Shown here: positions 1 through 64,000 of the stretch, piece after piece | How the letters are laid out: each line of letters begins with the position of its first letter | Numbering within the stretch: the stretch's first letter is position 1 | Source of the DNA: Catellatospora tritici | GTDB lineage: Bacteria > Actinomycetota > Actinomycetes > Mycobacteriales > Micromonosporaceae | Assembly: GCF_019083965.1 (NCBI RefSeq) | Contig: NZ_JAHRCY010000017.1 | Coordinates: 62,001 to 126,000 of the forward strand | Direction: 5' to 3' | DNA length: 64,000 nt | Notes under the pieces: model-generated | The model's input: the letters and a program-made list of their open reading frames with translations, nothing else | The model's database searches: none | What the model was told of the DNA's origin: nothing | Position numbers and translations under genes: made by a program

Positions 1-133
1 TCTGGAGCTGCGGGTCCGGCGCCTGGACCGGATCGACCTGCGCCGCCAGGACTCCGGCTACTGCCCGGACGAGATCTGGAACCAGGTCCGCCATCTGCGC
101 GAAGGCCAGGCGCCCCGCTCCCGTACCTCCTGA
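1..133 (+). CDS. C-terminal end of an unidentified protein (5' truncated by window)
   Basis: An open frame enters from the left edge (reading from base 2) and stops at TGA 131-133, giving about 43 residues that end in RSRTS. The tail is Arg-rich with no domain I recognise. Codon use (G/C in third positions) fits a real gene. It is not possible to say what it does. Confidence 0.5.
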   Translation, partial: LELRVRRLDRIDLRRQDSGYCPDEIWNQVRHLREGQAPRSRTS

Positions 134-146
134 CGAATGCGGTGCG

Positions 147-200
147 GTTTCGGGGAAAGTGCATGAATCTTGGCGACTATTCGTACACTTTCCCGGAAAC
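147..200. repeat. Large imperfect inverted repeat (extragenic palindrome)
   Basis: Arms at 147-168 and 179-200 are 22 nt each and pair with about three mismatches around a 10-nt loop; the core is GGAAAGTG on one side and CACTTTCC on the other. It lies in the gap between the left-edge gene and the gene starting at 334. It could be a repeated extragenic palindrome, an operator or a hairpin. The sequence alone does not choose between these. Confidence 0.5.
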
Positions 201-333
201 TGCGGCAAACCCACGCGCGTGCGAGGCGATCGCCCGCACGGGCTGGGACCTAGTGGCTGGTGGTGCCCGGTGGCCCGGCTCCGCGCGGTCGTCGGCGTGG
301 TCTAGAGTCGCCGAGTCGTCTTCGGGGAGGATC

Positions 334-1014
334 ATGATGGCGGACGTGGATGCCACGGGCGTAAGGCGCCGGCGCACCCTGCGAGTGCTGCTGGCGGCCG
401 GTGCGGCGGTGCTGGCAGGCGGGGTCGCGGTGGCCGTGCTGGCCGCCGGTGGCGCGGGTTCGGGTGCCGCGCCCGGCGCGGTGGACGCGCCGCTATGGTC
501 GGCGCCCACCTCGGCGCAGCCTTCCGCCGTCCCTTCGGCGGACGGCTCCGGCACGCCGTCCGCGCCGCCCTCGCCGAGCGTCAGACTCGTGCCCAGCCCC
601 ACCGCACCCAGCCCGGCGGGGGCGCCGAAGCCGACCGCCAAGGCGCCGTCACCAGCGGCGCCGAAGCCGAAGCTGACCGTGACGTCGTTGACCGTCACGT
701 CGCACATCGACGCCACCACCTACACGGCGACGGTGCGGGTGCAGCTGAGCGGATCCGGCACGGGTGAGCTGCACCTGACGGTCTACTACCCGTCGAACCG
801 GGCCTACGAGTCCGACATCGTCCTCAAGAAGTACCAGATCACCGGGCCCGGCACGATCGTCAAGACGATCACCCTGCCGACGAAGACCGTCTGCGCCCAG
901 TACGACCCGGACAACTATCAGCGTGGCTACTACGTGGACCTCAACGGCCAGGTGTTGTATCCGCTGCAGGGCTCGAAGGACTCGAAGGTCGAGTGCGTCA
1001 AGCCCGCGGGCTGA
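334..1014 (+). CDS. Membrane-anchored or secreted Pro/Ala/Ser-rich protein
   Basis: About 226 residues starting at ATG 334 (ATG 337 is also possible), placed directly after GGGGAGG at 324-330; the longer upstream frame has no ribosome site. After an Arg-rich start, residues about 15-40 form a hydrophobic helix that is a signal peptide or anchor. A Pro/Ser/Thr/Ala-rich linker follows (about 45-115), then a folded beta-rich domain of about 110 residues with two Cys (KTVCAQ, KVECVK) that may form a disulfide. No family recognised. It converges on the minus-strand operon ending at 1020. Confidence 0.75.
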   Translation: MMADVDATGVRRRRTLRVLLAAGAAVLAGGVAVAVLAAGGAGSGAAPGAVDAPLWSAPTSAQPSAVPSADGSGTPSAPPSPSVRLVPSPTAPSPAGAPKPTAKAPSPAAPKPKLTVTSLTVTSHIDATTYTATVRVQLSGSGTGELHLTVYYPSNRAYESDIVLKKYQITGPGTIVKTITLPTKTVCAQYDPDNYQRGYYVDLNGQVLYPLQGSKDSKVECVKPAG

Positions 1015-1019
1015 CAGCG

Positions 1020-3251
1020 TCAACGGCGGCGGTGCCAGCGCAGCGGGCCGGGGTGCAGGGTCCACAGCAGGCGCCGCCACCACGACCGGCGGGCCTTGAG
1101 CTCGTCGATGTAGGCCAGCGCCCCGCTGCGGGCCTTCTCGGCCTCCGCGTCGTCGGAGGTGCCGGGCCCGAACACGGCGGTGTTGACCGTACCGGCGACC
1201 TCGTCGAGTGCGGGTGCCCGCAGCCGGACCGTGTGCTTGCCCCGGACCAGCGCGGCCGCGTCGGCGGCGTGCGCGGCGGTCTCGGCGGCGCTCAGGTGCC
1301 CGCCCGCCGGGTGCCCGGCCAGCCGTAGCGCGTCGCCGACCTCCAGCCACGCCCCGGCGATCCGCTCACCGGGGGTGCCCTCGTCCAGGCGTCGGCGGCG
1401 GAGCGCGGCCCGTGCCAGCAGCACGAACACGATGAAGCCGACCAGCAGCACCAGCAGCAGTCCGCCGCCGCCCGCCCCGGCGATGAGCGCGACGGGCACG
1501 CCCGCCGCCTGTCCGGTGGGGCTGGGTCCGGCTTCGGTGGCGGTCGGCTGGTTCGTGTCGTACGTCGGGACCGGCTCGGGGGACTGCGGCGGCGGCGACG
1601 AGGTCTCCGGCAGCGGCTTGAACTCGTTCTCCAGCGGCTTGACGTCCTGGTCGGGCTGCGGCAGCGGGTGGAACGGGATCCAGCCGAGGTCGGTGAAGTA
1701 CACCTCGGGCCAGGCCAGCGCGTCCCCGGCGGTCAGCGCGCGCTGCCCCGCGTGGGCCTCGAAGCCGACCACGACCCGGCTGGGCAGGTTCAGCAGCCGG
1801 GCCAGCACCGCGAACGTGGCGGCGAACTGCTCGGAGGTGCCGCGACGACCGCCGCCGTTGGGTGGCCCGAACAGGAAGAAGTCCAGGTTGGGGTAGGCGT
1901 GGCCGCTGGGCGCCTGCGAGTCGAGCTGGTAGTGGTCGGACAGGAACTGTTCGATCGCCAGCGCCCGCTGGTAGGGGGCGCCGTTGTCGGCGCCGAGCTG
2001 CTGCGCCAGCCGGATGAGGTGGTCGGGGACGCCGGGGCCCAGGGCCAGGTAGCGAGCCATCTGCGACCCGGTGGGGACTTCGGCGCCGGGCAGCAGGTTC
2101 ACGTCCGGTTCGGCCTGCTGCGACACCACGGTGTACGTGGTGCCGGGGGTGAGCCCGGCCGGGAACAGCAGGGTGCCGGTGAGCTGGTCGTAGGAGACGC
2201 GTACGCCGTCGACGCGGCGGGCGGTGGCCGCGGCGGGCAGCAGTTTGCCGGTGAGCCCGGACACGATGATGGTCTGGCTTACCGCCTGCGCGCCCTGGCC
2301 GGGCTGGCTGGATTGGGGCGGTGGCGGCAGGGTGCGTCCGGCGGGCCGGTAGGTGGCCCCGACGCGCCAGGTGACACCGTCGTAGTCGGACAGCACGGCC
2401 AGCCGGATGCGGGCGTCGTGGTCGGTCTGCACGTCGAGCAGTTGCTGCTGGGGCTGCAGTGCCCAGCCGGACAGCCGGATCAGCGGGTTCTCGTCGAGGG
2501 CGTCGAGGTCGGGCGGGTCGATGAGTGAGCGCGGGTCCAGCGGTGCGGTGGTGACCCGCTGTGCGACCGGCTGTTCCAGCGCGGCGGTCAGCCCGATGAT
2601 CAGCAGCAGCCCGACGGCGCCGGCCAGGGCCGTACGCAGGCGCAGGGCGCGGCGGGTGGCGGCGTCGACGCCGGTGTCGGGGGTGCGCACCCGGCCGGTG
2701 AAGACCAGGGCCGCCACGGCCAGGCCCGCGAACGCGAGCACCGGCCAGGTCAGGCGCTTGGCCGACGGTCCGACCAGCCACAGCGCCCCGGCGAACAGCA
2801 GCACCGGCGGGGCGAGGCCGATCAGGGTGCGGCGGGTGCGGGTGGCCAGTTCGGTGGCGGCCAACCCGGCCAGCCAGGTGACCACGATGGGTACGGCGAC
2901 GGTGTCGGGTTGCGGTTCGACCGGCAGCAGTACGGCGATCAGGCGTGGAATCCCGTCGCGCAGCGCGTCGGCGGCCAGCTGGGTCAGCGGCCCGTCGACC
3001 CCGGCCCGCTGCGCGGACAGGTGGAGCGCGTAGGCGAGGTAGCCGCCCAGTGCGAGCACCGACAGCGGTGCGACCAGCCAGGCTCGCAGCCGGGTGCAGG
3101 CGACGCTGACCAGCACCGAGCCGGCGGCGGCGCCGGCGACGAGCTGTGTGAACAGGGTGCCGGAGTAGATGCGTCCGGCGACGGCGCCGCTGAGCACCAG
3201 CATGGCCAGGATCAGCAGCGGCAGGGTCAGCGCCCGCAGCGCTCGGATCAC
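1020..3251 (-). CDS. Membrane transglutaminase-like protein, catalytic triad apparently lost
   Basis: About 743 residues. The N-terminal ~200 residues hold several membrane helices (DUF3488-type), then an extracytoplasmic region, a transglutaminase-like core (about 465-535), a Pro-rich stalk and one further membrane helix (about 583-615) before a cytoplasmic tail. In active members a Cys, a His and an Asp sit in GxCxxFA-, HAWxE- and DPT-like motifs. Here the matching places read RRGTSEQFA, ALAWPEV and FHPLP, so all three appear substituted. The GTG start overlaps the DUF58 stop by 4 nt. Last gene of the FN3-MoxR-DUF58 operon, whose homologues act in cell-envelope processes; the role here is probably structural. 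Confidence 0.85.
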   Translation of the reverse strand: MIRALRALTLPLLILAMLVLSGAVAGRIYSGTLFTQLVAGAAAGSVLVSVACTRLRAWLVAPLSVLALGGYLAYALHLSAQRAGVDGPLTQLAADALRDGIPRLIAVLLPVEPQPDTVAVPIVVTWLAGLAATELATRTRRTLIGLAPPVLLFAGALWLVGPSAKRLTWPVLAFAGLAVAALVFTGRVRTPDTGVDAATRRALRLRTALAGAVGLLLIIGLTAALEQPVAQRVTTAPLDPRSLIDPPDLDALDENPLIRLSGWALQPQQQLLDVQTDHDARIRLAVLSDYDGVTWRVGATYRPAGRTLPPPPQSSQPGQGAQAVSQTIIVSGLTGKLLPAAATARRVDGVRVSYDQLTGTLLFPAGLTPGTTYTVVSQQAEPDVNLLPGAEVPTGSQMARYLALGPGVPDHLIRLAQQLGADNGAPYQRALAIEQFLSDHYQLDSQAPSGHAYPNLDFFLFGPPNGGGRRGTSEQFAATFAVLARLLNLPSRVVVGFEAHAGQRALTAGDALAWPEVYFTDLGWIPFHPLPQPDQDVKPLENEFKPLPETSSPPPQSPEPVPTYDTNQPTATEAGPSPTGQAAGVPVALIAGAGGGGLLLVLLVGFIVFVLLARAALRRRRLDEGTPGERIAGAWLEVGDALRLAGHPAGGHLSAAETAAHAADAAALVRGKHTVRLRAPALDEVAGTVNTAVFGPGTSDDAEAEKARSGALAYIDELKARRSWWRRLLWTLHPGPLRWHRRR

Positions 3252-4437
3252 CACCGGGTCACTCCATCCCAGACGGCGGCGAAGTCCTCGCCGTCGTGTG
3301 CGCGCAGCAGCAGCACTCCGGCGGCCTGCGGTTCCTCCAGGACGCGGGGGCCGAGCAGGCCGACCGCGACCGACGGGAACGGGCCGCGCAGGCCGCTGAC
3401 CAGGCCCAGGTCGGCGGCGCCGCCGAGGCCGGTGAGGTAGATCAGGGTGTCGCCGGGGCGGTGCTGGCGCAGCCGCCGGGTGGCGTCGAGCAGCCGGGTG
3501 TCCTCGCCGTCCGGGGCGGGTGCGGGTTCGGCTTCGGCGAGCACGTCCAGCAGGGCGCGGGCGGCGCCGCGGATCCGGCCGCCGCCCGCGGCGGCGCCGC
3601 TGGCCAGTTGCAGGGTGATGGGGAGGTCTTCGCGGGTGGCGGCGGCGACGATGGAGGCGGCGGCCTCGCAGGCGGCCTCGAACGCCTCCGACACGGGTCC
3701 GACGCGGTCGGGCCAGGAGTCGGCGCGGTCGTCGAGCAGCACGACGAGCTGCGGCAGGCTGGTGTCGAGGTGTTCGCGGACCATCAGTTCGCCGACCTTG
3801 GCGCTGGTGCGCCAGTGGACGTGGCGCAGCTCGTCGCCGATGACGTATTCGCGGAGGGTGTCGAAGGTGATGGCGCCGTGCGGGACGCGGTCGAGGCGGC
3901 CGTCGAGGCTGCGGGAGATGCCCGCGGGCACGGCGCGGATGGGGTGGGTGCGGGGGTAGACCCAGATGCGGCTGGTGCCGCCGTGGCTGCGGGTGGCGGT
4001 GATGAGGCCGAGGGGGTCGCGGCGTACCACCTGCAGGGGTCCGACCTCGACGATGCCGCGCCGGTCGGTGGGCACGGGGTAGCTGATGTCGGTGTCGCGG
4101 CCGGGGCGCAGGCGTAGCAGTGGCACGGGCACGGTGCGGGCGGGCTGGTCGGCGCGGCCGCAGCGGTCGTGGGCGATGAGTGTGGCGGCGCCCAGGCGGC
4201 TGGTGTTGCGTACGGTCAGGGTGACGGTGCTGCTCTCGCCTCGGGCGACCCGGTCGGGTTCGACCGAGCGGGTCACCGACAGGCGTGGCCGCAGCGCGGC
4301 GTGTCCGAGGGCGTAGCCGAGCGCGGCGAGTGCCGTGGAGCCGAGCACGGCGAGGTCGGGGTAGCCGAACCGGTACCCCGCCCCGAGCAGTGCCGCACCG
4401 CCGATTCCGAGACCGGCCCCCCGCAGTGTGATGCGCA

Positions 4438-4438
<1 letters not shown>
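3248..4438 (-). CDS. DUF58 family protein
   Basis: A 396-residue protein with two hydrophobic N-terminal segments (about 8-48) and a DUF58 domain. The family signature is visible near residue 211 as HVHWRTSAKVGELMVRE, followed by a von-Willebrand-like part (LVVLLDDRADSWPD). DUF58 proteins work with MoxR AAA+ ATPases, which probably remodel or insert them. Its ATG shares one base with the MoxR stop (TGATG), and its stop overlaps the next start, so the three genes are translationally coupled. Confidence 0.9.
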
Positions 4439-5460
<1,022 letters not shown>

Positions 5461-5512
5461 GTACTGCGTCCTTTGTGCTCGGTCAGGGTGTGCTCGGTCG
5501 GCGGGTGTTCGG

Positions 5513-8158
5513 TCAGCACTGGGGGAGAAGATCATAGTTGTTGCTGGTGTTGCCCGAACTTTCCAGGTTCACGAAGGCGAACGGCAGGTAGTTGGTGCTG
5601 GTGACCTTAATCCACTTGTCGCTCTTCTTGTTGCCGTTGTTGCCGGCCGCGTTGAGGGTGGCCGACCGGTTCTGCGAGTTGGTGGTCACCCCGCCCTGGT
5701 ACCAGCAGATCGGCGTGACCGAGGTGTTGTTGCTGTAGTACTTGTTCATCGCGCAGCAGCCGTTGTCCTGGGCCAGCACCCCGGAGCCGTTCGGCTTGTA
5801 CGCCCACACACCGTCGGAGCAGCCGCTGCACTTCGCCCACGCGGCCAGGTCCGGGGTCTGGGGCCCCTGCGCGGCGGTGGTGGCGTTGCCCGCGTCGTTG
5901 CTGATGGTGACCGTCCAGGTGTAGGTGTTGCCCGGCCACAGTCCGCTGACGGTGTAGCCGCCGGAGCCGGTGTTGCAGCCGATGCCGCGGTTGCTGCCGT
6001 TGAGGGTCAGGGTGCAGGTGGCGCTGCCGCCGCCGTCGTCGTAGGCGAAGTGCACGACCATGGAGTTGTAGCCGATGTTGCTGGTGCTGGGGTTGGACAC
6101 GGTCGGCGCGGTGATGGTCTTGGCGCTGGTGGTGTCCTTGGCGCCGGTGCCCGCCTCGTTGACCGCGGCGACCTCGACCGTGACGACCTCGCCGTCGCCG
6201 AAACCGCTGAGGTTGACGTTGGTGCCGGTGACGGTCTGCGTCTTGCCGCCCGCGGTGACCTTGTATCCCTCGATCGGGCGGCCGTTCTCGGCCGGGACGC
6301 CCCAGGTGACGTGGATGGTGCCCTTGGCGGTGCCGACGGTGCTGGCCGACAGCGACTTGACCTGGCCGGGTTTGTTGAACGGCACCACGGTGTCGCTCTG
6401 CGGGGACGGCTGCGATCCGGCGCCCTTGTCGTTGACGGCCACCACGGTGAACGCGTACTGCGTGCCGTAGTCGAGTTCGCCGTCGGCGATGGTGAGCTTG
6501 ACCGCGCCGGTGGTGGTGCCGATGGCGACCGACGAGCCGCCGGAGACCGCGGTGACCTCGTACCGGGTGATCTTGCGGCCCTGGCCGTTGGCGGCGGGCC
6601 AGCTCAGGTCGACCGTGCCGTCGTTCTGCGCCTTGGCGGTGACGGCGGTCGGGGCGTCGGGCACCTCACCGGTCGGCATGACCGCGTTGCTGCGCCGGTC
6701 CGGGCCCGCGCCCTTGCCGTTGACCGCGTGCACGCTGAACGTGTACGTCTGCCCGTTGACCAGGCCGGTCGCGACGTAGGTGCGCTGGTTCGCGCCGACG
6801 GTGACGGGCGTGGCCAGACCCGGCCACGAGATCACGTACTTGGTGATCTTCGAACCGTTCTCGGGGGCCTTGCCCCAGCTCAGCCGGACCTGCTTGTCAC
6901 CGGCCGCGGCCGTGACGTTGCGCGGCGAACCGGGCTTGCCGACCGCGGGCTTGACCGGCGGCGGCGCCACCGGCGCGGGCGGCGGCTCGGCGCCCAGCAC
7001 GTCGCGGGCGAACTTCTCCACCACCTTGATCTGGTTGTGCTCGTCCACCACCCGCGCGGTCGAGGAGCCGGGCGCGTTGATGAACAGGTGGTTCTCGCGC
7101 ACCTCCAGCTCCAGCTTGCCGCCCGGGTTCTTGAAGGTGATCGTGTCGACCGGGTTGCCGTTGCCGTCCAGCACGTACACGGCGCCGGCGAGGTCGTCGG
7201 CGACGTAGAACCGGCCCGCCCACGGCACCGCCGCGCTCAACCGGTCGCCGGTGCCCGGCACGGTGAACTCACGCACCTGGTCACCGCTGATGACGTAGAC
7301 GTGGCGCCCCTCGCCGACGGTCACCGGGATGTCCGGGCCGGTGGCGCTGCCCGGCACGATGCCGCCGGTCGCCTGGTCGACGGTCACCTTGTGCAGGTCC
7401 TCCGCGCCGCGCAGCGTGGTCAGCGTGCCGGTGGTCTGGTCCAGCACCGCCACCCCGTTGTCCAGCACCGACAGCGCCAGGTCGTGCGAGGGGGACGCGA
7501 CGGCCTCGGTACGCACCAGCGACGGGCTGCCGCCACCGGCGCCCCCGGCCCCGGCCGTCCCGAGCGACTTCGCGGGCGTGATCGCCGACACGGTGCCCTG
7601 ACTCGGCACCGCGATCCACAACCGACCCTCACCGTCGAAGACCCCACCGGTGATGCCCGGCGGGTAGTGCAGCTCCTCGCCGATCGGCTGCAGCGTCGCC
7701 GGGTCGAGCTGGCTCACCACGCCCTGCACCGGGTCGATGATGAACGCGTAAGACCCCTGCAGTGCGATGGTCACCCCCAGCCCCTGCTGCGACTCCTGCG
7801 CCGCCGTGATCTGCAGCGTGGCCGGGTCGATGGCGCTGATGCGCCCGGTCGACTCGTCGCGCACGATCAGGTAGCGGTCGGACTGGTTGACCTGCACGAA
7901 GTGGCCCTGCGAGGCGGTCAGCGCCTGCGAGCGGGTGTCCACCTTGCCGGTCAGGCCGTTGACGCGGGCGAGTTCGCCCTTGGTCAGGCTCCACAGCCAC
8001 GCGCTGGCGTCGTAATTGGCCGACACCTGGTCGTTGGCGCTCAGCCCGAACCAGGTCAGCCCCATCGCTGCCACGAGTGCGAGCACCGTCACGATGGTGA
8101 CGATGCCGCCCTTGGTCCGTGCTTTACGTGTGATTGCGCCTGGTGACAGATCCGCCAT
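5513..8158 (-). CDS. Membrane-anchored beta-propeller/fibronectin type III protein
   Basis: An 881-residue protein starting at ATG 8158 behind AGGGGGAGGGG. A single membrane helix (about 19-43) is followed by an extracytoplasmic NHL/PQQ-like repeat region (about 50-395), a Pro-rich linker, four FN3 domains (about 407-775, each with SW and TYTFSVxAVN-type motifs) and a Cys-rich C-terminal domain (CSGCSDG, NGCCAMN, PICWYQ, LLPQC). It is first in the MoxR/DUF58/transglutaminase-like operon, 52 nt upstream of moxR, and is likely a large surface or envelope protein handled by that machinery. The exact role is unknown. Confidence 0.85.
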   Translation of the reverse strand: MADLSPGAITRKARTKGGIVTIVTVLALVAAMGLTWFGLSANDQVSANYDASAWLWSLTKGELARVNGLTGKVDTRSQALTASQGHFVQVNQSDRYLIVRDESTGRISAIDPATLQITAAQESQQGLGVTIALQGSYAFIIDPVQGVVSQLDPATLQPIGEELHYPPGITGGVFDGEGRLWIAVPSQGTVSAITPAKSLGTAGAGGAGGGSPSLVRTEAVASPSHDLALSVLDNGVAVLDQTTGTLTTLRGAEDLHKVTVDQATGGIVPGSATGPDIPVTVGEGRHVYVISGDQVREFTVPGTGDRLSAAVPWAGRFYVADDLAGAVYVLDGNGNPVDTITFKNPGGKLELEVRENHLFINAPGSSTARVVDEHNQIKVVEKFARDVLGAEPPPAPVAPPPVKPAVGKPGSPRNVTAAAGDKQVRLSWGKAPENGSKITKYVISWPGLATPVTVGANQRTYVATGLVNGQTYTFSVHAVNGKGAGPDRRSNAVMPTGEVPDAPTAVTAKAQNDGTVDLSWPAANGQGRKITRYEVTAVSGGSSVAIGTTTGAVKLTIADGELDYGTQYAFTVVAVNDKGAGSQPSPQSDTVVPFNKPGQVKSLSASTVGTAKGTIHVTWGVPAENGRPIEGYKVTAGGKTQTVTGTNVNLSGFGDGEVVTVEVAAVNEAGTGAKDTTSAKTITAPTVSNPSTSNIGYNSMVVHFAYDDGGGSATCTLTLNGSNRGIGCNTGSGGYTVSGLWPGNTYTWTVTISNDAGNATTAAQGPQTPDLAAWAKCSGCSDGVWAYKPNGSGVLAQDNGCCAMNKYYSNNTSVTPICWYQGGVTTNSQNRSATLNAAGNNGNKKSDKWIKVTSTNYLPFAFVNLESSGNTSNNYDLLPQC

Positions 8159-8277
8159 GGATCGGCCCCTCCCCCTAGAGCGCAGGGCACTGGAGACCCC
8201 GCAAAAATGGCGTTCCTCCGTGAAGCCGTCGTCATCCTAGGCGCTCTATGTGACAGGCGAAAGTTCGGTAGGGCTGG

Positions 8278-9981
8278 TCAACTGCTCGCGGACGGCGTGA
8301 CCGTACGATTTGTACACTTGAGTGCCGAGCGCAGGAGGTCCTTGCCGGAGTAGATGGTCATCACCGCGAAGCAGTAGTCGAACTTCGGGTTGAGGCCGTC
8401 GAAGGTGAACTCGGTCACCCCGTTCTGCGGTGACGCCCAGCGTTGCGGCTCCTCGCCGGGGCGGCCGACCAGGATCCACTGTGCCGCGACACCGTTGGAC
8501 GGGTCGGACCAGCTCAGCGTGATCTTGTCGCCGTGCTCGGTGAGGAACAGGTCGGTGGCGGCGCCGCGCACGTCGGCGGGCGGCGGGTCGTCCTGCTGCG
8601 GGAGCACCACCATCACCAGGGTCACGGCCGCGGCGAGGATCGCCACGACGGCGGCGGTGATGGCCGCGATCACCGGACCGCGGCCGCGCGGGGCGGGCGG
8701 CGCGGGCACGGGGCCGGTGGGGGAGACCACCACGGGTACGGGCAGTGCCGCCGGTTGCTGCAGCACATGGCGTACGGGTGTGTCCGGCGGTGCCAGCACC
8801 GGGATGCCCGCGGGCAGCTGCGGGACAGCGGTGTCCGGGACCGGCGCGGGTTGCGTGGCCCGCACCGGGAAGGGCTGCGCCGGTGCGGGCTGCGTGGCCG
8901 GTGCCGGGAACGGCCGCTCCGGCGCGGTCGGCTGGTGGCGCGTCTGCGGCTGGGGCTGGGCCTCGGGCGGCGCGGGCAGGCGCTGCGCGGGCACGGCCGG
9001 GGCGCCCGCCGACGCGTCGGCCGTCGGGGCGGTACCGCCCGGTCGGTTGAGGTGCGGCAGGTCCAGTTCGGGCAGTGGTTGCAGCAGCCGGGCGGACGGC
9101 GCGGCGTCCTGCTGCGGCGCGACCGGGTGGTGGATCGGCGCGGGCAGCTGCTGCGACGGCGCGGGCAGCTGCGATGGCGCGGCCTGCTGCGTCGGCGCGG
9201 GCAGTTGTGGTGGCGTGGCCTGCTGCGACGGCGTGGCCTGCTGTGATGGCGCGGGCAGCGGCGCAACCGGCGTGAACCGCTGCGCCAGGGTGGGTCGCTG
9301 GGGTTCGGGGCGGCGCTCCTCGGCGGGTAGCGGCGGCCACGGCGGCGGCGCGGCGGGACCGCTGGTCGCGGGCTGCGGTGCGGCGGGCCCGCCGGGCAGG
9401 GAGTGCGGCTCGACCGGCGTCGCGGGCAGCGGCTCGACCGGCTGCGGCGTCACCGGCAGCGGTGCGACCGGCTGTGGTGTGATGGCCTGCGGTGCGACGG
9501 CTTGGGGCCGGTCGGGGACGGTGGGCGCGGCGGCGGCCGCGTCGGTCGCGCCGGGGCCGAGCCAGGCCTGTGCGGCCGCGATGCGCTGCGGGTCGAACCC
9601 GGCGTCGGCGCCGTACGACGCGACGCGGGCGTAGTGGCGGCGGGCTTCGTGCCGGTTGCCGAGCTCGTCGGCGATCTCGGCGAGGTCGTACGACATCGCC
9701 AGCAGCATCGGGTGGTCGTCGCCGTGCCGGTGTGCCCCGGCGTAGAGCGCGTTCTCCAGCACCCGGCGGGCGGCGGACAGGTCGCCGGACTGTCGGTGCA
9801 GGCCCGCCAGCAGGTGGCCGGTGACCAGCACCTCGGGGTGGTCCTCGCCCGCGCTCATGGTGGCGGCGTCCAGTGCCTGCTCCAGCAGGGCACGGGCGCT
9901 GCTCAGGTCCCCGCGGTCGCGGCGGGCGAGCGCTTCGGCGCGGATGTCGGACAGCGAAGTGGGCGACGGCACGCGCCCCAT
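8278..9981 (-). CDS. TPR, proline-rich, single-pass membrane protein with FN3-like C-terminus
   Basis: A 567-residue protein. Residues about 8-125 contain two to three kinesin-light-chain-like TPR units (AGEDHPEVLVTGHLLAGLHR, HGDDHPMLLAMSYDLAEIAD). A roughly 280-residue Pro/Ala/Gln-rich linker follows, then a membrane helix (VIAAITAAVVAILAAAVTL) and an FN3-like domain (ITLSWSDPSNG, TFDGLNPKFDYCFAV). The cytoplasmic repeats plus outside FN3 suggest a scaffold across the membrane. The ribosome site upstream of ATG 9981 is weak (GGCGGG). Separate from the operon downstream by a 119-nt gap without a clear terminator. Confidence 0.8.
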   Translation of the reverse strand: MGRVPSPTSLSDIRAEALARRDRGDLSSARALLEQALDAATMSAGEDHPEVLVTGHLLAGLHRQSGDLSAARRVLENALYAGAHRHGDDHPMLLAMSYDLAEIADELGNRHEARRHYARVASYGADAGFDPQRIAAAQAWLGPGATDAAAAAPTVPDRPQAVAPQAITPQPVAPLPVTPQPVEPLPATPVEPHSLPGGPAAPQPATSGPAAPPPWPPLPAEERRPEPQRPTLAQRFTPVAPLPAPSQQATPSQQATPPQLPAPTQQAAPSQLPAPSQQLPAPIHHPVAPQQDAAPSARLLQPLPELDLPHLNRPGGTAPTADASAGAPAVPAQRLPAPPEAQPQPQTRHQPTAPERPFPAPATQPAPAQPFPVRATQPAPVPDTAVPQLPAGIPVLAPPDTPVRHVLQQPAALPVPVVVSPTGPVPAPPAPRGRGPVIAAITAAVVAILAAAVTLVMVVLPQQDDPPPADVRGAATDLFLTEHGDKITLSWSDPSNGVAAQWILVGRPGEEPQRWASPQNGVTEFTFDGLNPKFDYCFAVMTIYSGKDLLRSALKCTNRTVTPSASS

Positions 9982-10033
9982 GCTGCCGTACGCCCGCCGC
10001 CGACGCCACCCCGCAAGATCGCGCCGGGGCAGG

Positions 10034-10303
10034 CTATTTGCGGCCGGGTTTGGTGTGTTTGAAATGCACGAACAGGCGGCCGAAGTTCTTGGAGTCCTTC
10101 TCCACCCGGTGGTACATGGCCTTGATCTCCTTCTGCTCCAGGAAGCGCAGCACGGTCTTCTTGAGCGCGCCGGAGCCCTTGCCCGGGATGATCTCGATCA
10201 TGGGGGCCTTCTTGGCCACCGCCTCGTGCATGATGTCGTTCAGGGCGCGCTCGATGTCGCGCCCCTTGTTGAAGATGTCGTGCAGGTCCAGTACGAGCTT
10301 CAC
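10034..10303 (-). CDS. Small Smr-domain protein
   Basis: An 89-residue protein from GTG 10303; the upstream extension has no domain match. It consists of an Smr domain alone: the family LDLH motif (LVLDLHDIF), a helical segment (RDIERALNDIMHEAV) and the glycine turn IIPGKGSGALKK. Smr domains, known from MutS2 and stand-alone proteins, bind or cut branched DNA or RNA. The C-terminal HFKHTKPGRK is basic. Monocistronic. Confidence 0.85.
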   Translation of the reverse strand: MKLVLDLHDIFNKGRDIERALNDIMHEAVAKKAPMIEIIPGKGSGALKKTVLRFLEQKEIKAMYHRVEKDSKNFGRLFVHFKHTKPGRK

Positions 10304-10497
10304 CGCGCTGAGCCTACCTGCCGCATGCCGCGGTTGTCGGCCGGTATTCCCGTTTGCTGACGTTCCGCCGGGTGTATCGCCGCAGGTATCGCCGCAGCTC
10401 ACCGGGATGGTGATCATTCTTAACAATCGACATATTGAAATGACCATGTTTCTGGTGGTCTGCTGTGAGCCTCCTCAACCCCCTATGGGAGGCATTC

Positions 10498-11793
10498 ATG
10501 CGACGACGGTTGACCGTCCTCGTATCCGCAGCCGCGCTGCTCGGCTCACTGGTCCTGACCGGACCGGCCGAGGGCGCCCCGTTCACCGCGGAGCCGATCA
10601 GCAGCTCCGCGCAGTATGTCGTCAACGGTCCCAAGACCCTGGCCGACCGCGACGCCGTCGCCCGTACCGGTGCCGCGATCGACGCCGTCGTCGACGGCAA
10701 GATCGAGATCACGGCCACCGCGGCCGAGGTCAAGGCCATCAAGGCGCTGGGCTTCACCCTCACCTCGCTGGCGGCGCAGCCCGCTGGGCCGGATGCGCAG
10801 GCCCAGGCGTTCCCGTCGGCCGACTCCAATTACCACGACTACGCCGAGATGACCTCCGAGATCAACTCGCTGGTCGCGGCGCACCCCTCGATCATGTCGA
10901 AGTCGACCATCGGCAACTCGTACCAGGGCCGGGCGATGCCGGTGATCAAGATCTCCGACAACGTCGCCACCGACGAGAACGAGGTCGAGATCCTGATCAA
11001 CGCGCACCAGCACGCGCGTGAGCACCTGACCGTCGAGATGGCGCTGTACGTGCTGCACCTGTTCGCCGACAACTACGGCACCGACACCCGGATCACCAAC
11101 ATCGTCAACAGCCGTGAGATCTGGATCGTGCCGGACATGAACCCCGACGGCGGCGAGTACGACATCGCCACCGGCTCCTACCGGTCGTGGCGCAAGAACC
11201 GCCAGCCCAACAGCGGTTCGAGCTACGTCGGCACCGACCTCAACCGCAACTGGTCCTACCAGTGGGGCTGCTGCGGCGGTTCCAGCGGTTCCACGTCGAG
11301 CGAGACCTACCGCGGCCCGTCGGCGTTCTCCGCGCCGGAGACGACGAACCTGCGCAACTTCGTCAACAGCCGGGTGATCGGCGGGGTGCAGCAGATCAAG
11401 GCCAACATCGACTTCCACACGTACTCGCAGCTGGTGCTGTGGCCGTTCGGCTACACCACGGCCAACAACCCCAGCGGCATGACGGCCGACCAGTACAACA
11501 CGTTCGCCACGCTGGGTCAGCAGATGGCGGCGACCAACGGGTACACCCCGGAGCAGTCCAGCGACCTCTACATCGCCGACGGCACCTCGATCGACTGGAT
11601 GTGGGGCCAGCACAAGATCTGGGCGTACACCTTCGAGATGTACCCGGGTTCGTCCAGCGGTGGCGGCTTCTACCCGCCCGACGAGGTCATCCCGGCGCAG
11701 ACCAGCCGCAACCGCGAGGCGGTGCTGATGCTGGCCGAGGCGGCCGACTGCCCGTACAAGGTGATCAACAAGCAGGCGCAGTACTGCTCGTGA
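10498..11793 (+). CDS. Secreted M14 family zinc carboxypeptidase
   Basis: 431 residues from ATG 10498 (GGGAGG 5-10 nt upstream; the longer frame is rejected). A signal peptide ([20 protein letters not shown]) and a short propeptide precede the M14 domain. Zinc ligands are visible as HAREH (HxxE) and the later His in IDFHTYSQL; the catalytic Glu is in YTFEMYPGS. Substrate-side residues include NPDGGEY and RKNRQP. M14 enzymes remove C-terminal amino acids from peptides; secretion suggests a nutritional role. A strong terminator follows at 11844. Confidence 0.93.
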
Positions 11794-11843
11794 GCCGCGC
11801 GGTCGAAACCGTGCTGGTCATCCGGCGGTAACCTGCCATTAAG

Positions 11844-11882
11844 AAGATCAGGGCATCTGGTTCGTCCAGGTGCCCTGATCTT
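11844..11882 (+). terminator. Intrinsic terminator after the M14 peptidase
   Basis: A near-perfect 17-bp stem (arms 11844-11860 and 11866-11882) around a TTCGT loop, followed by T-rich sequence. It lies 50 nt after the peptidase stop and before the HTH gene. Confidence 0.9.
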
Positions 11883-11997
11883 TGTTTCTCGGTCGCCTTG
11901 GCCGTGGTCCGGTGGATGTTGTTTACTGTGTGACGATTCTCGGATTGATCACGTGGGGCCCGAGCTGTCTGGTATGGACATGGCCTTGGAGGATGCA

Positions 11998-12414
11998 GTG
12001 ACCCAGACCTCCGCCCGCGTGGAGACCCTCTCCGCGGCGCGCGACTTCGCCGACCAGTTGCGCTGGTGGCGCGGTGTGCGCGGGCTGTCGCAGGGCAAGC
12101 TGGCGCAGGCGATGCCGCACAGCGAGGCGATGATCGCCAAGGTCGAGTCGGGTGAGCGGTGGCCGACGGAGGATCTGGCGCGCCGCTGCGACGAGGTGCT
12201 GCAGACCGGTGGGGTGTTGGCGGTGCTGTGGCCGAGCGTCCGGGCCGAGCAGCAGGCCAGTGACGGGCGGCGGCGCAGGCGCAAGGACGCCGATGGACTT
12301 CCGTCGGCCGACGCGCGGCAGTTGCTGGCCATGGTGTTGGCCGACGCCTCCGCGGCGCAAACTCATCCGTTCGTACGTGATGCCTTGGCCGCTTTGGATG
12401 CCACGGACAACTAG
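11998..12414 (+). CDS. Helix-turn-helix (XRE-type) regulator
   Basis: 138 residues from GTG 11998, chosen because GGAGG lies at 11988-11992; an in-frame ATG further upstream has no site. The HTH is near the N-terminus (LRWWRGVRGLSQGKLAQAMP then SEAMIAKVESGERWPTEDLA), with a basic linker (GRRRRRKDAD) and a short helical tail. This architecture is common for small actinobacterial XRE regulators. It is upstream of and co-directional with the permease/acetamidase operon, which it may control (inference). Confidence 0.85.
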   Translation: MTQTSARVETLSAARDFADQLRWWRGVRGLSQGKLAQAMPHSEAMIAKVESGERWPTEDLARRCDEVLQTGGVLAVLWPSVRAEQQASDGRRRRRKDADGLPSADARQLLAMVLADASAAQTHPFVRDALAALDATDN

Positions 12415-12546
12415 CCGGTACGGCTAGTTGTCCGGATCGGAGATCTACCCGACCAGCCAGACGTACTTGCAAATGGGATCGCAGGCGTGCGCGCCGCGCC
12501 ACACTACGTCGAACTTCAGACACAACCGATTCCAGGAGGCACTGCC

Positions 12547-14007
12547 ATGTCTGTCCTGACGCCCCAGGCGGAGGGCTCGCCGACGGCGACCACGCCGGTC
12601 GGCGATCCGGATCTCAGCAAGTTCGGGTACACCCCGCAGCTGCGCCGGACGCTGAGCTTCACTGACCTGCTGTTCTATGGCCTCATCTACATGGTGCCGA
12701 TCGCCCCGTTCGCCATCTTCGGTGGGGTGTTCCAGGCCTCCGCGGGCATGGTCGGTCTCGCCTACATCATCGGCATGGCCCTGATGATCTTCACGGCCGC
12801 CTCGTACGCGCAGATGGTCAAGGCCTTCCCGATCGCCGGCTCGGTGTACAACTACGCCGGTCGCGGCATCGGCGCCCCCGCGGGCTTCTTCGCGGGCTGG
12901 GCGATCCTGCTCGACTACATCCTCGTGCCGGGTCTGCTCTACCTGGTCGCCTCGATCACCATGAACGGTGTGCTGCCCGACATCCCGTCGTGGGTGTGGC
13001 TGCTGGTCTTCGTGGGAATCAACACGATCATCAACTTCTTCGGCATCCGGCTGACCGCCGTCGCGATCAACCTGCTGCTGGTCGGCGAGCTGATCGTGCT
13101 CGGCATCTTCCTGGTCGTCGGCATCACCGCCATCGCGCAGGGCAAGGCCAACGGCAACTGGACCGACGCGTTCTTCAACAGCGACAACTTCAGTTGGGCC
13201 GTCATCTTCGGGGCGGTCTCGGTGGCCGCGCTGAGCTTCCTGGGCTTCGACGGCATCTCGATGCTGGCCGAGGAGAACAAGGGCGGCTCGCGGCAGGTCG
13301 GCCGGGCCATGTCGGCGGTGCTGGTGCTGGCGGGCCTGCTGTTCGTGGCGCAGACCTGGGTGGCGTCGCTGTTCGTGGCCGACCCGGCCGGTCTGATCGC
13401 CAACGGCGACCCGGCGGGCTCGGCGTTCTACGACGCGGCGGCCGTGGCCGGCGGCGGCTGGCTGGCCAAGGTGTGCCTGATCGCGACCGCGATCGCGTGG
13501 GGTCTGCCGGACTCGATGGTGGCCCAGACCGCGATGTCGCGCCTGCTGTTCGCCATGGCCCGGGACCGGCAGCTGCCGGGCTTCCTGTCGAAGGTGTCGC
13601 CCAAGCACGCCTCGCCGACCGGCGCCGTGCTCACCACCGCCGCGATCTCGCTGGCGGTCGGCGGCGTCGGCCTGTACTACCTCAACGACGGCAGCCTCGT
13701 CTGGCTCACCAACGTGATCAACTTCGGTGCGATGGTCGCCTGGGTCGTGCTGCACATCTCGGTGATCTGGCACTACGTGGTCCGCAACGGCAGCCGCAAC
13801 TACCTCGCCCACCTGGTCATGCCGATCATCGGCATCGCGTTCCTCGGCGTGGTCATCAAGTACATGAAGGTCTACACCCTCACGTTCGGGTTCCTCTGGC
13901 TGCTCGCCGGCCTGCTCATCCTGGTGATCATGTACCTGGCCGGGCGCCGCCCGCGCCTGTCCGGTCTCGGGGGCGAGCCGGTCGAGTCGGTGGACGCCGC
14001 CGCGTGA
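12547..14007 (+). CDS. APC-family amino acid/amine permease
   Basis: 486 residues from ATG 12547 behind AGGAGG (12534-12539). About 12 membrane helices span the protein; the first contains the APC-type stretch TDLLFYGLIYMVPIAPF. The coding end overlaps the acetamidase gene by 4 nt, so transporter and amidase are co-translated. The likely substrate is an amino acid or an amide-bearing amine taken up for hydrolysis; which one cannot be read from the sequence. Confidence 0.9.
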   Translation: MSVLTPQAEGSPTATTPVGDPDLSKFGYTPQLRRTLSFTDLLFYGLIYMVPIAPFAIFGGVFQASAGMVGLAYIIGMALMIFTAASYAQMVKAFPIAGSVYNYAGRGIGAPAGFFAGWAILLDYILVPGLLYLVASITMNGVLPDIPSWVWLLVFVGINTIINFFGIRLTAVAINLLLVGELIVLGIFLVVGITAIAQGKANGNWTDAFFNSDNFSWAVIFGAVSVAALSFLGFDGISMLAEENKGGSRQVGRAMSAVLVLAGLLFVAQTWVASLFVADPAGLIANGDPAGSAFYDAAAVAGGGWLAKVCLIATAIAWGLPDSMVAQTAMSRLLFAMARDRQLPGFLSKVSPKHASPTGAVLTTAAISLAVGGVGLYYLNDGSLVWLTNVINFGAMVAWVVLHISVIWHYVVRNGSRNYLAHLVMPIIGIAFLGVVIKYMKVYTLTFGFLWLLAGLLILVIMYLAGRRPRLSGLGGEPVESVDAAA

Positions 14008-15008
14008 GCGAGTTCTACGAGTTCAACCCGACCCCGGAGCAGTACGCCTACACCTTCGGCCCGAACAAGCCGCTGGCGAAGGTCCGCCCCGGGGACGTGC
14101 TGAAGATCCGCACCGAGGACTGCTTCGGCGGCCTGGTGCGGGGCTTCGGCGACCTTCCCTCGCAGGTGTGCACGTTCCCGTACCTCAACCCGGTCACCGG
14201 GCCGTTCTACGTGGAGGGGGCGCAGCCGGGCGACACGCTCGCGCTGCACTTCGCCTCCATCACCCCGGCCCGCGACTGGGCGGTGTCGAGCACGTTCCCG
14301 CACTTCGGGGCGCTGACGGCGACGTCGCACACGGCGATGCTGCACCCGCCCCTGGAGGAGCGGGTGTGGGTGTACGAGATCGACAAGGCCGCCGGGATCG
14401 TGCGCTACTCGGCGCGCAACTCCGACTTCACCGTGGACCTGCCGCTGGACCCGATGCACGGGACCGTCGGCGTGGCCCCGGGGGCGTTCGAGTCCCGGAT
14501 GACGATCACGCCCGACGCCCACGGCGGCAACATGGACACCCCGGAACTGCGGGCCGGGACGACCGTGTACTTCGGTGTGAACGTCGAGGGCGCGCTGTTC
14601 GGCGTCGGTGACGGTCACGCCCGGCAGGGTCAGGGCGAGGTCTCCGGGGTCGCGGTCGAGGCCGCGATGGAGACGGTCGTCGCGGTCGAGCTGATCAAGA
14701 ACGTGGCCACGCCGTGGCCGCGGATCGAGTCCGACACGCACCTGATCTCGACCGGGTCGGCGCGGCCGCTGGAGGACGCGTACCGCATCAGCCAGCACGA
14801 CCTGGTGACCTGGGTGTCGGAGCTGACCGGCCTGGACCTGCTGGACTCGCTCCAACTGGTCACCCAGGCCGGGGAGGCCCCGGTCGGCAACGTGGTGGAC
14901 ACCAACTACACGATGGTCGCCAAGCTGGCCAAGCAATACCTCGGGCGGACCAGCGTGTACGACGGCGTGCACGCGCGGCTGAAGGCGCTGGGCGCCGGGT
15001 ACCGCTGA
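14004..15008 (+). CDS. Acetamidase/formamidase family protein
   Basis: 334 residues from GTG 14004, overlapping the permease stop (GTGA). It matches the FmdA/AmdA fold by its conserved stretches: NPVTGPFYVEGAQPGDTLAL, PDAHGGNMDTPEL and GVGDGHARQGQGEVSG, with the metal-site-like acidic and His residues in place. Enzymes of this family release ammonia from formamide or acetamide. Coupling to a permease suggests uptake and use of an amide as nitrogen source. Its 3' end abuts a homopolymer block that may be misassembled. Confidence 0.92.
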   Translation: MSEFYEFNPTPEQYAYTFGPNKPLAKVRPGDVLKIRTEDCFGGLVRGFGDLPSQVCTFPYLNPVTGPFYVEGAQPGDTLALHFASITPARDWAVSSTFPHFGALTATSHTAMLHPPLEERVWVYEIDKAAGIVRYSARNSDFTVDLPLDPMHGTVGVAPGAFESRMTITPDAHGGNMDTPELRAGTTVYFGVNVEGALFGVGDGHARQGQGEVSGVAVEAAMETVVAVELIKNVATPWPRIESDTHLISTGSARPLEDAYRISQHDLVTWVSELTGLDLLDSLQLVTQAGEAPVGNVVDTNYTMVAKLAKQYLGRTSVYDGVHARLKALGAGYR

Positions 15009-15134
15009 CACTTCACCGTGGTGGGGGGGGGGGGGGGGCGGGCCCCCCCCCCCCCCCCCCGGGGGGGCAGAAAGTAAAGGAGCAAGGCCACCCGGCGGGG
15101 GTCCGGGGGGGGGGCGGGGGTAACCGCTGACATT
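15009..15134. other. G/C homopolymer block, probable assembly artefact
   Basis: Runs of 16 G (15023-15038), 18 C (15043-15060), 7 G, 10 G and 5 G surround a short unrelated stretch. The sequence ACCGCTGACAcTTCA at 15001-15015 recurs almost exactly at 15123-15137, as if the junction were read twice. No gene is supported here, and such long runs occur nowhere else in the window. Confidence 0.6.
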
Positions 15135-15192
15135 TCAGGGTGGTGTGGCGGGGTTCGCCCCGCCCACACCACACCCGTTTTCGGAGGACAGC

Positions 15193-15831
15193 ATGGAACT
15201 GGCTCTCGCCGACGAGCTCTTCCTCATCGGGCACGACGAGTACAGCGGCAAGACGAAGATCAACAATGAGGTGCTGTCCTGCGGCCTGGCCGCCGCCGCG
15301 CTCGGTGAGCTGTTGCTGGCCGGAACCCTGGTGGTCGAGTCGGGCCGGGTCGCGGCCTGGTCGGCGCGGCAGAACGGCGACGCGGTCAACGACCAGGTGG
15401 TGGCCGAGCTGCAGAAGGTCGGCACCGGGCATCCGGTGCAGAACTGGATCCAGCATCTGCGTACCGACGTCAAGGAGGTCGTCGCCCACCGCCTGGGCCT
15501 GCGCGGTGTCGTGCGCCGGGAGACCTCGCGCGGCCTGACCGGCCGTACCCAGGTCCGCTACCCGGCGGCCGACCCGACCGAGGCGACGCGTTCGGTGGTG
15601 CGGCTGGGGTTCCTGCTGGGCCGCCCCAGCGAGGTGCTGGATGTGCCGTCGGCGCTGCTGGCGTCGCTGACCACGGTGATCGGGGTCTCGATCGTGGTGC
15701 CGATGTTGAGCAACGGGGCGACCCGCGACCGGCTGGAGTCCGTCCGGCTCGGGTTGCCGCAGGAGCTGCGGGAGCTGGTCAAGGGCGTCGAGTCGGCGAT
15801 CGCGACGGTGGCCCTGCAGGCGCGGGGCTGA
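15193..15831 (+). CDS. GPP34 (Golgi phosphoprotein 3-like) family protein
   Basis: 212 residues from ATG 15193 with GGAGGA at 15183-15188. It shows the GPP34 pattern: start LALADELFLIGHDEYSGK, a hydrophobic helix (CGLAAAALGELLLAGTL), then GVVRRETSRGLTGRTQVRYP. In eukaryotes GOLPH3 binds phosphoinositides; actinobacterial members are common, often multicopy and of unknown function. Its 3' end overlaps the convergent antiporter gene by 53 nt. Confidence 0.88.
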   Translation: MELALADELFLIGHDEYSGKTKINNEVLSCGLAAAALGELLLAGTLVVESGRVAAWSARQNGDAVNDQVVAELQKVGTGHPVQNWIQHLRTDVKEVVAHRLGLRGVVRRETSRGLTGRTQVRYPAADPTEATRSVVRLGFLLGRPSEVLDVPSALLASLTTVIGVSIVVPMLSNGATRDRLESVRLGLPQELRELVKGVESAIATVALQARG

Positions 15832-17005
15832 GCGCGGCGGACTCCCACCGGACCCACCGGTTGGCGAACAGTCGGGTACTCAGCCCGTGTACGACGATGC
15901 TGAGCCCGACCACGACGACGACCATGTCGGCGACCCAGTCGGCGTCCAGGCCGCTCAGTTGCTCCAGGGCGATGATGCCGAGCACCATGCTGTCCAGGCC
16001 GCGCGGTCCCCAGAAGCCGAGCGCGAGCACTTCGCGTCGGGGCAGGTGGGTGCCGATCAGGGCCAGTGCCACCGGGATCATGCGGATGACGGTGAGGCTG
16101 GCGAAGGCGTAGAGGAACACCCGCCAGTCCAGGCCGTCGGTGAACGACGGCACGACCAGGGACCCGAACACGAACCAGACCGCGGCCGACAGCACGGCCA
16201 CGGCGTCCTCGCAGGTCTGTAGGGCTGAGCGGGGCAGGTCGGGTGCGGTGGCGCGGCAGGTCAGTCCGGCGGCGAAGGCGGCGACGAAGCCGTTGCCGTG
16301 TAGTACGTAGGCGCCGGCGAACGCGGCGATGGCCAGGGCGAGCAGGCCGACCCGTTCGGCGTCGTCGGTGCTCCAGTCGCGGCGGCGGGCCCAGAGCAGC
16401 AGGCGGGCGCCGCCGAAGCCGCAGGCGGTGCCGACGATGACGGAGATGAGCAGTTCGAGCAGCACTTCGGGGACGGTGGTGCCGCCGGCGGCTCCGGCGA
16501 GCACGATGAGCAGCAGTGGTGCGGCCAGGCCGTCGTCGAGGCCGCTGACGACGGTGATGGTCTGGCGTAGGTCGCCGGGCAGGCGTTGGTCGTGCAGCAG
16601 TGGGGTGATCGGGGTGGAGTCGGTGGCCGACAGGGTGACGGCGGTGATGGCGCAGACCCACCAGCCGGCGCCGGCCAGCAGTGGGATCGCGGCGAGGTAG
16701 CCGAGCAGGACGGTGAGTGGGAACGCGATGAGCAGCATGCGCAGGGTGACGCCGGTGTGGGTGCGCAGCCAGCGGATGCCGATGTCGGTGGCGTCGGTGA
16801 ACAGGACCACGGCGAGGGTGAGTTCGACGAGGTGGCGGACGGTGGGGCCGGTGAGTTCGACGTCGACGAGCGGGTGGGTGCCGCTGGTGAGGATCATGCC
16901 GGAGGCGGCCATGGCGATGGGGACCGTGACGCTGTAGCGCTGGGCTGGTCGGGCGATGACGGCCCAGGCGACCAGCACCAGGCCGAGCATCAGTACGGCG
17001 AGCAT
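15779..17005 (-). CDS. Cation/proton antiporter (CPA family)
   Basis: 408 residues from ATG 17005, with GAGGGG 6 nt upstream. About 12 membrane helices; the functional core is seen in AVTLSATDSTPITPLLHD and VVSGLDDGLAAPLLL, the acidic and helix-breaking positions expected for Na+/H+ exchange. The C-terminus is a short Pro/Arg tail (PAPAGPPSRSPTRRP). No regulatory domain is fused. Likely role: pH or Na+ balance. Confidence 0.88.
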   Translation of the reverse strand: MLAVLMLGLVLVAWAVIARPAQRYSVTVPIAMAASGMILTSGTHPLVDVELTGPTVRHLVELTLAVVLFTDATDIGIRWLRTHTGVTLRMLLIAFPLTVLLGYLAAIPLLAGAGWWVCAITAVTLSATDSTPITPLLHDQRLPGDLRQTITVVSGLDDGLAAPLLLIVLAGAAGGTTVPEVLLELLISVIVGTACGFGGARLLLWARRRDWSTDDAERVGLLALAIAAFAGAYVLHGNGFVAAFAAGLTCRATAPDLPRSALQTCEDAVAVLSAAVWFVFGSLVVPSFTDGLDWRVFLYAFASLTVIRMIPVALALIGTHLPRREVLALGFWGPRGLDSMVLGIIALEQLSGLDADWVADMVVVVVGLSIVVHGLSTRLFANRWVRWESAALSPAPAGPPSRSPTRRP

Positions 17006-17181
17006 GCGCGACCCCTCACCCTGTCCATTCAACCGGCCGGGGCGTCTCGGCGGGGCGCATTGCGGCGATCGGTGGTTGCGCAGATGGTTGCCGGGTGCGC
17101 CATATTAAATGATCGTTGTAAATATTGCGCATGTCGAACGTGCTCTTCCCAACTGAGTGATCAGTCAGGCACACTCTTCGG

Positions 17182-18768
17182 GTGACGTACGACGTGATCA
17201 TCGTCGGGGGCGGGCACAACGGCCTGGTCGCCGCCGCCTACCTTGCCCGCGCCGGGCGCCGGGTGCTGGTGCTGGAACGCCGCGAGATCGTCGGCGGGGC
17301 CGCCGTCTCCGAACGCCCGTTCGGCCCGGACTTCCTGGTGACCTCCCTGTCCTATGTGGTGAGCCTGCTGCCACCGGACATGGTGCGCGACCTCCGGCTG
17401 GCCGAGCACGGCTACCACGTCTACCCGCAGGGCCCCTACTTCGCGCCCCGCCGCGACGGCCGCCACCTGCACCTGGTGAACGAACCGGGGCACCGTTACG
17501 CCGAGATCGCGAAGTTCTCCAAGGCCGACGCCGACGCCTATGAGCGTTGGGAGGCGTGGCTGGGGGCGCTGGGTGCCAAGGTCGGGCCGCTGCTGGACGC
17601 CATACCCCCGAAGCTCGGTTCGAAGCGGCCAGGTGACCTGCTCGCGCAGGCGGCGCTGCTGGGCAAGGTGCGCGGCGTGGACGTGCGGGCCGCGTTCGAC
17701 CTGACCCGGCTGTTCACCGCCAGCGTCGCCGACCTGGTCGAGCACCGGTTCGAATCCGACGCGATGCGCGGCCTGCTGTCGGTGTCGGGTGTGATCGGCA
17801 CCTGGGGCGGGCCCCGCAGCGCCGGGACCGCGTTCGTGACCCTGCACCACCACCTGGACCAGACCGGCGGCCAGGCGGCCGCCTGGGGCTTCCCGCGCGG
17901 CGGCATGGGCGGGGTCACCGCCGCGATGGCCGCCTCGGCGCGGGCGTTCGGCGCCGAGATCCGCACGCAGGCGCCGGTGGCCCGCATCGACGTGCGCGAC
18001 GGCCGCGTCACCGGGGTCACGCTCGCCTCCGGCGAGGAGATCTCCGCCGGTACGGTGATCACCACCGCGCATCCGAAGACCTCGTTCCTGGACCTGATCG
18101 ACCGGGCCGAGCTGCCCGCCGACTTCGTCGAGGACATCGAGGCGTGGCAGACCCGCTCGGGCACCGTGAAGGTCAACTTCGCGGTGGACCGGCTGCCGGT
18201 GTTCACCAGCCACCCCGACTTCGACCCCGACGTGCACGGCGGCACCATCGTGCTGTCGGAGTCGCTCGACGACGTCGAGACCGCGTTCCAGGAGGCCGCT
18301 GCGGGCCGGGCCGCGACCCTGCCGTTCGCCGACATCTGCATCCCGTCGGTGTTCGACCCGACCCTCGCCCCCGAGGGGAAACACGTGGTCAGCATGTTCA
18401 CCCAGTACGTCCCGCACACCTGGGCCGCCGACCCGCACACCGCCGAACTCGACGCCTACGCCGACCGCCTTGTCGCGCGGATGGAAGCCGTCGCCCCCGG
18501 CTTCACCGACTCGATCATCGGCCGCCAGGTCATCGGCCCCCACCGGATGCAGACCGAGTACGGCCTGATCGGCGGCAACATCTTCCACGGCGAACTGACC
18601 CCCGGGCAGATGTTCCACTGCCGCCCCGCCGCCGGCTACGCCGACCTGCGCACCCCGATCCGGGGCCTCTACCAGGCCGGATCGGCCACCCACGGCGGCG
18701 GCGGAGTCACCGGCATCCCGGGACGCAACGTGGTCCGGCAGGTGCTGCGCGACCGGGGGCGGCGATGA
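17182..18768 (+). CDS. FAD/NAD(P)-dependent oxidoreductase, phytoene-desaturase-like
   Basis: 528 residues from GTG 17182. A Rossmann dinucleotide site is at the N-terminus (VIIVGGGHNGLVAAAYLARA) with the following acidic residue (VLVLERR). The C-terminus has the typical FAD-closing motif (RGLYQAGSATHGGGGVTGIP). The layout matches the CrtI/PYROXD2-type amine-oxidase-like family. No strong ribosome site precedes the GTG. Overlaps the Rieske oxygenase gene by 4 nt, so the two enzymes are probably a redox pair acting on one substrate. Confidence 0.88.
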   Translation: MTYDVIIVGGGHNGLVAAAYLARAGRRVLVLERREIVGGAAVSERPFGPDFLVTSLSYVVSLLPPDMVRDLRLAEHGYHVYPQGPYFAPRRDGRHLHLVNEPGHRYAEIAKFSKADADAYERWEAWLGALGAKVGPLLDAIPPKLGSKRPGDLLAQAALLGKVRGVDVRAAFDLTRLFTASVADLVEHRFESDAMRGLLSVSGVIGTWGGPRSAGTAFVTLHHHLDQTGGQAAAWGFPRGGMGGVTAAMAASARAFGAEIRTQAPVARIDVRDGRVTGVTLASGEEISAGTVITTAHPKTSFLDLIDRAELPADFVEDIEAWQTRSGTVKVNFAVDRLPVFTSHPDFDPDVHGGTIVLSESLDDVETAFQEAAAGRAATLPFADICIPSVFDPTLAPEGKHVVSMFTQYVPHTWAADPHTAELDAYADRLVARMEAVAPGFTDSIIGRQVIGPHRMQTEYGLIGGNIFHGELTPGQMFHCRPAAGYADLRTPIRGLYQAGSATHGGGGVTGIPGRNVVRQVLRDRGRR

Positions 18769-19961
18769 GCGCCGCGACGCCGCCCAGTGCCTCGCCGTTG
18801 CCCGGTGCCTCGCCGTTGGCCGGAGCCGCGCCGCTGGCCGCCGACGGGCTGGCCGACGCGCTGCGGCCGTTCGGGCAGTCGCGGATGCTGCCGGTCGCCG
18901 CGTACACCGACGAGCGGGTCCTGGCCTGGGAGCGGCGGCACCTGTTCGCCGGGTCGTGGACGTGCGTGGGGCGGCGCAGCCAGCTCGCCGCCGAGGGCAA
19001 CCAGCAGGAGATGACCGTCGGGGACCTGTCGGTCGTGGTCACCGTCGGGGAGCGGGTGCGGGCGTTCGCCAACGCGTGCCGTCACCGGGGCCATGAGCTG
19101 CTTGGGTCGGGGGAGCGGTGTGCGCGGCGGGCGATCGTGTGCCCGTACCACGGGTGGTCCTACGACCTGGACGGGACGCTGAAGGCCGCGCCGCGGATGG
19201 GCGAGGAGTTCGAGGCGCGCGCGTTCGGGCTGTTCGAGCTGCCCGCCGTCGACTGGCACGGGTGGGTGTTCGTCAACGCGAGTGCCTCGGCGATGCCGTT
19301 CGAGGAGCACCTGGGGACGCTGGACGATTTGGTCGCGCCGTACGCGGCCGAGCACCTGACGGTCAAGGCCGTGCACCGGTACGAGGTCGCCGCGAACTGG
19401 AAGATCATCGCCGAGAACTACCACGAGTGCTACCACTGCCCGCTGATCCATCCGGAACTGTGCGCGGTCACCCCGCCGACCTCCGGCGACAACTGGCACG
19501 AGCCCGGCCACTGGCTCGGCGGGTCGATGCGGCTGCGCGAGCACGCCGAGACGATGTCGTTGGACGGGCGCTCGCGCGGCATCATGCTGCCCGGCGTGGA
19601 CCCGCGCGAGGTCCGCTACCTGGGGCTGTTCCCGAACGTGCTGCTGTCGCTGCACCCCGACTACGTGATGGCGCATCGGATGGTGCCGCTGGCGGCCGAC
19701 CGCACGTTCGTGGAGTGCAGCTGGCTGTTCGACGACAAGGTCACCGACCCGTCGTACGCGGTGGACTTCTGGGACGTGACCAACCGGCAGGACTGGGCGG
19801 CGTGCGAGTCGGTGCAGCGGGGCATGTCCTCGCCGCACTACACCCCGGGGCCGCTCGCGCCGAACGAGACCGCGATCTATGACTGGGTGACGCTGCTGGC
19901 GCGGGCCTACCGCGACCCGGCCGGGGTCCTCGGGCCACAGATGGCGGAAAACCGGTCATAA
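18765..19961 (+). CDS. Rieske-type aromatic ring-hydroxylating oxygenase, alpha subunit
   Basis: 398 residues from ATG 18765 (ATGA overlap). A Rieske [2Fe-2S] cluster site is clear: C105-R-H107 (CRHRGHE) and C126-x2-H129 (CPYHGWSY). The mononuclear iron site is seen about residues 216-230 (ENYHECYHCPLIHPE). Such enzymes hydroxylate or demethylate aromatic or quaternary-amine compounds; the sequence resembles the glycine-betaine-oxygenase-like branch, but the substrate is not determined. No ferredoxin/reductase gene is adjacent; the upstream flavoprotein may pass electrons or act on the product. Confidence 0.92.
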   Translation: MSAATPPSASPLPGASPLAGAAPLAADGLADALRPFGQSRMLPVAAYTDERVLAWERRHLFAGSWTCVGRRSQLAAEGNQQEMTVGDLSVVVTVGERVRAFANACRHRGHELLGSGERCARRAIVCPYHGWSYDLDGTLKAAPRMGEEFEARAFGLFELPAVDWHGWVFVNASASAMPFEEHLGTLDDLVAPYAAEHLTVKAVHRYEVAANWKIIAENYHECYHCPLIHPELCAVTPPTSGDNWHEPGHWLGGSMRLREHAETMSLDGRSRGIMLPGVDPREVRYLGLFPNVLLSLHPDYVMAHRMVPLAADRTFVECSWLFDDKVTDPSYAVDFWDVTNRQDWAACESVQRGMSSPHYTPGPLAPNETAIYDWVTLLARAYRDPAGVLGPQMAENRS

Positions 19962-20052
19962 GCCCACGTAGGGCTTGCTACTCCTTATATGGTGCGAAAC
20001 GGCGCGTGCCGGGACGGTCGGCGCGCACGACACCATCTGCGAGGGGCAGCTC

Positions 20053-21051
20053 ATGACGGGGTTCACGGGGGTATCACGGCGCCGGGCGGCAGCCTGGTCG
20101 GCCACGGGGGCGGCGCTGGCCGCGATGCTGGCGTTGACCGGACCGGCGGCCGCCCACCAGGCCCCCGACGGCGACGCCACCAGTGCCGCGGCGGTGAAGC
20201 CGTGCGAGCCGCTGACCAAGTTCAGCCGCAAGAACTTCAGGGACAGCGCCGAGGTGACCAACAAGTTCTACCCGCTGGTCTCGGGCTACCAGTACACGCT
20301 GCAGGGCTTCTCCGACACCGGCGGCGGCCTGCAGCCGCACACGGTCGTCCTGTTCGTCACCGACTTCGTCAAGGAGATCGACGGCGTCAAGACCCGGGTG
20401 CTGTGGGACGTCGACACCAACGACAACGTACTGGCCGAGTCCGAACTGGCGTTCCAGGCCCAGGACAAGGACAAGAACGTGTGGGTGCTGGGGGAGTACC
20501 CGGAGGAGTTCGACGAGAACGGGAACTTCACCGGCGCGCCGAACACCTGGATCTCCGGTGAGGAGGGCGCCCAGGGCGGGGTGCTGGTGCCCGGCAACCC
20601 GAAGAAGGGCAAGCAGTTCCTCGAAGGGTTCGCACCCGAGATCGACTTCCTGGACTGCGGGGAGGTGCACCGCAAGAGTCAGGACGACGTGTGCACGCCG
20701 CTCGCCTGCTACGACGGGGTGCTCGTCATCGACGAGACCAGCCCGCTGGATGAGGAGGGCGGCATCCAGCGCAAGTTCTACGCCCCCGGCGTCGGCAACG
20801 TGAAGATCACCGCGGTGGACGATCCCGAGGGTGAGACGCTGGTGCTGGTCGACAAGCACAAGCTGCCACTGGACGAGCGGCTGCAGGCCGACCTCGACGC
20901 GCTCAAGCTGGAGAACCGGGCGTACGAGATCAGCGAGGTCTACCAGAGCACCGACCCGATGTTCCTGGACCCCACCGGCCACGACCGGGGCGACCACGAC
21001 CGCAAGGAGCTCGTCAAGCGGCTGAGCAAGAAGCTCGCCGCCCGCTCGTGA
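20053..21051 (+). CDS. Secreted protein of unknown function
   Basis: 332 residues from ATG 20053 behind GAGGGG. A signal peptide (AAAWSATGAALAAMLALTGPAAA) ends near residue 36. The mature part is acidic, has paired Cys (CEPL, LDCGEV, DVCTPLACYD) and a basic C-terminus (RKELVKRLSKKLAARS). I do not recognise the family. Monocistronic, between the Rieske gene and the beta-galactosidase promoter. Confidence 0.8.
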   Translation: MTGFTGVSRRRAAAWSATGAALAAMLALTGPAAAHQAPDGDATSAAAVKPCEPLTKFSRKNFRDSAEVTNKFYPLVSGYQYTLQGFSDTGGGLQPHTVVLFVTDFVKEIDGVKTRVLWDVDTNDNVLAESELAFQAQDKDKNVWVLGEYPEEFDENGNFTGAPNTWISGEEGAQGGVLVPGNPKKGKQFLEGFAPEIDFLDCGEVHRKSQDDVCTPLACYDGVLVIDETSPLDEEGGIQRKFYAPGVGNVKITAVDDPEGETLVLVDKHKLPLDERLQADLDALKLENRAYEISEVYQSTDPMFLDPTGHDRGDHDRKELVKRLSKKLAARS

Positions 21052-21084
21052 CGGGCTGAAATCCCAGGCCGGTCCCGGGTTCTG

Positions 21085-24195
<3,111 letters not shown>

Positions 24196-24204
24196 GCGAC
24201 AACC

Positions 24205-24234
24205 ACCGGGCGGCGGCATCGGCTGCCGCCCGGT
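24205..24234 (+). terminator. Hairpin terminator after beta-galactosidase
   Basis: A perfect 10-bp GC stem (24205-24214 with 24225-24234) with a 10-nt loop, starting 9 nt after the stop. There is no T run, as is common in actinobacteria. Confidence 0.65.
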
Positions 24235-24294
24235 AACCTGTTCGGGCGGCCCGCCGGGCACCGCTGACAGCGTCGTTGCCCCCACCCGCACGTG

Positions 24295-26214
24295 ATGACA
24301 CGTGCCCAGGTGGGAGAACGTTCGGTGGCGCTGGTCCGCAAATCCGCCGCGGCATTGCTCGACGACGCCCGTGCGGGCACCCTCATCTCCGTGCTCGCAG
24401 AGCAGGCCCGCATCGCGCTCAACAGTGGCGTCTCCGTCGCCGAGGTACGCAGCTGGGACAGGAGCCTGCCCGCCTTCCTCGGTGACCTCGTCGACGCCGG
24501 GCTCGGCCATGTCGAGGTGCTGCTGGAGCACCAGCTGCCCTACAGCCCCAAACGCGCCGACGTGATCCTGTGCGGCACCCATCCGCGCACCGCGCGGCCG
24601 TCGTACGTCGTGGTCGAGCTGAAACAGTGGAGCCGGGCCGAGCCCGCCGGCGAGGACCTGGTGCAGATCGACCACTACGCCCAGCCGGTGCTGCACCCCG
24701 TCGAGCAGGTACGCCGCTACTGCCAGCAGCTCGTCGACTTCACACCGATGCTCGCCGAGCAGGCCGACAGCGTCCACGGCATCGCGTACCTGCACAACGC
24801 CCTCGACACCGGGGTCTGGAACATCCGCCAGTACCGGATGGACGAGTACGGCACGCTCTACACCCTCGGCACCAAGGACGCGCTGATCGAGCGGTTGCGC
24901 GCCCGCCTCGACCCGGGCGCGGACCGCGACCGGGCGCGCAAGGCCGCCGAGGAACTGCTCGCGGCCGAGGTCGCGCCGTCGAGGAAGCTGCTGGACGTCG
25001 CGGCCAAGGAGATCCAGGACCGGGAGCAGTTCGTGCTGCTCGACGAGCAGCAGGTCGCGTTCAGCACCGTGAAGGCGGCCGTGGAGCGCTCGCGGACCGC
25101 GCGGCAGCAGACCGTGGTGATCGTCCTCGGCGGCCCCGGGTCCGGTAAGAGCGTCATCGCGCTGAGCCTGCTCGGCGAGCTGAGCCGCCACGGCCACCGG
25201 GTGATGCACGCCACCGGGTCCAGCGCGTTCACGAACACGATGCGCAGGGTCGCGGGCAGCCGCAACAAGCGGGTGCAGGGCCTGTTCGGGTACTTCAACA
25301 ACTTCATCAGCGAACCGCCCAGGTCACTGGATGTGATCATCTGTGATGAGGCGCACCGGCTGCGGGAGACCAGCGTCAACCGGTTCACACCCAAGGACAA
25401 GCGGCAGGCGGCGCGGCGGCAGATCGAAGAGCTGATCGACGTGGCGCGGGTGCCGGTGTTCCTGCTCGACGAGAAGCAGATCGTGCGGCCGGGGGAGATG
25501 GGGTCGGAGTCGGCGATCCGGTACGCCGCCGAAGGGCTGGGCTGCAAGGTCGAGGTGGTGCGGCTCGACGGGCAGTACCGGTGCGGCGGGTCGGAGTTCT
25601 ACGACGCGTGGGTGGCGCGGGTGCTCGGGCTGCGGCGGGACCCGGCCATGCCCTGGTCGAAGCTGGTGACCCGCGAGGACGAGCACTTCGTGGTGCGTAC
25701 GGCGCGGACTCCGGCGGAGCTGGAGGCGTGGCTGGTGGGGCGCCAGCACGAGCACTCGGGGACGGCGCGGATCGCGGCCGGGTACTGCTGGCCGTGGAGT
25801 GACCCGCGGCAGGTGGGGGACCGGAAGGTGCTCGTCGATGACGTGGTCATCGGGGAGTGGGCGCGGCCGTGGAACGTCAAGCCGGAGCAGAAGGTGCCGG
25901 ACGCGCCGGAGTCGTACTTCTGGGCCTCCGATGAGCGGGGGTTCGGGCAGGTCGGGTGCGTTTACACGGCTCAGGGGTTCGAGTACGACTGGGCTGGGGT
26001 GATCTTCGGGCCGGACTTCGTGTGGCGCGGGGACGGATGGGTGGCTCGGCCGCAGTACTGCAAGGACCCGGCGGTGAAGAAGGCGGACGGGAGCCAGTTC
26101 ACGGAGCTGATCCGCAACACGTACCGGGTGCTGCTGACCCGGGGCATGCGCGGGGTGATCATGTACTCGACCGATGCGGAGACGCAGGCGTACCTGGAGC
26201 GGATGGCTGCCTAA
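24295..26214 (+). CDS. DUF2075-type helicase/ATPase with nuclease-like N-terminus
   Basis: About 639 residues. The start is uncertain: GTG 24292, ATG 24295, or GTG 24325, which has GGGAG upstream. The N-terminal ~200 residues carry a possible PD-(D/E)xK site (ADVILCG followed by VVVELKQW). The ATPase part has Walker A (LGGPGSGKSVIAL, about residue 285) and Walker B (DVIICDEAHRLRE), then helicase motifs (FLLDEKQIVRPGEMG, RLDGQYRCGG, VYTAQGFEYDW, LLTRGMRGVIMYS). This is the DUF2075/Schlafen-group-3-like family, often near defence genes. It sits just outside the tRNA used by the mobile element. Confidence 0.85.
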   Translation: MTRAQVGERSVALVRKSAAALLDDARAGTLISVLAEQARIALNSGVSVAEVRSWDRSLPAFLGDLVDAGLGHVEVLLEHQLPYSPKRADVILCGTHPRTARPSYVVVELKQWSRAEPAGEDLVQIDHYAQPVLHPVEQVRRYCQQLVDFTPMLAEQADSVHGIAYLHNALDTGVWNIRQYRMDEYGTLYTLGTKDALIERLRARLDPGADRDRARKAAEELLAAEVAPSRKLLDVAAKEIQDREQFVLLDEQQVAFSTVKAAVERSRTARQQTVVIVLGGPGSGKSVIALSLLGELSRHGHRVMHATGSSAFTNTMRRVAGSRNKRVQGLFGYFNNFISEPPRSLDVIICDEAHRLRETSVNRFTPKDKRQAARRQIEELIDVARVPVFLLDEKQIVRPGEMGSESAIRYAAEGLGCKVEVVRLDGQYRCGGSEFYDAWVARVLGLRRDPAMPWSKLVTREDEHFVVRTARTPAELEAWLVGRQHEHSGTARIAAGYCWPWSDPRQVGDRKVLVDDVVIGEWARPWNVKPEQKVPDAPESYFWASDERGFGQVGCVYTAQGFEYDWAGVIFGPDFVWRGDGWVARPQYCKDPAVKKADGSQFTELIRNTYRVLLTRGMRGVIMYSTDAETQAYLERMAA

Positions 26215-26232
26215 CGGGCGTCGGACGGCGGT

Positions 26233-26799
26233 CTAACGGGCGGCCAGGAGCGCCTTGATCTGGTCGGGGAGCGGTGGTGCGCCCAGGCGGTTGTCGACCG
26301 TCAGGTGGGGGACGGGTGGTTCGACACCGGCGCGGATCGTGGTGGTGTAGCCGTCGAAGTTCGCCAGCTTGGCGGCGTCCCGGGGAAGGGCGCGGGTGGT
26401 CAGGCGGGAGTGCAGGGTGGCGGGGTCAGTGCGTACCCAGACGAGGTGGACCGGGTCGCCGCCCAGTTCCTCCACCCAGGTGGACCAGCGGTCGGGGTTG
26501 TGGATCTGGCTGGTGAACGGGCCGTCGAGGAGGACGGGGCAGCCGTGGGAGCGGATGGCTCGGGCGGTGGCGGTCATGCCGCCGTACTCGTGGATCTTGA
26601 TGTGGGCGTCGTACCAGGGGCCTTCGCGCTCGCTGAAGGGGCGGCCCGCCGCCGCCAGGGTGGCGGCTACGAAGCTGCCGTAGAGGACGTCCTTGTCCAG
26701 GTGGGCGGGGGTGGGGGTGAGGGCCTTGAGGAGCAGTTCGGCGACGGTGGACTTGCCTGCGCCGGGTGGGCCGGCCACTACCCAGATGTCGGCTGTCAC
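26233..26799 (-). CDS. P-loop kinase/AAA protein (zeta-toxin or phosphotransferase-like)
   Basis: 188 residues. Walker A is at the N-terminus ([18 protein letters not shown]), followed by a LDKDVLYG segment that fits a substrate-binding aspartate, and an Arg-rich lid ([20 protein letters not shown]). The size and order fit small kinases such as chloramphenicol-phosphotransferase-like or zeta-like enzymes. No antitoxin gene is adjacent, so a toxin role is not supported. Convergent with the DUF2075 gene, 18 nt between stops. Confidence 0.8.
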
Positions 26800-26932
26800 G
26801 GGAGGGACGATAGCCGGGCGGTAACCCGATGTGCGTGATCAACCTTGGCCGTGTACAGTTATGGCTCGTGCGGCTGACGTCGGACACCTGCGGAAATGTG
26901 CGCGGGTGGGCGGGGGAGGTCGGACACCACCG

Positions 26933-27016
26933 GTCCGGGTGGCGGAATGGCAGACGCGCTAGCTTGAGGTGCTAGTGCCCGTATAGGGCGTGGGGGTTCA
27001 AGTCCCCCCTCGGACA
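26933..27016 (+). tRNA. tRNA-Leu (anticodon GAG)
   Basis: A full cloverleaf of 84 nt: acceptor GTCCGGG pairs with CTCGGAC (one G-T), D-arm region GGCGGAATGGCAGACGC, anticodon stem CTAGC/GCTAG with loop TTGAGGT (GAG at 26966-26968), a long variable arm typical of class II tRNA-Leu, and T-arm GGGGG-TTCAAGT-CCCCC. Discriminator A at 27016; CCA is not encoded. It is the insertion target of the integrase beside it. Confidence 0.95.
26972..27016. other. Putative attachment-site region (element/chromosome junction)
   Basis: The 3' half of tRNA-Leu is also the last 45 nt of the integrase gene on the other strand. Integrases that insert at a tRNA commonly lie right beside their att site, so the crossover point is probably here or within a few nt downstream. 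I did not find a second copy of the tRNA 3' end in the window, so the other element end is probably beyond the right edge. Confidence 0.5.
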
Positions 27017-28651
27017 CACACTAGTACATGATCCATCTGGGCTGGCCTCCGCTTTGATCAAGCGGGGGCCTGGTTCGTATGTAAGCCGAAGTCCGAGTTG
27101 TCGATACAGTTCCGCCTTGTCGGCCGGATCGGCGACCTTGAGGATGGCCGCGATGCCTGACATGGCCTCGACAAGCGTTCCGATCTCACCCGGGGTCATG
27201 GTTCGGCGGCCGGTAAGCGCCCGCAGCTCCGACTCGGCCGCGGCCTTCTCGGCTTGTGCTTGGGCGATCCACTGCTGGACCAGTACTGGGTCGGTGCCGA
27301 CTTCGAGCGCTGCGCGGTACCGGTCGAGCTTGGTATTGCAGCCTGCGATCTTGGTCCGGGCGGCGTCGATACGGTGTCTGTCGCGGTCGTCGTGCTGGGA
27401 ATCGGCCATGGCTTGCAGGGTGTCGCGAAGGTTGGCGGGGGAGAACGCCCTGGCCACCCATGGGTCAATCAGTTCGACGATCTTGTCTTCGCGCAGGTAG
27501 ACACTGCGTGGATGGGCCAGTCGCTTGGAGTCGGCGTATTCGGCGGCGTAGGTGCACCGGTAGTGCCTGCGGCCGTTGTTGAAGCTGCCGACCATGCGCC
27601 TACTGCACAGGCCGCAGAAGATCAGTCCTGACAAGGTGTAGCTGTGCTTGCTCCGGCGGGGTTTGTGCTCGACGTCGGGTCGGCGGGCGCCTGCGGCGAT
27701 GAGCGTCTGTACCTGTCGGAAGGTGTCATCGTCGATGATGGCTTCATGCGCCGGATCGTTGGAGTAGATCCAATCCTGCTGTGGGCTCCAGCGCATCTTG
27801 GTGTCGTGGCCCAGAGCCACGTCCTCGACGTCGATGAGGACTTCGGTCTTGCGCTGCTTGTTCCACACCTGGCGGCCGGTGTAGCGCGGGTTGGTGAGAA
27901 TCACGCGCACCGCCGACTTGCCCCATGCGTTGACGTGTCGGTGCGGGTTGCGTTGTGGGTCGCTGGCGGACGGGGACAGGATGCCGTCACGGGTCAGGCC
28001 CTCAGCGATGGCGTATAGGCCGGTGCCGCGCACGAACTCCCGGTAAATGCGCTGCACCACCGGCGCGGTTGAGGGGTCCGGCTCGAGCCTGTGCAGGCGC
28101 CTGCCGTCCGACGCCTTCGCTGGGTTGGGGTGAGGGCCGGCGTCGATGAGGCGGTAACCGTATGGAGGGCGACCGCCGAGGAACCGGCCCTCCATGGCTG
28201 CCTGCGCCGCCATGGCGGACCGGACTCGGATCTTGATGCGGTTGCGCTCGCCCTTGCTCATTCCGCCGTACAGCGCCATGACCAGGTCGTGTGCGTCGCT
28301 TCCTGGGTCGACTGCACCGCCGACCTCCGGGATCCACAGCTGCACGCCGTAGTGCTCGAAGAGTGGAAATGTCAGGCCGAACTGGTTGCCGTAGAAAGCG
28401 CGCTGTGGCTCGCCGATCACCACGCCCTCGAACCCGCGGCGCGGCTCTCGCAGCGCCGTGAGGAGTTCGGCGGCACGCGGCCGCCGCTTCCACGGCAGCG
28501 ACCTGGATGTTCCGATGTCGAAGTACTCGGCGACGACTTGGTGACCGGCTGGTTCGATCAGGCTGCGGGCCCGGGTCAGCTGCCAGTTCCGTGAGGCTTC
28601 TGGATCTTGGTTGTCCTCGGTCGAGACGCGACCATAGAACGCGAATCTCAT
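26972..28651 (-). CDS. Large serine integrase (site-specific recombinase)
   Basis: 559 residues. The N-terminal resolvase domain has the catalytic Ser10 (YGRVSTEDNQD) and the Arg-containing motif GMSKGERNRIKIRVRSAM. A recombinase domain follows (GGRPPYGYRL, GKSAVRVILTNPRYTGRQVW), then a zinc-ribbon (GLIFCGLCSRRMVGSF and HYRCTYAAEY) and a coiled-coil (about 425-495). The last ~15 residues are read antisense through the tRNA-Leu gene, so the natural C-terminus depends on the integrated junction. The ATG start overlaps the stop of the small upstream gene by 4 nt. It catalyses integration of the element. Confidence 0.95.
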   Translation of the reverse strand: MRFAFYGRVSTEDNQDPEASRNWQLTRARSLIEPAGHQVVAEYFDIGTSRSLPWKRRPRAAELLTALREPRRGFEGVVIGEPQRAFYGNQFGLTFPLFEHYGVQLWIPEVGGAVDPGSDAHDLVMALYGGMSKGERNRIKIRVRSAMAAQAAMEGRFLGGRPPYGYRLIDAGPHPNPAKASDGRRLHRLEPDPSTAPVVQRIYREFVRGTGLYAIAEGLTRDGILSPSASDPQRNPHRHVNAWGKSAVRVILTNPRYTGRQVWNKQRKTEVLIDVEDVALGHDTKMRWSPQQDWIYSNDPAHEAIIDDDTFRQVQTLIAAGARRPDVEHKPRRSKHSYTLSGLIFCGLCSRRMVGSFNNGRRHYRCTYAAEYADSKRLAHPRSVYLREDKIVELIDPWVARAFSPANLRDTLQAMADSQHDDRDRHRIDAARTKIAGCNTKLDRYRAALEVGTDPVLVQQWIAQAQAEKAAAESELRALTGRRTMTPGEIGTLVEAMSGIAAILKVADPADKAELYRQLGLRLTYEPGPRLIKAEASPDGSCTSVCPRGDLNPHALYGH

Positions 28652-28929
28652 GTGTTCTCCTGTTGGTGATCTACGGGATGCGCACGGCTGTGTGAGAGGT
28701 TTCGAATCAGGCGGAACAGCGCGGACGCTGCCTGCGTGGTGAGCAGCGGGTCGTGGTCCGGCAGCTCAATGGCGAGCGCGTCGGGGTGCGAAGCTGCAGA
28801 GGGCTTGCTGGCCAGATCTTCTGCTGAAGATTGGTCGGCCTGGCGGACCTGTGGTGTCGGTGTGCCCGACGGGGTCTGCTCTTGCTCGCGCTTGGGGTGG
28901 TCGGCAGTACTGGAGTTCGTTGATGTCAT
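28648..28929 (-). CDS. Small hydrophilic protein coupled to the integrase
   Basis: 93 residues, disordered and Ser/Thr/Gln/Pro-rich for the first ~55, then a helical patch (LLTTQAASALFRLIRNLSHS). GGGG precedes ATG 28929, and its stop overlaps the integrase ATG (ATGA), so the two are co-translated. I do not recognise a family. The position could suit an accessory or excision factor, but no DNA-binding motif is evident. Confidence 0.6.
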   Translation of the reverse strand: MTSTNSSTADHPKREQEQTPSGTPTPQVRQADQSSAEDLASKPSAASHPDALAIELPDHDPLLTTQAASALFRLIRNLSHSRAHPVDHQQENT

Positions 28930-29361
28930 GTGTCCCCAAGGGATCGCTGACGCCGCGATGCGGCGTCGTAGCTCGGTAGGCCATGGGGTCCTCCTTCGTG
29001 TCGTGCAGTGCTGAAAAGGGTGATCAACTGCGGTTGGCTGGGTGCGGAAGGGGCACTGGCAGTCGCGGGCAAGAGATCGGCATCTCTTCGATTTGTCGGA
29101 TGTAGTGTGTGGCCCGGGTACGTTTAGCCATGATCGCTACCCCGCATGATCAACTAGTGGGTGGGGACCGTCGATCGTCGGTCCGTCCAGGGAATTGGTC
29201 AAGCCGTACTTGCGGCGGCTGAGCTGGTAAGAGGCAATGAGGAAGGCCCGGTCGACTGCATGTCGATCGGGCCTGCGCGTCCTCGAGAAGAGGCCGGTTG
29301 TGGCGTACCGTGCTGTACCCGCCGCCGTTCGAGTTCCCCCGTATCGGAGATACCGGGCGAA
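28930..29361. other. Intergenic stretch without a supported gene, includes a hairpin
   Basis: No open frame here has a ribosome site plus a recognisable product. A hairpin with arms GGCCCGGTCGAC and GTCGATCGGGCC (about 29244-29273, one mismatch, loop TGCAT) could be a terminator. AT-richer than the host genes. Confidence 0.5.
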
Positions 29362-29427
29362 CTCGAACCGGTGGACCCGATGGGGCGCTCGAACCGGTGG
29401 ACCCGATGGGGCTCGAACCGGTGGACC
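29362..29427. repeat. Tandem repeat, 24-26 bp unit, 2.7 copies
   Basis: CTCGAACCGGTGGACC starts at 29362, 29388 and 29412; the first two units continue identically with CGATGGGG. The third copy runs into repeat R1, which begins with the same GTGGACC. Confidence 0.85.
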
Positions 29428-29519
29428 ATACGTCACAGAATCCGAACCGTGTTCCCGCTGTTCAGGGGCCGGTCGTGACCGTCCCGCCTGTTCGACCGCG
29501 CAAGATCCAGCCGTTGTGA
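29421..29519 (+). repeat. Dispersed repeat R1 (cassette border)
   Basis: First of three related roughly 90-bp sequences. It is the diverged copy: it shares with R2 and R3 GTGGACC, CCGAACCG and TCAGGGGCC, then CGTG, in the same order and spacing. Read in frame all three contain NPNR, then QGP, then VRxR, and end at a stop, so a short conserved peptide is possible. R1 lies about 135 nt past the 3' end of the NB-ARC/TPR gene. A related CAAGATCC motif occurs at 29501 and 29552 here and at 32025 beyond the other side of that gene. Confidence 0.7.
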
Positions 29520-29652
29520 TCACCAGCGGGGTCGTGGCGCCGCGGGAACGGCAAGATCCGGGCAATCGGCGGTTGCAGAAACCAGCCCGACACCGAGTAG
29601 GCAGGTCGGCATGTTGGCATCAGCGGTCTTCGTGACCGCCGAGTAGTGGCTA

Positions 29653-31893
29653 TCAGACCTGCTTGTAGAGGGCGGTGGCTTCGGCGACCCGGCCCGCCTC
29701 CTGGTAGGCGCTGGCGAGGTTGTTGCGGGAGATCAGGGTGTGGGGGTGGTCGTCGCCGAGTACCCGCCGACGGTCGGCCAGGACCTGCTCGTAGAGGGCG
29801 ATGGCCTCGGCGACCCGGCCCGCCTCCTGGTAGGCGTAGGCGAGGTTGTTGCGGGAGATCAGGGTGTCGGGGTGGTCGTCGCCGAGCACCCGCCGGGAAT
29901 CGGCCAGGACCTGCTCGAAGAGGGCGATGGCCTCGGCGACCCGGCCCGCCGCCCGGTAGGCGCTGGCGAGGTCGTTGCGGGAGATCAGGGTGTCGGGGTG
30001 GTCGTCGCCGAGCACCCGCCGACGGTCGGCCAGGACCTGCTCGTAGAGGGCGATGGCCTCGGCGACCCGGCCCGCCGCCCGGTAGGCGTAGGCGAGGTCG
30101 TTGCGGGAGTTCAGGGTGTGGGGGTGGTCGTCGCCGAGCACCCGCCGACGGTCGGCCAGGACCTGCTCGTAGAGGGCGATGGCCTCGGCGACCAGGCCCG
30201 CCGCCCGGTAGGCGTAGGCGAGGTTGTTGCGAGAGTTCAGGGTGTGGGGGTGGTCGTCGCCGAGCACCCGCCGGGAATCGGCCAGGACCTGCTCGTAGAG
30301 GGCGATGGCTTCGGTGACCCGGCCCGCCTCCTGGTAGGCGACGGCGAGGTTGCTGCGGGAGATCAGGGTGTCGGGGTGGTCGTCGCCGAGCACCCCCCGG
30401 CGGTCGGCAAGGTTGTCGGACAGTATCGACACGGCGCCGGTCAGATCGCCGGCAGCCTCAAGCGCTCGGCCCATCCAGTCGGCCTGGACCAGCAGCAGCG
30501 CGGGAGGATCGCCAGCCGAGTTCTCGCGAACCGCCAACACTTGCCGGGTGAGTTCATCCACCTCGGCCCGGCGCAGCGCTACCTGTGCCAGGGGCAGACC
30601 GTCGGTGAGGACGTCGAGCATCTGCGACGCCGTATCGACGGCTTCGGCCAGGCTGGGATGCGCGCCGTCGTGAGAGGCGAGGTGTCGCACCACCCGCGCG
30701 GTCAGCCGGTGAACCACGACCAGCACCCCATCGCCCGCTACGCCAGCGGATCCGCTGAGCGTGACCAGCGACCAGCCCGCCAACACATCCAGCGCGGCCC
30801 GCACCCCGCCGGACAACCCCAACCCCGCCTCGCCCCGCACCAGCAGCCGACGACTCACACCATCGGCCGACAACACCGACAGCACCCCGAGCAGCCGTAG
30901 CGCGTCACCGGAGGCGTCGGCCGCGTCGACACCGGCCATGCTCAGTGCGGTCGCCTTCAACACCCCCGGATGAGACGCCCCCGACTCCTGCCGCAACGTC
31001 TCATCCAAACGCTCACCGGCCAACAACCGCAGATACCCCGCGTAGGTCTCCCCGTTACGCGCCACGTAAGCACCTGCCTGTGCCAGACCCAGCGGCAACC
31101 ACCCCAACTCCCGACCTAACGCCACCGCGTCCGGGCCATCTGCCAGGCCGGTCGTTTCGCGTAGGAACGCCCGCCCTTCCGCCTCGGTGAACACCCCTAC
31201 TTCCACCGCGGCGACTCCGTCCATCCGCAGGAACTCCCGCCGATTCGACGTGATCACAACCTTCACCCCGCCACGCGTGGGCAGCCACTCCCGCAACACC
31301 TGCGGATCGTCGACGTTGTCGAACACCACCAACCGCCGCGCCCGGCCGCCATCGCTGAGCCAGCGCACTGCGAGCCCGGCCAGCACCTCCGGCGCATCGT
31401 CCGCGCCACCCAAGCCACGCGCCCGCGCCACCTGCGCCAACCCCGCGACCGGCCCCGACTCGGCGTTCAACCACGCGACCAGGTCGAACCCGGCCGCATC
31501 ACACTCACGCGCGAACGCCGCCGCCAGCTGCGTCTTACCCGCACCACGCTGCCCCGGCAACGCCACCAACGCCACCCGACCACGACCACCCACCGCCCGA
31601 CGCAGCGCCTTCATCTCACGCGATCGCGCCTGAAAGTGCGCCGCCCCCAGCGGAACCTGCCCCACCACCCGCGACGACAATCCGACCACCGCCGGACCGC
31701 CCGCACCATCGGCAGAGCGCACCTTGCTGACGAGATCGGGAAGGAAGGCCATGACCAGAGCCGCAACCGCCGTGGACACGACCACCACCGGCGGCTTGTC
31801 ATCGGCGATCAGCGACCAGACAACGGTGGCGGTACCCACGCAGCACGCCACCGCGATCAACCCGTACTTGAACCACCGACGACCGGTCATCAC
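29653..31893 (-). CDS. Membrane-anchored NB-ARC STAND ATPase with TPR repeats
   Basis: 746 residues. Two hydrophobic segments (about 10-30 and 36-54) precede an NB-ARC ATPase: P-loop GQRGAGKT (114-121), Walker B LVVFDNVDD (188-196), and the GLPL-like motif LGWLPLGLAQAG. A winged-helix-like region leads to six 42-residue kinesin-light-chain-type TPR units (from about 488; each VLGDDHPDTLxSRNNLAxAY-like) that are nearly identical at DNA level. The protein ends abruptly in helix A of a seventh unit (ALYKQV). STAND proteins sense a ligand with the repeats and signal through the ATPase; many are anti-phage. No separate effector domain is seen. Flanked by R1 and R2. Confidence 0.88.
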   Translation of the reverse strand: MMTGRRWFKYGLIAVACCVGTATVVWSLIADDKPPVVVVSTAVAALVMAFLPDLVSKVRSADGAGGPAVVGLSSRVVGQVPLGAAHFQARSREMKALRRAVGGRGRVALVALPGQRGAGKTQLAAAFARECDAAGFDLVAWLNAESGPVAGLAQVARARGLGGADDAPEVLAGLAVRWLSDGGRARRLVVFDNVDDPQVLREWLPTRGGVKVVITSNRREFLRMDGVAAVEVGVFTEAEGRAFLRETTGLADGPDAVALGRELGWLPLGLAQAGAYVARNGETYAGYLRLLAGERLDETLRQESGASHPGVLKATALSMAGVDAADASGDALRLLGVLSVLSADGVSRRLLVRGEAGLGLSGGVRAALDVLAGWSLVTLSGSAGVAGDGVLVVVHRLTARVVRHLASHDGAHPSLAEAVDTASQMLDVLTDGLPLAQVALRRAEVDELTRQVLAVRENSAGDPPALLLVQADWMGRALEAAGDLTGAVSILSDNLADRRGVLGDDHPDTLISRSNLAVAYQEAGRVTEAIALYEQVLADSRRVLGDDHPHTLNSRNNLAYAYRAAGLVAEAIALYEQVLADRRRVLGDDHPHTLNSRNDLAYAYRAAGRVAEAIALYEQVLADRRRVLGDDHPDTLISRNDLASAYRAAGRVAEAIALFEQVLADSRRVLGDDHPDTLISRNNLAYAYQEAGRVAEAIALYEQVLADRRRVLGDDHPHTLISRNNLASAYQEAGRVAEATALYKQV

Positions 31894-32295
31894 CGCAATC
31901 TATCCACGGCCATCAACACGCACTACCGTCCGAACACCCCCCGCCAGGCCAACTAAGTGGGCGCTGGCGTTGTGAGTACGGCCCGCCCACCGCTGCGTAG
32001 GCACAGAACAACCCCGACCGACCGCAAGATCCGGGCAATGTACGGATTACACAGCAGGCGAACTGGAATTCCCGCAGGTAGCAGACGCATTGCCGACTGG
32101 TCTTGAAAACCGCCGCCAGGCCGCGCCCGGCAGGCGGGTAGACAGACACCGGCGAGAGGGCGCTGAGGACGGCGGTTCGCGCCGGGCCAATCGGACAGTT
32201 TGACCAGCGGAAGCCAGAACGGATCCATGGAACGGGTGAAGGCCCAGCTCAACGAGCCAGGCCTTCATGGCGGGCAAGATGCCCGAATTGTATGG
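31894..32295. other. Intergenic stretch between divergent STAND genes
   Basis: No supported gene. It holds CGCAAGATCCGGGCAAT (32023-32039, nearly repeated at 29551) and two hairpins: GAAGGCC/GGCCTTC (about 32238-32265) and CGGGCA-AGA-TGCCCG (32271-32285). Promoters of the two STAND genes should lie between 31894 and 32544. Confidence 0.5.
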
Positions 32296-32385
32296 GTGGA
32301 CCCGATGTGGCACAACCCGAACCGCATTCACACTGCTCAGGGGCCTGCCGTGGTTGTTTCGGCGGTCCGGCGGCGCGTCGCATAG
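32296..32385 (+). repeat. Dispersed repeat R2 (cassette border)
   Basis: 90 bp. The first 58 or so bases are identical to R3, the rest diverge mainly at positions that keep an AVRRR reading, and both end in TAG at the same offset. It sits between the NB-ARC/TPR gene and the Sel1/STAND gene. Confidence 0.8.
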
Positions 32386-32396
32386 CACCGACGCCG

Positions 32397-32434
32397 CGCA
32401 ACAGCGCGACCGAGATTTCGGTCGCGCTGTTGCG
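32397..32434. terminator. Perfect 17-bp hairpin
   Basis: Arms 32397-32413 and 32418-32434 pair without mismatch around GATT. No T run follows on either strand. It lies between R2 and the start of the Sel1/STAND gene, so it may insulate that gene from upstream transcription. Confidence 0.6.
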
Positions 32435-32544
32435 TGAAACGCCTCCGCCCGCTGGGGCTCTTGTTGACCTCACGATCGCCGTTCCTCCTAGATTGCCGAA
32501 GCGGGCACTCCCATGAGCATTGACAGATCCCTCAGCATGGTTGT

Positions 32545-35500
32545 GTGCGGGGTGAACATGGTGGGGTACGACTTCGCGGCCGGTGGCTTGCGGGAGTTGC
32601 TACCTCTGCGGTGGTCGGGGCGGCGATCGTTGCGTCCCTGAGCGTGGCGAGCTTGCCTCGTCCGATTGCGCTACTGGTTGCGGGTCTCGGTGCCGTGGTC
32701 GCGTTGCTGGCGCCACCGATCGTTGGCCTCTGGCTGGACGATGTCCGGGCACGCCGCGCTGAGGCGGACCGGAAGCGTTCAGTCCTCAAGGAGCTATCTG
32801 GCACGCCTGACGGTGTGTGGCGCACCGTCGCCGAGGTTGCCGCCGAGGCGGCAGCAAAGACGAGCGCCGCCGTTCGCCTGGGGATCCATCAGGCCATCCC
32901 CCTGGACGAGACTGCATATCCCCGTCTACCACGGGGCCTGCCTACCTACATTGGACGCGATGCCGACACCCAGCTCCACGGCGCGGTAAGTGCATGCATT
33001 GACAGAGGCGGCTTCGTCCTGCTCGTGGGCGAGTCGGCGGTCGGCAAGACTCGATCTGCGCTTGAAGCGCTGCGGGAGTTGGTGCCGGCATGGCGGTTCT
33101 TCCGACCGTCAAGTCCGCAGGCGATTCGCAAGCTCGTTGACGCCGGTGTAGACCGTGGCAAGCTCATCGTCTGGCTTGATGACATCCGGCGGTACTTGAT
33201 CGGCGAGGACGCGATAGCCCCTGAAACACTGCGGGACCTGCTCCTTGGCACGAGTGGCACCATCGTCATAGGCGCAATCTGGCCCGCACATCTCGCGCGG
33301 TTGACTGCCCCGGCCGTCGATCTCGGCGGCGACTCGTTCGCAACGGCTCGTGACGTACTACGCATGGCCGACTTCACGATCCATGTGCCAGCTTCGTTCA
33401 CGACAGAAGAGGCGAATCGAGCGTCAAGATCGGTCGACCCTCGGCTGATCGAGGCCGCTGCCGTGGCCGCCGACGGCCGCCTTCTTCAGGCGCTCGCATC
33501 GACGCCTGCGCTCGTGGGCAAATGGACGGACGGTATTGACCCGACACTGGGAGCGAGCCCCTCCGGGGTCGCGGTGCTGCAGGCGGCGGTTGCGGGGACA
33601 CTTCTGGAACTCCCGCAGCCGCTATCGCCTTCCTGGATCCAGCAGGTCGCCGCTGCGTGGCTGTCGCCTCAGCAGCGCGCCAGCGCTGCTGTTGACTGGT
33701 TCGATCAGGGCGTCATGTGGGCGTGCGCGCCAGTTCGTGGCGAAGTCGCAGCCATGTACCCGGTGAGCGCAACTGTGGGTCGGATCGACGGCTACCACGT
33801 CGCTGACGCGATCGTGTTCCACGCAGACAGCGTCGAACCCACCCTTGGCTGGCCCAAAGCCGTAGTCGAGGCCATCGCAGCCCAAGGATCTCCCCAGACG
33901 TGCGCCCAGATCGGCGACGCCGCCCACGAATTGGGCTTCGACGACATCGCCGAGCGGCTGTGGCGACAGGGTGGCGATGCCGGCGACACCGAGTCAGCCC
34001 ACAGGCTTGGTTGGCTTTCCCGCGAGCGCGGTGAACTGGCTGAAGCAGAACGATGGTGGACCAAGGCCGCGCAGCAAGGACATCCACACGCCACGATGTT
34101 CCTCTATGACCTGCTCCGTGCCGCGGGCCGTGAACATGAGGCCGCCCAGTGGCTCCAAGTCGGCATCGCACGCGAAGACGCCCCCGCGCTTGCTGACCGA
34201 GCCGCTGAGCTGATGCAGGACGGCAGGGACGACGAAGCCGAAGCCTGGTACCGGCGGGCCGCCATGGCTGGCGATCGGGACTCCATGTACATCTTTGCGC
34301 ACCTGCAAAAGGACAAGAATCCGGCTGAAGCCGAGCGTTGGTTCGGTGAGGCAGCCCGGCTCGGCGAAACCGACGCCATGATCGCCCTGGCCGACATCCT
34401 CGAGCACACCGGCCGTCTGGAGGAAGCGATCAAAACGCTCCGTGACGCTGTTCGGCAGGATGAGCCGCATGCGATGGTCCGACTTAGCTTCCTACTTCGT
34501 CGAACCGGCGACCCGCAGGGCGAAAGCGAAGCGCTGATACGCAAAGCCTCAGACCTCGGCGATTCGTGGGCTATGACCCTCTGGGCAGGCCGGATGTATA
34601 CCGAAGGCGAGGAGGAAGCGGCGGAACAACTTCTTCGCCGATCGGCGGATCTGGGCGAGAAATTCGCCCACCTCAAGCTCGGAGAGCTGCTACGAGACCG
34701 AGGTGATCATGCCGCAGCTGCGGTGGAGTATCAGGCCGCGGCCGACTACCTCGATGCCAACGACATCGACAGCCTCACTGACAGTCTGTCTGAGCTTAGC
34801 CGGGCCGATGAGGCACACGCGTGGGTCACCGCATTAGCTGAAGCGGGCAACACCGCCGCGATGATCTACCTGTGGAAGCATCCGCACCAGGCTGGCCCGT
34901 CGCAGTCGTTGGACCATTGGCTTGATCAAGCGCTAAACGTCCTGCGGACACAAGCTCAGGCAGGCGAGGCCATTCCCACGAGGTCACTCATTGATCTTCT
35001 GTCACAGGCAAGAAGGTACGCCGAGGCTATCGACTGGGCACGGACAGCAATCGCCGACGGACATGCCGAGCATGAGTCGGCGCTCGCCAGACTCCTGCAC
35101 ATCACCGGCAACATCCGCGAGGCGATCACGCACTATCAAACTGCTGGTTCCATGAAGTCGCCTGGCACAACTCGCGTTGATGTCTACGACGCAGAAAACG
35201 GCTTCGTCGAAGCGGGCTTGCTTCTTGAGGAACTCGGCCAGCGCACCGACGCCGCCGACTCCTACCGCCGTGCGGCCGACCAGGGCAACGCCTACGCGAT
35301 GTACCTTCTGGCCTTATTGGAGGAGGAGGACCATCGTTCGGTAACGGCCCGAGTTTGGCTTCACCGTGGGCGGGCCGCCACCCGCTGGATCGGCATCGAT
35401 GCACTCGTATATCGGAAGCCGATCTCCACGCCGCCGGGAGTGTGGCTACTCCTGTCGAACCTTCCCAGAGTCTTCAGACAAGCGGCAAACGTCCATCCAG

Positions 35501-35841
35501 CAGTCGCGCTCATGATTCTGCGGTACGCCGCCCTCCGGCGAGACGGCACGGCCATGATCTGCATCGGCCTTCACCACTACCAAAACGGCCGACAGGCACG
35601 GGCGGAAAGGTCGTGGAGAAACGCCATCAGCGAGGGCAACTACTCGGCCGCATTCTTCCTGGCCAAGATCCTGATCGAGCGCGGCAACCTAGCCGAAGCC
35701 CGCGACCTGCTACAGGACGGCGTCGATGCAGAGAACATCCAGGTGCTCCGCTTGGCGTACAGCATCCAGCGTCAGGCCGAGCTCGCCCAACCCGAAGCAA
35801 CCGAAAGGGTGGCGTCGGCGGAGCCGCATGGGTCAATGTAG
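32545..35841 (+). CDS. Large membrane STAND-like ATPase with Sel1/TPR repeats
   Basis: 1098 residues from GTG 32545 (weak ribosome site). Two hydrophobic helices (about 14-33 and 41-63), then a P-loop NTPase: GESAVGKT (162-169) and Walker B LIVWLDD (207-213), with RSALEALREL after the P-loop. From about residue 455 to 820 there are many Sel1/TPR-like units (AERWWTKAAQQGHPHATMFL, AEAWYRRAAMAGDRDSMYIF, AERWFGEAARLGETDAMIAL), with further ones near the C-terminus. GC content is clearly lower than in the host genes. The architecture is of a membrane sensor ATPase, in keeping with a defence or signalling cargo. Cassette bounded by R2 and R3. Confidence 0.8.
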   Translation: MRGEHGGVRLRGRWLAGVATSAVVGAAIVASLSVASLPRPIALLVAGLGAVVALLAPPIVGLWLDDVRARRAEADRKRSVLKELSGTPDGVWRTVAEVAAEAAAKTSAAVRLGIHQAIPLDETAYPRLPRGLPTYIGRDADTQLHGAVSACIDRGGFVLLVGESAVGKTRSALEALRELVPAWRFFRPSSPQAIRKLVDAGVDRGKLIVWLDDIRRYLIGEDAIAPETLRDLLLGTSGTIVIGAIWPAHLARLTAPAVDLGGDSFATARDVLRMADFTIHVPASFTTEEANRASRSVDPRLIEAAAVAADGRLLQALASTPALVGKWTDGIDPTLGASPSGVAVLQAAVAGTLLELPQPLSPSWIQQVAAAWLSPQQRASAAVDWFDQGVMWACAPVRGEVAAMYPVSATVGRIDGYHVADAIVFHADSVEPTLGWPKAVVEAIAAQGSPQTCAQIGDAAHELGFDDIAERLWRQGGDAGDTESAHRLGWLSRERGELAEAERWWTKAAQQGHPHATMFLYDLLRAAGREHEAAQWLQVGIAREDAPALADRAAELMQDGRDDEAEAWYRRAAMAGDRDSMYIFAHLQKDKNPAEAERWFGEAARLGETDAMIALADILEHTGRLEEAIKTLRDAVRQDEPHAMVRLSFLLRRTGDPQGESEALIRKASDLGDSWAMTLWAGRMYTEGEEEAAEQLLRRSADLGEKFAHLKLGELLRDRGDHAAAAVEYQAAADYLDANDIDSLTDSLSELSRADEAHAWVTALAEAGNTAAMIYLWKHPHQAGPSQSLDHWLDQALNVLRTQAQAGEAIPTRSLIDLLSQARRYAEAIDWARTAIADGHAEHESALARLLHITGNIREAITHYQTAGSMKSPGTTRVDVYDAENGFVEAGLLLEELGQRTDAADSYRRAADQGNAYAMYLLALLEEEDHRSVTARVWLHRGRAATRWIGIDALVYRKPISTPPGVWLLLSNLPRVFRQAANVHPAVALMILRYAALRRDGTAMICIGLHHYQNGRQARAERSWRNAISEGNYSAAFFLAKILIERGNLAEARDLLQDGVDAENIQVLRLAYSIQRQAELAQPEATERVASAEPHGSM

Positions 35842-35920
35842 CAACGAACCCGCATCGCCCCTGGTCAGAGCGATGCGGGTACCTCACAAAATCGGACATT
35901 CCAATACGAATATCCCCACG

Positions 35921-36010
35921 GTGGACCCGATGTGGCACAACCCGAACCGCATTCACACTGCTCAGGGGCCTGCCGTGATTGTTGCCGCCGTCCGCAGGCG
36001 GGAGTCGTAG
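35921..36010 (+). repeat. Dispersed repeat R3 (cassette border)
   Basis: 90 bp, nearly identical to R2 for the first ~58 bases, ending in TAG. It follows the Sel1/STAND gene by 80 nt. A hairpin of arms ACCCGCATCGC and GCGATGCGGGT (35848-35881) lies between the gene and R3. A 45-residue frame from ATG 35873 covers R3, but no ribosome site supports it. Confidence 0.8.
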
Positions 36011-36031
36011 ACGATTCACTACATCAAACGT

Positions 36032-36076
36032 ATGGGCCTGCCCGTGTCACCCCGGCACTGGCAGGCCCCATCTTTT
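36032..36076 (+). terminator. Intrinsic terminator
   Basis: Stem ATGGGCCTGCC (36032-36042) with GGCAGGCCCCAT (36060-36071, one bulge), followed by CTTTTG. It ends plus-strand transcription from the STAND cassette before the minus-strand immA. Confidence 0.75.
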
Positions 36077-36162
36077 GTTGTGGACTAACCGGCCTCTGTG
36101 TTGTGTTCAGCCTCGTCCTGCTCGTCTTGCCGGGCGCTGCCCGCCGGATAGTTGAGGCGGCG

Positions 36163-36681
36163 TCAGGAGTAGATACCGAGGTTGATCAACCGGTAGCTCA
36201 TGGCCGAGGTGCTGACGTCGAATATCTGGGCCAGGTAAGAGATGATTCGGTCGCGGCCTGACAGGTCGGAACGTTGAGCGGCCAACCTAACCTCGCGGAC
36301 GACTAGGTCTTGGGGCATCAACAGCGCCGCAGCGAAGGCGTTCGCGTCAATCTCCTTGGGGTCGACGGCAAGGCTAGAGTTCTCATCTCGCCAGTTAACC
36401 TCCCGGTCCACCACGAGAGGGTCCTGTAGGTGGAGAGTCATGTGACCGATCTCGTGGGCGATGGTAAATCGTTGCCGTCTGCGTCCCGAACTCGTGTTAA
36501 TGCCGATGATGCGCTCGCGACCTTCTCGGTACATGAAGCCGGACTGTTCGCCTTCGAAGCGTTGTCGGACGACCTGCGCACCCTCCCAGATAGCGATTTC
36601 CTCGACGGGGACCGGCAACCGGTCGATGCCGTACTTGTTTAGCAACTGGCTGGCAGCGGTTTCAGCTTGGACGCGACTCAT
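36163..36681 (-). CDS. ImmA/IrrE-type metallopeptidase
   Basis: 172 residues. The zinc protease signature is H76-EIG-H80 (IAHEIGHMTLHL) with the downstream acidic segment EIDANAFAAALLMP. In ICEBs1-type elements ImmA cleaves the ImmR repressor when the SOS response or a recipient signal is sensed and so starts excision. Here the repressor gene lies directly upstream and overlaps by 4 nt. It may control the UBL operon, the whole element, or both. Confidence 0.9.
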   Translation of the reverse strand: MSRVQAETAASQLLNKYGIDRLPVPVEEIAIWEGAQVVRQRFEGEQSGFMYREGRERIIGINTSSGRRRQRFTIAHEIGHMTLHLQDPLVVDREVNWRDENSSLAVDPKEIDANAFAAALLMPQDLVVREVRLAAQRSDLSGRDRIISYLAQIFDVSTSAMSYRLINLGIYS

Positions 36682-37025
36682 CGGGCGCTCACCGACCTGC
36701 GGACGGCACCTACGACGTTAAGCACGAAGGCACGGTCATCTGCGGGAAAACTACTAGCTTGCTCGCTGAGCTTCACAAGGTCGACATCCTTCGATTGCCG
36801 TCGCTCCGGCATGAGGTCAGCCGGGTCGAGGTCGAGCGCATCGCAAATCCCATACAGCGCATGCAGTAAAACCTTCTGGCGGCCAGCCTCCAGGTTCGCA
36901 ATCGAAGACCGGGTCAGGCCGATGCGTGCCGCCAACTGACCCTGGGTCACGCCCGCCTTCTCCCGAGCCACGCGGACACGCCGCCCAAAATCCTCGTAGA
37001 ACCCCTTGACATCCCCGCCGTCCAT
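36678..37025 (-). CDS. XRE-family repressor (ImmR-like)
   Basis: 115 residues from ATG 37025. A classic HTH_3 domain fills the N-terminal half (VREKAGVTQGQLAARIGL and TRSSIANLEAGRQKVLL are its two helices, starting VRVAREKAGV). The C-terminal half is short and helical. Partner of the ImmA-like protease. It faces a palindrome-rich control region that also serves the UBL operon in the other direction. Confidence 0.9.
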   Translation of the reverse strand: MDGGDVKGFYEDFGRRVRVAREKAGVTQGQLAARIGLTRSSIANLEAGRQKVLLHALYGICDALDLDPADLMPERRQSKDVDLVKLSEQASSFPADDRAFVLNVVGAVRRSVSAR

Positions 37026-37067
37026 GTGCCGAATTCTGCCGGTCCACGCCCCCGAGTGTCAATCACA

Positions 37068-37191
37068 CAAACATAGGTTTGCATCACAAACGGCCAGCAC
37101 GTCACTCGATCGTGTCGTTGACACGATCGATTCTTCTCAAGTAGCGTCACTCACGCAATCTTCGGATGCCAGGTAAGTTTGTGTAACAAAC
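37068..37191. promoter_or_regulatory. Divergent control region with three palindromes
   Basis: Three inverted repeats lie between the repressor gene and the UBL gene: CAAAC-ATAG-GTTTG (37068-37081), TCGATCGTGTC-GTT-GACACGATCGA (37106-37130) and GTTTGT-GTA-ACAAAC (37177-37191). The first and third share the half-site CAAAC/GTTTG. They are probable operators for the XRE protein, allowing it to repress both itself and the UBL operon. Confidence 0.65.
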
Positions 37192-37230
37192 CTCGCCCGC
37201 ATTCGAGCCCGACTGACTTGGGGATACGGC

Positions 37231-37491
37231 ATGAGCCAGGACGATCGCGGGAAGAAGCCCGTAACGATCATCGTGAATACCCGCTCGTACGAGTGGGCCG
37301 AGAAGGAAATCTCCTACGAGGAGGCGTACGACCTTGCGTATCCCAATCAGCCGTTGGGCGACGGCGACACGGCGACGATCGAGTACTCCCGTGGCCCGGA
37401 CGGTCACGGCGGCGGCTCGCTGACGGCCGGCCACAGCGTCCACGTTAAGGATGGCATGGTTTTCGATGTCTACCGCACCTCTCGTTCGTGA
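37231..37491 (+). CDS. Ubiquitin-like (multiubiquitin-type) protein
   Basis: 86 residues from ATG 37231 (GGGG upstream). The fold matches the bacterial multiubiquitin family: KPVTIIVNTRSYEWAEKEIS, then SYEEAYDLAYPNQP, a GDTATIEYSRGP strand and the terminal VHVKDGMVFDV strand. Only one ubiquitin-like domain is present. The C-terminus is DVYRTSRS with no Gly-Gly, unlike conjugated ubiquitins. Its end overlaps the E1-like gene by 26 nt. With the E1-like and DUF6527 proteins it forms a compact three-gene system. Confidence 0.85.
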   Translation: MSQDDRGKKPVTIIVNTRSYEWAEKEISYEEAYDLAYPNQPLGDGDTATIEYSRGPDGHGGGSLTAGHSVHVKDGMVFDVYRTSRS

Positions 37492-38635
37492 CCCGTCCAC
37501 GAGCCGCCTCCTGGATGACGGCTACGACCTCGCCATCCAGGGCGGACATCTGATTGTTCGTAAGGTCCCGTACGTCACTCCCTCCGGCGCGGTGGCGTAC
37601 GGGTGCCTGGCGTACCCGATTACGGTCAGCGGCGACCGGATCAACGATGACAGCGGTGACCACCGGATCTGGTTCGTCGGTGAGCAGCCGTGCGACGAAC
37701 ACGGCAGGGTGCTGCCAGCAGCGTCGGCGCAAGTCCGCCCGATCACCAAAAACCTCGCGGCGGAATACATGCTCTCCAGCAAGCCGCCAAGCGGGTACGC
37801 GGACCAATACGCGAAGGTCACCTCGTACGCGCGAATCCTGTCCCACCCCGCCCAAGCAATCGATCCCGCAGTTACCGCGACCCTCGGAGCGGGATGGGAC
37901 GAGGTTGAGGATGGTCTGCCCTTCGTGTACCGGGACACCGCGTCGTCTCGCGCTGGTCTTGCTGAGCTCAACAGCAAGTTTCAGGGCCACAAGATCGCGA
38001 TTGTCGGCCTCGGCGGCACAGGCAGTTACATCCTCGATCAGGTTGCGAAGACGTGGGTCGATGCCATCGACTTGTTCGACGGCGACTTCCTCGACAACCA
38101 CAACGCCTTCCGTGCACCCGGCGCCGCGGACATCGAGGAGCTGCGTAGCAGACCGAACAAGGCGGAGTACTTCGCGGCGCTCTACTCGCACATGCACATC
38201 GGCATCACCGCCCATCCTGTGGATCTTGACGAGGAGAACTTCTCACTCCTCGATGGGGCTACGTTTGTTTTCCTCGCCGCAGCGGACGCAGAGTCCCTGC
38301 CTGCTGTCATGGCATGGCTGTCCGGACGAGGAGTCCCATTCATCGACGTCGGAATGGGGATCGAGGAAACCGACGGACGCCTCTCGGGTCTGCTGCGTGT
38401 GACGACGCACTTTCCGGAAGACCATGTTCGCCCGCCGCGACCGCCCGCCGTCGCTCGCGGCGGTGTAGACGACTACGACCGGAACATCCAAACGGCTGAT
38501 CTCAACGCGCTCAACGCCATCCTGGCCGTCATCGCCTGGAAGAAGCATCTCGGCTACTACGCCGATCACACCGCCGCCGTCGAGACGCTGTACAAGGTGT
38601 TCACAGGAGAGATTCGAAATGTGGAGGCCGGATGA
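37466..38635 (+). CDS. E1-like ThiF-family protein with N-terminal DUF6791
   Basis: 389 residues from ATG 37466 (ATG 37451 also possible). Residues about 15-100 match DUF6791 (GHLIVRKVPYVTPSG, HRIWFVGEQPCDEHG). The ThiF Rossmann domain begins at 175: nucleotide motif IAIVGLGGTGSYIL (181-186 GLGGTG), the acidic strand DLFDGDF and the Asn/Arg pair NHNAFR that in E1 enzymes contacts ATP. The protein would adenylate the UBL C-terminus. No Cys occurs after residue 76, so no thioester Cys is present in the ThiF domain; only C47 and C76 in DUF6791 remain. Overlaps the next gene by 4 nt. Confidence 0.9.
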   Translation: MSTAPLVRDPSTSRLLDDGYDLAIQGGHLIVRKVPYVTPSGAVAYGCLAYPITVSGDRINDDSGDHRIWFVGEQPCDEHGRVLPAASAQVRPITKNLAAEYMLSSKPPSGYADQYAKVTSYARILSHPAQAIDPAVTATLGAGWDEVEDGLPFVYRDTASSRAGLAELNSKFQGHKIAIVGLGGTGSYILDQVAKTWVDAIDLFDGDFLDNHNAFRAPGAADIEELRSRPNKAEYFAALYSHMHIGITAHPVDLDEENFSLLDGATFVFLAAADAESLPAVMAWLSGRGVPFIDVGMGIEETDGRLSGLLRVTTHFPEDHVRPPRPPAVARGGVDDYDRNIQTADLNALNAILAVIAWKKHLGYYADHTAAVETLYKVFTGEIRNVEAG

Positions 38636-39042
38636 GCAGGGTGTCGAACATGGTCGCGGAGTTCGCCGCGACCTTTCCGACGACTCTCAGACCGGGGGTG
38701 CTCTATGTTTCTGGCGCCTACTCCACCGCAGCTCACCTGTGCTGCTGCGGGTGCGGCCATGAAGTCATAACGCCACTATCGCGAGCGCAGTGGGTGCTTA
38801 CGTTCGACGGTACCGTGTCGCTGCGACCGTCAATTGGAAACTGGACGCTTCCGTGCCGGTCCCACTACTTCATCGATAGTGGGTCCATCCGATGGGCTAG
38901 GCGGTACTCCGAACCAGAGATCGAGGCCAACCGCGAGCAAGACCGTCAACTGCTTGCCGATGCACGAGTCGACAAGCCAGGTGGGTGGCAACCCCTCATC
39001 CAATGCTGCCGATCAGTATGGCGGCGTCTACGGCGGCTATAA
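38632..39042 (+). CDS. DUF6527 family Cys-rich protein
   Basis: 136 residues from ATG 38632 (ATGA overlap). It shows the DUF6527 pattern: a Cys cluster (HLCCCGCGHEV, C37-C41), a conserved WVLTFDG strand, then SIGNWTLPCRSHYFI (C75, H78) and SIRWARRY. The Cys/His set is suited to bind a metal. DUF6527 genes are found with multiubiquitin and ThiF genes in other bacteria; the function is unknown. The C-terminus is basic (WRRLRRL). Confidence 0.8.
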   Translation: MSRVSNMVAEFAATFPTTLRPGVLYVSGAYSTAAHLCCCGCGHEVITPLSRAQWVLTFDGTVSLRPSIGNWTLPCRSHYFIDSGSIRWARRYSEPEIEANREQDRQLLADARVDKPGGWQPLIQCCRSVWRRLRRL

Positions 39043-39048
39043 GCCTCA

Positions 39049-39276
39049 TTGCCGCCGCCGACGGCGTTCGACGTCGTGGTGACCTGGAGCGACGTCATGC
39101 CTGGCCGCGGCAAGCCGGAGCCCGACATCTTTCTGCTCGCAGCTGACAAGCTGAGCGTCGATCCGACAAGGTGTCTCGTGTTTGAGGATGCGGAGGTTGG
39201 CGTCAAGGCGGCCCTAGCGGCGGGCATGGACGTGTTCAACGTTGAGACTCGCGCCTTCAGCAGGCCATTCCGTTAG
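39049..39276 (+). pseudogene. HAD-family phosphatase, C-terminal remnant
   Basis: About 75 residues matching the C-terminal half of beta-phosphoglucomutase-like HAD hydrolases: [29 protein letters not shown] and [19 protein letters not shown]. The N-terminal ~130 residues with the catalytic DxD motif are missing. Only a TTG without ribosome site is available. It lies directly after the UBL operon and marks a recombination scar. Confidence 0.75.
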
Positions 39277-39372
39277 GAGAGCGGAGCTCGTCGAGTAGGT
39301 ACTGAACGTCGGCCGTCACGATCTCGGTGATGGGTCCGGCGAACTGGACCGCCGGGGCTGCTTTCGCGATGT

Positions 39373-39865
39373 TTAGCTATGGCTCCGTGCCAACGTCGAG
39401 CGGTGATCGCGGTCATTGCTGAACAGAAGTGGAACGAACTCGTCTTGACCGTAGCCGCTGTCGTGCAGGAGTTGTGTCGCCTCGTCTAGGGGGCGGAACC
39501 GGCAATGCACGTCGTGCCCGGTATCCCATGCTTCAGGGTCGCCGATCATAGTGTGGCTCCAGGCATCGCGGGGCTCCTCTGCACGTAGGTGGAAGAACAC
39601 GCTGATGCAAGGGTTGCCGTTGTTGTAGAGGCTTTGCTGCACGCCGACCACACCTAGCACGGTGAGACCACCGGTGACGCCTGTTTCTTCGATCGCTTCC
39701 CGTATGGCGGCTTGGTCGGGTCTCTCCGGGATCGATGCCGCCGCCGGGGAGGTGTGTACCCAGGTCGCGCTTGGCTGAATAGTTGAAGATCAGCAGCTCA
39801 GGGCGGCGGTGGATCATGCGGGTGATGTATGAGGTGGCGCGGACCCGCGCAAGCGGTGCGTGCAT
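39373..39865 (-). pseudogene. Nudix hydrolase broken by a frameshift
   Basis: Two frames make one protein. The first (from ATG 39865) reads to LPGGGIDPGETR; at about 39716 the frame shifts and the second continues QAAIREAIEETGV and on to TAA 39373. Joined, the Nudix box (G-x5-E-x7-RE-x2-EE-x-G) is complete apart from one codon, consistent with a 2-nt loss. Either a true pseudogene or a sequencing error. No change of other residues suggests long decay. Confidence 0.75.
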
Positions 39866-39931
39866 GGGTTCAATGATCTCGCGCCCTCGCGCCTCTGCGC
39901 ATCCTCGGGTGTCGTGTCGGCCTTGGGCTTG

Positions 39932-40417
39932 TCAGGACCGATGCGGGGCGAAGTAGTCCACCAGCATCTCGGTCGGCCAGGTCGCCTGGTGGATCTCGCC
40001 GCGTGGGCCGAACTCGTTGAACCATGGCTTGATGTCGAGTACCGGTGTGCCGTCGACGGCGTCGAGGTCTTCGACGTGGAGGTCAAGGCCGTCGACCTTG
40101 AGCAGCCGGCACCGGGAGACACCGAGCCAGTTGATGCGGCGCATATTGCGGTGTCCGAAGATTCCGACGGCTGGCCAGTCGGGGTTGTCGCGAGCGCTGC
40201 GGGCCCCGAGGTGGAGGTCGGTCTGATCAGTGAGGTGAAAGTGGAAGACCACTTCTAGGTGCGAGAACTCGTCCAGTCCTTGGGTGGCTTCAGGGGTGAA
40301 ACGTTCGTCGTCGATGCGGATGATCGCCCTGGTTCCGCCCCAGTAGTCGTCGGTGGGCTCGGCGCGCCCGCCGATGACGTGGGCGATCGGTGTGACTTCG
40401 ATGGGCCGGCCTGCCAT
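39932..40417 (-). CDS. trmO: TrmO/TsaA-family tRNA methyltransferase-like protein
   Basis: 161 residues from ATG 40417, preceded by AGAGGAA. It matches the TsaA/UPF0066 beta-barrel family: an N-terminal IEVTPIAHVIGGR strand, the EFSHLEVVFHFH segment, RDNPDWPAVGIFGHRNMRRIN and a C-terminal GTPVLDIKPW. TrmO uses S-adenosylmethionine to methylate t6A37 in tRNA-Thr; divergent members may have other substrates. A stand-alone gene within the element. Confidence 0.85.
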   Translation of the reverse strand: MAGRPIEVTPIAHVIGGRAEPTDDYWGGTRAIIRIDDERFTPEATQGLDEFSHLEVVFHFHLTDQTDLHLGARSARDNPDWPAVGIFGHRNMRRINWLGVSRCRLLKVDGLDLHVEDLDAVDGTPVLDIKPWFNEFGPRGEIHQATWPTEMLVDYFAPHRS

Positions 40418-40457
40418 GTGTTCCTCTTTCGTGCGCGGACGCTGTCAGGTGTGGGTT

Positions 40458-41855
40458 CTAGGCCGCTGTGGCCGCGAGGTAGGCGGCGGCGCGGGCGTCT
40501 AGCTCGGCGGCCGTGGTGATGCCTCGCCGCCGGAAGGGCGACAGCGCTGAGCGCATGTCGGCGACGGTTTGGCGGGCGCGGGCAGAGCGTATGCCGTCCA
40601 TCGCTTCCAGGGCGGTGGACCAGTTGCCGCAGGCTTCGTCGAGGTTGCCTTGCCGGGCCTGAACTGCCCCTAGATAGCCGAGGGTGACCGCGTGGGTGCG
40701 GGTGAATGTGGCGGCCTTGCGGGTCCGGACGCTGCGGCGAAGCTCTTTGGCGGCCCCGGGAAGGTCTCCGATGTCGCGCAGGGCGCAGCCGGTCTCGTGG
40801 GCGAGGCTGGCTTCGCCGAAGAAGAACACCCGCGACGGTTCGTCGTCGCCGGGCTCGGCCTTGGCCAGGTCGTTCTCGGCCTTGATCAGGGCCGATGCTG
40901 CGGCGGCCTTATTCCCGGTGGCGGCAAGACCCCGGGCGTGCACGACGCCGAGGAGGGCGCGTTCGCGGGGGCTGGCCAGCCGGTACCGGTCGCCTTCCAT
41001 CGACGCTGCCGCGAGGGCGAGGCCCTGCCGCGCGTGTCCGAGGTCGATGGCCTGATGAGCCATTGCACGCAGGGTGTGGGCAGCCATGGCAGGGTCGTCG
41101 CCTTCGGCGGCGAGCTTGACCGATGCAGTGAAGAAATGCTGCGCGGCAGAATGCTCGGCGCTATCAAAGGCCATCCATCCGACAAGGTAGGCAAGCTCGC
41201 TCGCGGCCGAGAACATCTCCCGCCGCACACGATCGTCGGCGTAGGCACCTTGGAGGTATCGAGCGACGTCGGAGGTCAGGTACTGCACGACGGACGAACT
41301 GGCGTGGCCACCGCCTCGGCGTTGGTCGAGCCGGGAGAACAGCAGCACCATCTCACGGACGGCTTCCACATCGCCGCGTCCGACCGTGATGGAGCCCAAC
41401 GCGGAGCGCTCTGTGCTGCGGTCGGCCATTGACGTCCACCACGAGGACGCGGGCAGCGCGAGCGCGGCGACGGAGTACGCGGCGGCTCCCAGTAAGGACC
41501 TGCGTCCTGCGTCCACGCTGATTCTCCCGAGGTCGGCTAATGAAGCCAGCGTATCGAGATTCCAGTCCACCCCGGCAATCGACGGCGGCATCGTGGGCGC
41601 GAGCCCGATGTCTTCGACCGTGACAATCCGTCCCAGCCGACGCGACAGAAGCTCGGCCAGAAGGACGGGCGCGACTCCGGACGGATGCGAGCCAGCGACC
41701 CAATGAGAGACATGAGACCGGCTCACGGCTGCGAGCTCGCGTGCGCCGCTCTCTGCGGCAACGCGCACAAGCGCGCTGGCCACCTGCCCGTGTGACCATC
41801 GGGCCTCACCGATGACCTGCGCGAGCTTGGTGTTCGGTTGACGGCCCTGTGCCAC
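40458..41855 (-). CDS. XRE-type regulator with long helical (TPR-like) domain
   Basis: 465 residues. The N-terminal ~70 residues form an HTH (NTKLAQVIGEARWSHGQVAS, SRSHVSHWVAGSHPSG). A hydrophobic patch (LLGAAAYSVAALALPAS) resembles those of actinobacterial regulators often labelled Tat-signal proteins. The rest is a helical-repeat sensor. It is divergent from the nucleotide cluster starting at 42030 and is probably its regulator. Two TTTCACCGC direct repeats (41882-41899) lie just upstream of its start. Confidence 0.82.
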   Translation of the reverse strand: MAQGRQPNTKLAQVIGEARWSHGQVASALVRVAAESGARELAAVSRSHVSHWVAGSHPSGVAPVLLAELLSRRLGRIVTVEDIGLAPTMPPSIAGVDWNLDTLASLADLGRISVDAGRRSLLGAAAYSVAALALPASSWWTSMADRSTERSALGSITVGRGDVEAVREMVLLFSRLDQRRGGGHASSSVVQYLTSDVARYLQGAYADDRVRREMFSAASELAYLVGWMAFDSAEHSAAQHFFTASVKLAAEGDDPAMAAHTLRAMAHQAIDLGHARQGLALAAASMEGDRYRLASPRERALLGVVHARGLAATGNKAAAASALIKAENDLAKAEPGDDEPSRVFFFGEASLAHETGCALRDIGDLPGAAKELRRSVRTRKAATFTRTHAVTLGYLGAVQARQGNLDEACGNWSTALEAMDGIRSARARQTVADMRSALSPFRRRGITTAAELDARAAAYLAATAA

Positions 41856-42029
41856 CAGCGCCCCCTACGTCAGATGATCTTTCACCGCTTTCACCGCGTT
41901 CAAACCCTTGACAGCGTACCGATGCGCTGCCGCCCATGGTTCTCTAATTTGCATCGGCGTTACTGAATGACTACGCCACGTGCGCAAACGCTGTCAGCGA
42001 AATTCCTGACGCACTCCAAGGGGTGAGCC
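41856..42029. promoter_or_regulatory. Divergent promoter region of the nucleotide cluster
   Basis: 174 nt between two divergent starts. It contains the TTTCACCGC repeat pair and a consensus TTGACA (about 41909-41914), with no clear -10 at normal spacing. It is the natural control point for the 465-residue regulator and the cluster. Confidence 0.4.
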
Positions 42030-42335
42030 ATGACCGATCAGATCCTTACGGACGTGGATCTCGACGATCCGCCGACCGATCCTCCAGCCGGTTGCGAGGA
42101 CCCGTTTCTGTGGGAGCTTGCGCGAAGGAAGTTCGAGCTGCACCGGAGGACCGGGGCGGGCGACTGCGTGACCTGCCCTAGATGGCGGCGCTGCGGCGGC
42201 TCGCTGCTGGCGCGCGACGGATTGGCGACCGCGATGGGCCTCAAGGTCCGCGAGAGTCCGTACTGGCAGGCCTTCGCGCAGATCATGAGGTCTGATCGCG
42301 AGCGGGGCCAGCCCGCGCTAGGACCTCACTGCTGA
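42030..42335 (+). CDS. Small Cys-containing protein of unknown function
   Basis: 101 residues, ATG 42030 behind AAGGGGTGAG. Acidic N-terminus, then Cys residues in CVTCPRWRRCGG that may bind a metal. No family recognised. First gene of the plus-strand cluster, divergent from the regulator. Confidence 0.65.
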   Translation: MTDQILTDVDLDDPPTDPPAGCEDPFLWELARRKFELHRRTGAGDCVTCPRWRRCGGSLLARDGLATAMGLKVRESPYWQAFAQIMRSDRERGQPALGPHC

Positions 42336-42411
42336 TGGTATTCGTCCCCAGCGATCTGACGCCGCACGCCCGTGAGCGCTGTACGGAACAACCACCGTGG
42401 TTAGCCACTTA

Positions 42412-42438
42412 TGAAATCCCCGTCGTACGTGGATTTCA
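42412..42438. promoter_or_regulatory. Inverted repeat upstream of the methyltransferase gene
   Basis: TGAAATCC (42412-42419) and GGATTTCA (42431-42438) form a perfect 8-bp inverted repeat with an 11-nt spacer, in the 258-nt gap before 42594. It may be an operator for the divergent regulator or an RNA hairpin. Nothing else is seen in this gap. Confidence 0.45.
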
Positions 42439-42593
42439 CAAGTCCTAAGCGGAACGGGTGCGGGGGTCGTTCGCAGCGGCACCATCCAGCACAGTGAATA
42501 CAACACGGCGGCAGCCCGCTACACCAGCGGCGCCGGGGCGGACGTGACAACGCCTCCGTCCGCCTCGGCGCACCTTTGACGAAGGAGACGGCA

Positions 42594-43355
42594 GTGGAGA
42601 CCGACGACGCAACACTGGCCCAGGTCGCCCTGGACGGCTGGGAGGACCTGGCGGGCCTGGACGTGCTGGTCGGGCAGTTGCTCGAAGCGCCGACGAGCAC
42701 CCACGGCCTCCGGCGTGCCTTGCGGGGGCTGCGACGCGAGATCGGCGTGTTCCAGGCGCACCGGGCCGGGTGCGAGGACCTGCCCGAGCGGATCACGGCC
42801 CGGCGAGTTCAGCTCGGCGGTGGTAGCCGCCTGCTGCCGGGCTTCGTCAACATCGACATCATCCCGCCCGCCGATGTGATCTTCGACGTGCGCGAGGGCC
42901 TGCCCATCGTGGACGGTGAAACCGAGTTCATCTTCGCCGAGCACTTCCTGGAGCACATCGACTACCCGGTCTCGGTCAAGCGGGTCATCGCCGAGTGTTA
43001 TCGGGTCTTGCAGCCGGACGGGCAGCTCGTCCTAGGGGTGCCCGACGCCGGGATGATCATCGACGCGTACGTGGACAGCGATCCCGACATCCGCGAGCGC
43101 ATGATGGAAGAGTGGTACGCAAACAGGGACGATCGGGCGCACTTCAACACGTATCTTGACCTCGTAAACTACGTGTTCCGCGATCAGGACGACAGCGACC
43201 GGTACACGCCTCACCTGTGGGCGTACGACCTGGACAAGTTGGTGTCTTTGTGTGCCGAAGCGGGGTTCCGTAAGGTCGAACCCTGGCCCCACGATCCGAC
43301 GATCGCCAACCCCGATCGCGCGTGGGGCTCGGTGTACACCGTGGCGTACAAGTAA
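42594..43355 (+). CDS. Class I SAM-dependent methyltransferase
   Basis: 253 residues from GTG 42594 (GAAGGAG at 42581-42587). A helical N-terminal region (about 1-60) precedes the methyltransferase fold: VQLGGGSRLLPGFVNIDI (cofactor loop and acidic residue), EFIFAEHFLEHIDYP, and CYRVLQPDGQLVLGVPD. This is the general SAM methyltransferase type (methyltransferase_11-like); substrate unknown. Only 17 nt upstream of the NDP kinase gene. Confidence 0.88.
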   Translation: METDDATLAQVALDGWEDLAGLDVLVGQLLEAPTSTHGLRRALRGLRREIGVFQAHRAGCEDLPERITARRVQLGGGSRLLPGFVNIDIIPPADVIFDVREGLPIVDGETEFIFAEHFLEHIDYPVSVKRVIAECYRVLQPDGQLVLGVPDAGMIIDAYVDSDPDIRERMMEEWYANRDDRAHFNTYLDLVNYVFRDQDDSDRYTPHLWAYDLDKLVSLCAEAGFRKVEPWPHDPTIANPDRAWGSVYTVAYK

Positions 43356-43372
43356 CAGGGAAAGGCAGTGTC

Positions 43373-43867
43373 GTGACCACTCTGGAACGGACCCTCGTCG
43401 TACTCAAGCCCGACGCCGTGGCCCGAGGACTCGTCGGGCGGATCGTCGGGCGGCTGGAAGATGCCGGGCTCAAGATCGTCGGCGTCAAGATGGCCCAGCT
43501 CGACGACGAGATGACCCGCAAGCACTACTTCGACCTGGAAGAGCGGTTCGGCACGGCCATCTACGAAGCCAACGCGCGGGCCATGCAACGCGGCCCAGTG
43601 ATCGCCATGGTGGTCGAGGGCGTCGAGGCGGTCGCGAACGTGCGCCGTCTGGTCGGCGGCACCTACCCCAACGAGGCGCCTCCCGGCACGATCCGCGGCG
43701 ACTTCGCACACCAGTCCAAGGCGTACGCAATGAGCCAGGACAAGGGCGTGGCGAACCTCGTCCACGCCTCCGGCAACACCGATGAGGCCAAGTACGAGGT
43801 CGAGCTGTGGTTCGGCCCGGCCGAGCAGTTCGACTACCACACCCTCGCAGAAACCTTCACCTTCTAA
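43373..43867 (+). CDS. ndk: Nucleoside diphosphate kinase-like protein
   Basis: 164 residues from GTG 43373 (AAAGG upstream). The NDK fold is clear: TLVVLKPDAVARGLVGRI, a Kpn-like middle, GPVIAMVVEGVEAV and catalytic His131 in NLVHASGNT. It is longer and diverged relative to housekeeping Ndk (about 135-150 residues), so it is an accessory copy. The enzyme transfers phosphate between NTP and NDP. The gene lies within the nucleotide-chemistry cluster. Confidence 0.9.
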   Translation: MTTLERTLVVLKPDAVARGLVGRIVGRLEDAGLKIVGVKMAQLDDEMTRKHYFDLEERFGTAIYEANARAMQRGPVIAMVVEGVEAVANVRRLVGGTYPNEAPPGTIRGDFAHQSKAYAMSQDKGVANLVHASGNTDEAKYEVELWFGPAEQFDYHTLAETFTF

Positions 43868-43887
43868 CGAGTGACAGGACACCGCCG

Positions 43888-44196
43888 ATGACGACGATGC
43901 CCCCGATCCAGCTCTTGCTGGACGAATATGCGCAGGCCAAGGCATCCGGGCAGGACCGGGTGCTGGCCGAGACCGCCTACGCGCTGGCCATCCGCACCCG
44001 CGACGACGGCCAGTTCGAGAAGGCGCAGGAGTACGCCCGCGAAGCCCTCGCCGCTGCCGAGCGGCTGCCGTCGAGCACCCTCGACGACGTGGCCTCCACC
44101 CGCCAGGCGGTCGGCGGGGTGCCGCTGCCGGAGCTGTTCCACGACGGCGTGATCCGCTCCCGGCTCGAAGGTCTGCTCAACGAGTACATCCCCTAA
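43888..44196 (+). CDS. Small helical protein of unknown function
   Basis: 102 residues from ATG 43888. Predicted helical throughout (LLLDEYAQAKASGQDRVLAE, KAQEYAREALAAAERLP), resembling a single TPR-like pair. Between ndk and the CYTH gene, 20-40 nt gaps, so part of the same operon. Confidence 0.65.
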   Translation: MTTMPPIQLLLDEYAQAKASGQDRVLAETAYALAIRTRDDGQFEKAQEYAREALAAAERLPSSTLDDVASTRQAVGGVPLPELFHDGVIRSRLEGLLNEYIP

Positions 44197-44231
44197 CCGC
44201 TTCGGCCGCCTGCGCCGGGAAGGACCCGACG

Positions 44232-44792
44232 ATGACCCTGGAAATCGAGTACCGCGCGCAGCTGACCGAAGCCGAGTTCGCCACGCTGGCTGACCAGCTC
44301 GGCCAGCGTGGCGACGACCTCGGGCAAGACGACAAGCACATCTGGTTCTACGTGCTGCCCGACAAGCTGCTGAAAGTCGTTCACAACATCTCCCACGGCA
44401 CCGGCAAGGTTGTGGTCAAGACCAACCGGATCGGCTCCGGCGCGGCGTTCCCGGAGACCGAGCTGCCGATCGCCGCCGCCGACGTGGCAACCGCCGTGCG
44501 CCTGTTCGATGCGCTCGGCTACGCCCCGCACATGCACGACGCCCACAACGAGCGGCGCAACTGGCGCTACCGGGACGTCGAGATCGCCATGAAGTGGAGC
44601 CAGGCGTGGGGTCACCACGCCGAGTTCGAGGTCGCACTCCCCGACGACGCCGGCACGGACGAGATCGAAAAGGGCCACGCCCTGATCGCCTCGGTCGCCG
44701 CTGAGCTGGGCGTGCGCCTGATGACCGAGGACGAGCTGACCGAGTTCACCCTCCAGTTCGAAGCCCGCCAGGCCGCCACCTCCGCCAGCTAG
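44232..44792 (+). CDS. CYTH-domain protein
   Basis: 186 residues. It starts with the CYTH signature ExExR (EIEYRA, residues 4-9), followed by basic strand residues (DDKHIWFYVLPDKLLKVVHN, KVVVKTNRIGSG) and a later YRDVEIAMKW strand; these line the tunnel that binds triphosphates in the family. CYTH enzymes act on triphosphates, such as tripolyphosphate, thiamine triphosphate or ATP to cAMP. The exact reaction cannot be read. Cluster with NDK and an HD hydrolase supports nucleotide work. Confidence 0.8.
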   Translation: MTLEIEYRAQLTEAEFATLADQLGQRGDDLGQDDKHIWFYVLPDKLLKVVHNISHGTGKVVVKTNRIGSGAAFPETELPIAAADVATAVRLFDALGYAPHMHDAHNERRNWRYRDVEIAMKWSQAWGHHAEFEVALPDDAGTDEIEKGHALIASVAAELGVRLMTEDELTEFTLQFEARQAATSAS

Positions 44793-44864
44793 CACCACGC
44801 CAGCCGCTCTAGCGGCGTCCTCAATATCCGCAGTTCACGACCGTGCCCACCGGGAAGGACAGGC

Positions 44865-45638
44865 ATGGCTGACTTCAACGCGCCCTTCTTCGGGTCCGTC
44901 GACGCGCCATTGGTGACCCTGGCAGAGCAGCGCCGCCTGCCTCGCCACCAGCGCATGGACCCGATCACGCTGCGCTGGATCGCCGACAACCGGCCCAGCG
45001 GGCTTCCGAACGCGCCGGTCGCGCACCCGCCGATGACCGTCGCCCGGTACGCGCTCGTCCCCGCAGGCTGGTACGCGCAGCAGCAGGTCACCGAGTCGAT
45101 CCACGGGCTGCGTCATGGCGCACGGGTGGCGATCCTGGCCGCGCATATCGCCCGGCTGATGGACCTGCCGGTCCGCGAGACGCTGGAGGCCGTCATCGCC
45201 GGTGCGCTGCACGACTGCCGCCGCCTGCACGATCAAGACGACCCCGGTCACGGAGCACGGGCGGCCCGCTGGTTCGCCGAGCGGCACACCAATGTCATGG
45301 CGCATCTGCTGCCTCCAGCCCGCGACGCCCGCGCCGTGGTGATCGCCGCAGCCATGGAGCTGCACGACGTGGACTACCCCACCTTCACCGACTGGCAGCG
45401 GCAGCGCTACGAGATCGCTCCCGTGGTGTGCGACGTCGTCAAGGCCGCCGACGCCCTGGACCGTTACCGGCTGCCAAAGCTCAAGTGGTGGCCCAACCCC
45501 GACTTCCTGCGGCTCATCCCACCGCCGTGGCTGCACCGTTACGCGTTCGACCTGATGCTCGCCACCGAGCGGCATCACCTCGACGGCATGAGCAGCGAGC
45601 GGGCCGTGATGGCCGTGCTGGCCAAGGAGAACCTGTGA
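44865..45638 (+). CDS. HD-domain phosphohydrolase-like protein
   Basis: 257 residues. HD metal motif: the first His in SIHGLRHGARVA (about 80-84), H116-D117 in AGALHDCRR, His in DPGHGARAA, and a late Asp (KAADALDRYR, about 198). The HD family hydrolyses phosphates from nucleotides, such as dNTPs. It overlaps the next gene by one base (TGATG). Confidence 0.83.
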   Translation: MADFNAPFFGSVDAPLVTLAEQRRLPRHQRMDPITLRWIADNRPSGLPNAPVAHPPMTVARYALVPAGWYAQQQVTESIHGLRHGARVAILAAHIARLMDLPVRETLEAVIAGALHDCRRLHDQDDPGHGARAARWFAERHTNVMAHLLPPARDARAVVIAAAMELHDVDYPTFTDWQRQRYEIAPVVCDVVKAADALDRYRLPKLKWWPNPDFLRLIPPPWLHRYAFDLMLATERHHLDGMSSERAVMAVLAKENL

Positions 45639-47014
45639 TGGACTTCCCGGACTCGTACCGGCTGTGGGCCGACTCCCACGTGTTCTACCAGCCCGGCCCG
45701 CGCCGCATCGGCGATGGTGACTTCATCGCGGCCAAGCTCGCTGCCTGGGACCACCGCATGATCCACGACACCCCGAACGGGTCGCTGCTGACGGGCAACT
45801 CGCTGTTCGACCTGCTGCGCAGCGGCCAGAAGGTGCCGCTGCTGCACGTCACACACGCCCTTGACCAGATCACCGATCGTGGCGTGCTCTACCCCAGCGG
45901 CGGCTGCCTGGTCGGCAGCGTCTACTGCACCCCGTTGACCCGCGCCGGCGACTCCTACCGGATGCACAACCTCGGCTCGTACGTGCTGACCAGGGAGGCG
46001 GTGCTGGCCGAGGAGAACGGACACGCACTCGCCCGCCCGACACCGCTGATCATCGAGGTCGGGCTGCCGCGCAGCGCCTACCGGGGCGTCGTCGGCGTGG
46101 ACTATCTGCGCCTAGGTGAGATCCACCTAGCGATCTATCAGCACCTGGAGTACCTGCTTGCGCGCGACGAGCGGCACCGGCTACGCGACACCGTGGTCGG
46201 CCGGGTTCGCAACGCGATGCCGTTTCTCGGCGCGTGCGTGACGCGCTGCGTGCAGGAGGTCGCCAGCGATTCCAGCGTGTTCCTCGACTGGCTGTCGGAC
46301 ACCGTCGACCACCTGCCGATCCTGGGCTACCTCTACTTCGAGGCGCTCAGCGAATACCTGATGCTGCACTCGACCGGCCCGCGCGCCGGCCACGCCAAGG
46401 CACACGGAGAATTCGACAACTGGCTGTACAAGGAGCTGCTGTTCGACACCTTCCCCGGCATGGCGGGCAAGTTCGACCTGGCGCGTTTCCGCCCGACCAC
46501 CGCCGGGCTCGCTGCCAAGCTCGCCACCATTGACCCGACGATCGACATGGGTCACCTGGCCGAGTACCTCGCCGACCGGCTGGCGCTGTTGGTCTGCGCC
46601 CGGCTGCTGCACCCGGCCATGTACACCGCCGACTGGACCCGCCTGCGCTGGGAGTTCGACGAGCTACGGCCGTTCGTAGCGCCGCTGCTCGGCCACCTGA
46701 TCCACCGCGAACTACGCACCTTCGGCCGCTACCCGGACTTCTACTTCTACTTCGACCAGTACAAGGCGCTGCAGGCGTGGAACTACTGGAACCACATGGA
46801 CATCGTCCTGCCGTTCAACGCCACCATGCCCAAGGGCGAGATCGGCGTGAACCCCGCCTATCCCGCCCTGCGCACCACCGTGCACCGCGCCGAACTGACC
46901 GATGACGGCCTCGTCCCGGTCGAACGACTCGACGTGACGATCGCCCCCAGGCTGATCGACCTGCGTTACACACTCATGCGTGCCCGCCCTGACACCCTGA
47001 CCGCCGCGAGGTAG
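45638..47014 (+). CDS. Conserved-looking protein of unknown function (458 aa)
   Basis: 458 residues from ATG 45638 behind AAGGAGA. Not recognised. Residues about 70-105 (VPLLHVTHALDQITDRGVLY then PSGGCLVGSVYCTPL) look faintly like the first motif of ADP-ribosyltransferase-fold enzymes such as DarT or Tpt1. A long helical middle (EFDNWLYKELLFDTFPGMAG) and an aromatic-rich segment (RYPDFYFYFDQYKALQAWNY) follow. It sits tightly between the HD and kinase genes (1-bp overlap, then 2-nt gap), so it must be part of the same pathway. Confidence 0.7.
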   Translation: MDFPDSYRLWADSHVFYQPGPRRIGDGDFIAAKLAAWDHRMIHDTPNGSLLTGNSLFDLLRSGQKVPLLHVTHALDQITDRGVLYPSGGCLVGSVYCTPLTRAGDSYRMHNLGSYVLTREAVLAEENGHALARPTPLIIEVGLPRSAYRGVVGVDYLRLGEIHLAIYQHLEYLLARDERHRLRDTVVGRVRNAMPFLGACVTRCVQEVASDSSVFLDWLSDTVDHLPILGYLYFEALSEYLMLHSTGPRAGHAKAHGEFDNWLYKELLFDTFPGMAGKFDLARFRPTTAGLAAKLATIDPTIDMGHLAEYLADRLALLVCARLLHPAMYTADWTRLRWEFDELRPFVAPLLGHLIHRELRTFGRYPDFYFYFDQYKALQAWNYWNHMDIVLPFNATMPKGEIGVNPAYPALRTTVHRAELTDDGLVPVERLDVTIAPRLIDLRYTLMRARPDTLTAAR

Positions 47015-47016
47015 CC

Positions 47017-47742
47017 ATGACCCTCACCGACCTCGGCCCCGCTGCGAACGCCACCATGTTCATCGGCATTATCGGTCCGCCCGCCAGCGGCAAGAGCACC
47101 CTGGCCGCAAGCCTGTCCACGGCACTTGACGCGCCGATCATCCGGCCCCGCGACGCGATACGCGCCGCCGTCAACCACGAGCCGCAACTCCATGAGCTGT
47201 TCGTGCCGATCAACGAACTCGGCTGGGTCTCCGACGGCGCGCTCGGCCTGGCCGTGCGCGCGGCCGTCGCCCGCGTCCCAGCCACATGCCGCGCCGTCGT
47301 GCTTGAGAACCTGCCCGGCGACAACTTCCAGGTCGCCGACATCCACATGGCCGTGCGGCAACGAGGCGGCCGGTTCGTCGTGCTGCACCTCGAAAGCGCC
47401 AACGAAGTCCTCATCGCCCGAGGCACCGGCCGCCGCGTCTGCCAGACCTGCGAGGCAGACAGCACCGCCGACCCCCACGATCCCGCCCAGCCCAGCACCA
47501 TTGACCCAAGGCTGTGCGGGCGATGCGGTAACCCGTTGACGGTTCGGCCCGACGACGAAGACGGCGTGCTGCGCGAGCGCACCGTACGCCACCGCCACTA
47601 TGCACGCGGCGTGCTGCGCATGGTGACCGCACTCGACATCCCGTTGATCGGAATCGACGCTGCCGCAACGCCTTCGGCCGTTCACGCCGCCGCATTCGAC
47701 GCCGTGACGCTACTGGCGACACCCGCCCACCACGACGGTTAA
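47017..47742 (+). CDS. Adenylate-kinase-like nucleoside monophosphate kinase
   Basis: 241 residues. Walker A is GPPASGKST (20-28). The region about 140-185 is a zinc-type lid as in zinc-binding adenylate kinases: C142-x2-C145 and C167-x2-C170, then VRPDDEDGVLRERTVRHRHY, matching the usual RxDD and Arg motifs. It should phosphorylate an NMP. With the NDP kinase it would complete a route from NMP to NTP. Two nt from the preceding gene. Confidence 0.85.
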   Translation: MTLTDLGPAANATMFIGIIGPPASGKSTLAASLSTALDAPIIRPRDAIRAAVNHEPQLHELFVPINELGWVSDGALGLAVRAAVARVPATCRAVVLENLPGDNFQVADIHMAVRQRGGRFVVLHLESANEVLIARGTGRRVCQTCEADSTADPHDPAQPSTIDPRLCGRCGNPLTVRPDDEDGVLRERTVRHRHYARGVLRMVTALDIPLIGIDAAATPSAVHAAAFDAVTLLATPAHHDG

Positions 47743-47812
47743 CCGGGTTCCGCGATATAGATCAAACCCGTAGTGTGTAACGGACGTACTACAGTCCGGG
47801 GGATTGATCACC

Positions 47813-48601
47813 ATGGCCAGGACGGCGCGGGCGCTACGCGAAGACGCCACGCGCCTGCGCGAGTCCGGCTGGACCTTCGGCGCCATCGCCAAGGACTGGG
47901 CCACCCGCCACGGCCTCAACCCCCGTGTCGCGATGCGGCTCGCCCACGGGCTCACCCAAGCCGAAGTCGCCAGCCGCTGGAACGACCTGTGGCCCGACCC
48001 CGTTCCCAAGACCGCCAAGCACATCTCCTACTGGGAGATCTGGCCCGAAGCCGGTGGACGCGCCCCCTCCCTCGACACCCTCAACCGGCTGGCGCTGATC
48101 TACCAGTGCAGCGCCGGTGACCTGCTCGGCGGCGAGGACCACACCTATCTCGACTCGGCCGCCTCCGCCGCGCTTGCCCCGCCGAGCACACCACGCGGCG
48201 CAGGCGGCTCGGTACAGCTGCTCACCGTCGCCATTGCTGTGGTGCGCGATGGCCGCCAACTGCTGCTCGTCTGCCGACGCGACGAAGCCGGAGGCTCCTG
48301 GCAGTTCCCCGCCGGCGTCGTCAAGCCCGGCGCCGATCCCGCAGCCGTCGCTGTCGCCGAGACCCTCGCCGAGACCGGAGTTCACTGCCGCGTGACCAAG
48401 CACCTCGGGCGAAGACTCCACCCGGTTACCCAGGTCATCTGCGAATATTTCCTCTGCGACTACCTCACCGGCACGCCCGACAACGGGGACCCGGTAGAGA
48501 ACCTGACCGTCACCTGGGTCGACGACTCTAAGCTCACCAAGTTCATCCCGGCCGAAGCCATCTTCGCGCCGGTCTTCGACCTGCTCACGGAGGAAATGTG
48601 A
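47813..48601 (+). CDS. HTH-Nudix fusion, probable nucleotide-sensing regulator
   Basis: 262 residues from ATG 47813 (GGGGGA upstream). An N-terminal XRE-like HTH spans about 45-105 (LTQAEVASRWND, SLDTLNRLALIYQCSAGDLL). A linker leads to a Nudix domain (140-262). Its Nudix box (168-190, GVVKPGADPAAVAVAETLAE) has Ala in place of the first Glu, the Arg and another Glu, so hydrolysis is unlikely. NrtR-like regulators use such degenerate Nudix domains as ligand sensors, though with another HTH order. Overlaps the next Nudix gene by 4 nt. Confidence 0.8.
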   Translation: MARTARALREDATRLRESGWTFGAIAKDWATRHGLNPRVAMRLAHGLTQAEVASRWNDLWPDPVPKTAKHISYWEIWPEAGGRAPSLDTLNRLALIYQCSAGDLLGGEDHTYLDSAASAALAPPSTPRGAGGSVQLLTVAIAVVRDGRQLLLVCRRDEAGGSWQFPAGVVKPGADPAAVAVAETLAETGVHCRVTKHLGRRLHPVTQVICEYFLCDYLTGTPDNGDPVENLTVTWVDDSKLTKFIPAEAIFAPVFDLLTEEM

Positions 48602-48996
48602 CGCCACCCCGACCAGCGATCGTCGCCGCGGTTGCCGTACATGAGGGCCGCGTCCTGCTCGTACGCCGCCGCATCGCGGAAGGCACGCTGTCGTGGCAGT
48701 TCCCCGCAGGAGAGCGCGAGCAGGGCGAGACGGCAGAGCACACTGCCGTCCGCGAAACGGCCGAGGAAGTCGGCCTGCACGTGCGGCCTGTTTCTGTCAT
48801 CGGTGAACGGGACCATCCGGTGACAGGGCGGCACATGATCTACATCGGCTGTGAGGCGGACAGCGCTGACGCGACTGTCGTCGACATTGAGGAGCTGGCC
48901 GAGCTGGCGTGGTGCGATCAAGCCGCGCTGGCCGAGAAGATCCCCTCCGGACTTTTCGAGCCGGTCGCCGCGTACCTGGGTGAACATCTGGGTTAG
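48598..48996 (+). CDS. Nudix hydrolase (intact box)
   Basis: 132 residues from GTG 48598 behind GGAGGAA. The Nudix box at 38-60 is complete (GEREQGETAEHTAVRETAEE). It cleaves nucleoside diphosphates linked to another moiety. Last gene of the cluster, co-translated with the HTH-Nudix regulator, whose degenerate domain may sense the substrate of this enzyme. Confidence 0.88.
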   Translation: MTPPRPAIVAAVAVHEGRVLLVRRRIAEGTLSWQFPAGEREQGETAEHTAVRETAEEVGLHVRPVSVIGERDHPVTGRHMIYIGCEADSADATVVDIEELAELAWCDQAALAEKIPSGLFEPVAAYLGEHLG

Positions 48997-49100
48997 TGCG
49001 GCACCCGAGCGACCACGCCACGCGGCCACGGGGCTGAGCGATCAGGAGATCGTTGTCGAGCAAGGAGCCTTGAGGCCGCCATCGCCGGGCTCGGGCTTCG

Positions 49101-49616
49101 CTATCCGTCCTCGTGTGCTTCCCGGTGGAAGCCTGTACGCAGAATATGATCTGGGAAGGCGAGCCTGACCGCCTCGCGTGGCGTCGTAGCCTCGCGTAGG
49201 CCAGGCACATCGATGATTCGATCAATACCCTCTGAGATCAACTGTTCGTCGGTCGCTTGCTCTGCCATGATCTCGGCATACCTAGTCACGACGTCTGCCG
49301 GAATTACCTTCGCCCTGCCTGCGTTCTGGGCTAATACCGTCGCCAGGTCAGCGGTGAACCGGGCAACCCATACCGGGTTGCCGATCCTCGCGGACCAGGC
49401 GATCATCCTGAGCCGGGCCTGGCTCGTCACGTTGGTTGCGTCTACCACTGCGGGCAGCCCCAGCAATAGGCGCTGTTGCACCAGCTCGTCCATTTGCTCG
49501 AATACCGCCGGATCGGCGAGGTCGTCGCTGACGTCGGTGCCGAACATGGCGGCCTTGATCGCTCCCGATCGGCGATCAGCTGGCGTAGCAGCGTCCCATC
49601 CTGCATCGTGACTCAC
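49101..49616 (-). pseudogene. P-loop kinase-like protein lacking its N-terminus
   Basis: 171 residues with a lone GTG start and an in-frame stop just upstream. It contains the middle and C-terminal part of polynucleotide-kinase-like proteins (AVVDATNVTSQARLRMIAWS, ARFTADLATVLAQNAGR), but no Walker A. The missing part should precede VDATN by about 60 residues. Therefore probably a truncated remnant, although it may be expressed. Confidence 0.6.
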
Positions 49617-49763
49617 CTGCGCCTATCCGACGAATGACCTCGACCGCGGTCCCGGTGCCGCCGACTGGACGTTGACAGCGATAGACACATTATTCACATC
49701 GCTGGATCAATACGGGGGCACCCCGTACCGCGAATGGACAAAGCAGAAAAGGGCCGGATGCGC

Positions 49764-49795
49764 GTGGTGGTGGTGGGCGAACCCACCACCACCAC
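49764..49795. terminator. Perfect 14-bp hairpin downstream of the minus-strand block
   Basis: GTGGTGGTGGTGGG (49764-49777) pairs with CCCACCACCACCAC around a CGAA loop. It is 14 nt past the stop of the gene at 49809, hence likely its terminator. A second hairpin (TACGGGG-GCA-CCCCGTA, 49711-49727) lies near. Nothing else seen in the 49617-49808 gap. Confidence 0.75.
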
Positions 49796-49808
49796 CACTA
49801 CGGCCTAC

Positions 49809-51113
49809 CTACTCGCTGCTTGTTCCCGGTGTGCGGTCGTCATCGGTGCGGCGGCCGAGGATGCGCACGGTGGTGCTGAGTTTGATGGGCAGGTCTTCGT
49901 CGCCTTTCAGGAACGGTTGGATTTCGATCTTTTGTCGGAGGCTGCGGCCGGGGCCGTACGCCTGGTTGCGCTCGTGTCCGCTGACCCAGAACCGGTGAGT
50001 CGGTTTGGCGCGGGTCCGTCCGGCAGCCGGTTCCGCGTGCCGTGCGGGCTCGGCGGAGCGTGGCTGGATCTGTACGACCCTGATGTCCGGGGCGGGTCGC
50101 TTGGCCCGTGCGTACGCCTTGGCGGTGGACTTGTCGGGCTTTGCGGCGACGGTCTCGGTCATGCGTTGGTGGATGAACAGCCACGTGGTGGCCAGCGGGC
50201 CGAGCGGGTGGTCTCCGTCGATGCCGGTACCGCGGGCGATGTACTCGGCGTGGATGGGTACGAGCCAACCGATCTCGTGCCGGACGCTCTGCATCAGGTC
50301 TTGATCGACGCCCGCGCCGGCCCCGACACTCCGGTACCCGATGAAGTGCCAACCGTCCGCTTGCGGCGTCCAGGAGACGGCGGCGAGCTGGCTGCTGTGG
50401 CCGACCGGTTCGGGCCACACGAGGAGTCCGGCCTCGGACGGCGCGAGCTCGTCGTTGATCCACGCGGTGGGCTGGTTGGCGGTGAGGGCCTGGACCTGGG
50501 CGGTGTACTCGTGGTTGATCCAGTACATCGGGATCAGGTCCAGCCGCGCGGCCAGAGCTTGGCGCTGGTCGGTGTTGTTGATGGGTGTGGGCAGGTTGGC
50601 CGGGCCGCGTAGCAGGCCGGTCAGCCGGTCGCGGATCTTCGGCAGCATCTCGGCGGTGAGCCGGGCCGGTGGCCACGGTGTGGTGGTGAGCAGGGTCCGT
50701 TCGTTACGGCTCAGGACGATGCCTCGGTGTAGCAGGCGTAAGACGGCGTAGTCGGGGCTGTCGGGGTGCCAGCGCATGCGGCCAGCGCAGCGCGCGGTCA
50801 GGCCATCGGAGTCGTCGGCTTCGATGAACTGTGCGCATCGCAGGCAGACATGCCACTGCTCGTTGTAGGTCTCGATGGGGCCGTCGATGGAGGTGCCGAT
50901 CTGGAGGCGGGAGGTGTGGTAGTTCCAGACCGGTGGTGCTCCGGTGCAGGTGTGGCAGGCATTGCGTACCGACTTCAGGAGGCTGGCGTTGACCGGCCTG
51001 GGCTGGTGGTCGCTCTCGGTGACGGCGTGCCGGTAGATGATCGTGTCGTCGTGCTGATCGGCTGTGAGCGCGTCGCGGCAGGTGGCGCAGGCAATGAGGG
51101 TGGCGAGGTTCAT
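49809..51113 (-). CDS. Unknown protein with zinc-finger-like N-terminus
   Basis: 434 residues from ATG 51113, which overlaps the GGDEF gene stop by 4 nt (the longer frame is rejected). The N-terminus has CxxC pairs (IACATCRDAL, NACHTCTGAP, HVCLRCAQF and a following Cys) of zinc-binding type. The rest is helical then a strand-rich region (LLVWPEPVGHSSQLAAVSW) and a basic tail. No family recognised; likely a backbone protein of the element. The tail carries the repeat-like EPARHAEPAAGRTRAKP. Confidence 0.7.
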   Translation of the reverse strand: MNLATLIACATCRDALTADQHDDTIIYRHAVTESDHQPRPVNASLLKSVRNACHTCTGAPPVWNYHTSRLQIGTSIDGPIETYNEQWHVCLRCAQFIEADDSDGLTARCAGRMRWHPDSPDYAVLRLLHRGIVLSRNERTLLTTTPWPPARLTAEMLPKIRDRLTGLLRGPANLPTPINNTDQRQALAARLDLIPMYWINHEYTAQVQALTANQPTAWINDELAPSEAGLLVWPEPVGHSSQLAAVSWTPQADGWHFIGYRSVGAGAGVDQDLMQSVRHEIGWLVPIHAEYIARGTGIDGDHPLGPLATTWLFIHQRMTETVAAKPDKSTAKAYARAKRPAPDIRVVQIQPRSAEPARHAEPAAGRTRAKPTHRFWVSGHERNQAYGPGRSLRQKIEIQPFLKGDEDLPIKLSTTVRILGRRTDDDRTPGTSSE

Positions 51114-51838
51114 GCCGCTTCCGCCTCGCTGTGCTGGTGGTGCAGGTCGCGCAGGCGAGGTCCGCGGCGGGTGTCGCTGGCGGGCATGGTCATGCCGGGG
51201 GTGTAGAGGGTGTGCTGGTTCCGGCCGCTGCGCTTGGCGTGGTACATGGCGATGTCGGCGCGGTGCAGGGCGACGTCCTCGAACGGGTCGCTGCTGTCGA
51301 CCACGGCGAGGCCGATGCTGGCGGTGAGGGCGACGACGACCGGGCCGGTGTCGGCCTGGATCTTGACCGGCGTCGCGATGGCGGCGAGCAGCGCGTCGGC
51401 GATCTGGGCGATGCCGCGCTGGCGAACGGGGAACAGGGCGGCGTACTCGTCGCCGGAGTGCCGGGCGACGTCGCCGCCGAAGAAGGCGGCGATGGGCGTG
51501 AGCCGTTTGGCGATCTCGATCAGCACCTCGTCGCCAACGCCGTGACCGTGCTCGTCGTTGATCTCCTTGAACCCGTCCAGGTCGATCAGGATGGCCACGA
51601 CCGGCTGGGCCGGGTGGGCGGCGGCGAAGGCGGCGTGCGCGGTGCGTAGGCCGTGCCGGTTGTAGATGCCGGTCAGCGGATCGTGGGCGAGCTGCCAGGC
51701 GGCATCGGCCAGCTGGTCGCGCAGCTGCGCGACGATCGGCCAAGCGGCCAGTTGGCCCAGGCCGTAGCCGATGCAGGCTCCGGTAAGGAGGATGATCGCC
51801 GTGTAGATGCTGGCGATCACCGGGGGTGTGGTGAACAC
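51110..51838 (-). CDS. Membrane GGDEF-domain protein
   Basis: 242 residues from GTG 51838, chosen because GGAGAA lies 6 nt upstream. One membrane helix (about residues 9-32) is followed by a GGDEF domain: HDPLTGIYNRHGL, ILIDLDGFKEINDEHGHGVG, and the signature HSGDEYAALF, where SGDEY stands in for GGDEF, a variant often still active. Such proteins make cyclic-di-GMP. A GGDEF gene on a conjugative element is unusual. Translationally coupled to the next gene. Confidence 0.88.
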   Translation of the reverse strand: MFTTPPVIASIYTAIILLTGACIGYGLGQLAAWPIVAQLRDQLADAAWQLAHDPLTGIYNRHGLRTAHAAFAAAHPAQPVVAILIDLDGFKEINDEHGHGVGDEVLIEIAKRLTPIAAFFGGDVARHSGDEYAALFPVRQRGIAQIADALLAAIATPVKIQADTGPVVVALTASIGLAVVDSSDPFEDVALHRADIAMYHAKRSGRNQHTLYTPGMTMPASDTRRGPRLRDLHHQHSEAEAA

Positions 51839-51842
51839 TGGA

Positions 51843-51864
51843 TTCTCCAATTCAGGTTGGAGAA
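51843..51864 (-). promoter_or_regulatory. Hairpin covering the ribosome site of the GGDEF gene
   Basis: TTCTCCAA (51843-51850) and TTGGAGAA (51857-51864) form a perfect 8-bp stem with a 6-nt loop. On the minus strand the second arm is the ribosome site GGAGAA. The outer pair CCCGGGACGC/GCGTCCCGGG (about 51867-51901) could form a larger stem upstream. Translation may be controlled by RNA folding. Confidence 0.55.
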
Positions 51865-51916
51865 CCCGGGACGCGAACGTTGTCTAGGCGGTGCGTCCCG
51901 GGTCCTGGATGCGAAG

Positions 51917-51944
51917 ACGGCCCGCCATGTGGCGGGCCGTTTTT
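51917..51944 (+). terminator. Intrinsic terminator with T5 tail
   Basis: ACGGCCCGCC (51917-51926), ATGT, GGCGGGCCGT (51931-51940) followed by TTTTT on the plus strand. The flanking genes are on the minus strand, so it either ends plus-strand (antisense) transcripts or works in both directions. Confidence 0.75.
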
Positions 51945-52000
51945 CGTGCTTCTGCCGCCCATCGATCGGGCAGCGTTGCGGGTGATGCGGTTCGGGAAGG

Positions 52001-52618
52001 TCAGCTCGGCGTGGCCGGCGTGGTGGAGCCGTCCAAGCTCCAGACGGCGCCGACGCGGGCCGGGTACCGTCCCGTGCTGGACCCGCCGCCGGAGTGCGGC
52101 GAGCGGTAGGGGTCGTCGGTGCGAGGCCACCGGCCGCGCACCTCGTTGGGTTCTCGACCAGCGCCTGGTAGCCGGTGCTCATACCGTTCGCTGATCACCT
52201 GGACGTAGTCCACGTCCGAGGCGTGCGCCACGTATAGGCCGTTGCGGATGGTGCCGCCGAGCCGGTCGCAGCAGGCCACGGCGACCGGGTACCAGCCGTT
52301 GACGAACAGGCTGACCAGGTGACCGCAGGACAGCGACACCAGGAACACGCACAGCCGGTGCAGCTGCCAGCCGTTCGGCGAGGCCGGTTCGGCGGGGCCG
52401 GAACCGTTGCCGTGGCCGGGTTGCGCGCACGGGGCGCAGATCGGCCCCTGGTCGGGGTCGTATCCGGCGTCGCAGCCTTCGCAGACGATCAACAGACACG
52501 AACGGCACTCTCCGGAGGCGGTGGTCCGCAGGTCGGTGCCGCAGAATCCGCACGGGCCGCTCATGCAGGCGTCGTCGTGGTGGCCTGGCCGATGCCGCTG
52601 GCAGGGATGTCTACTCAT
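52001..52618 (-). CDS. Cys-rich zinc-ribbon-like protein
   Basis: 205 residues from ATG 52618, overlapping the preceding gene by 8 nt (a second start, MSGPCGF, is possible). The N-terminal half has CxxC pairs (CGFC, CRSC, CEGC, CAPC) of two zinc ribbons. A hydrophobic stretch (LHRLCVFLVSLSCGHLVSLF) follows and the tail is disordered. Unknown function; part of the element backbone. Confidence 0.65.
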   Translation of the reverse strand: MSRHPCQRHRPGHHDDACMSGPCGFCGTDLRTTASGECRSCLLIVCEGCDAGYDPDQGPICAPCAQPGHGNGSGPAEPASPNGWQLHRLCVFLVSLSCGHLVSLFVNGWYPVAVACCDRLGGTIRNGLYVAHASDVDYVQVISERYEHRLPGAGREPNEVRGRWPRTDDPYRSPHSGGGSSTGRYPARVGAVWSLDGSTTPATPS

Positions 52619-53030
52619 CGCCGACGCCTCGGTTGTGGCGGTAGACGGCCTCAGCGGTCAGCGGCTTGCCGGTCGGTGCGGCCGGGGCGGTGATCTGCCG
52701 CCAGCCGATGAACTCGCACGCCAGCCACGTCGTGTGACCTTCGGTGGTGACGGCGAGGACATCGCCGACCGACAGCGACCGGCGTCGCATGAGCCGGTAG
52801 ACGCTGGCGATGAGGAAGTCGGCCTCGCCCTGCGGCGTGCCGCGGCCGGACTCCAGCATGTCGAGGTCGGCGTTGAACACGTGCCAGGCCCAGTCGGCGA
52901 TCTGGAGCGGGTCGGTGCCGGTGGGCCAGTGCCGCCGGTGGGAGATCACCTGCTGGAGCTGGTGGCCGTCCTCGTACGGGAAGAACCGCGACTCGGTGTT
53001 GTGGTACACGGCGATCACGTGCAGGGTCAT
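52611..53030 (-). CDS. Element-encoded protein of unknown function
   Basis: 139 residues from ATG 53030 (overlaps the upstream gene by 4 nt). The N-terminus (MTLHVIAVYHNTESRFFPYE) looks like a beta strand followed by an acidic loop, with ADWAWHVFNADLDML in the middle and VGDVLAVTT, CEFIGWRQI later. Not recognised. Tightly coupled to both neighbours. Confidence 0.65.
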   Translation of the reverse strand: MTLHVIAVYHNTESRFFPYEDGHQLQQVISHRRHWPTGTDPLQIADWAWHVFNADLDMLESGRGTPQGEADFLIASVYRLMRRRSLSVGDVLAVTTEGHTTWLACEFIGWRQITAPAAPTGKPLTAEAVYRHNRGVGDE

Positions 53031-53581
53031 GATGCGGCCTCCCCCGACGTGGCGGTGATGGGCCGGACCCGCAGCAGCTGCTCAGGCAGGATCAGCGCGG
53101 CGAGCTGCTTTGTGCGCGGGTGCATGTAGGGCCGGTAGCTGCTCGCCCAGGCCAGACTCCACCGCTGTGCCGGTTGGCCGAGCCGGGACTCGGTGGTGGG
53201 GTCGCCGTGGAACGCGAGGTCGAGTGCGGCCAGGTGTGCGGCGGTCGGGGTGTGCTGGTGGTGGCTCATCCGCCCGGCCAGCATCGGACAGGCGCTCGCC
53301 GAGTAGGCGGCGCATTCGGGGTGCATGCCCGGCTCGTGGCTGGTCAGCTCGGCCAGGTCGGTGTCGCGCATCGCGAACACGATCCGGTTGCCCAGGCCGG
53401 TGCCGCAGGTCTGGCACAGCTTCTCGGTGAACGCCGTGGTCTGGCGGGCGTAGTCGATGGCACCGAAGCGCCAGCGCCCGTCGGGCATGGCCAGGGTGGT
53501 GTAGGGGACGACGAGTCCGCCCACGGTGGGGCGGTGCAGGAGCCGGGGCGGGATGCCGGAGCTCGGGTCGTTGGTGTGCAA
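53027..53581 (-). CDS. Element-encoded protein with CxxC motif
   Basis: 184 residues from TTG 53581, directly after GGGAGAATCCG; the same leader and start are used at 54376. Cys in KLCQTCGTGLG and two later Cys (PECAAY, ASACPML) may bind zinc. No family. It heads the 53.6 to 49.8 kb minus-strand run behind the 67-bp leader repeat. Confidence 0.65.
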   Translation of the reverse strand: MHTNDPSSGIPPRLLHRPTVGGLVVPYTTLAMPDGRWRFGAIDYARQTTAFTEKLCQTCGTGLGNRIVFAMRDTDLAELTSHEPGMHPECAAYSASACPMLAGRMSHHQHTPTAAHLAALDLAFHGDPTTESRLGQPAQRWSLAWASSYRPYMHPRTKQLAALILPEQLLRVRPITATSGEAAS

Positions 53582-53610
53582 CGGATTCTCCCTCAATGGG
53601 TGGGTGGGAA

Positions 53611-53677
53611 TCCGGGCACGGCTGTCGGCCGTGCCCGGAAGGTGCGCGGGTTCGCGCGGTCGGCCGGGCGACGGCCG
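53611..53677 (-). repeat. 67-bp leader repeat, copy 1
   Basis: Identical to 54403-54469. It contains the 12-bp hairpin TCCGGGCACGGC/GCCGTGCCCGGA (53611-53622 with 53628-53639). Read on the minus strand the hairpin ends about 30 nt before the TTG start of 53581, and both copies lead to the same AGGGAGAATCCGTTG start region. Confidence 0.9.
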
Positions 53678-53735
53678 GAATTTCGGTGCGGGTGCTACGC
53701 GGCGCGCAGCGGGATCAGGTCAGCGACGCTGGGAT

Positions 53736-54047
53736 TCAGTCGTCGGTGCTGGGCTGAAGGTCGATTGCTCTGGGCTCGGCGTGCAGCCAGATCCGCGGTG
53801 TCGTGATCCGATCGAGTTGTGCGCGCATGCCGCGCCGGATCTCGTCGGTGAGGTCGATGCTGACGTGGCCGGCGGTCCAGGGCGGCAGGAAGCTGATCTC
53901 GACTGGTAGCCCGTTGAGGGTGGCGGTGAACGTGCTCTTCCAACCCCACGGGCGCAGATGTGCGCGCACGTCGGTGGCCGCAACCAGCAGGTTGAGCAGG
54001 TTGTCGAGGTCGCGGCGCGCGAAGATGCCGTCGAACATGTTCAGCAT
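53736..54047 (-). CDS. Small protein of unknown function
   Basis: 103 residues from ATG 54047 (GTG 54053 is an alternative with GGGAG closer). Strand-rich with a leucine-rich N-terminus (RRDLDNLLNLLVAATDV) and a DIRRGMRAQLDRITTPRIWL helix. Overlaps the upstream stop (TGATG). Not recognised. Confidence 0.65.
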   Translation of the reverse strand: MLNMFDGIFARRDLDNLLNLLVAATDVRAHLRPWGWKSTFTATLNGLPVEISFLPPWTAGHVSIDLTDEIRRGMRAQLDRITTPRIWLHAEPRAIDLQPSTDD

Positions 54048-54376
54048 CAGCACGGGGCGCTCCCGTCGTGGCTGCTCGGGTGCTGATCGAGTGGCCCGTG
54101 GGCTCCCTGGGTGCAGGCCCAGCGGGAGTAGCGCGCCTCGAAGAGGTAGGTCCCCGCGTGGGGTGACTTGTAGAGCTTGTCGTCGCTGCCGTGGAGCATG
54201 GGCGATTGTTCGGCACGCTGCTTGCGATCGGCCTGGTACAGACTGCAGGCTTCGCACGATGGGCCTTCGTGTCTCGGCTCGACGTCGTTGATCTGGCGCA
54301 TGGCGAACGGCAGTCGCCAGCCGATGTTCGCCTGTCCATCGAGCTGGGCCTGCGGGCCGGGGCTGTGTCGTTCCAA
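54047..54376 (-). CDS. Small basic protein with CxxC motif
   Basis: 109 residues from TTG 54376, after GGGAGAATCCG. Contains CEACSLYQ and a C-terminal Cys (WACTQG, SAPC). Family unknown. Second user of the identical leader, hence co-regulated with 53581. Confidence 0.6.
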   Translation of the reverse strand: MERHSPGPQAQLDGQANIGWRLPFAMRQINDVEPRHEGPSCEACSLYQADRKQRAEQSPMLHGSDDKLYKSPHAGTYLFEARYSRWACTQGAHGPLDQHPSSHDGSAPC

Positions 54377-54402
54377 CGGATTCTCCCTGGTGGTGGGTGG
54401 GG

Positions 54403-54469
54403 TCCGGGCACGGCTGTCGGCCGTGCCCGGAAGGTGCGCGGGTTCGCGCGGTCGGCCGGGCGACGGCCG
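54403..54469 (-). repeat. 67-bp leader repeat, copy 2
   Basis: Identical over 67 nt to 53611-53677, with the same hairpin, upstream of the TTG start at 54376. The gap between this repeat and 54545 holds nothing else. Confidence 0.9.
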
Positions 54470-54544
54470 TTGGTGGTGCTGGTGTGGTGTCTCGTGCTCA
54501 GGTGAGGTGCCTGCTGGCGGCGTGGCGCTGTGGGCGTGCCGCCA

Positions 54545-55336
54545 TCAGCGTCGGTGGCAGATGCTCCAGGTCCACTGGTAGGCACCGGCCGCGTAGAGCC
54601 CTTCGGCGTCGGGGTAGCAGCGGTCGATCTCCAGGACGCGTTCGTCGCTGAGGCTGTGCTGCTGCCAGGAGATGACGGCCACCTCGCCGTCGAAGCGCAT
54701 GCTGGGGAACTCGCCGGGCATGCTCGCCGGGTGGCTGTTCAGCTCGCCGAGGTCGGCGATCATCTCGGCGACTGTGTCTCGGGTGAACCGGGGCAGCACA
54801 CCGTCCGCGCCCTTGTAGCCTTCGGCGATCACCGCTTGGTAGCTCAGGTCTTCCAGGGTCGGGGCGGCGACCTCGGCCGTGACCCAGGTGGCGTCGGCCG
54901 GGACGATCTCGTTGCGGTGGTCGGCGGTGCCGCAGGCGAACGGCCGCGTGGTGGCGATCCAGAACCAGTGGTGCTTCTTCTTGACCCCCCACCGGATGGT
55001 GTCGATCAGGGGACGGGTCGCGTTGGCTCGGCGGCGCACCTTGAGCAGGAGGAGATCGTGCTGGGGGTTAGCGTGGTCGTGGGTGCCGCTGGTGCCCGAG
55101 ACGGGGTGCTGCCAGGTGAGGGCGTGGGCGCGGTGGGGCTGGCCGGTCTTGTCGTACCAGCCGGGCCAGCCGTTGGACCGCAGCGTTTCGCTGCCGGTCT
55201 CGTCCTGCTCCCAGATCAGCGCTGATACGCCGCTGGGTGCACGCAGCAGGTGGGTGGGGGTGTTGACGGTCGGTGTGTGGACGGCGTGTTCGGCTAGGGG
55301 GCTGACGTCGGCCAGCCGCCACCAGATCTTCGACAT
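54545..55336 (-). CDS. Element-encoded protein of unknown function
   Basis: 263 residues from ATG 55336, with AGGAG upstream; the longer frame has none. Strand-rich N-terminal region (KIWWRLADVSPL, GVSALIWEQDE), a KKKHHWFWIATTRPF segment and a C-terminal half with acidic residues (VAEMIADLGELNSHP). No recognised family. Confidence 0.65.
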   Translation of the reverse strand: MSKIWWRLADVSPLAEHAVHTPTVNTPTHLLRAPSGVSALIWEQDETGSETLRSNGWPGWYDKTGQPHRAHALTWQHPVSGTSGTHDHANPQHDLLLLKVRRRANATRPLIDTIRWGVKKKHHWFWIATTRPFACGTADHRNEIVPADATWVTAEVAAPTLEDLSYQAVIAEGYKGADGVLPRFTRDTVAEMIADLGELNSHPASMPGEFPSMRFDGEVAVISWQQHSLSDERVLEIDRCYPDAEGLYAAGAYQWTWSICHRR

Positions 55337-55358
55337 GGGGACTCCTGTGATCGTCGGG

Positions 55359-55580
55359 TCAGGGAAGGTGCACGATGTGGGTCTTGTCGTCCAGGTCCAG
55401 GACGTGCACGGTGCCGTCCGGGCGGGCGAAGGCCAGCAGGGTCGCGGCGAGCCGCAGCGCGCCATTGATGGCGTCGGTCTTGTTGTCGCCGGACGCGGCC
55501 ATGAGCGCGTCGATGCTGCGGCTGGTGCGGGCGGTGGCGTTGAAGGTGGTGCGGGTCAACCCGTTGTCGAGTTCGGCCAT
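55359..55580 (-). CDS. Ribbon-helix-helix-like small protein
   Basis: 73 residues from ATG 55580 (TGGAGAT upstream). The first 50 residues fit a ribbon-helix-helix DNA-binding fold: a TRTTFNATA strand, then SRSIDALMAASGDNKTDAIN helices with a polar turn. A C-terminal strand pair follows (GTVHVLDLDDKTHIV). It may be a regulator of the element. Confidence 0.65.
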   Translation of the reverse strand: MAELDNGLTRTTFNATARTSRSIDALMAASGDNKTDAINGALRLAATLLAFARPDGTVHVLDLDDKTHIVHLP

Positions 55581-55600
55581 CGGGATCTCCAGGACAGGTA

Positions 55601-55633
55601 GAAGGCGCGCGTCCGCTGCGGGCGCGCGCCTTC
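55601..55633 (-). terminator. Hairpin upstream of the RHH-like gene
   Basis: GAAGGCGCGCG (55601-55611) pairs with CGCGCGCCTTC (55623-55633), loop 11 nt. It lies about 20 nt upstream of the start of the 55580 gene and 14 nt past the stop of the gene at 55648. Confidence 0.65.
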
Positions 55634-55647
55634 GGGGTGGATGGGGG

Positions 55648-56109
55648 TTACTGCGTCAGGCCGCGCAGGGCGAGGTGGGCCTCCTTGAGGTGCCCGGCGC
55701 TGATCTCGCCGCTGGCGCCGGCCTGGCTGAGGCTGTTGGTCAGTTCCTTCGTCGCCGCGGCGGGTACGGCGGCCGAGCCCCGGAAGGCGTGGCCGTGCAT
55801 GTGCTCGGCGAGGCGCTGGACGATCTGGGTCAGGTGCGATTGCAGGAGGTTGAGGCCGCCGACCAGCCGGGCCAGATCAGCCAGCTCGTGCTGCCCGCGC
55901 GCGTACGTGAGAACGTCGCCGAGGTGCTCGGCGGCCAGCAGCATCACGTGGGTGGTGGCCACGGTCTTGGCCGGGTTGAAGTAGGACTCGTCACCGAACA
56001 ACTCGGCGACTAGGCCGATGACGGCCTGACCGTCAGGGTGCAGACGGGGTGCGGTGGGCAGCTGGGCGAACCAGTCGCCGTCTGTCAGGTACCAGGTGGG
56101 CTGAAGCAT
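55648..56109 (-). CDS. Element-encoded helical protein of unknown function
   Basis: 153 residues from ATG 56109, GAGGAGG upstream. The N-terminus (TWYLTDGDWFAQLPTAPRLH) is strand-like, the middle is helical and hydrophobic (TTHVMLLAAEHLGDVLTYAR) and the C-terminus helical. No family. A minus-strand terminator lies just upstream. Confidence 0.65.
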   Translation of the reverse strand: MLQPTWYLTDGDWFAQLPTAPRLHPDGQAVIGLVAELFGDESYFNPAKTVATTHVMLLAAEHLGDVLTYARGQHELADLARLVGGLNLLQSHLTQIVQRLAEHMHGHAFRGSAAVPAAATKELTNSLSQAGASGEISAGHLKEAHLALRGLTQ

Positions 56110-56130
56110 TCGTCCTCCTCGGGGACGCGG

Positions 56131-56160
56131 AAAAAGGCGGCCACCGGGTGGTGGCCGCCT
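56131..56160 (-). terminator. Intrinsic terminator/attenuator with U5 tail
   Basis: On the minus strand AGGCGGCCACC pairs with GGTGGCCGCCT (56135-56160) and is followed by TTTTT (56131-56135). It ends about 22 nt upstream of the 56109 start, so it can only attenuate or insulate that gene. 56161-56395 has no supported gene. Confidence 0.8.
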
Positions 56161-56395
56161 GTGTGCGGGATGGGATTACCGCGCCCTGGTCGCGTACGCG
56201 AAGGGCGTCGGTATATGAGTGCCTGATCTGGGTCTGGCGGCGGCGGCCGACCGGGATGCGGTGGGCACGGTGCCGTCGCGGACGACGTCAGATAAAGGGG
56301 CACATGGGAAAGAAGGAGAACCTCTAGGTTAAGCCGTCCGGCGGGTCCGCGAGGCGGGTTGTCAGGTTTGCTTTTCTGACCGGACCTGTCCCGGA

Positions 56396-56420
56396 CCTGA
56401 CAGCCCGCTCGGCTGTCAGG
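56396..56420 (-). terminator. Hairpin at the end of the membrane protein gene
   Basis: CCTGACAGCC (56396-56405) and GGCTGTCAGG (56411-56420), loop CGCTC. It directly follows the stop of the gene at 56421. Both arms also contain the CTGTCAGG/CCTGACAG repeat found at 59.1 and 60.1 kb. Confidence 0.7.
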
Positions 56421-57068
56421 TCACTTCTGTTGCGGCTTGTCATCATCCGAAGGCGGCAGCGGCCACGGCGTCCAGCCGCCGCCGGGGGTGGGCCAGTACG
56501 GTGCGGGCGGCGGTCCCGAGCGGTCGGCGGCCCGTGACAGCAGCAGCGGTGTGATCAGGATCAGGCTCGCCGCGAGCCGGACCGGGGGCAGCTTGCCGTC
56601 AGCGGACACGGCAAGGAACACGGCGGTTGCGCCGATCGTGGCGATGTCGATGACGATCTGCGCGGCCTGCGACAGCCGCCACGCATAGGTCGCCTGCGAC
56701 CAGTAGGCGCGCTCGCGTAGCGCCTGCCCGGCCGACTCGGCGACCATGAACGGCAGCCAGCAGACGAACAGCAGCAGCGCGACACCGGCCAGGACCGGCC
56801 ACGAGCCGGTCACGGCCGCCAGCAGAAGGCAGGCGGTGGCCGATCCGATCAGCGGGCCGATCCACCGGTTCGCGGTGTAGACGAGGCTGTAGAGCAGCCG
56901 CGACCATCCGGCCAGGCACAGCCCGGCGACGGCGGCCACGACCAGGACCATGGCGACGTTGCCGCTGGTCACCGCGAGCACGTTCACCGCGATGACGGCG
57001 ACGGGCAGCGTCAACGCGTTGGCGCTGCTGTAGGTGTTGCGCTCGGAGAGCGTCAGGGTGTTCAGCAT
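56421..57068 (-). CDS. Multi-pass membrane protein of the element
   Basis: 215 residues from ATG 57068 (GGGAGG upstream). Five or so membrane helices (VAVIAVNVLAVTSGNVAMVL, LIGSATACLLLAAVTGSWPV, VALLLFVCWLPFMVAESAG and so on), and a Pro-rich cytoplasmic tail (PPPAPYWPTPGGGWTPW). Family unknown; could belong to the conjugation machinery. Confidence 0.75.
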   Translation of the reverse strand: MLNTLTLSERNTYSSANALTLPVAVIAVNVLAVTSGNVAMVLVVAAVAGLCLAGWSRLLYSLVYTANRWIGPLIGSATACLLLAAVTGSWPVLAGVALLLFVCWLPFMVAESAGQALRERAYWSQATYAWRLSQAAQIVIDIATIGATAVFLAVSADGKLPPVRLAASLILITPLLLSRAADRSGPPPAPYWPTPGGGWTPWPLPPSDDDKPQQK

Positions 57069-57196
57069 GTTTGCCTCCCAGGGGTTGAGGTGTCCGGCAC
57101 GGCCCCGGTTGGCGGCGCCGGGCGGACTTCGTTGTGGATGAGGTAGGGCGTGCGCCGCTGGCGGTATGGGGACCGCCAGTGGCGGTGGTCCCGCCG

Positions 57197-57398
57197 AGCG
57201 GGACTCGCCGCTTGCGGGGGTGCGGGATGAGTCCCGGTGCCGGCGCGTGGAGCGGGACCTCGAGCGGGACTGGTCCCGCTGTGCGGCGGGCCGGTCCCGC
57301 TCGCGTTCGCGTCGGGGTCCCGCTGCGCCTCGGCGCACCGGGACTCGTTCCCGCGCCGCCCACGCCCCGTGCGGGACACAGCGGATGGGTAGCGGGAC
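57197..57398. repeat. Cluster of AGCGGGAC/GTCCCGCT 8-bp repeats
   Basis: Seven exact copies in about 200 nt of non-coding DNA: AGCGGGAC at 57197, 57251, 57263 and 57391; the reverse GTCCCGCT at 57273, 57294 and 57317, with several one-mismatch copies around. Two more exact copies lie in the methyltransferase gene (57890 and 57945). Multiple 8-bp repeats in a non-coding region near transfer genes recall TraB recognition sequences or replication iterons in actinobacterial elements (analogy). The rest of the 57069-57569 gap holds no gene. Confidence 0.75.
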
Positions 57399-57569
57399 TC
57401 CAGGCGGGCCGGTCTGCCCGCGAGCGGGATCGTCCGACGCCGCAGGTGGCGGGACCGGGCTGAGCTGCCCGTATCCCGCCACCCGCCCGTTGCCGGGCCC
57501 TGCGTCAGCTACTGTGTCGAGTGGCCGTCACAGGGTTTGACCTGCGGTTATGTTCAGCGGCGCGGACCT

Positions 57570-58412
57570 TCACATGCGCTGGAGAACCCAGACATCCTCG
57601 TGCGCCACGAGGTGCACGGGGACGCCTTCGGCGCGGGCGCGGCGGACCGCCATCAGGCCAAACATGCTGGCCCGGTGCACGATCTGCCCGTCGCGGACGG
57701 CGGCGAGCATCGCCGCGCACCGCTCCACCGGCACGAAGCCCACCGACGTGGCGACGGCGAGCAGCTCGCCGGGCAGGTCGACGAAGTCGTCCCGCTGGCG
57801 GCGTACCGGTCGGCAGGTGATGACCACGGTCCCGCCGGGACGCAGCAGCTGATAGGACGCGGCGAGGATTTCGGCGAACCCGTCGAGCAAGCGGGACCAT
57901 CCCGCGTAGGCGAGGTTGCCGCGCTCGCGGTCCCCATAGAGGTGGTCCCGCTTGCGTACCCCGGTACTGGTCGCCCGCACGAGGCCGTGAGTCCCCCTGC
58001 CGTACGGCGGGGAGGTGAGCACGAGTCCCACCTTGCCGACCGCGGACGCGGGCACCAGGTCGAGCAGCCTGGTGGCATCACCGGTGATGACTTTCCCGGT
58101 GCCGGCGGCGCCCTGCGACGCAGCCAGCGAGACGTTGGCCTCGGCCAGGGCGGTGAAGCGGGGTTCGATGTCGATGCCGATCCCCTCCCGGCCGAGGTGC
58201 ATGGCCTCGACGAGGGTGGTGCCCGACCCGCACATCGGGTCGAACACCAGATCCCCGGGAGCGGTGTAGGTCCGGATGGCGTGTGCGGCCAGGTTGGGCA
58301 GCATCTTGCCCGGGTGGCTGCTGCTTTCCGGCACGTACCGGCCTCGCCGCTGGTCCCGGGCGGGCTGCTGGCAGGTCAGCCACACCGACGTGACCGGCAT
58401 CGGCTCGGTCAT
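57570..58412 (-). CDS. DNA methyltransferase (N4/N6 type)
   Basis: 280 residues from ATG 58412 (ATGA overlap with the gene upstream). Motif I DPMCGSGTTLVEAMHLGREG and the catalytic TSPPYGRG (N6/N4 amino-methyltransferase type) are clear. The order motif I before TSPPY differs from many beta-class enzymes. Methylation of N4-cytosine or N6-adenine is likely. No restriction gene is adjacent, so it is probably an orphan modification enzyme that protects the element. Confidence 0.9.
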   Translation of the reverse strand: MTEPMPVTSVWLTCQQPARDQRRGRYVPESSSHPGKMLPNLAAHAIRTYTAPGDLVFDPMCGSGTTLVEAMHLGREGIGIDIEPRFTALAEANVSLAASQGAAGTGKVITGDATRLLDLVPASAVGKVGLVLTSPPYGRGTHGLVRATSTGVRKRDHLYGDRERGNLAYAGWSRLLDGFAEILAASYQLLRPGGTVVITCRPVRRQRDDFVDLPGELLAVATSVGFVPVERCAAMLAAVRDGQIVHRASMFGLMAVRRARAEGVPVHLVAHEDVWVLQRM

Positions 58413-58975
58413 CGCACCCCGTTTCCGACCGCACTGAGGGTGAGGATCAGGACGTCGGTGTGGATGTCGAGCAGCGTCTGCTGGCCACGCCGGGGCGGCT
58501 GGTCGGCCGCCACGATGTGCTGCAGGTATGCCAGCCCTGTGTCCTTGGCGGCGATGATGACGTCGACCGGTGCGGTCACGTCGTGGCTGAGCAGGACGGC
58601 CACGCAGCCGCCCGGCAGCAGTTTGTCCCGGCACCGGTTGAAGAACTCCACCGGCGAAAGGTCGTCGAGCGGCCAGCCGGTGACGATGAGCCGCGCCGAC
58701 TCCTTGCCCCAGCCGACCTGCCGGGCCGCCTGCAGGTGGCTGCGGCGGCGGGCGGCGATGACCGCACGGGCCAGCTGCGGCCCGTCGGCCAGGTCGACGA
58801 TCAGCTCGCCGGGGTGGGTGAGGTTGTGCACGAGCCGCACGCCCAGGGCGTTGGACATGGTCTCGCCCCGCCGTGGTGCGGGCACCGGCCAGACGGTGAT
58901 CGGCACGGGCACATCGCCCGGCACGACGTCCCCGATCGGGACCGGTGCGCTGTAGTGGTTGGTGTTATCGGTCAT
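58409..58975 (-). CDS. Methyltransferase-like partner protein
   Basis: 188 residues from ATG 58975 (GGGGG upstream). It follows the Rossmann pattern of SAM enzymes only weakly (PGELIVDLADGPQLARAVIA, then LSPVEFFNRCRDKLLPGGCV), with no clear catalytic motif. It overlaps the active methyltransferase gene, so it may be its specificity or inactive partner. Confidence 0.65.
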   Translation of the reverse strand: MTDNTNHYSAPVPIGDVVPGDVPVPITVWPVPAPRRGETMSNALGVRLVHNLTHPGELIVDLADGPQLARAVIAARRRSHLQAARQVGWGKESARLIVTGWPLDDLSPVEFFNRCRDKLLPGGCVAVLLSHDVTAPVDVIIAAKDTGLAYLQHIVAADQPPRRGQQTLLDIHTDVLILTLSAVGNGVR

Positions 58976-59056
58976 GGGCACGTGGCCCCCGGATCGGCGG
59001 GCGTACTGACAGTGCCTAGAACGGCGCTGTTGGGCCGATCGAACCCCCCCACGGTC

Positions 59057-59162
59057 CTGTCAGGACCTGACACGCGCCGGGCGCGCGGCCGGTCTGACAG
59101 GCGAAAACCTGTCACGACCTGTCCAAACCTGTCCCGATCTGACAAACGCTTGTGCTGTCAGG
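59057..59162. repeat. CTGTCAGG-type repeats, group 1
   Basis: Exact CTGTCAGG at 59057-59064 and 59155-59162, plus many near copies (CCTGACAC, TCTGACAG, several ACCTGTC). Region between the divergent genes at 58975 and 59234; no gene here. Confidence 0.75.
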
Positions 59163-59233
59163 TCGCCCCTCTCCAATCGAGGTCGTGAGCCGCCGCGCTT
59201 GGGCGTTCGGCTTGAACCTCGAGGGGACACGAC

Positions 59234-60007
59234 ATGCCAACCACCACCACCTCCTTTCGCACCGGCGGCGCGCTGGGCCAGGCCGAGAAGGCGTTCGAGC
59301 TGCTGACCTGCGAGCCCGCCCCACTGTCGTTCGACGCCCGGCCGGTGCCGGGCCTGCCGGACAAGACGATGCCCCTGGACCAGCTGCGCAAGCTGGTGCT
59401 GTTCGAGCGCTACGACTCCGACACCACCGACGCGCTGTGGCGGCAGTTGGCCCTGCACGCCCGCGAGTGGGGTCCGGCCTGGGTCGTCGGGGCGATCGGC
59501 GTGGCCCTGCCCGCCCTGACGCACCTCGCGGCGAAGATCAGCCGCGGCCACCGCCGCCACGCCGAAGACGTCGACTCCGAGGTGCTGGCCGGGTTCCTGG
59601 CAGCGCTGCGCACCGCCGACCTGGACACGCCCCGGCTGTGGCTGCGGCTGTGCTGGGCGGCGTGGCGCGCGGGCGTGGCGGTCATCAAGCCCAGCGATAC
59701 CGAGGAGCTGCCCCTCGACCTGTCCAGCGGCTCGCGTACGCCGAAGATGCCCTACGGCCACCCGGACCTGCTGCTCGGCCGGGCCGCCGCCGCCGGCCTG
59801 ATCTCGACCGAAAGCGCGGAGCTCATCAGCGCCACCCGCTTCGGTGACACCCTTATCGAGCAGCTGGCCGCCGAGCGCGGCGTGACCGCATCCGTGCTCA
59901 GGATGCGCAGGAGACGTGCCGAACGGGCCGTGGCAGCGGCGGTCGTGCGAGGCGACCTGTCCGGCCCGGTCTGTAACACCCGCCGCGAACCCGCCATGGC
60001 GGTCTGA
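59234..60007 (+). CDS. Putative HTH (sigma-region-4-like) protein
   Basis: 257 residues from ATG 59234, GAGGGG upstream. Helical throughout; the C-terminal part (LISTESAELISATRFGDTLI followed by EQLAAERGVTASVLRMRRRR) resembles a sigma region 4 HTH with basic recognition helix. No sigma region 2 is evident. It is bordered on both sides by CTGTCAGG repeats, which may be its binding sites (inference). A terminator follows. Confidence 0.7.
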   Translation: MPTTTTSFRTGGALGQAEKAFELLTCEPAPLSFDARPVPGLPDKTMPLDQLRKLVLFERYDSDTTDALWRQLALHAREWGPAWVVGAIGVALPALTHLAAKISRGHRRHAEDVDSEVLAGFLAALRTADLDTPRLWLRLCWAAWRAGVAVIKPSDTEELPLDLSSGSRTPKMPYGHPDLLLGRAAAAGLISTESAELISATRFGDTLIEQLAAERGVTASVLRMRRRRAERAVAAAVVRGDLSGPVCNTRREPAMAV

Positions 60008-60030
60008 TCTGCACACCCACGCACCCGCGA

Positions 60031-60064
60031 GGCCGCCCCGGGCAGATGCCCGGGGCGGCCTTTT
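60031..60064 (+). terminator. Intrinsic terminator with T4 tail
   Basis: GGCCGCCCCGGGCA (60031-60044) pairs with TGCCCGGGGCGGCC (60047-60060), followed by TTTT. Ends the transcript of the 59234 gene. Confidence 0.9.
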
Positions 60065-60099
60065 CGCGTGCCCGGCGCTGCATCCGTTGCACGGCAAAG

Positions 60100-60181
60100 C
60101 TGTCAGGTTCCGCGATCCGGGGGCGCTGTCAGGTTCTGCAAGGTCGCGACAGGTTCGGGGCGAGTTCATCTGACCTGACAG
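60100..60181. repeat. CTGTCAGG-type repeats, group 2
   Basis: CTGTCAGG at 60100-60107 and 60126-60133, reverse CCTGACAG at 60174-60181, and a near copy GCGACAGG between them. Lies in the 60065-60388 non-coding stretch upstream of the pilin gene, which otherwise shows nothing. Confidence 0.75.
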
Positions 60182-60388
60182 CCGAGATCTGTGCGGTGCA
60201 TGTCATCCACGGCATGCCCGCCCCGGTGGGGACAACCCAAGGGCGAGGCCCACAGGTCCGGCACGGCTGGCGCGGCGTACTGACACCGCAATCCCTTCCC
60301 ATGCAAGGGAGGAGCGCCCCCACCGGACCCTTCGCGGACTTCGCCCGGTCCCCACCGCGGCGGCCCCACATTCCTGTGGAGCGCCGCA

Positions 60389-60703
60389 ATGCAGACAACC
60401 CTGCACGTCCTGAACAACCTCAACGACCTCGTCCTGGCCGCGCCCGATCCGGGCGGCGGCGGACCGAAAACCCTGCCCGACGTCATCAACGGCATCCAGG
60501 GCTGGATCATGGGCATCATCGCGGCCATCGCGACGATGTTCCTCGTCGTCGGCGGCCTGCGCTACATGGCCGCCGGAGGCGACCCCAGCCAGGTCGAACA
60601 GGCCAAGGGCAACTTCAAGAGCGCGTTGATCGGGTACGCGCTCGCCGTTCTCGCCCCGGTGGTCCTGAAGATCCTGGCCGGCATCGTGGGCGGACCGAGC
60701 TGA
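60389..60703 (+). CDS. VirB2/TrbC-like conjugative pilin
   Basis: 104 residues from ATG 60389 (GGAG at 60378). Two hydrophobic helices (about 40-60, MGIIAAIATMFLVVGGLRYM, and 80-98, IGYALAVLAPVVLKILAGIV), with a central GGDPSQVEQAKGNFK loop. This is the pattern of T4SS pilins of the VirB2/TrbC type. Overlaps the next gene by one base. Confidence 0.8.
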   Translation: MQTTLHVLNNLNDLVLAAPDPGGGGPKTLPDVINGIQGWIMGIIAAIATMFLVVGGLRYMAAGGDPSQVEQAKGNFKSALIGYALAVLAPVVLKILAGIVGGPS

Positions 60704-61608
60704 TGGTCTCCTGGCTGATGAACGGCCTGGTCGAGTGGCTCGCCGACAGGTTGCAAGACCTGCTCGGCGGGCTGCTCGCCTACCTGACCTCCGGCATGTT
60801 CCTGTCGCCGGACGTCACCGTCTTGCCGCAGGTGCAGTCGATCGCGGGCAAGAGCGCCCTGGTCGTCAACGCCTGCTTCGTCCTGGCGATCATCGCCGTG
60901 GGCATCGCCACGATGGTCGGCGGCTCGGTCGAGATGCGTTATGGCATCAAGGAACTGGTGCCCCGCCTCATTGTCGGATGGGTCGCCTCGAACTTCGCCG
61001 TCGCGTTGACGGCGGCGCTGATCGAGGTCGCCAACGCGTTGACGGTGTCGATGGTCGGCACGGCCGCCCCGACGACCGAGGCGGTCAACATGACCCGCCT
61101 GCACGTGACCGCCGCCCTGTCCGACCCGGGTACCGCTCTCGTGGCGCTGATCATCGGTCTGCTCATCGTCGGGCTGATGTTCACGCTGTTCGGCAGCTGG
61201 ATCGTGCGGGTCGGCGTCCTGGTGATCCTGGCCGGGATCGCCCCGGTCGCGATGGCCTGCTACGCCACGCCGTGGACCCAGGAGGCCGCGCAGCTGTGGT
61301 GGCGGACCCTGCTGGGCTGCCTGGCCACCCCGACGCTGCAGGCCATCGCCTTCAGCACCGGCGTGCAGCTGATGATTGACCCGAACAGCAGCCTGCCGAT
61401 ACTGATCGGCCTGCCCGGCTCCGACCTGCTCAACCTGATGCTGGTCGCGGTCCTGCTTTGGGTCACGATCAAGATCCCCGGGATGATGCGCCGGTACGTG
61501 ACCCGCAAGGGCGGCCCGAGCATGGGCGGCGTCCTGATACGGGCGGTGCTGATCCAGTCCATCACCCGCAAGCTGCCGTTCGGCCGCACGGTGCGAGGTG
61601 GGCGATGA
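60703..61608 (+). CDS. TrbL/VirB6-like T4SS membrane protein
   Basis: 301 residues from ATG 60703 (TGATG). Six to seven membrane helices; a TrbL/VirB6-like part (VNACFVLAIIAVGIATMVGG, ELVPRLIVGWVASNFAVALT, TPWTQEAAQLWWRTLLGCLA). In other elements this protein forms the inner-membrane channel of the mating apparatus. Followed by a 4-nt overlap with a truncated gene. Confidence 0.82.
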   Translation: MVSWLMNGLVEWLADRLQDLLGGLLAYLTSGMFLSPDVTVLPQVQSIAGKSALVVNACFVLAIIAVGIATMVGGSVEMRYGIKELVPRLIVGWVASNFAVALTAALIEVANALTVSMVGTAAPTTEAVNMTRLHVTAALSDPGTALVALIIGLLIVGLMFTLFGSWIVRVGVLVILAGIAPVAMACYATPWTQEAAQLWWRTLLGCLATPTLQAIAFSTGVQLMIDPNSSLPILIGLPGSDLLNLMLVAVLLWVTIKIPGMMRRYVTRKGGPSMGGVLIRAVLIQSITRKLPFGRTVRGGR

Positions 61609-61709
61609 CCCACGAAGACAGCACACCCCGTGCCGTGGTCCCGACGGGCGCTTCATACTGCCTCTCCGAGGATCGCTGTTGGGTTCATGAACACGGGGCC
61701 ACCTGCTGA
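61605..61709 (+). pseudogene. Truncated start of the third conjugation gene
   Basis: ATG 61605 overlaps the VirB6-like stop (ATGA); 34 residues end at TGA 61707. The start MTHEDSTPRAVVPTG is hydrophilic as in the next T4SS gene of similar operons; the remainder has Cys residues (SYCLSEDRCWVHEHGATC). Since no further T4SS gene follows, it is probably the stump of an interrupted operon. The 61710-61963 stretch holds nothing supported. Confidence 0.5.
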
Positions 61710-61963
61710 CGTCATCTCGTGGCGACGTCGGACGGGTGATGCGTATCGGTCACCTCGCGCCACGCGAAGCTGACCCGTGTCCTTCAACGATCGAGTCGCG
61801 GCAGTCGCCCGCTCCGACCGCCAAGCCCGGCGGTCGGAGCGTAACGGTGTAACGGATAGCCCGGGTTACTGAGAATGGTCACCGTACGGGGTAAATGAGA
61901 ATGTGCAGGTCCTGAGCGTCGTCGAAGTCGGCGAGGGCCGTGACCTGTCCGGTGAGGGATCCC

Positions 61964-64000
61964 CTAACGGACACCGGGACTCAAATCGCCGCCACCTCGG
62001 TCGCTGCGGGGGGCGCGTGCAAGACTACTTCGTACTTGCGAGGTGAGCGGGTGGCTGGGGCTAAGGAGCCGTTCACAGTCGGCCAGCAAGTTCTCGTACA
62101 GGTCGATGGCCTCATCCAGCCGTCCCGTCGACTGGTAGGCGTCGGCGAGTCCGTGGCGGGAGACCAGTGTGTGCGGGTGGTCGGCACCGAATGCCCGCAG
62201 ATAGTCGGCCAGCACCTGCTCGTGCAAGTCGATGGCCTCATCCAGCCGTCCCGCCGACTGGTAGGCGCCGGCGAGTCCGTGGCGGGAGACCAGTGTGTGC
62301 GGGTGGTCGGCACCGAATGCCCGCAGATAGTCGGCCAGCACCCGCTCGTACAGGTCGATGGCCTCATCCAGCCGTCCCGCCGACCGGTAGGCGCCGGCGA
62401 GCTCGTAGCGGGAGACCAGCGTGTGCGGGTGGTCGGCACCGAGTACCCGCAGATAGTCGCCCAGCACCCGCTCGTACAGGTCGATGGCCTCATCCAGCCG
62501 TCCCGCCTGGTATGCGCGGGCGAGTAGGTGGCGGGATTTCAGCGTGTCCGGGTGGTCGGCCCCGAGTACCCGCAGACAGTCGGCCAGCACCTGCTCGTGC
62601 AAGTCGATGGCCTCGTCCAGCCGTCCCGCCGACTGGTAGGCGCTGGCGAGTGCGTGGCGGGAGACCAGTGTGTGCGGGTGGTCGGCACCGAGCAGCCGGA
62701 CACGAACAGCCAGCACCCGCTCGCACAGGTCGATGGCCTCGTCAAGCCGTCCCGCCGACTGGTAGGCATCGGCGAGGTTGCTGCGGGAGGTCAGCGTGTC
62801 CGGGTGGTCGGCCCCGAGTACCCGCAGACAGTCGGCCAGCACCTGCTCGTACAGGTCGATGGCCTCGTCAAGCCGTCCCGCCGCGTGGTAGGCGTAGGCG
62901 AGATTGTTGCGGGTGAGCAGTCTGGTGTGGTGGTCGGCACCGAGTACCCGCAGACAGTCGGCCAGCACCTGCTCGTGCAGGTCGATGGCCTCGTCAAGCC
63001 GTCCCGCCGACTGGTAGGCGTGGGCGAGGCTGGTGCGGGAGGTCAGCGTGTCCGGGTGGTCGGCCCCGAGTACCCGGGCGCGATCGGCCAGCACCTGCTC
63101 GTGCAGGTCGATGGCCTTGTCCAGCCGTCCCGCCGACTGGTAGGCATCGGCGAGGCTGGTGCGGGAGGCCAGCGTATCCGGGTGGTACGCGCCTAGCACC
63201 CGCAGCCGATCGGCGAGGGTGGCCTCGAGGATGGATATGGCACGCGTGAGATCACCTGCATCCGTCAGTGCCCGGCCAGCCCACGAACGCTGGATTAGCA
63301 ACAGCTCGGAAGGCTTCTCGACGTGCTCTCGTACGGACTCGATGTGCCTTACCAGTTCATCGAGGTCGGCACGCCTGTGAGCGACCTGATCGGTGGGCAG
63401 ATCGTCGGTGAGCTGATCCAGCAGCCGGGTCGCATCCGTGACGGCGGTGGAGAAACTGCCGTCAATGCCGGCCTGGTATCGGACCACGGCGGCAATCAAC
63501 CGGTGCACCACGACCACCGCGCGATCACCCTCACCATCAACGCCGACGGCGCTGATCGCGACAACGGATCGGCCGGTCAGCAGCGGCAGCGCCCGCCTAG
63601 CATCTATCCCGCTGGCCCGTCGCCACGCACGCCACCACCTACGCGCAGGCGCGAACGCCGCGGTGGCAGCCGGGCCGGTCAGGAAACGGCGGCTGATACC
63701 GTCCGATGACAGCAGTGCCAGCACCGTCAGCAGCCGATTGGCCTGGCTGGTGGGGTCGTCGCGGCGCAGCGCGGCAAGGCTCAGCCCGGTGGCCTTCAAC
63801 ACCCCCGGATGTTCGGCCCCCGCCTGCTGCCGCAGGATCTCATCCAGCCGCACCCCCGACAACAGGTCCAGATACTGCCGGTACGATAGCCGGTCGGCGG
63901 CGATGTTGGCCGCTGCCTGTGCCAGGCCCAGCGGTAGCCAGCCCAGCTGCTCGCCCAGCCGCTGCGCGTCCTCGCCGTCGGGCAGCCTGGTCGCCTCGGC
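61964..64000 (-). CDS. Second NB-ARC/TPR STAND ATPase (N-terminus beyond the window)
   Basis: The frame runs from the right edge to TAG 61964, about 678 residues visible. The edge shows the GLPL-like motif (LGEQLGWLPLGLAQAAANI), then a winged-helix region (VRLDEILRQQAGAEHPGVLK, closely resembling the gene at 29653), then ten 42-residue TPR units (VLGADHPDTLTSRTSLA-like, from about 63235 to 61990) with high DNA identity. It ends with RSDRGGGDLSPGVR after a degenerate last unit. A paralogue of the 29653 gene; ATPase motifs lie outside the window. Confidence 0.88.
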   Translation of the reverse strand, partial: AEATRLPDGEDAQRLGEQLGWLPLGLAQAAANIAADRLSYRQYLDLLSGVRLDEILRQQAGAEHPGVLKATGLSLAALRRDDPTSQANRLLTVLALLSSDGISRRFLTGPAATAAFAPARRWWRAWRRASGIDARRALPLLTGRSVVAISAVGVDGEGDRAVVVVHRLIAAVVRYQAGIDGSFSTAVTDATRLLDQLTDDLPTDQVAHRRADLDELVRHIESVREHVEKPSELLLIQRSWAGRALTDAGDLTRAISILEATLADRLRVLGAYHPDTLASRTSLADAYQSAGRLDKAIDLHEQVLADRARVLGADHPDTLTSRTSLAHAYQSAGRLDEAIDLHEQVLADCLRVLGADHHTRLLTRNNLAYAYHAAGRLDEAIDLYEQVLADCLRVLGADHPDTLTSRSNLADAYQSAGRLDEAIDLCERVLAVRVRLLGADHPHTLVSRHALASAYQSAGRLDEAIDLHEQVLADCLRVLGADHPDTLKSRHLLARAYQAGRLDEAIDLYERVLGDYLRVLGADHPHTLVSRYELAGAYRSAGRLDEAIDLYERVLADYLRAFGADHPHTLVSRHGLAGAYQSAGRLDEAIDLHEQVLADYLRAFGADHPHTLVSRHGLADAYQSTGRLDEAIDLYENLLADCERLLSPSHPLTSQVRSSLARAPRSDRGGGDLSPGVR

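What the first reader, a model, noticed from the sequence alone, without database searches (positions are those of the whole stretch)
36163..39042. UBL-E1-DUF6527 operon under an ImmR/ImmA-type switch on a mobile element
A single-domain multiubiquitin-type protein, a DUF6791-ThiF protein and a DUF6527 protein overlap one another (26 nt and 4 nt) and are divergent from a repressor/metalloprotease pair across three palindromes. Seen directly: motifs, overlaps and divergence. Known: ThiF proteins adenylate ubiquitin-like partners; ImmA proteases remove ImmR repressors. Inferred: a protease-switched conjugation system, possibly a defence. There is no E2 or JAB deubiquitinase gene beside it, so the system is minimal.
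Basis: partly seen in the sequence, partly recalled or inferred. Interest (0 to 1): 0.85.

Follow-up and report, generated by a model that had tools for sequence, protein, structure and literature searches.

The report
Ubiquitin-like cassette with frozen gene overlap
The window carries a compact, apparently mobile bacterial ubiquitin-like gene set of a kind already described in print, behind a switch expected to respond to DNA damage; what stands out is that its tagging protein and the enzyme expected to activate it share the same 26 DNA letters, an arrangement kept nearly unchanged in most of the distantly related bacteria compared.

Summary
In detail: five genes, 26-nt and 4-nt overlaps, divergence and palindromes. 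It belongs to a known kind: the subset of "6e" polyUbl operons whose E1 has "domain X" (inferred to be DUF6791) instead of JAB (Iyer 2006, PMC1779556), sister to the Bub pathway. The regulators match CapH/CapP. A 3,066-bp block with just these genes sits at 96% identity in otherwise unrelated surroundings in Catellatospora bangladeshensis. New here, as far as I could search: the 26-nt UBL/E1 overlap recurs in 91 of 97 loci from about ten phyla, with constraint in both frames; the UBL ends in Ser in 90 of 91; E2 and JAB profiles hit 1 of 97 neighbourhoods, there a separate operon. The window's adenylation domain has no Cys; loop Tyr337 is invariant in 74 of 74. The fold of DUF6791 stayed unassigned. 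Conjugation and defence remain inference. Gong 2025 and Ye 2026, the key Bub papers, were not held.

The parts
36163..36681 (-). CapP-like ImmA/IrrE (M78) metallopeptidase, 172 aa, AHEIGH motif
   Evidence: Pfam Peptidase_M78 8.1e-19; PADLOC capP 2.9e-31
36678..37025 (-). CapH-like XRE repressor, 115 aa
   Evidence: Pfam HTH_31 2.2e-14; PADLOC capH 6.8e-11
37068..37091 (.). two overlapping operator-like palindromes CAAACATAGGTTTG (37068-37081) and GTTTGCATCACAAAC (37077-37091)
   Evidence: sequence; arms kept and spacers changed in C. bangladeshensis
37106..37130 (.). perfect 11-bp inverted repeat TCGATCGTGTC-GTT-GACACGATCGA
   Evidence: second arm has a mismatch in C. bangladeshensis
37177..37191 (.). 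operator-like palindrome GTTTGTGTAACAAAC
37231..37491 (+). single-domain ubiquitin-like protein (Multi_ubiq), 86 aa, ends ...VFDVYRTSRS
   Evidence: Pfam PF14452 5.4e-12; PDB 9cd2 multi-ubiquitin protein 4.4e-6 over residues 10-86
37466..37491 (+). 26-nt overlap of the UBL tail and the E1 start, read in two frames
   Evidence: exactly 26 nt in 91 of 97 loci (recounted in 129); constraint in both frames
37466..38635 (+). DUF6791-ThiF E1-like protein, 389 aa (alternative upstream ATG at 37451)
   Evidence: Pfam DUF6791 1.5e-41, ThiF 1.6e-7; AlphaFold model pLDDT 88.8; Foldseek ranks 1-8 are Citrobacter BubCD chains
38632..39042 (+). DUF6527 predicted metal-binding protein, 136 aa (CCCGCGH...CRSH)
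   Evidence: Pfam PF20137 7.5e-23; motif-bearing ORF next to the E1 in 94 of 97 loci
36004..39069 (.). block shared with C. bangladeshensis at 96.2%, flanks unrelated
35921..36013 (+). left-border repeat, also at 32295-32369 and, weaker, 29419-29478
   Evidence: also in four other genomes of the genus
26972..28651 (-). large serine recombinase, 559 aa, beside tRNA-Leu(gag) 26933-27017; candidate integrase of the region
   Evidence: Pfam Recombinase 4.4e-22, Resolvase 5.2e-9; ARAGORN

Best explanation
A mobile, CapH/CapP-switched bacterial ubiquitin-like cassette of the DUF6791 subset of 6e/polyUbl operons, sister to the Bub pathway. Shown here by sequence: gene content, family membership, the frozen 26-nt overlap, constraint in both frames, the conserved Ser-terminated tail, and the lack of a linked E2 or JAB in the window and in 96 of 97 neighbourhoods. 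Inferred steps: DNA damage or phage DNA gives ssDNA; CapP is activated and cleaves CapH; the GTTTG/CAAAC operators are freed; UBL, E1 and DUF6527 are made together. The UBL gene stops at its mature [KR]-Ser end, so no JAB is needed to trim it. The E1 adenylates that end and passes it on without a Cys-based E2, using the invariant crossover-loop Tyr337 or direct attack by the target's amine; the DUF6527 zinc-finger protein helps to choose the target. The overlap fixes tail length and E1 start together and may couple their translation.
For: Families. E1 domain closest to BubCD: phmmer 0.0041, profile 1.9e-10, Foldseek ranks 1-8, profile-profile 99.1%, E 5.1e-19. ATP-site residues G181, G183, G184, D205, D207, R216 and K232 invariant in 74 of 74. 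Overlap exactly 26 nt in 91 of 97. Double constraint: T at UBL third positions facing E1 codons 5 and 6 in 26 of 46 and 44 of 50 of the loci with GC3>0.75, background 11%. UBL last residue Ser in 90 of 91. E2 and JAB profiles hit 1 of 97 neighbourhoods, both profiles passing leave-one-out controls. Tyr337 in 74 of 74; two solved Bub chains carry Y370F (titles). CapP activated by ssDNA cleaves CapH (PMC13373217, passage).
Against: No biochemical evidence for this subset. Cys76 in DUF6791 is present in 61 of 74, and one adenylation-domain column has Cys in 28 of 74 (not in the window), so a thioester is not excluded for the family. MAFFT and hhalign did not align Tyr337 with BubCD Tyr370; the YxxN/YxxG match is by eye. 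DUF6791 gave no significant fold match and no profile link to Prok-E2_E or JAB. 27 of 97 loci showed no ImmA-like gene, some of them cut short upstream. Six of 97 loci lack the 26-nt overlap, and L044 and L051 have the E1 starting after the UBL stop, so it is not indispensable. Locus L052 has E2-like and JAB-like genes 3.6-5.4 kb away on the other strand.
Confidence: 0.55

Rival explanations
1. Adenylation without conjugation: the E1 works like MccB or a ThiF, modifying the UBL's own C-terminus (AMP or sulfur), and the UBL or its modified end is the signal or toxin.
For: No Cys in the adenylation domain of the window E1 (sequence) and no linked E2; MccB, which modifies the C-terminal residue of a peptide (recalled), is the next structural match after BubCD (rank 9).
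Against: The E1 domain and the DUF6527 partner are shared with the Bub operons, whose protein conjugation is the subject of Ye 2026 (title only, in a reference list).
Confidence: 0.17
2. The XRE/M78 pair is a toxin-antitoxin module that merely stabilises the cassette on mobile DNA, as proposed in 2016.
For: PMC4963859 (passages) reports that 70% of PF14452 proteins lie next to such DUF955 pairs and proposes stabilisation.
Against: Shared divergent promoter region with operator-like palindromes; best PADLOC matches are capP and capH, regulators of adjacent immune operons; in three loci without an ImmA-like hit (L010, L087, L095) a WYL protein stands upstream instead.
Confidence: 0.1
3. The UBL acts non-covalently, for example by self-assembly into filaments, and the E1 controls that.
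For: A homologue with the same ...TDKS end has been solved (9cd2); Gong 2025 is on oligomerisation of bacterial UBLs (title in a reference list; filament detail recalled).
Against: The invariant ATP site of the E1 and the nearly invariant UBL end point to chemistry at the terminus; the window UBL has one domain.
Confidence: 0.08
4. The 26-nt overlap has no role of its own: it is an inherited accident held by the separate needs of the UBL tail and the E1 start.
For: Both frames are independently constrained; six loci manage without it; SD-like 4-mers precede the E1 start in 72 of 91 loci, counted without a control, so the E1 may have its own start signal; I saw no slippery site in the composition table.
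Against: One spacing is shared by 77 of 87 loci here but by 37 of 94 at the next junction of the same operons; the second span is longer, which favours variation.
Confidence: 0.45

Closest known systems
Operon type 6e of Iyer, Burroughs and Aravind 2006 (PMC1779556), the subset whose E1 carries 'domain X' instead of JAB
   Same: 1-3 Ub-like domains, E1 with a non-JAB N-terminal domain, metal-binding protein, sporadic and mobile; an actinobacterial example is listed (section part, passages)
   Different: The paper says that most of the new UBL families have no highly conserved C-terminal residue; in this subset the end is [KRQ]S in 90 of 91. The word 'overlap' does not occur in its text. Identity of domain X with DUF6791 is inferred, not tested.
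Bub (bacterial ubiquitination-like) operons, Citrobacter BubA-BubB-BubCD (Gong 2025, Ye 2026, neither read; PDB 9ea4, 9ea5, 9ea8, 9eae, 9eav)
   Same: Multi_ubiq UBL, homologous E1 domain, DUF6527 (L099), CapH+CapP or CapW next to 219 of 544 operons
   Different: Bub-type loci L099-L102 have Prok-JAB before the E1 and Prok-E2_E as protein or fusion (L099, L100, L102; L101 by eye); the UBL reads TTEG before the E2 or at its end in L100-L102; here DUF6791 replaces JAB, there is no E2, and the tail ends in Ser
Synechocystis pSYSX multiubiquitin cassette next to Slr6057-Slr6056 (PMC4963859)
   Same: UBL, E1, DUF6527, divergent XRE plus M78 pair
   Different: has an E2 gene and a JAB-E1 (L100)
Bil (BilABCD) and CBASS Cap2/Cap3
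   Same: bacterial E1 with a ubiquitin-like or tail substrate, immune setting (recalled)
   Different: use an E2 and a JAB protease (recalled); none linked here

Membership tests
6e polyUbl operon, domain-X subset (Iyer 2006) | UBL with 1-3 Multi_ubiq domains | tested here: met
   PF14452 5.4e-12, one domain
6e polyUbl operon, domain-X subset (Iyer 2006) | E1-like protein with a non-JAB N-terminal domain | tested here: met
   DUF6791-ThiF, no JAB hit
6e polyUbl operon, domain-X subset (Iyer 2006) | metal-binding protein with C-x3-C-x35-38-H-x2-C signature | tested here: inconclusive
   DUF6527 in both classes, but the window reads CCCGC...C-x2-H, order of the last pair reversed (by eye)
6e polyUbl operon, domain-X subset (Iyer 2006) | domain X is DUF6791 | not tested
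   figure not held; Mesorhizobium, which Iyer lists as a domain-X carrier, has records that match the E1 over residues 1-367
Bub pathway (BubA-BubB-BubCD) | E1 homologous to BubD | tested here: met
Bub pathway (BubA-BubB-BubCD) | E2-like BubB (Prok-E2_E) | tested here: not met
   no hit near the window; none in G000 or G445, while 3 of 3 positive records ring
Bub pathway (BubA-BubB-BubCD) | JAB (BubC) fused to the E1 | tested here: not met
   G000 holds one Prok-JAB match, on another contig
CapH/CapP regulator pair | XRE repressor plus M78 peptidase, divergent from the operon | tested here: met
CapH/CapP regulator pair | ssDNA-activated cleavage of the repressor | not testable with these tools
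   needs biochemistry
Anti-phage defence system | protects against phage | not testable with these tools
   no PADLOC match for UBL or DUF6527; E1 only partial E1-E2 matches, best 4.8e-7

The most novel reading that the evidence does not exclude
An E2-less, cysteine-independent ubiquitin-like conjugation system in which an E1 passes a Ser-terminated UBL on through a tyrosine ester or directly from the adenylate, and in which a 26-nt overprinted junction, kept across about ten phyla, sets tail length, E1 start and co-translation as one unit.
Probability: 0.25. Interest if true: 0.8.

Novelty: new member of a known kind. Interest (0 to 1): 0.5.

Why it matters
If the inference holds, this subset asks how little a ubiquitin-like system needs: one UBL, one E1, one zinc protein. 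The frozen overlap, the Ser end and the invariant Tyr give simple single-residue or single-junction tests, and the overlap is a clean natural case of overprinting kept over long times.

Tried and rejected
Idea that DUF6791 is a hidden E2: the order of helix and strands looks E2-like to me, and five of the 50 listed weak PDB hits are E2 enzymes by title (a sixth, 3vx8_B, may be Atg3), but every E-value is 0.08 or more and the best TM of these is 0.37. Profile-profile score against 12 Prok-E2_E sequences was 13.2; 100 column shuffles gave mean 12.3 and maximum 18.0, and the reversed alignment 15.1. Not supported. Idea that DUF6791 is a JAB: not supported either. Viral structure library: nothing significant. 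Programmed frameshift making a UBL-E1 fusion: I saw no conserved slippery site; no dedicated test was made. Phage carriers: no match in the phages collection and none confirmed in viral contigs (close relatives only).

Counts and drops: the XRE profile drifted onto the protease ORFs and was not used; a first ImmA count was mis-seeded and dropped. Of the 70 ImmA-like loci, 19 have the gene on the E1 strand and five are proteins over 1,000 aa (by eye); L070's lies 3 kb away. WYL profile hits were in four loci, but that of L070 is downstream. L001 and L004 (the window's own genome) were dropped from the 97; L005 and L019 are the same place in one genome, and other near-duplicates remain (84 distinct overlap stretches of 91; 87 distinct). 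Ten of 97 loci had no anchor. One search tested seven positions: codons 5 and 6 show the large T excess, codon 2 a T deficit (6 of 85, p 5e-5), the other four weaker or no effect. In one search I looked at clusters of five or more loci by sample sequences only; one search was run as the direct E2/JAB test.
Full report
What is there. The five genes are real and match Pfam above cut-off: on the minus strand an M78 (ImmA/IrrE) peptidase at 36163-36681 and an XRE repressor at 36678-37025; on the plus strand a single Multi_ubiq protein at 37231-37491, a DUF6791-ThiF protein at 37466-38635 (alternative ATG 37451) and a DUF6527 protein at 38632-39042. The 205-bp divergent region holds CAAACN4GTTTG and two GTTTGN5CAAAC palindromes whose arms are kept and spacers changed in C. 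bangladeshensis, and one 11-bp perfect inverted repeat that is imperfect there.

Host and mobility. The nearest relative found is Catellatospora bangladeshensis (E1 97%); its contig has the length of the one in G445, which is of the window's own genus. Within the 13 kb of L019 the two genomes share 36004-39069 at 96.2% and, besides copies of one repeat, nothing else; the repeat is window 35921-36013. In 39 kb of G445 the only further match is 182 bp at window 27006-27187, by the tRNA-Leu, in reversed orientation. In C. bangladeshensis an open frame that I read as a transposase lies between repeat and block. The repeat recurs at 32295 and more weakly at 29419 and rings in 5 of 11 genomes of the genus, the window's own included. 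The E1 family is patchy: 3 of 396 sampled genomes of the phylum and 2 of 200 of the family, the window's own counted in each, and 114 plasmid records. A 559-aa serine recombinase lies beside tRNA-Leu 9 kb to the left.

Relatives. With 13 plasmid loci, three from whole-genome searches (L002, L003, L005) and the window, 97 loci were compared. A UBL frame overlaps the E1 start by exactly 26 nt in 91 of 97: Actinomycetota, Pseudomonadota, Cyanobacteriota, Bacteroidota, Bacillota, Acidobacteriota, Chloroflexota, Planctomycetota, MAGs of the Verrucomicrobia group (Verrucomicrobiales, Kiritimatiellae, Lentisphaerae), and one contig labelled archaeon. Phyla are read from record titles, and MAGs can be mis-binned. 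The other six: L017 and L018 are annotated with 41-nt overlaps, L044 and L051 start the E1 just after the UBL stop, L097 keeps the tail but not the ATG, L040 has no readable UBL at the start that I chose. UBL frames of 130 aa or less, which fits one domain, are 56 of 91 (length only, starts uncertain).

The overlap is read in both frames. UBL tail: mostly T-x-[KRQ]-S-stop, Ser last in 90 of 91. E1 side: at UBL third positions facing the second base of E1 codons 5 and 6, T rises from a 24% background to 57 of 80 and 78 of 87 (p 7e-18 and 2e-36), and in the 50 loci with GC3 above 0.75 from 11% to 26 of 46 and 44 of 50. The loci are related, so these p-values overstate independence. The distance from the UBL stop to an E1 anchor is the same in 77 of 87 loci, from the E1 stop to the DUF6527 motif in 37 of 94, and between two E1 motifs in 24 of 88; the first span is the shortest, so part of the contrast is expected.

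Neighbours. Clustering the 2,968 ORFs of at least 80 aa around the 97 E1 genes gave the UBL (95 loci), DUF6527 (90 loci) and several protease and repressor clusters (41, 19, 13 and 10 loci); clusters of 38, 29 and 11 loci look like shadow frames of these genes, and the rest are in nine loci or fewer. E2 (12 sequences) and JAB (5 sequences) profiles against the same ORFs each hit one, both in L052, in what looks like a separate operon on the other strand 3.6-5.4 kb away; leave-one-out controls worked. Prok-E2_E is absent from G000 and G445, with 3 of 3 positive records ringing, and from six other carrier genomes. G000 has one Prok-JAB match on another contig. Other E2 families were not searched.

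E1 and mechanism. The E1 domain is closest to that of Citrobacter BubCD. ATP-site residues are invariant in 74 of 74. The adenylation domain of the window has no Cys; over the family one column there has Cys in 28 of 74. Tyr337 is invariant in 74 of 74, in a loop modelled at low confidence, which by recall is where E1s carry their catalytic Cys. Two solved Bub chains carry Y370F (titles). By eye YxxN at 337 matches YxxG/N at 370, a Tyr kept in the five Bub-type E1s compared; the alignments themselves do not pair them. Against a Cys-free route, Cys76 of DUF6791 occurs in 61 of 74. The DUF6791 model is confident (pLDDT 91.2) yet matches nothing significantly.

Known and new. Iyer 2006 (one part of the text and passages) described 6e operons with one to three Ub-like domains, an E1 with JAB or another N-terminal domain, and a Zn-finger protein. 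PMC4963859 (passages) reports that 70% of PF14452 proteins lie next to such DUF955 pairs. PMC13373217 (passages) says that 219 of 544 Bub operons sit by CapW or CapH+CapP and that Bub has not been shown to defend. Searches for DUF6527 and DUF6791 found no paper; a search with overlap terms listed four papers, none holding those terms. The library is open-licence only and did not hold Gong 2025 or Ye 2026, so prior description cannot be excluded.

Verdict. A well-read locus of a known kind. The conserved overlap, the Ser end and the invariant Tyr are what deserve follow-up.

Noticed in passing
29326-29478, 32295-32369, 35921-36013: A 60-94 bp repeat sits between successive large genes (two TPR proteins and the cassette) and recurs in other genomes of the genus, like a border of exchanged modules.
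   Followed up: partly
39049-39276: HAD-hydrolase C-terminal fragment directly after the cassette; it matches only the last part of the Pfam profile, so the cassette may have landed in or replaced part of that gene.
   Followed up: no
L019 3225-4544: Transposase-like open frame between the border repeat and the cassette in C. bangladeshensis; beyond it a frame that looks like a DUF262-type protein (both names by my reading).
   Followed up: no
L052, 3.6-5.4 kb beyond the E1 start, other strand: Contig labelled archaeon: next to the DUF6791-type operon lie ORFs matching the E2 (5.6e-7) and JAB (1.5e-4) profiles, as if a Bub-type operon stood beside it.
   Followed up: no
L009, L056, L058, L063, L078, L083: A protein of over 1,000 aa (annotated UvrD helicase in L009) lies upstream of the UBL on the same strand; in five of these six an HExxH protease-like motif was scored.
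   Followed up: no
29653-31893 and 32545-35841: Two large TPR proteins next to the cassette, with NTPase-domain hits below Pfam's cut-offs (AAA_16 in both, nSTAND3 in the second); possibly other defence genes.
   Followed up: no
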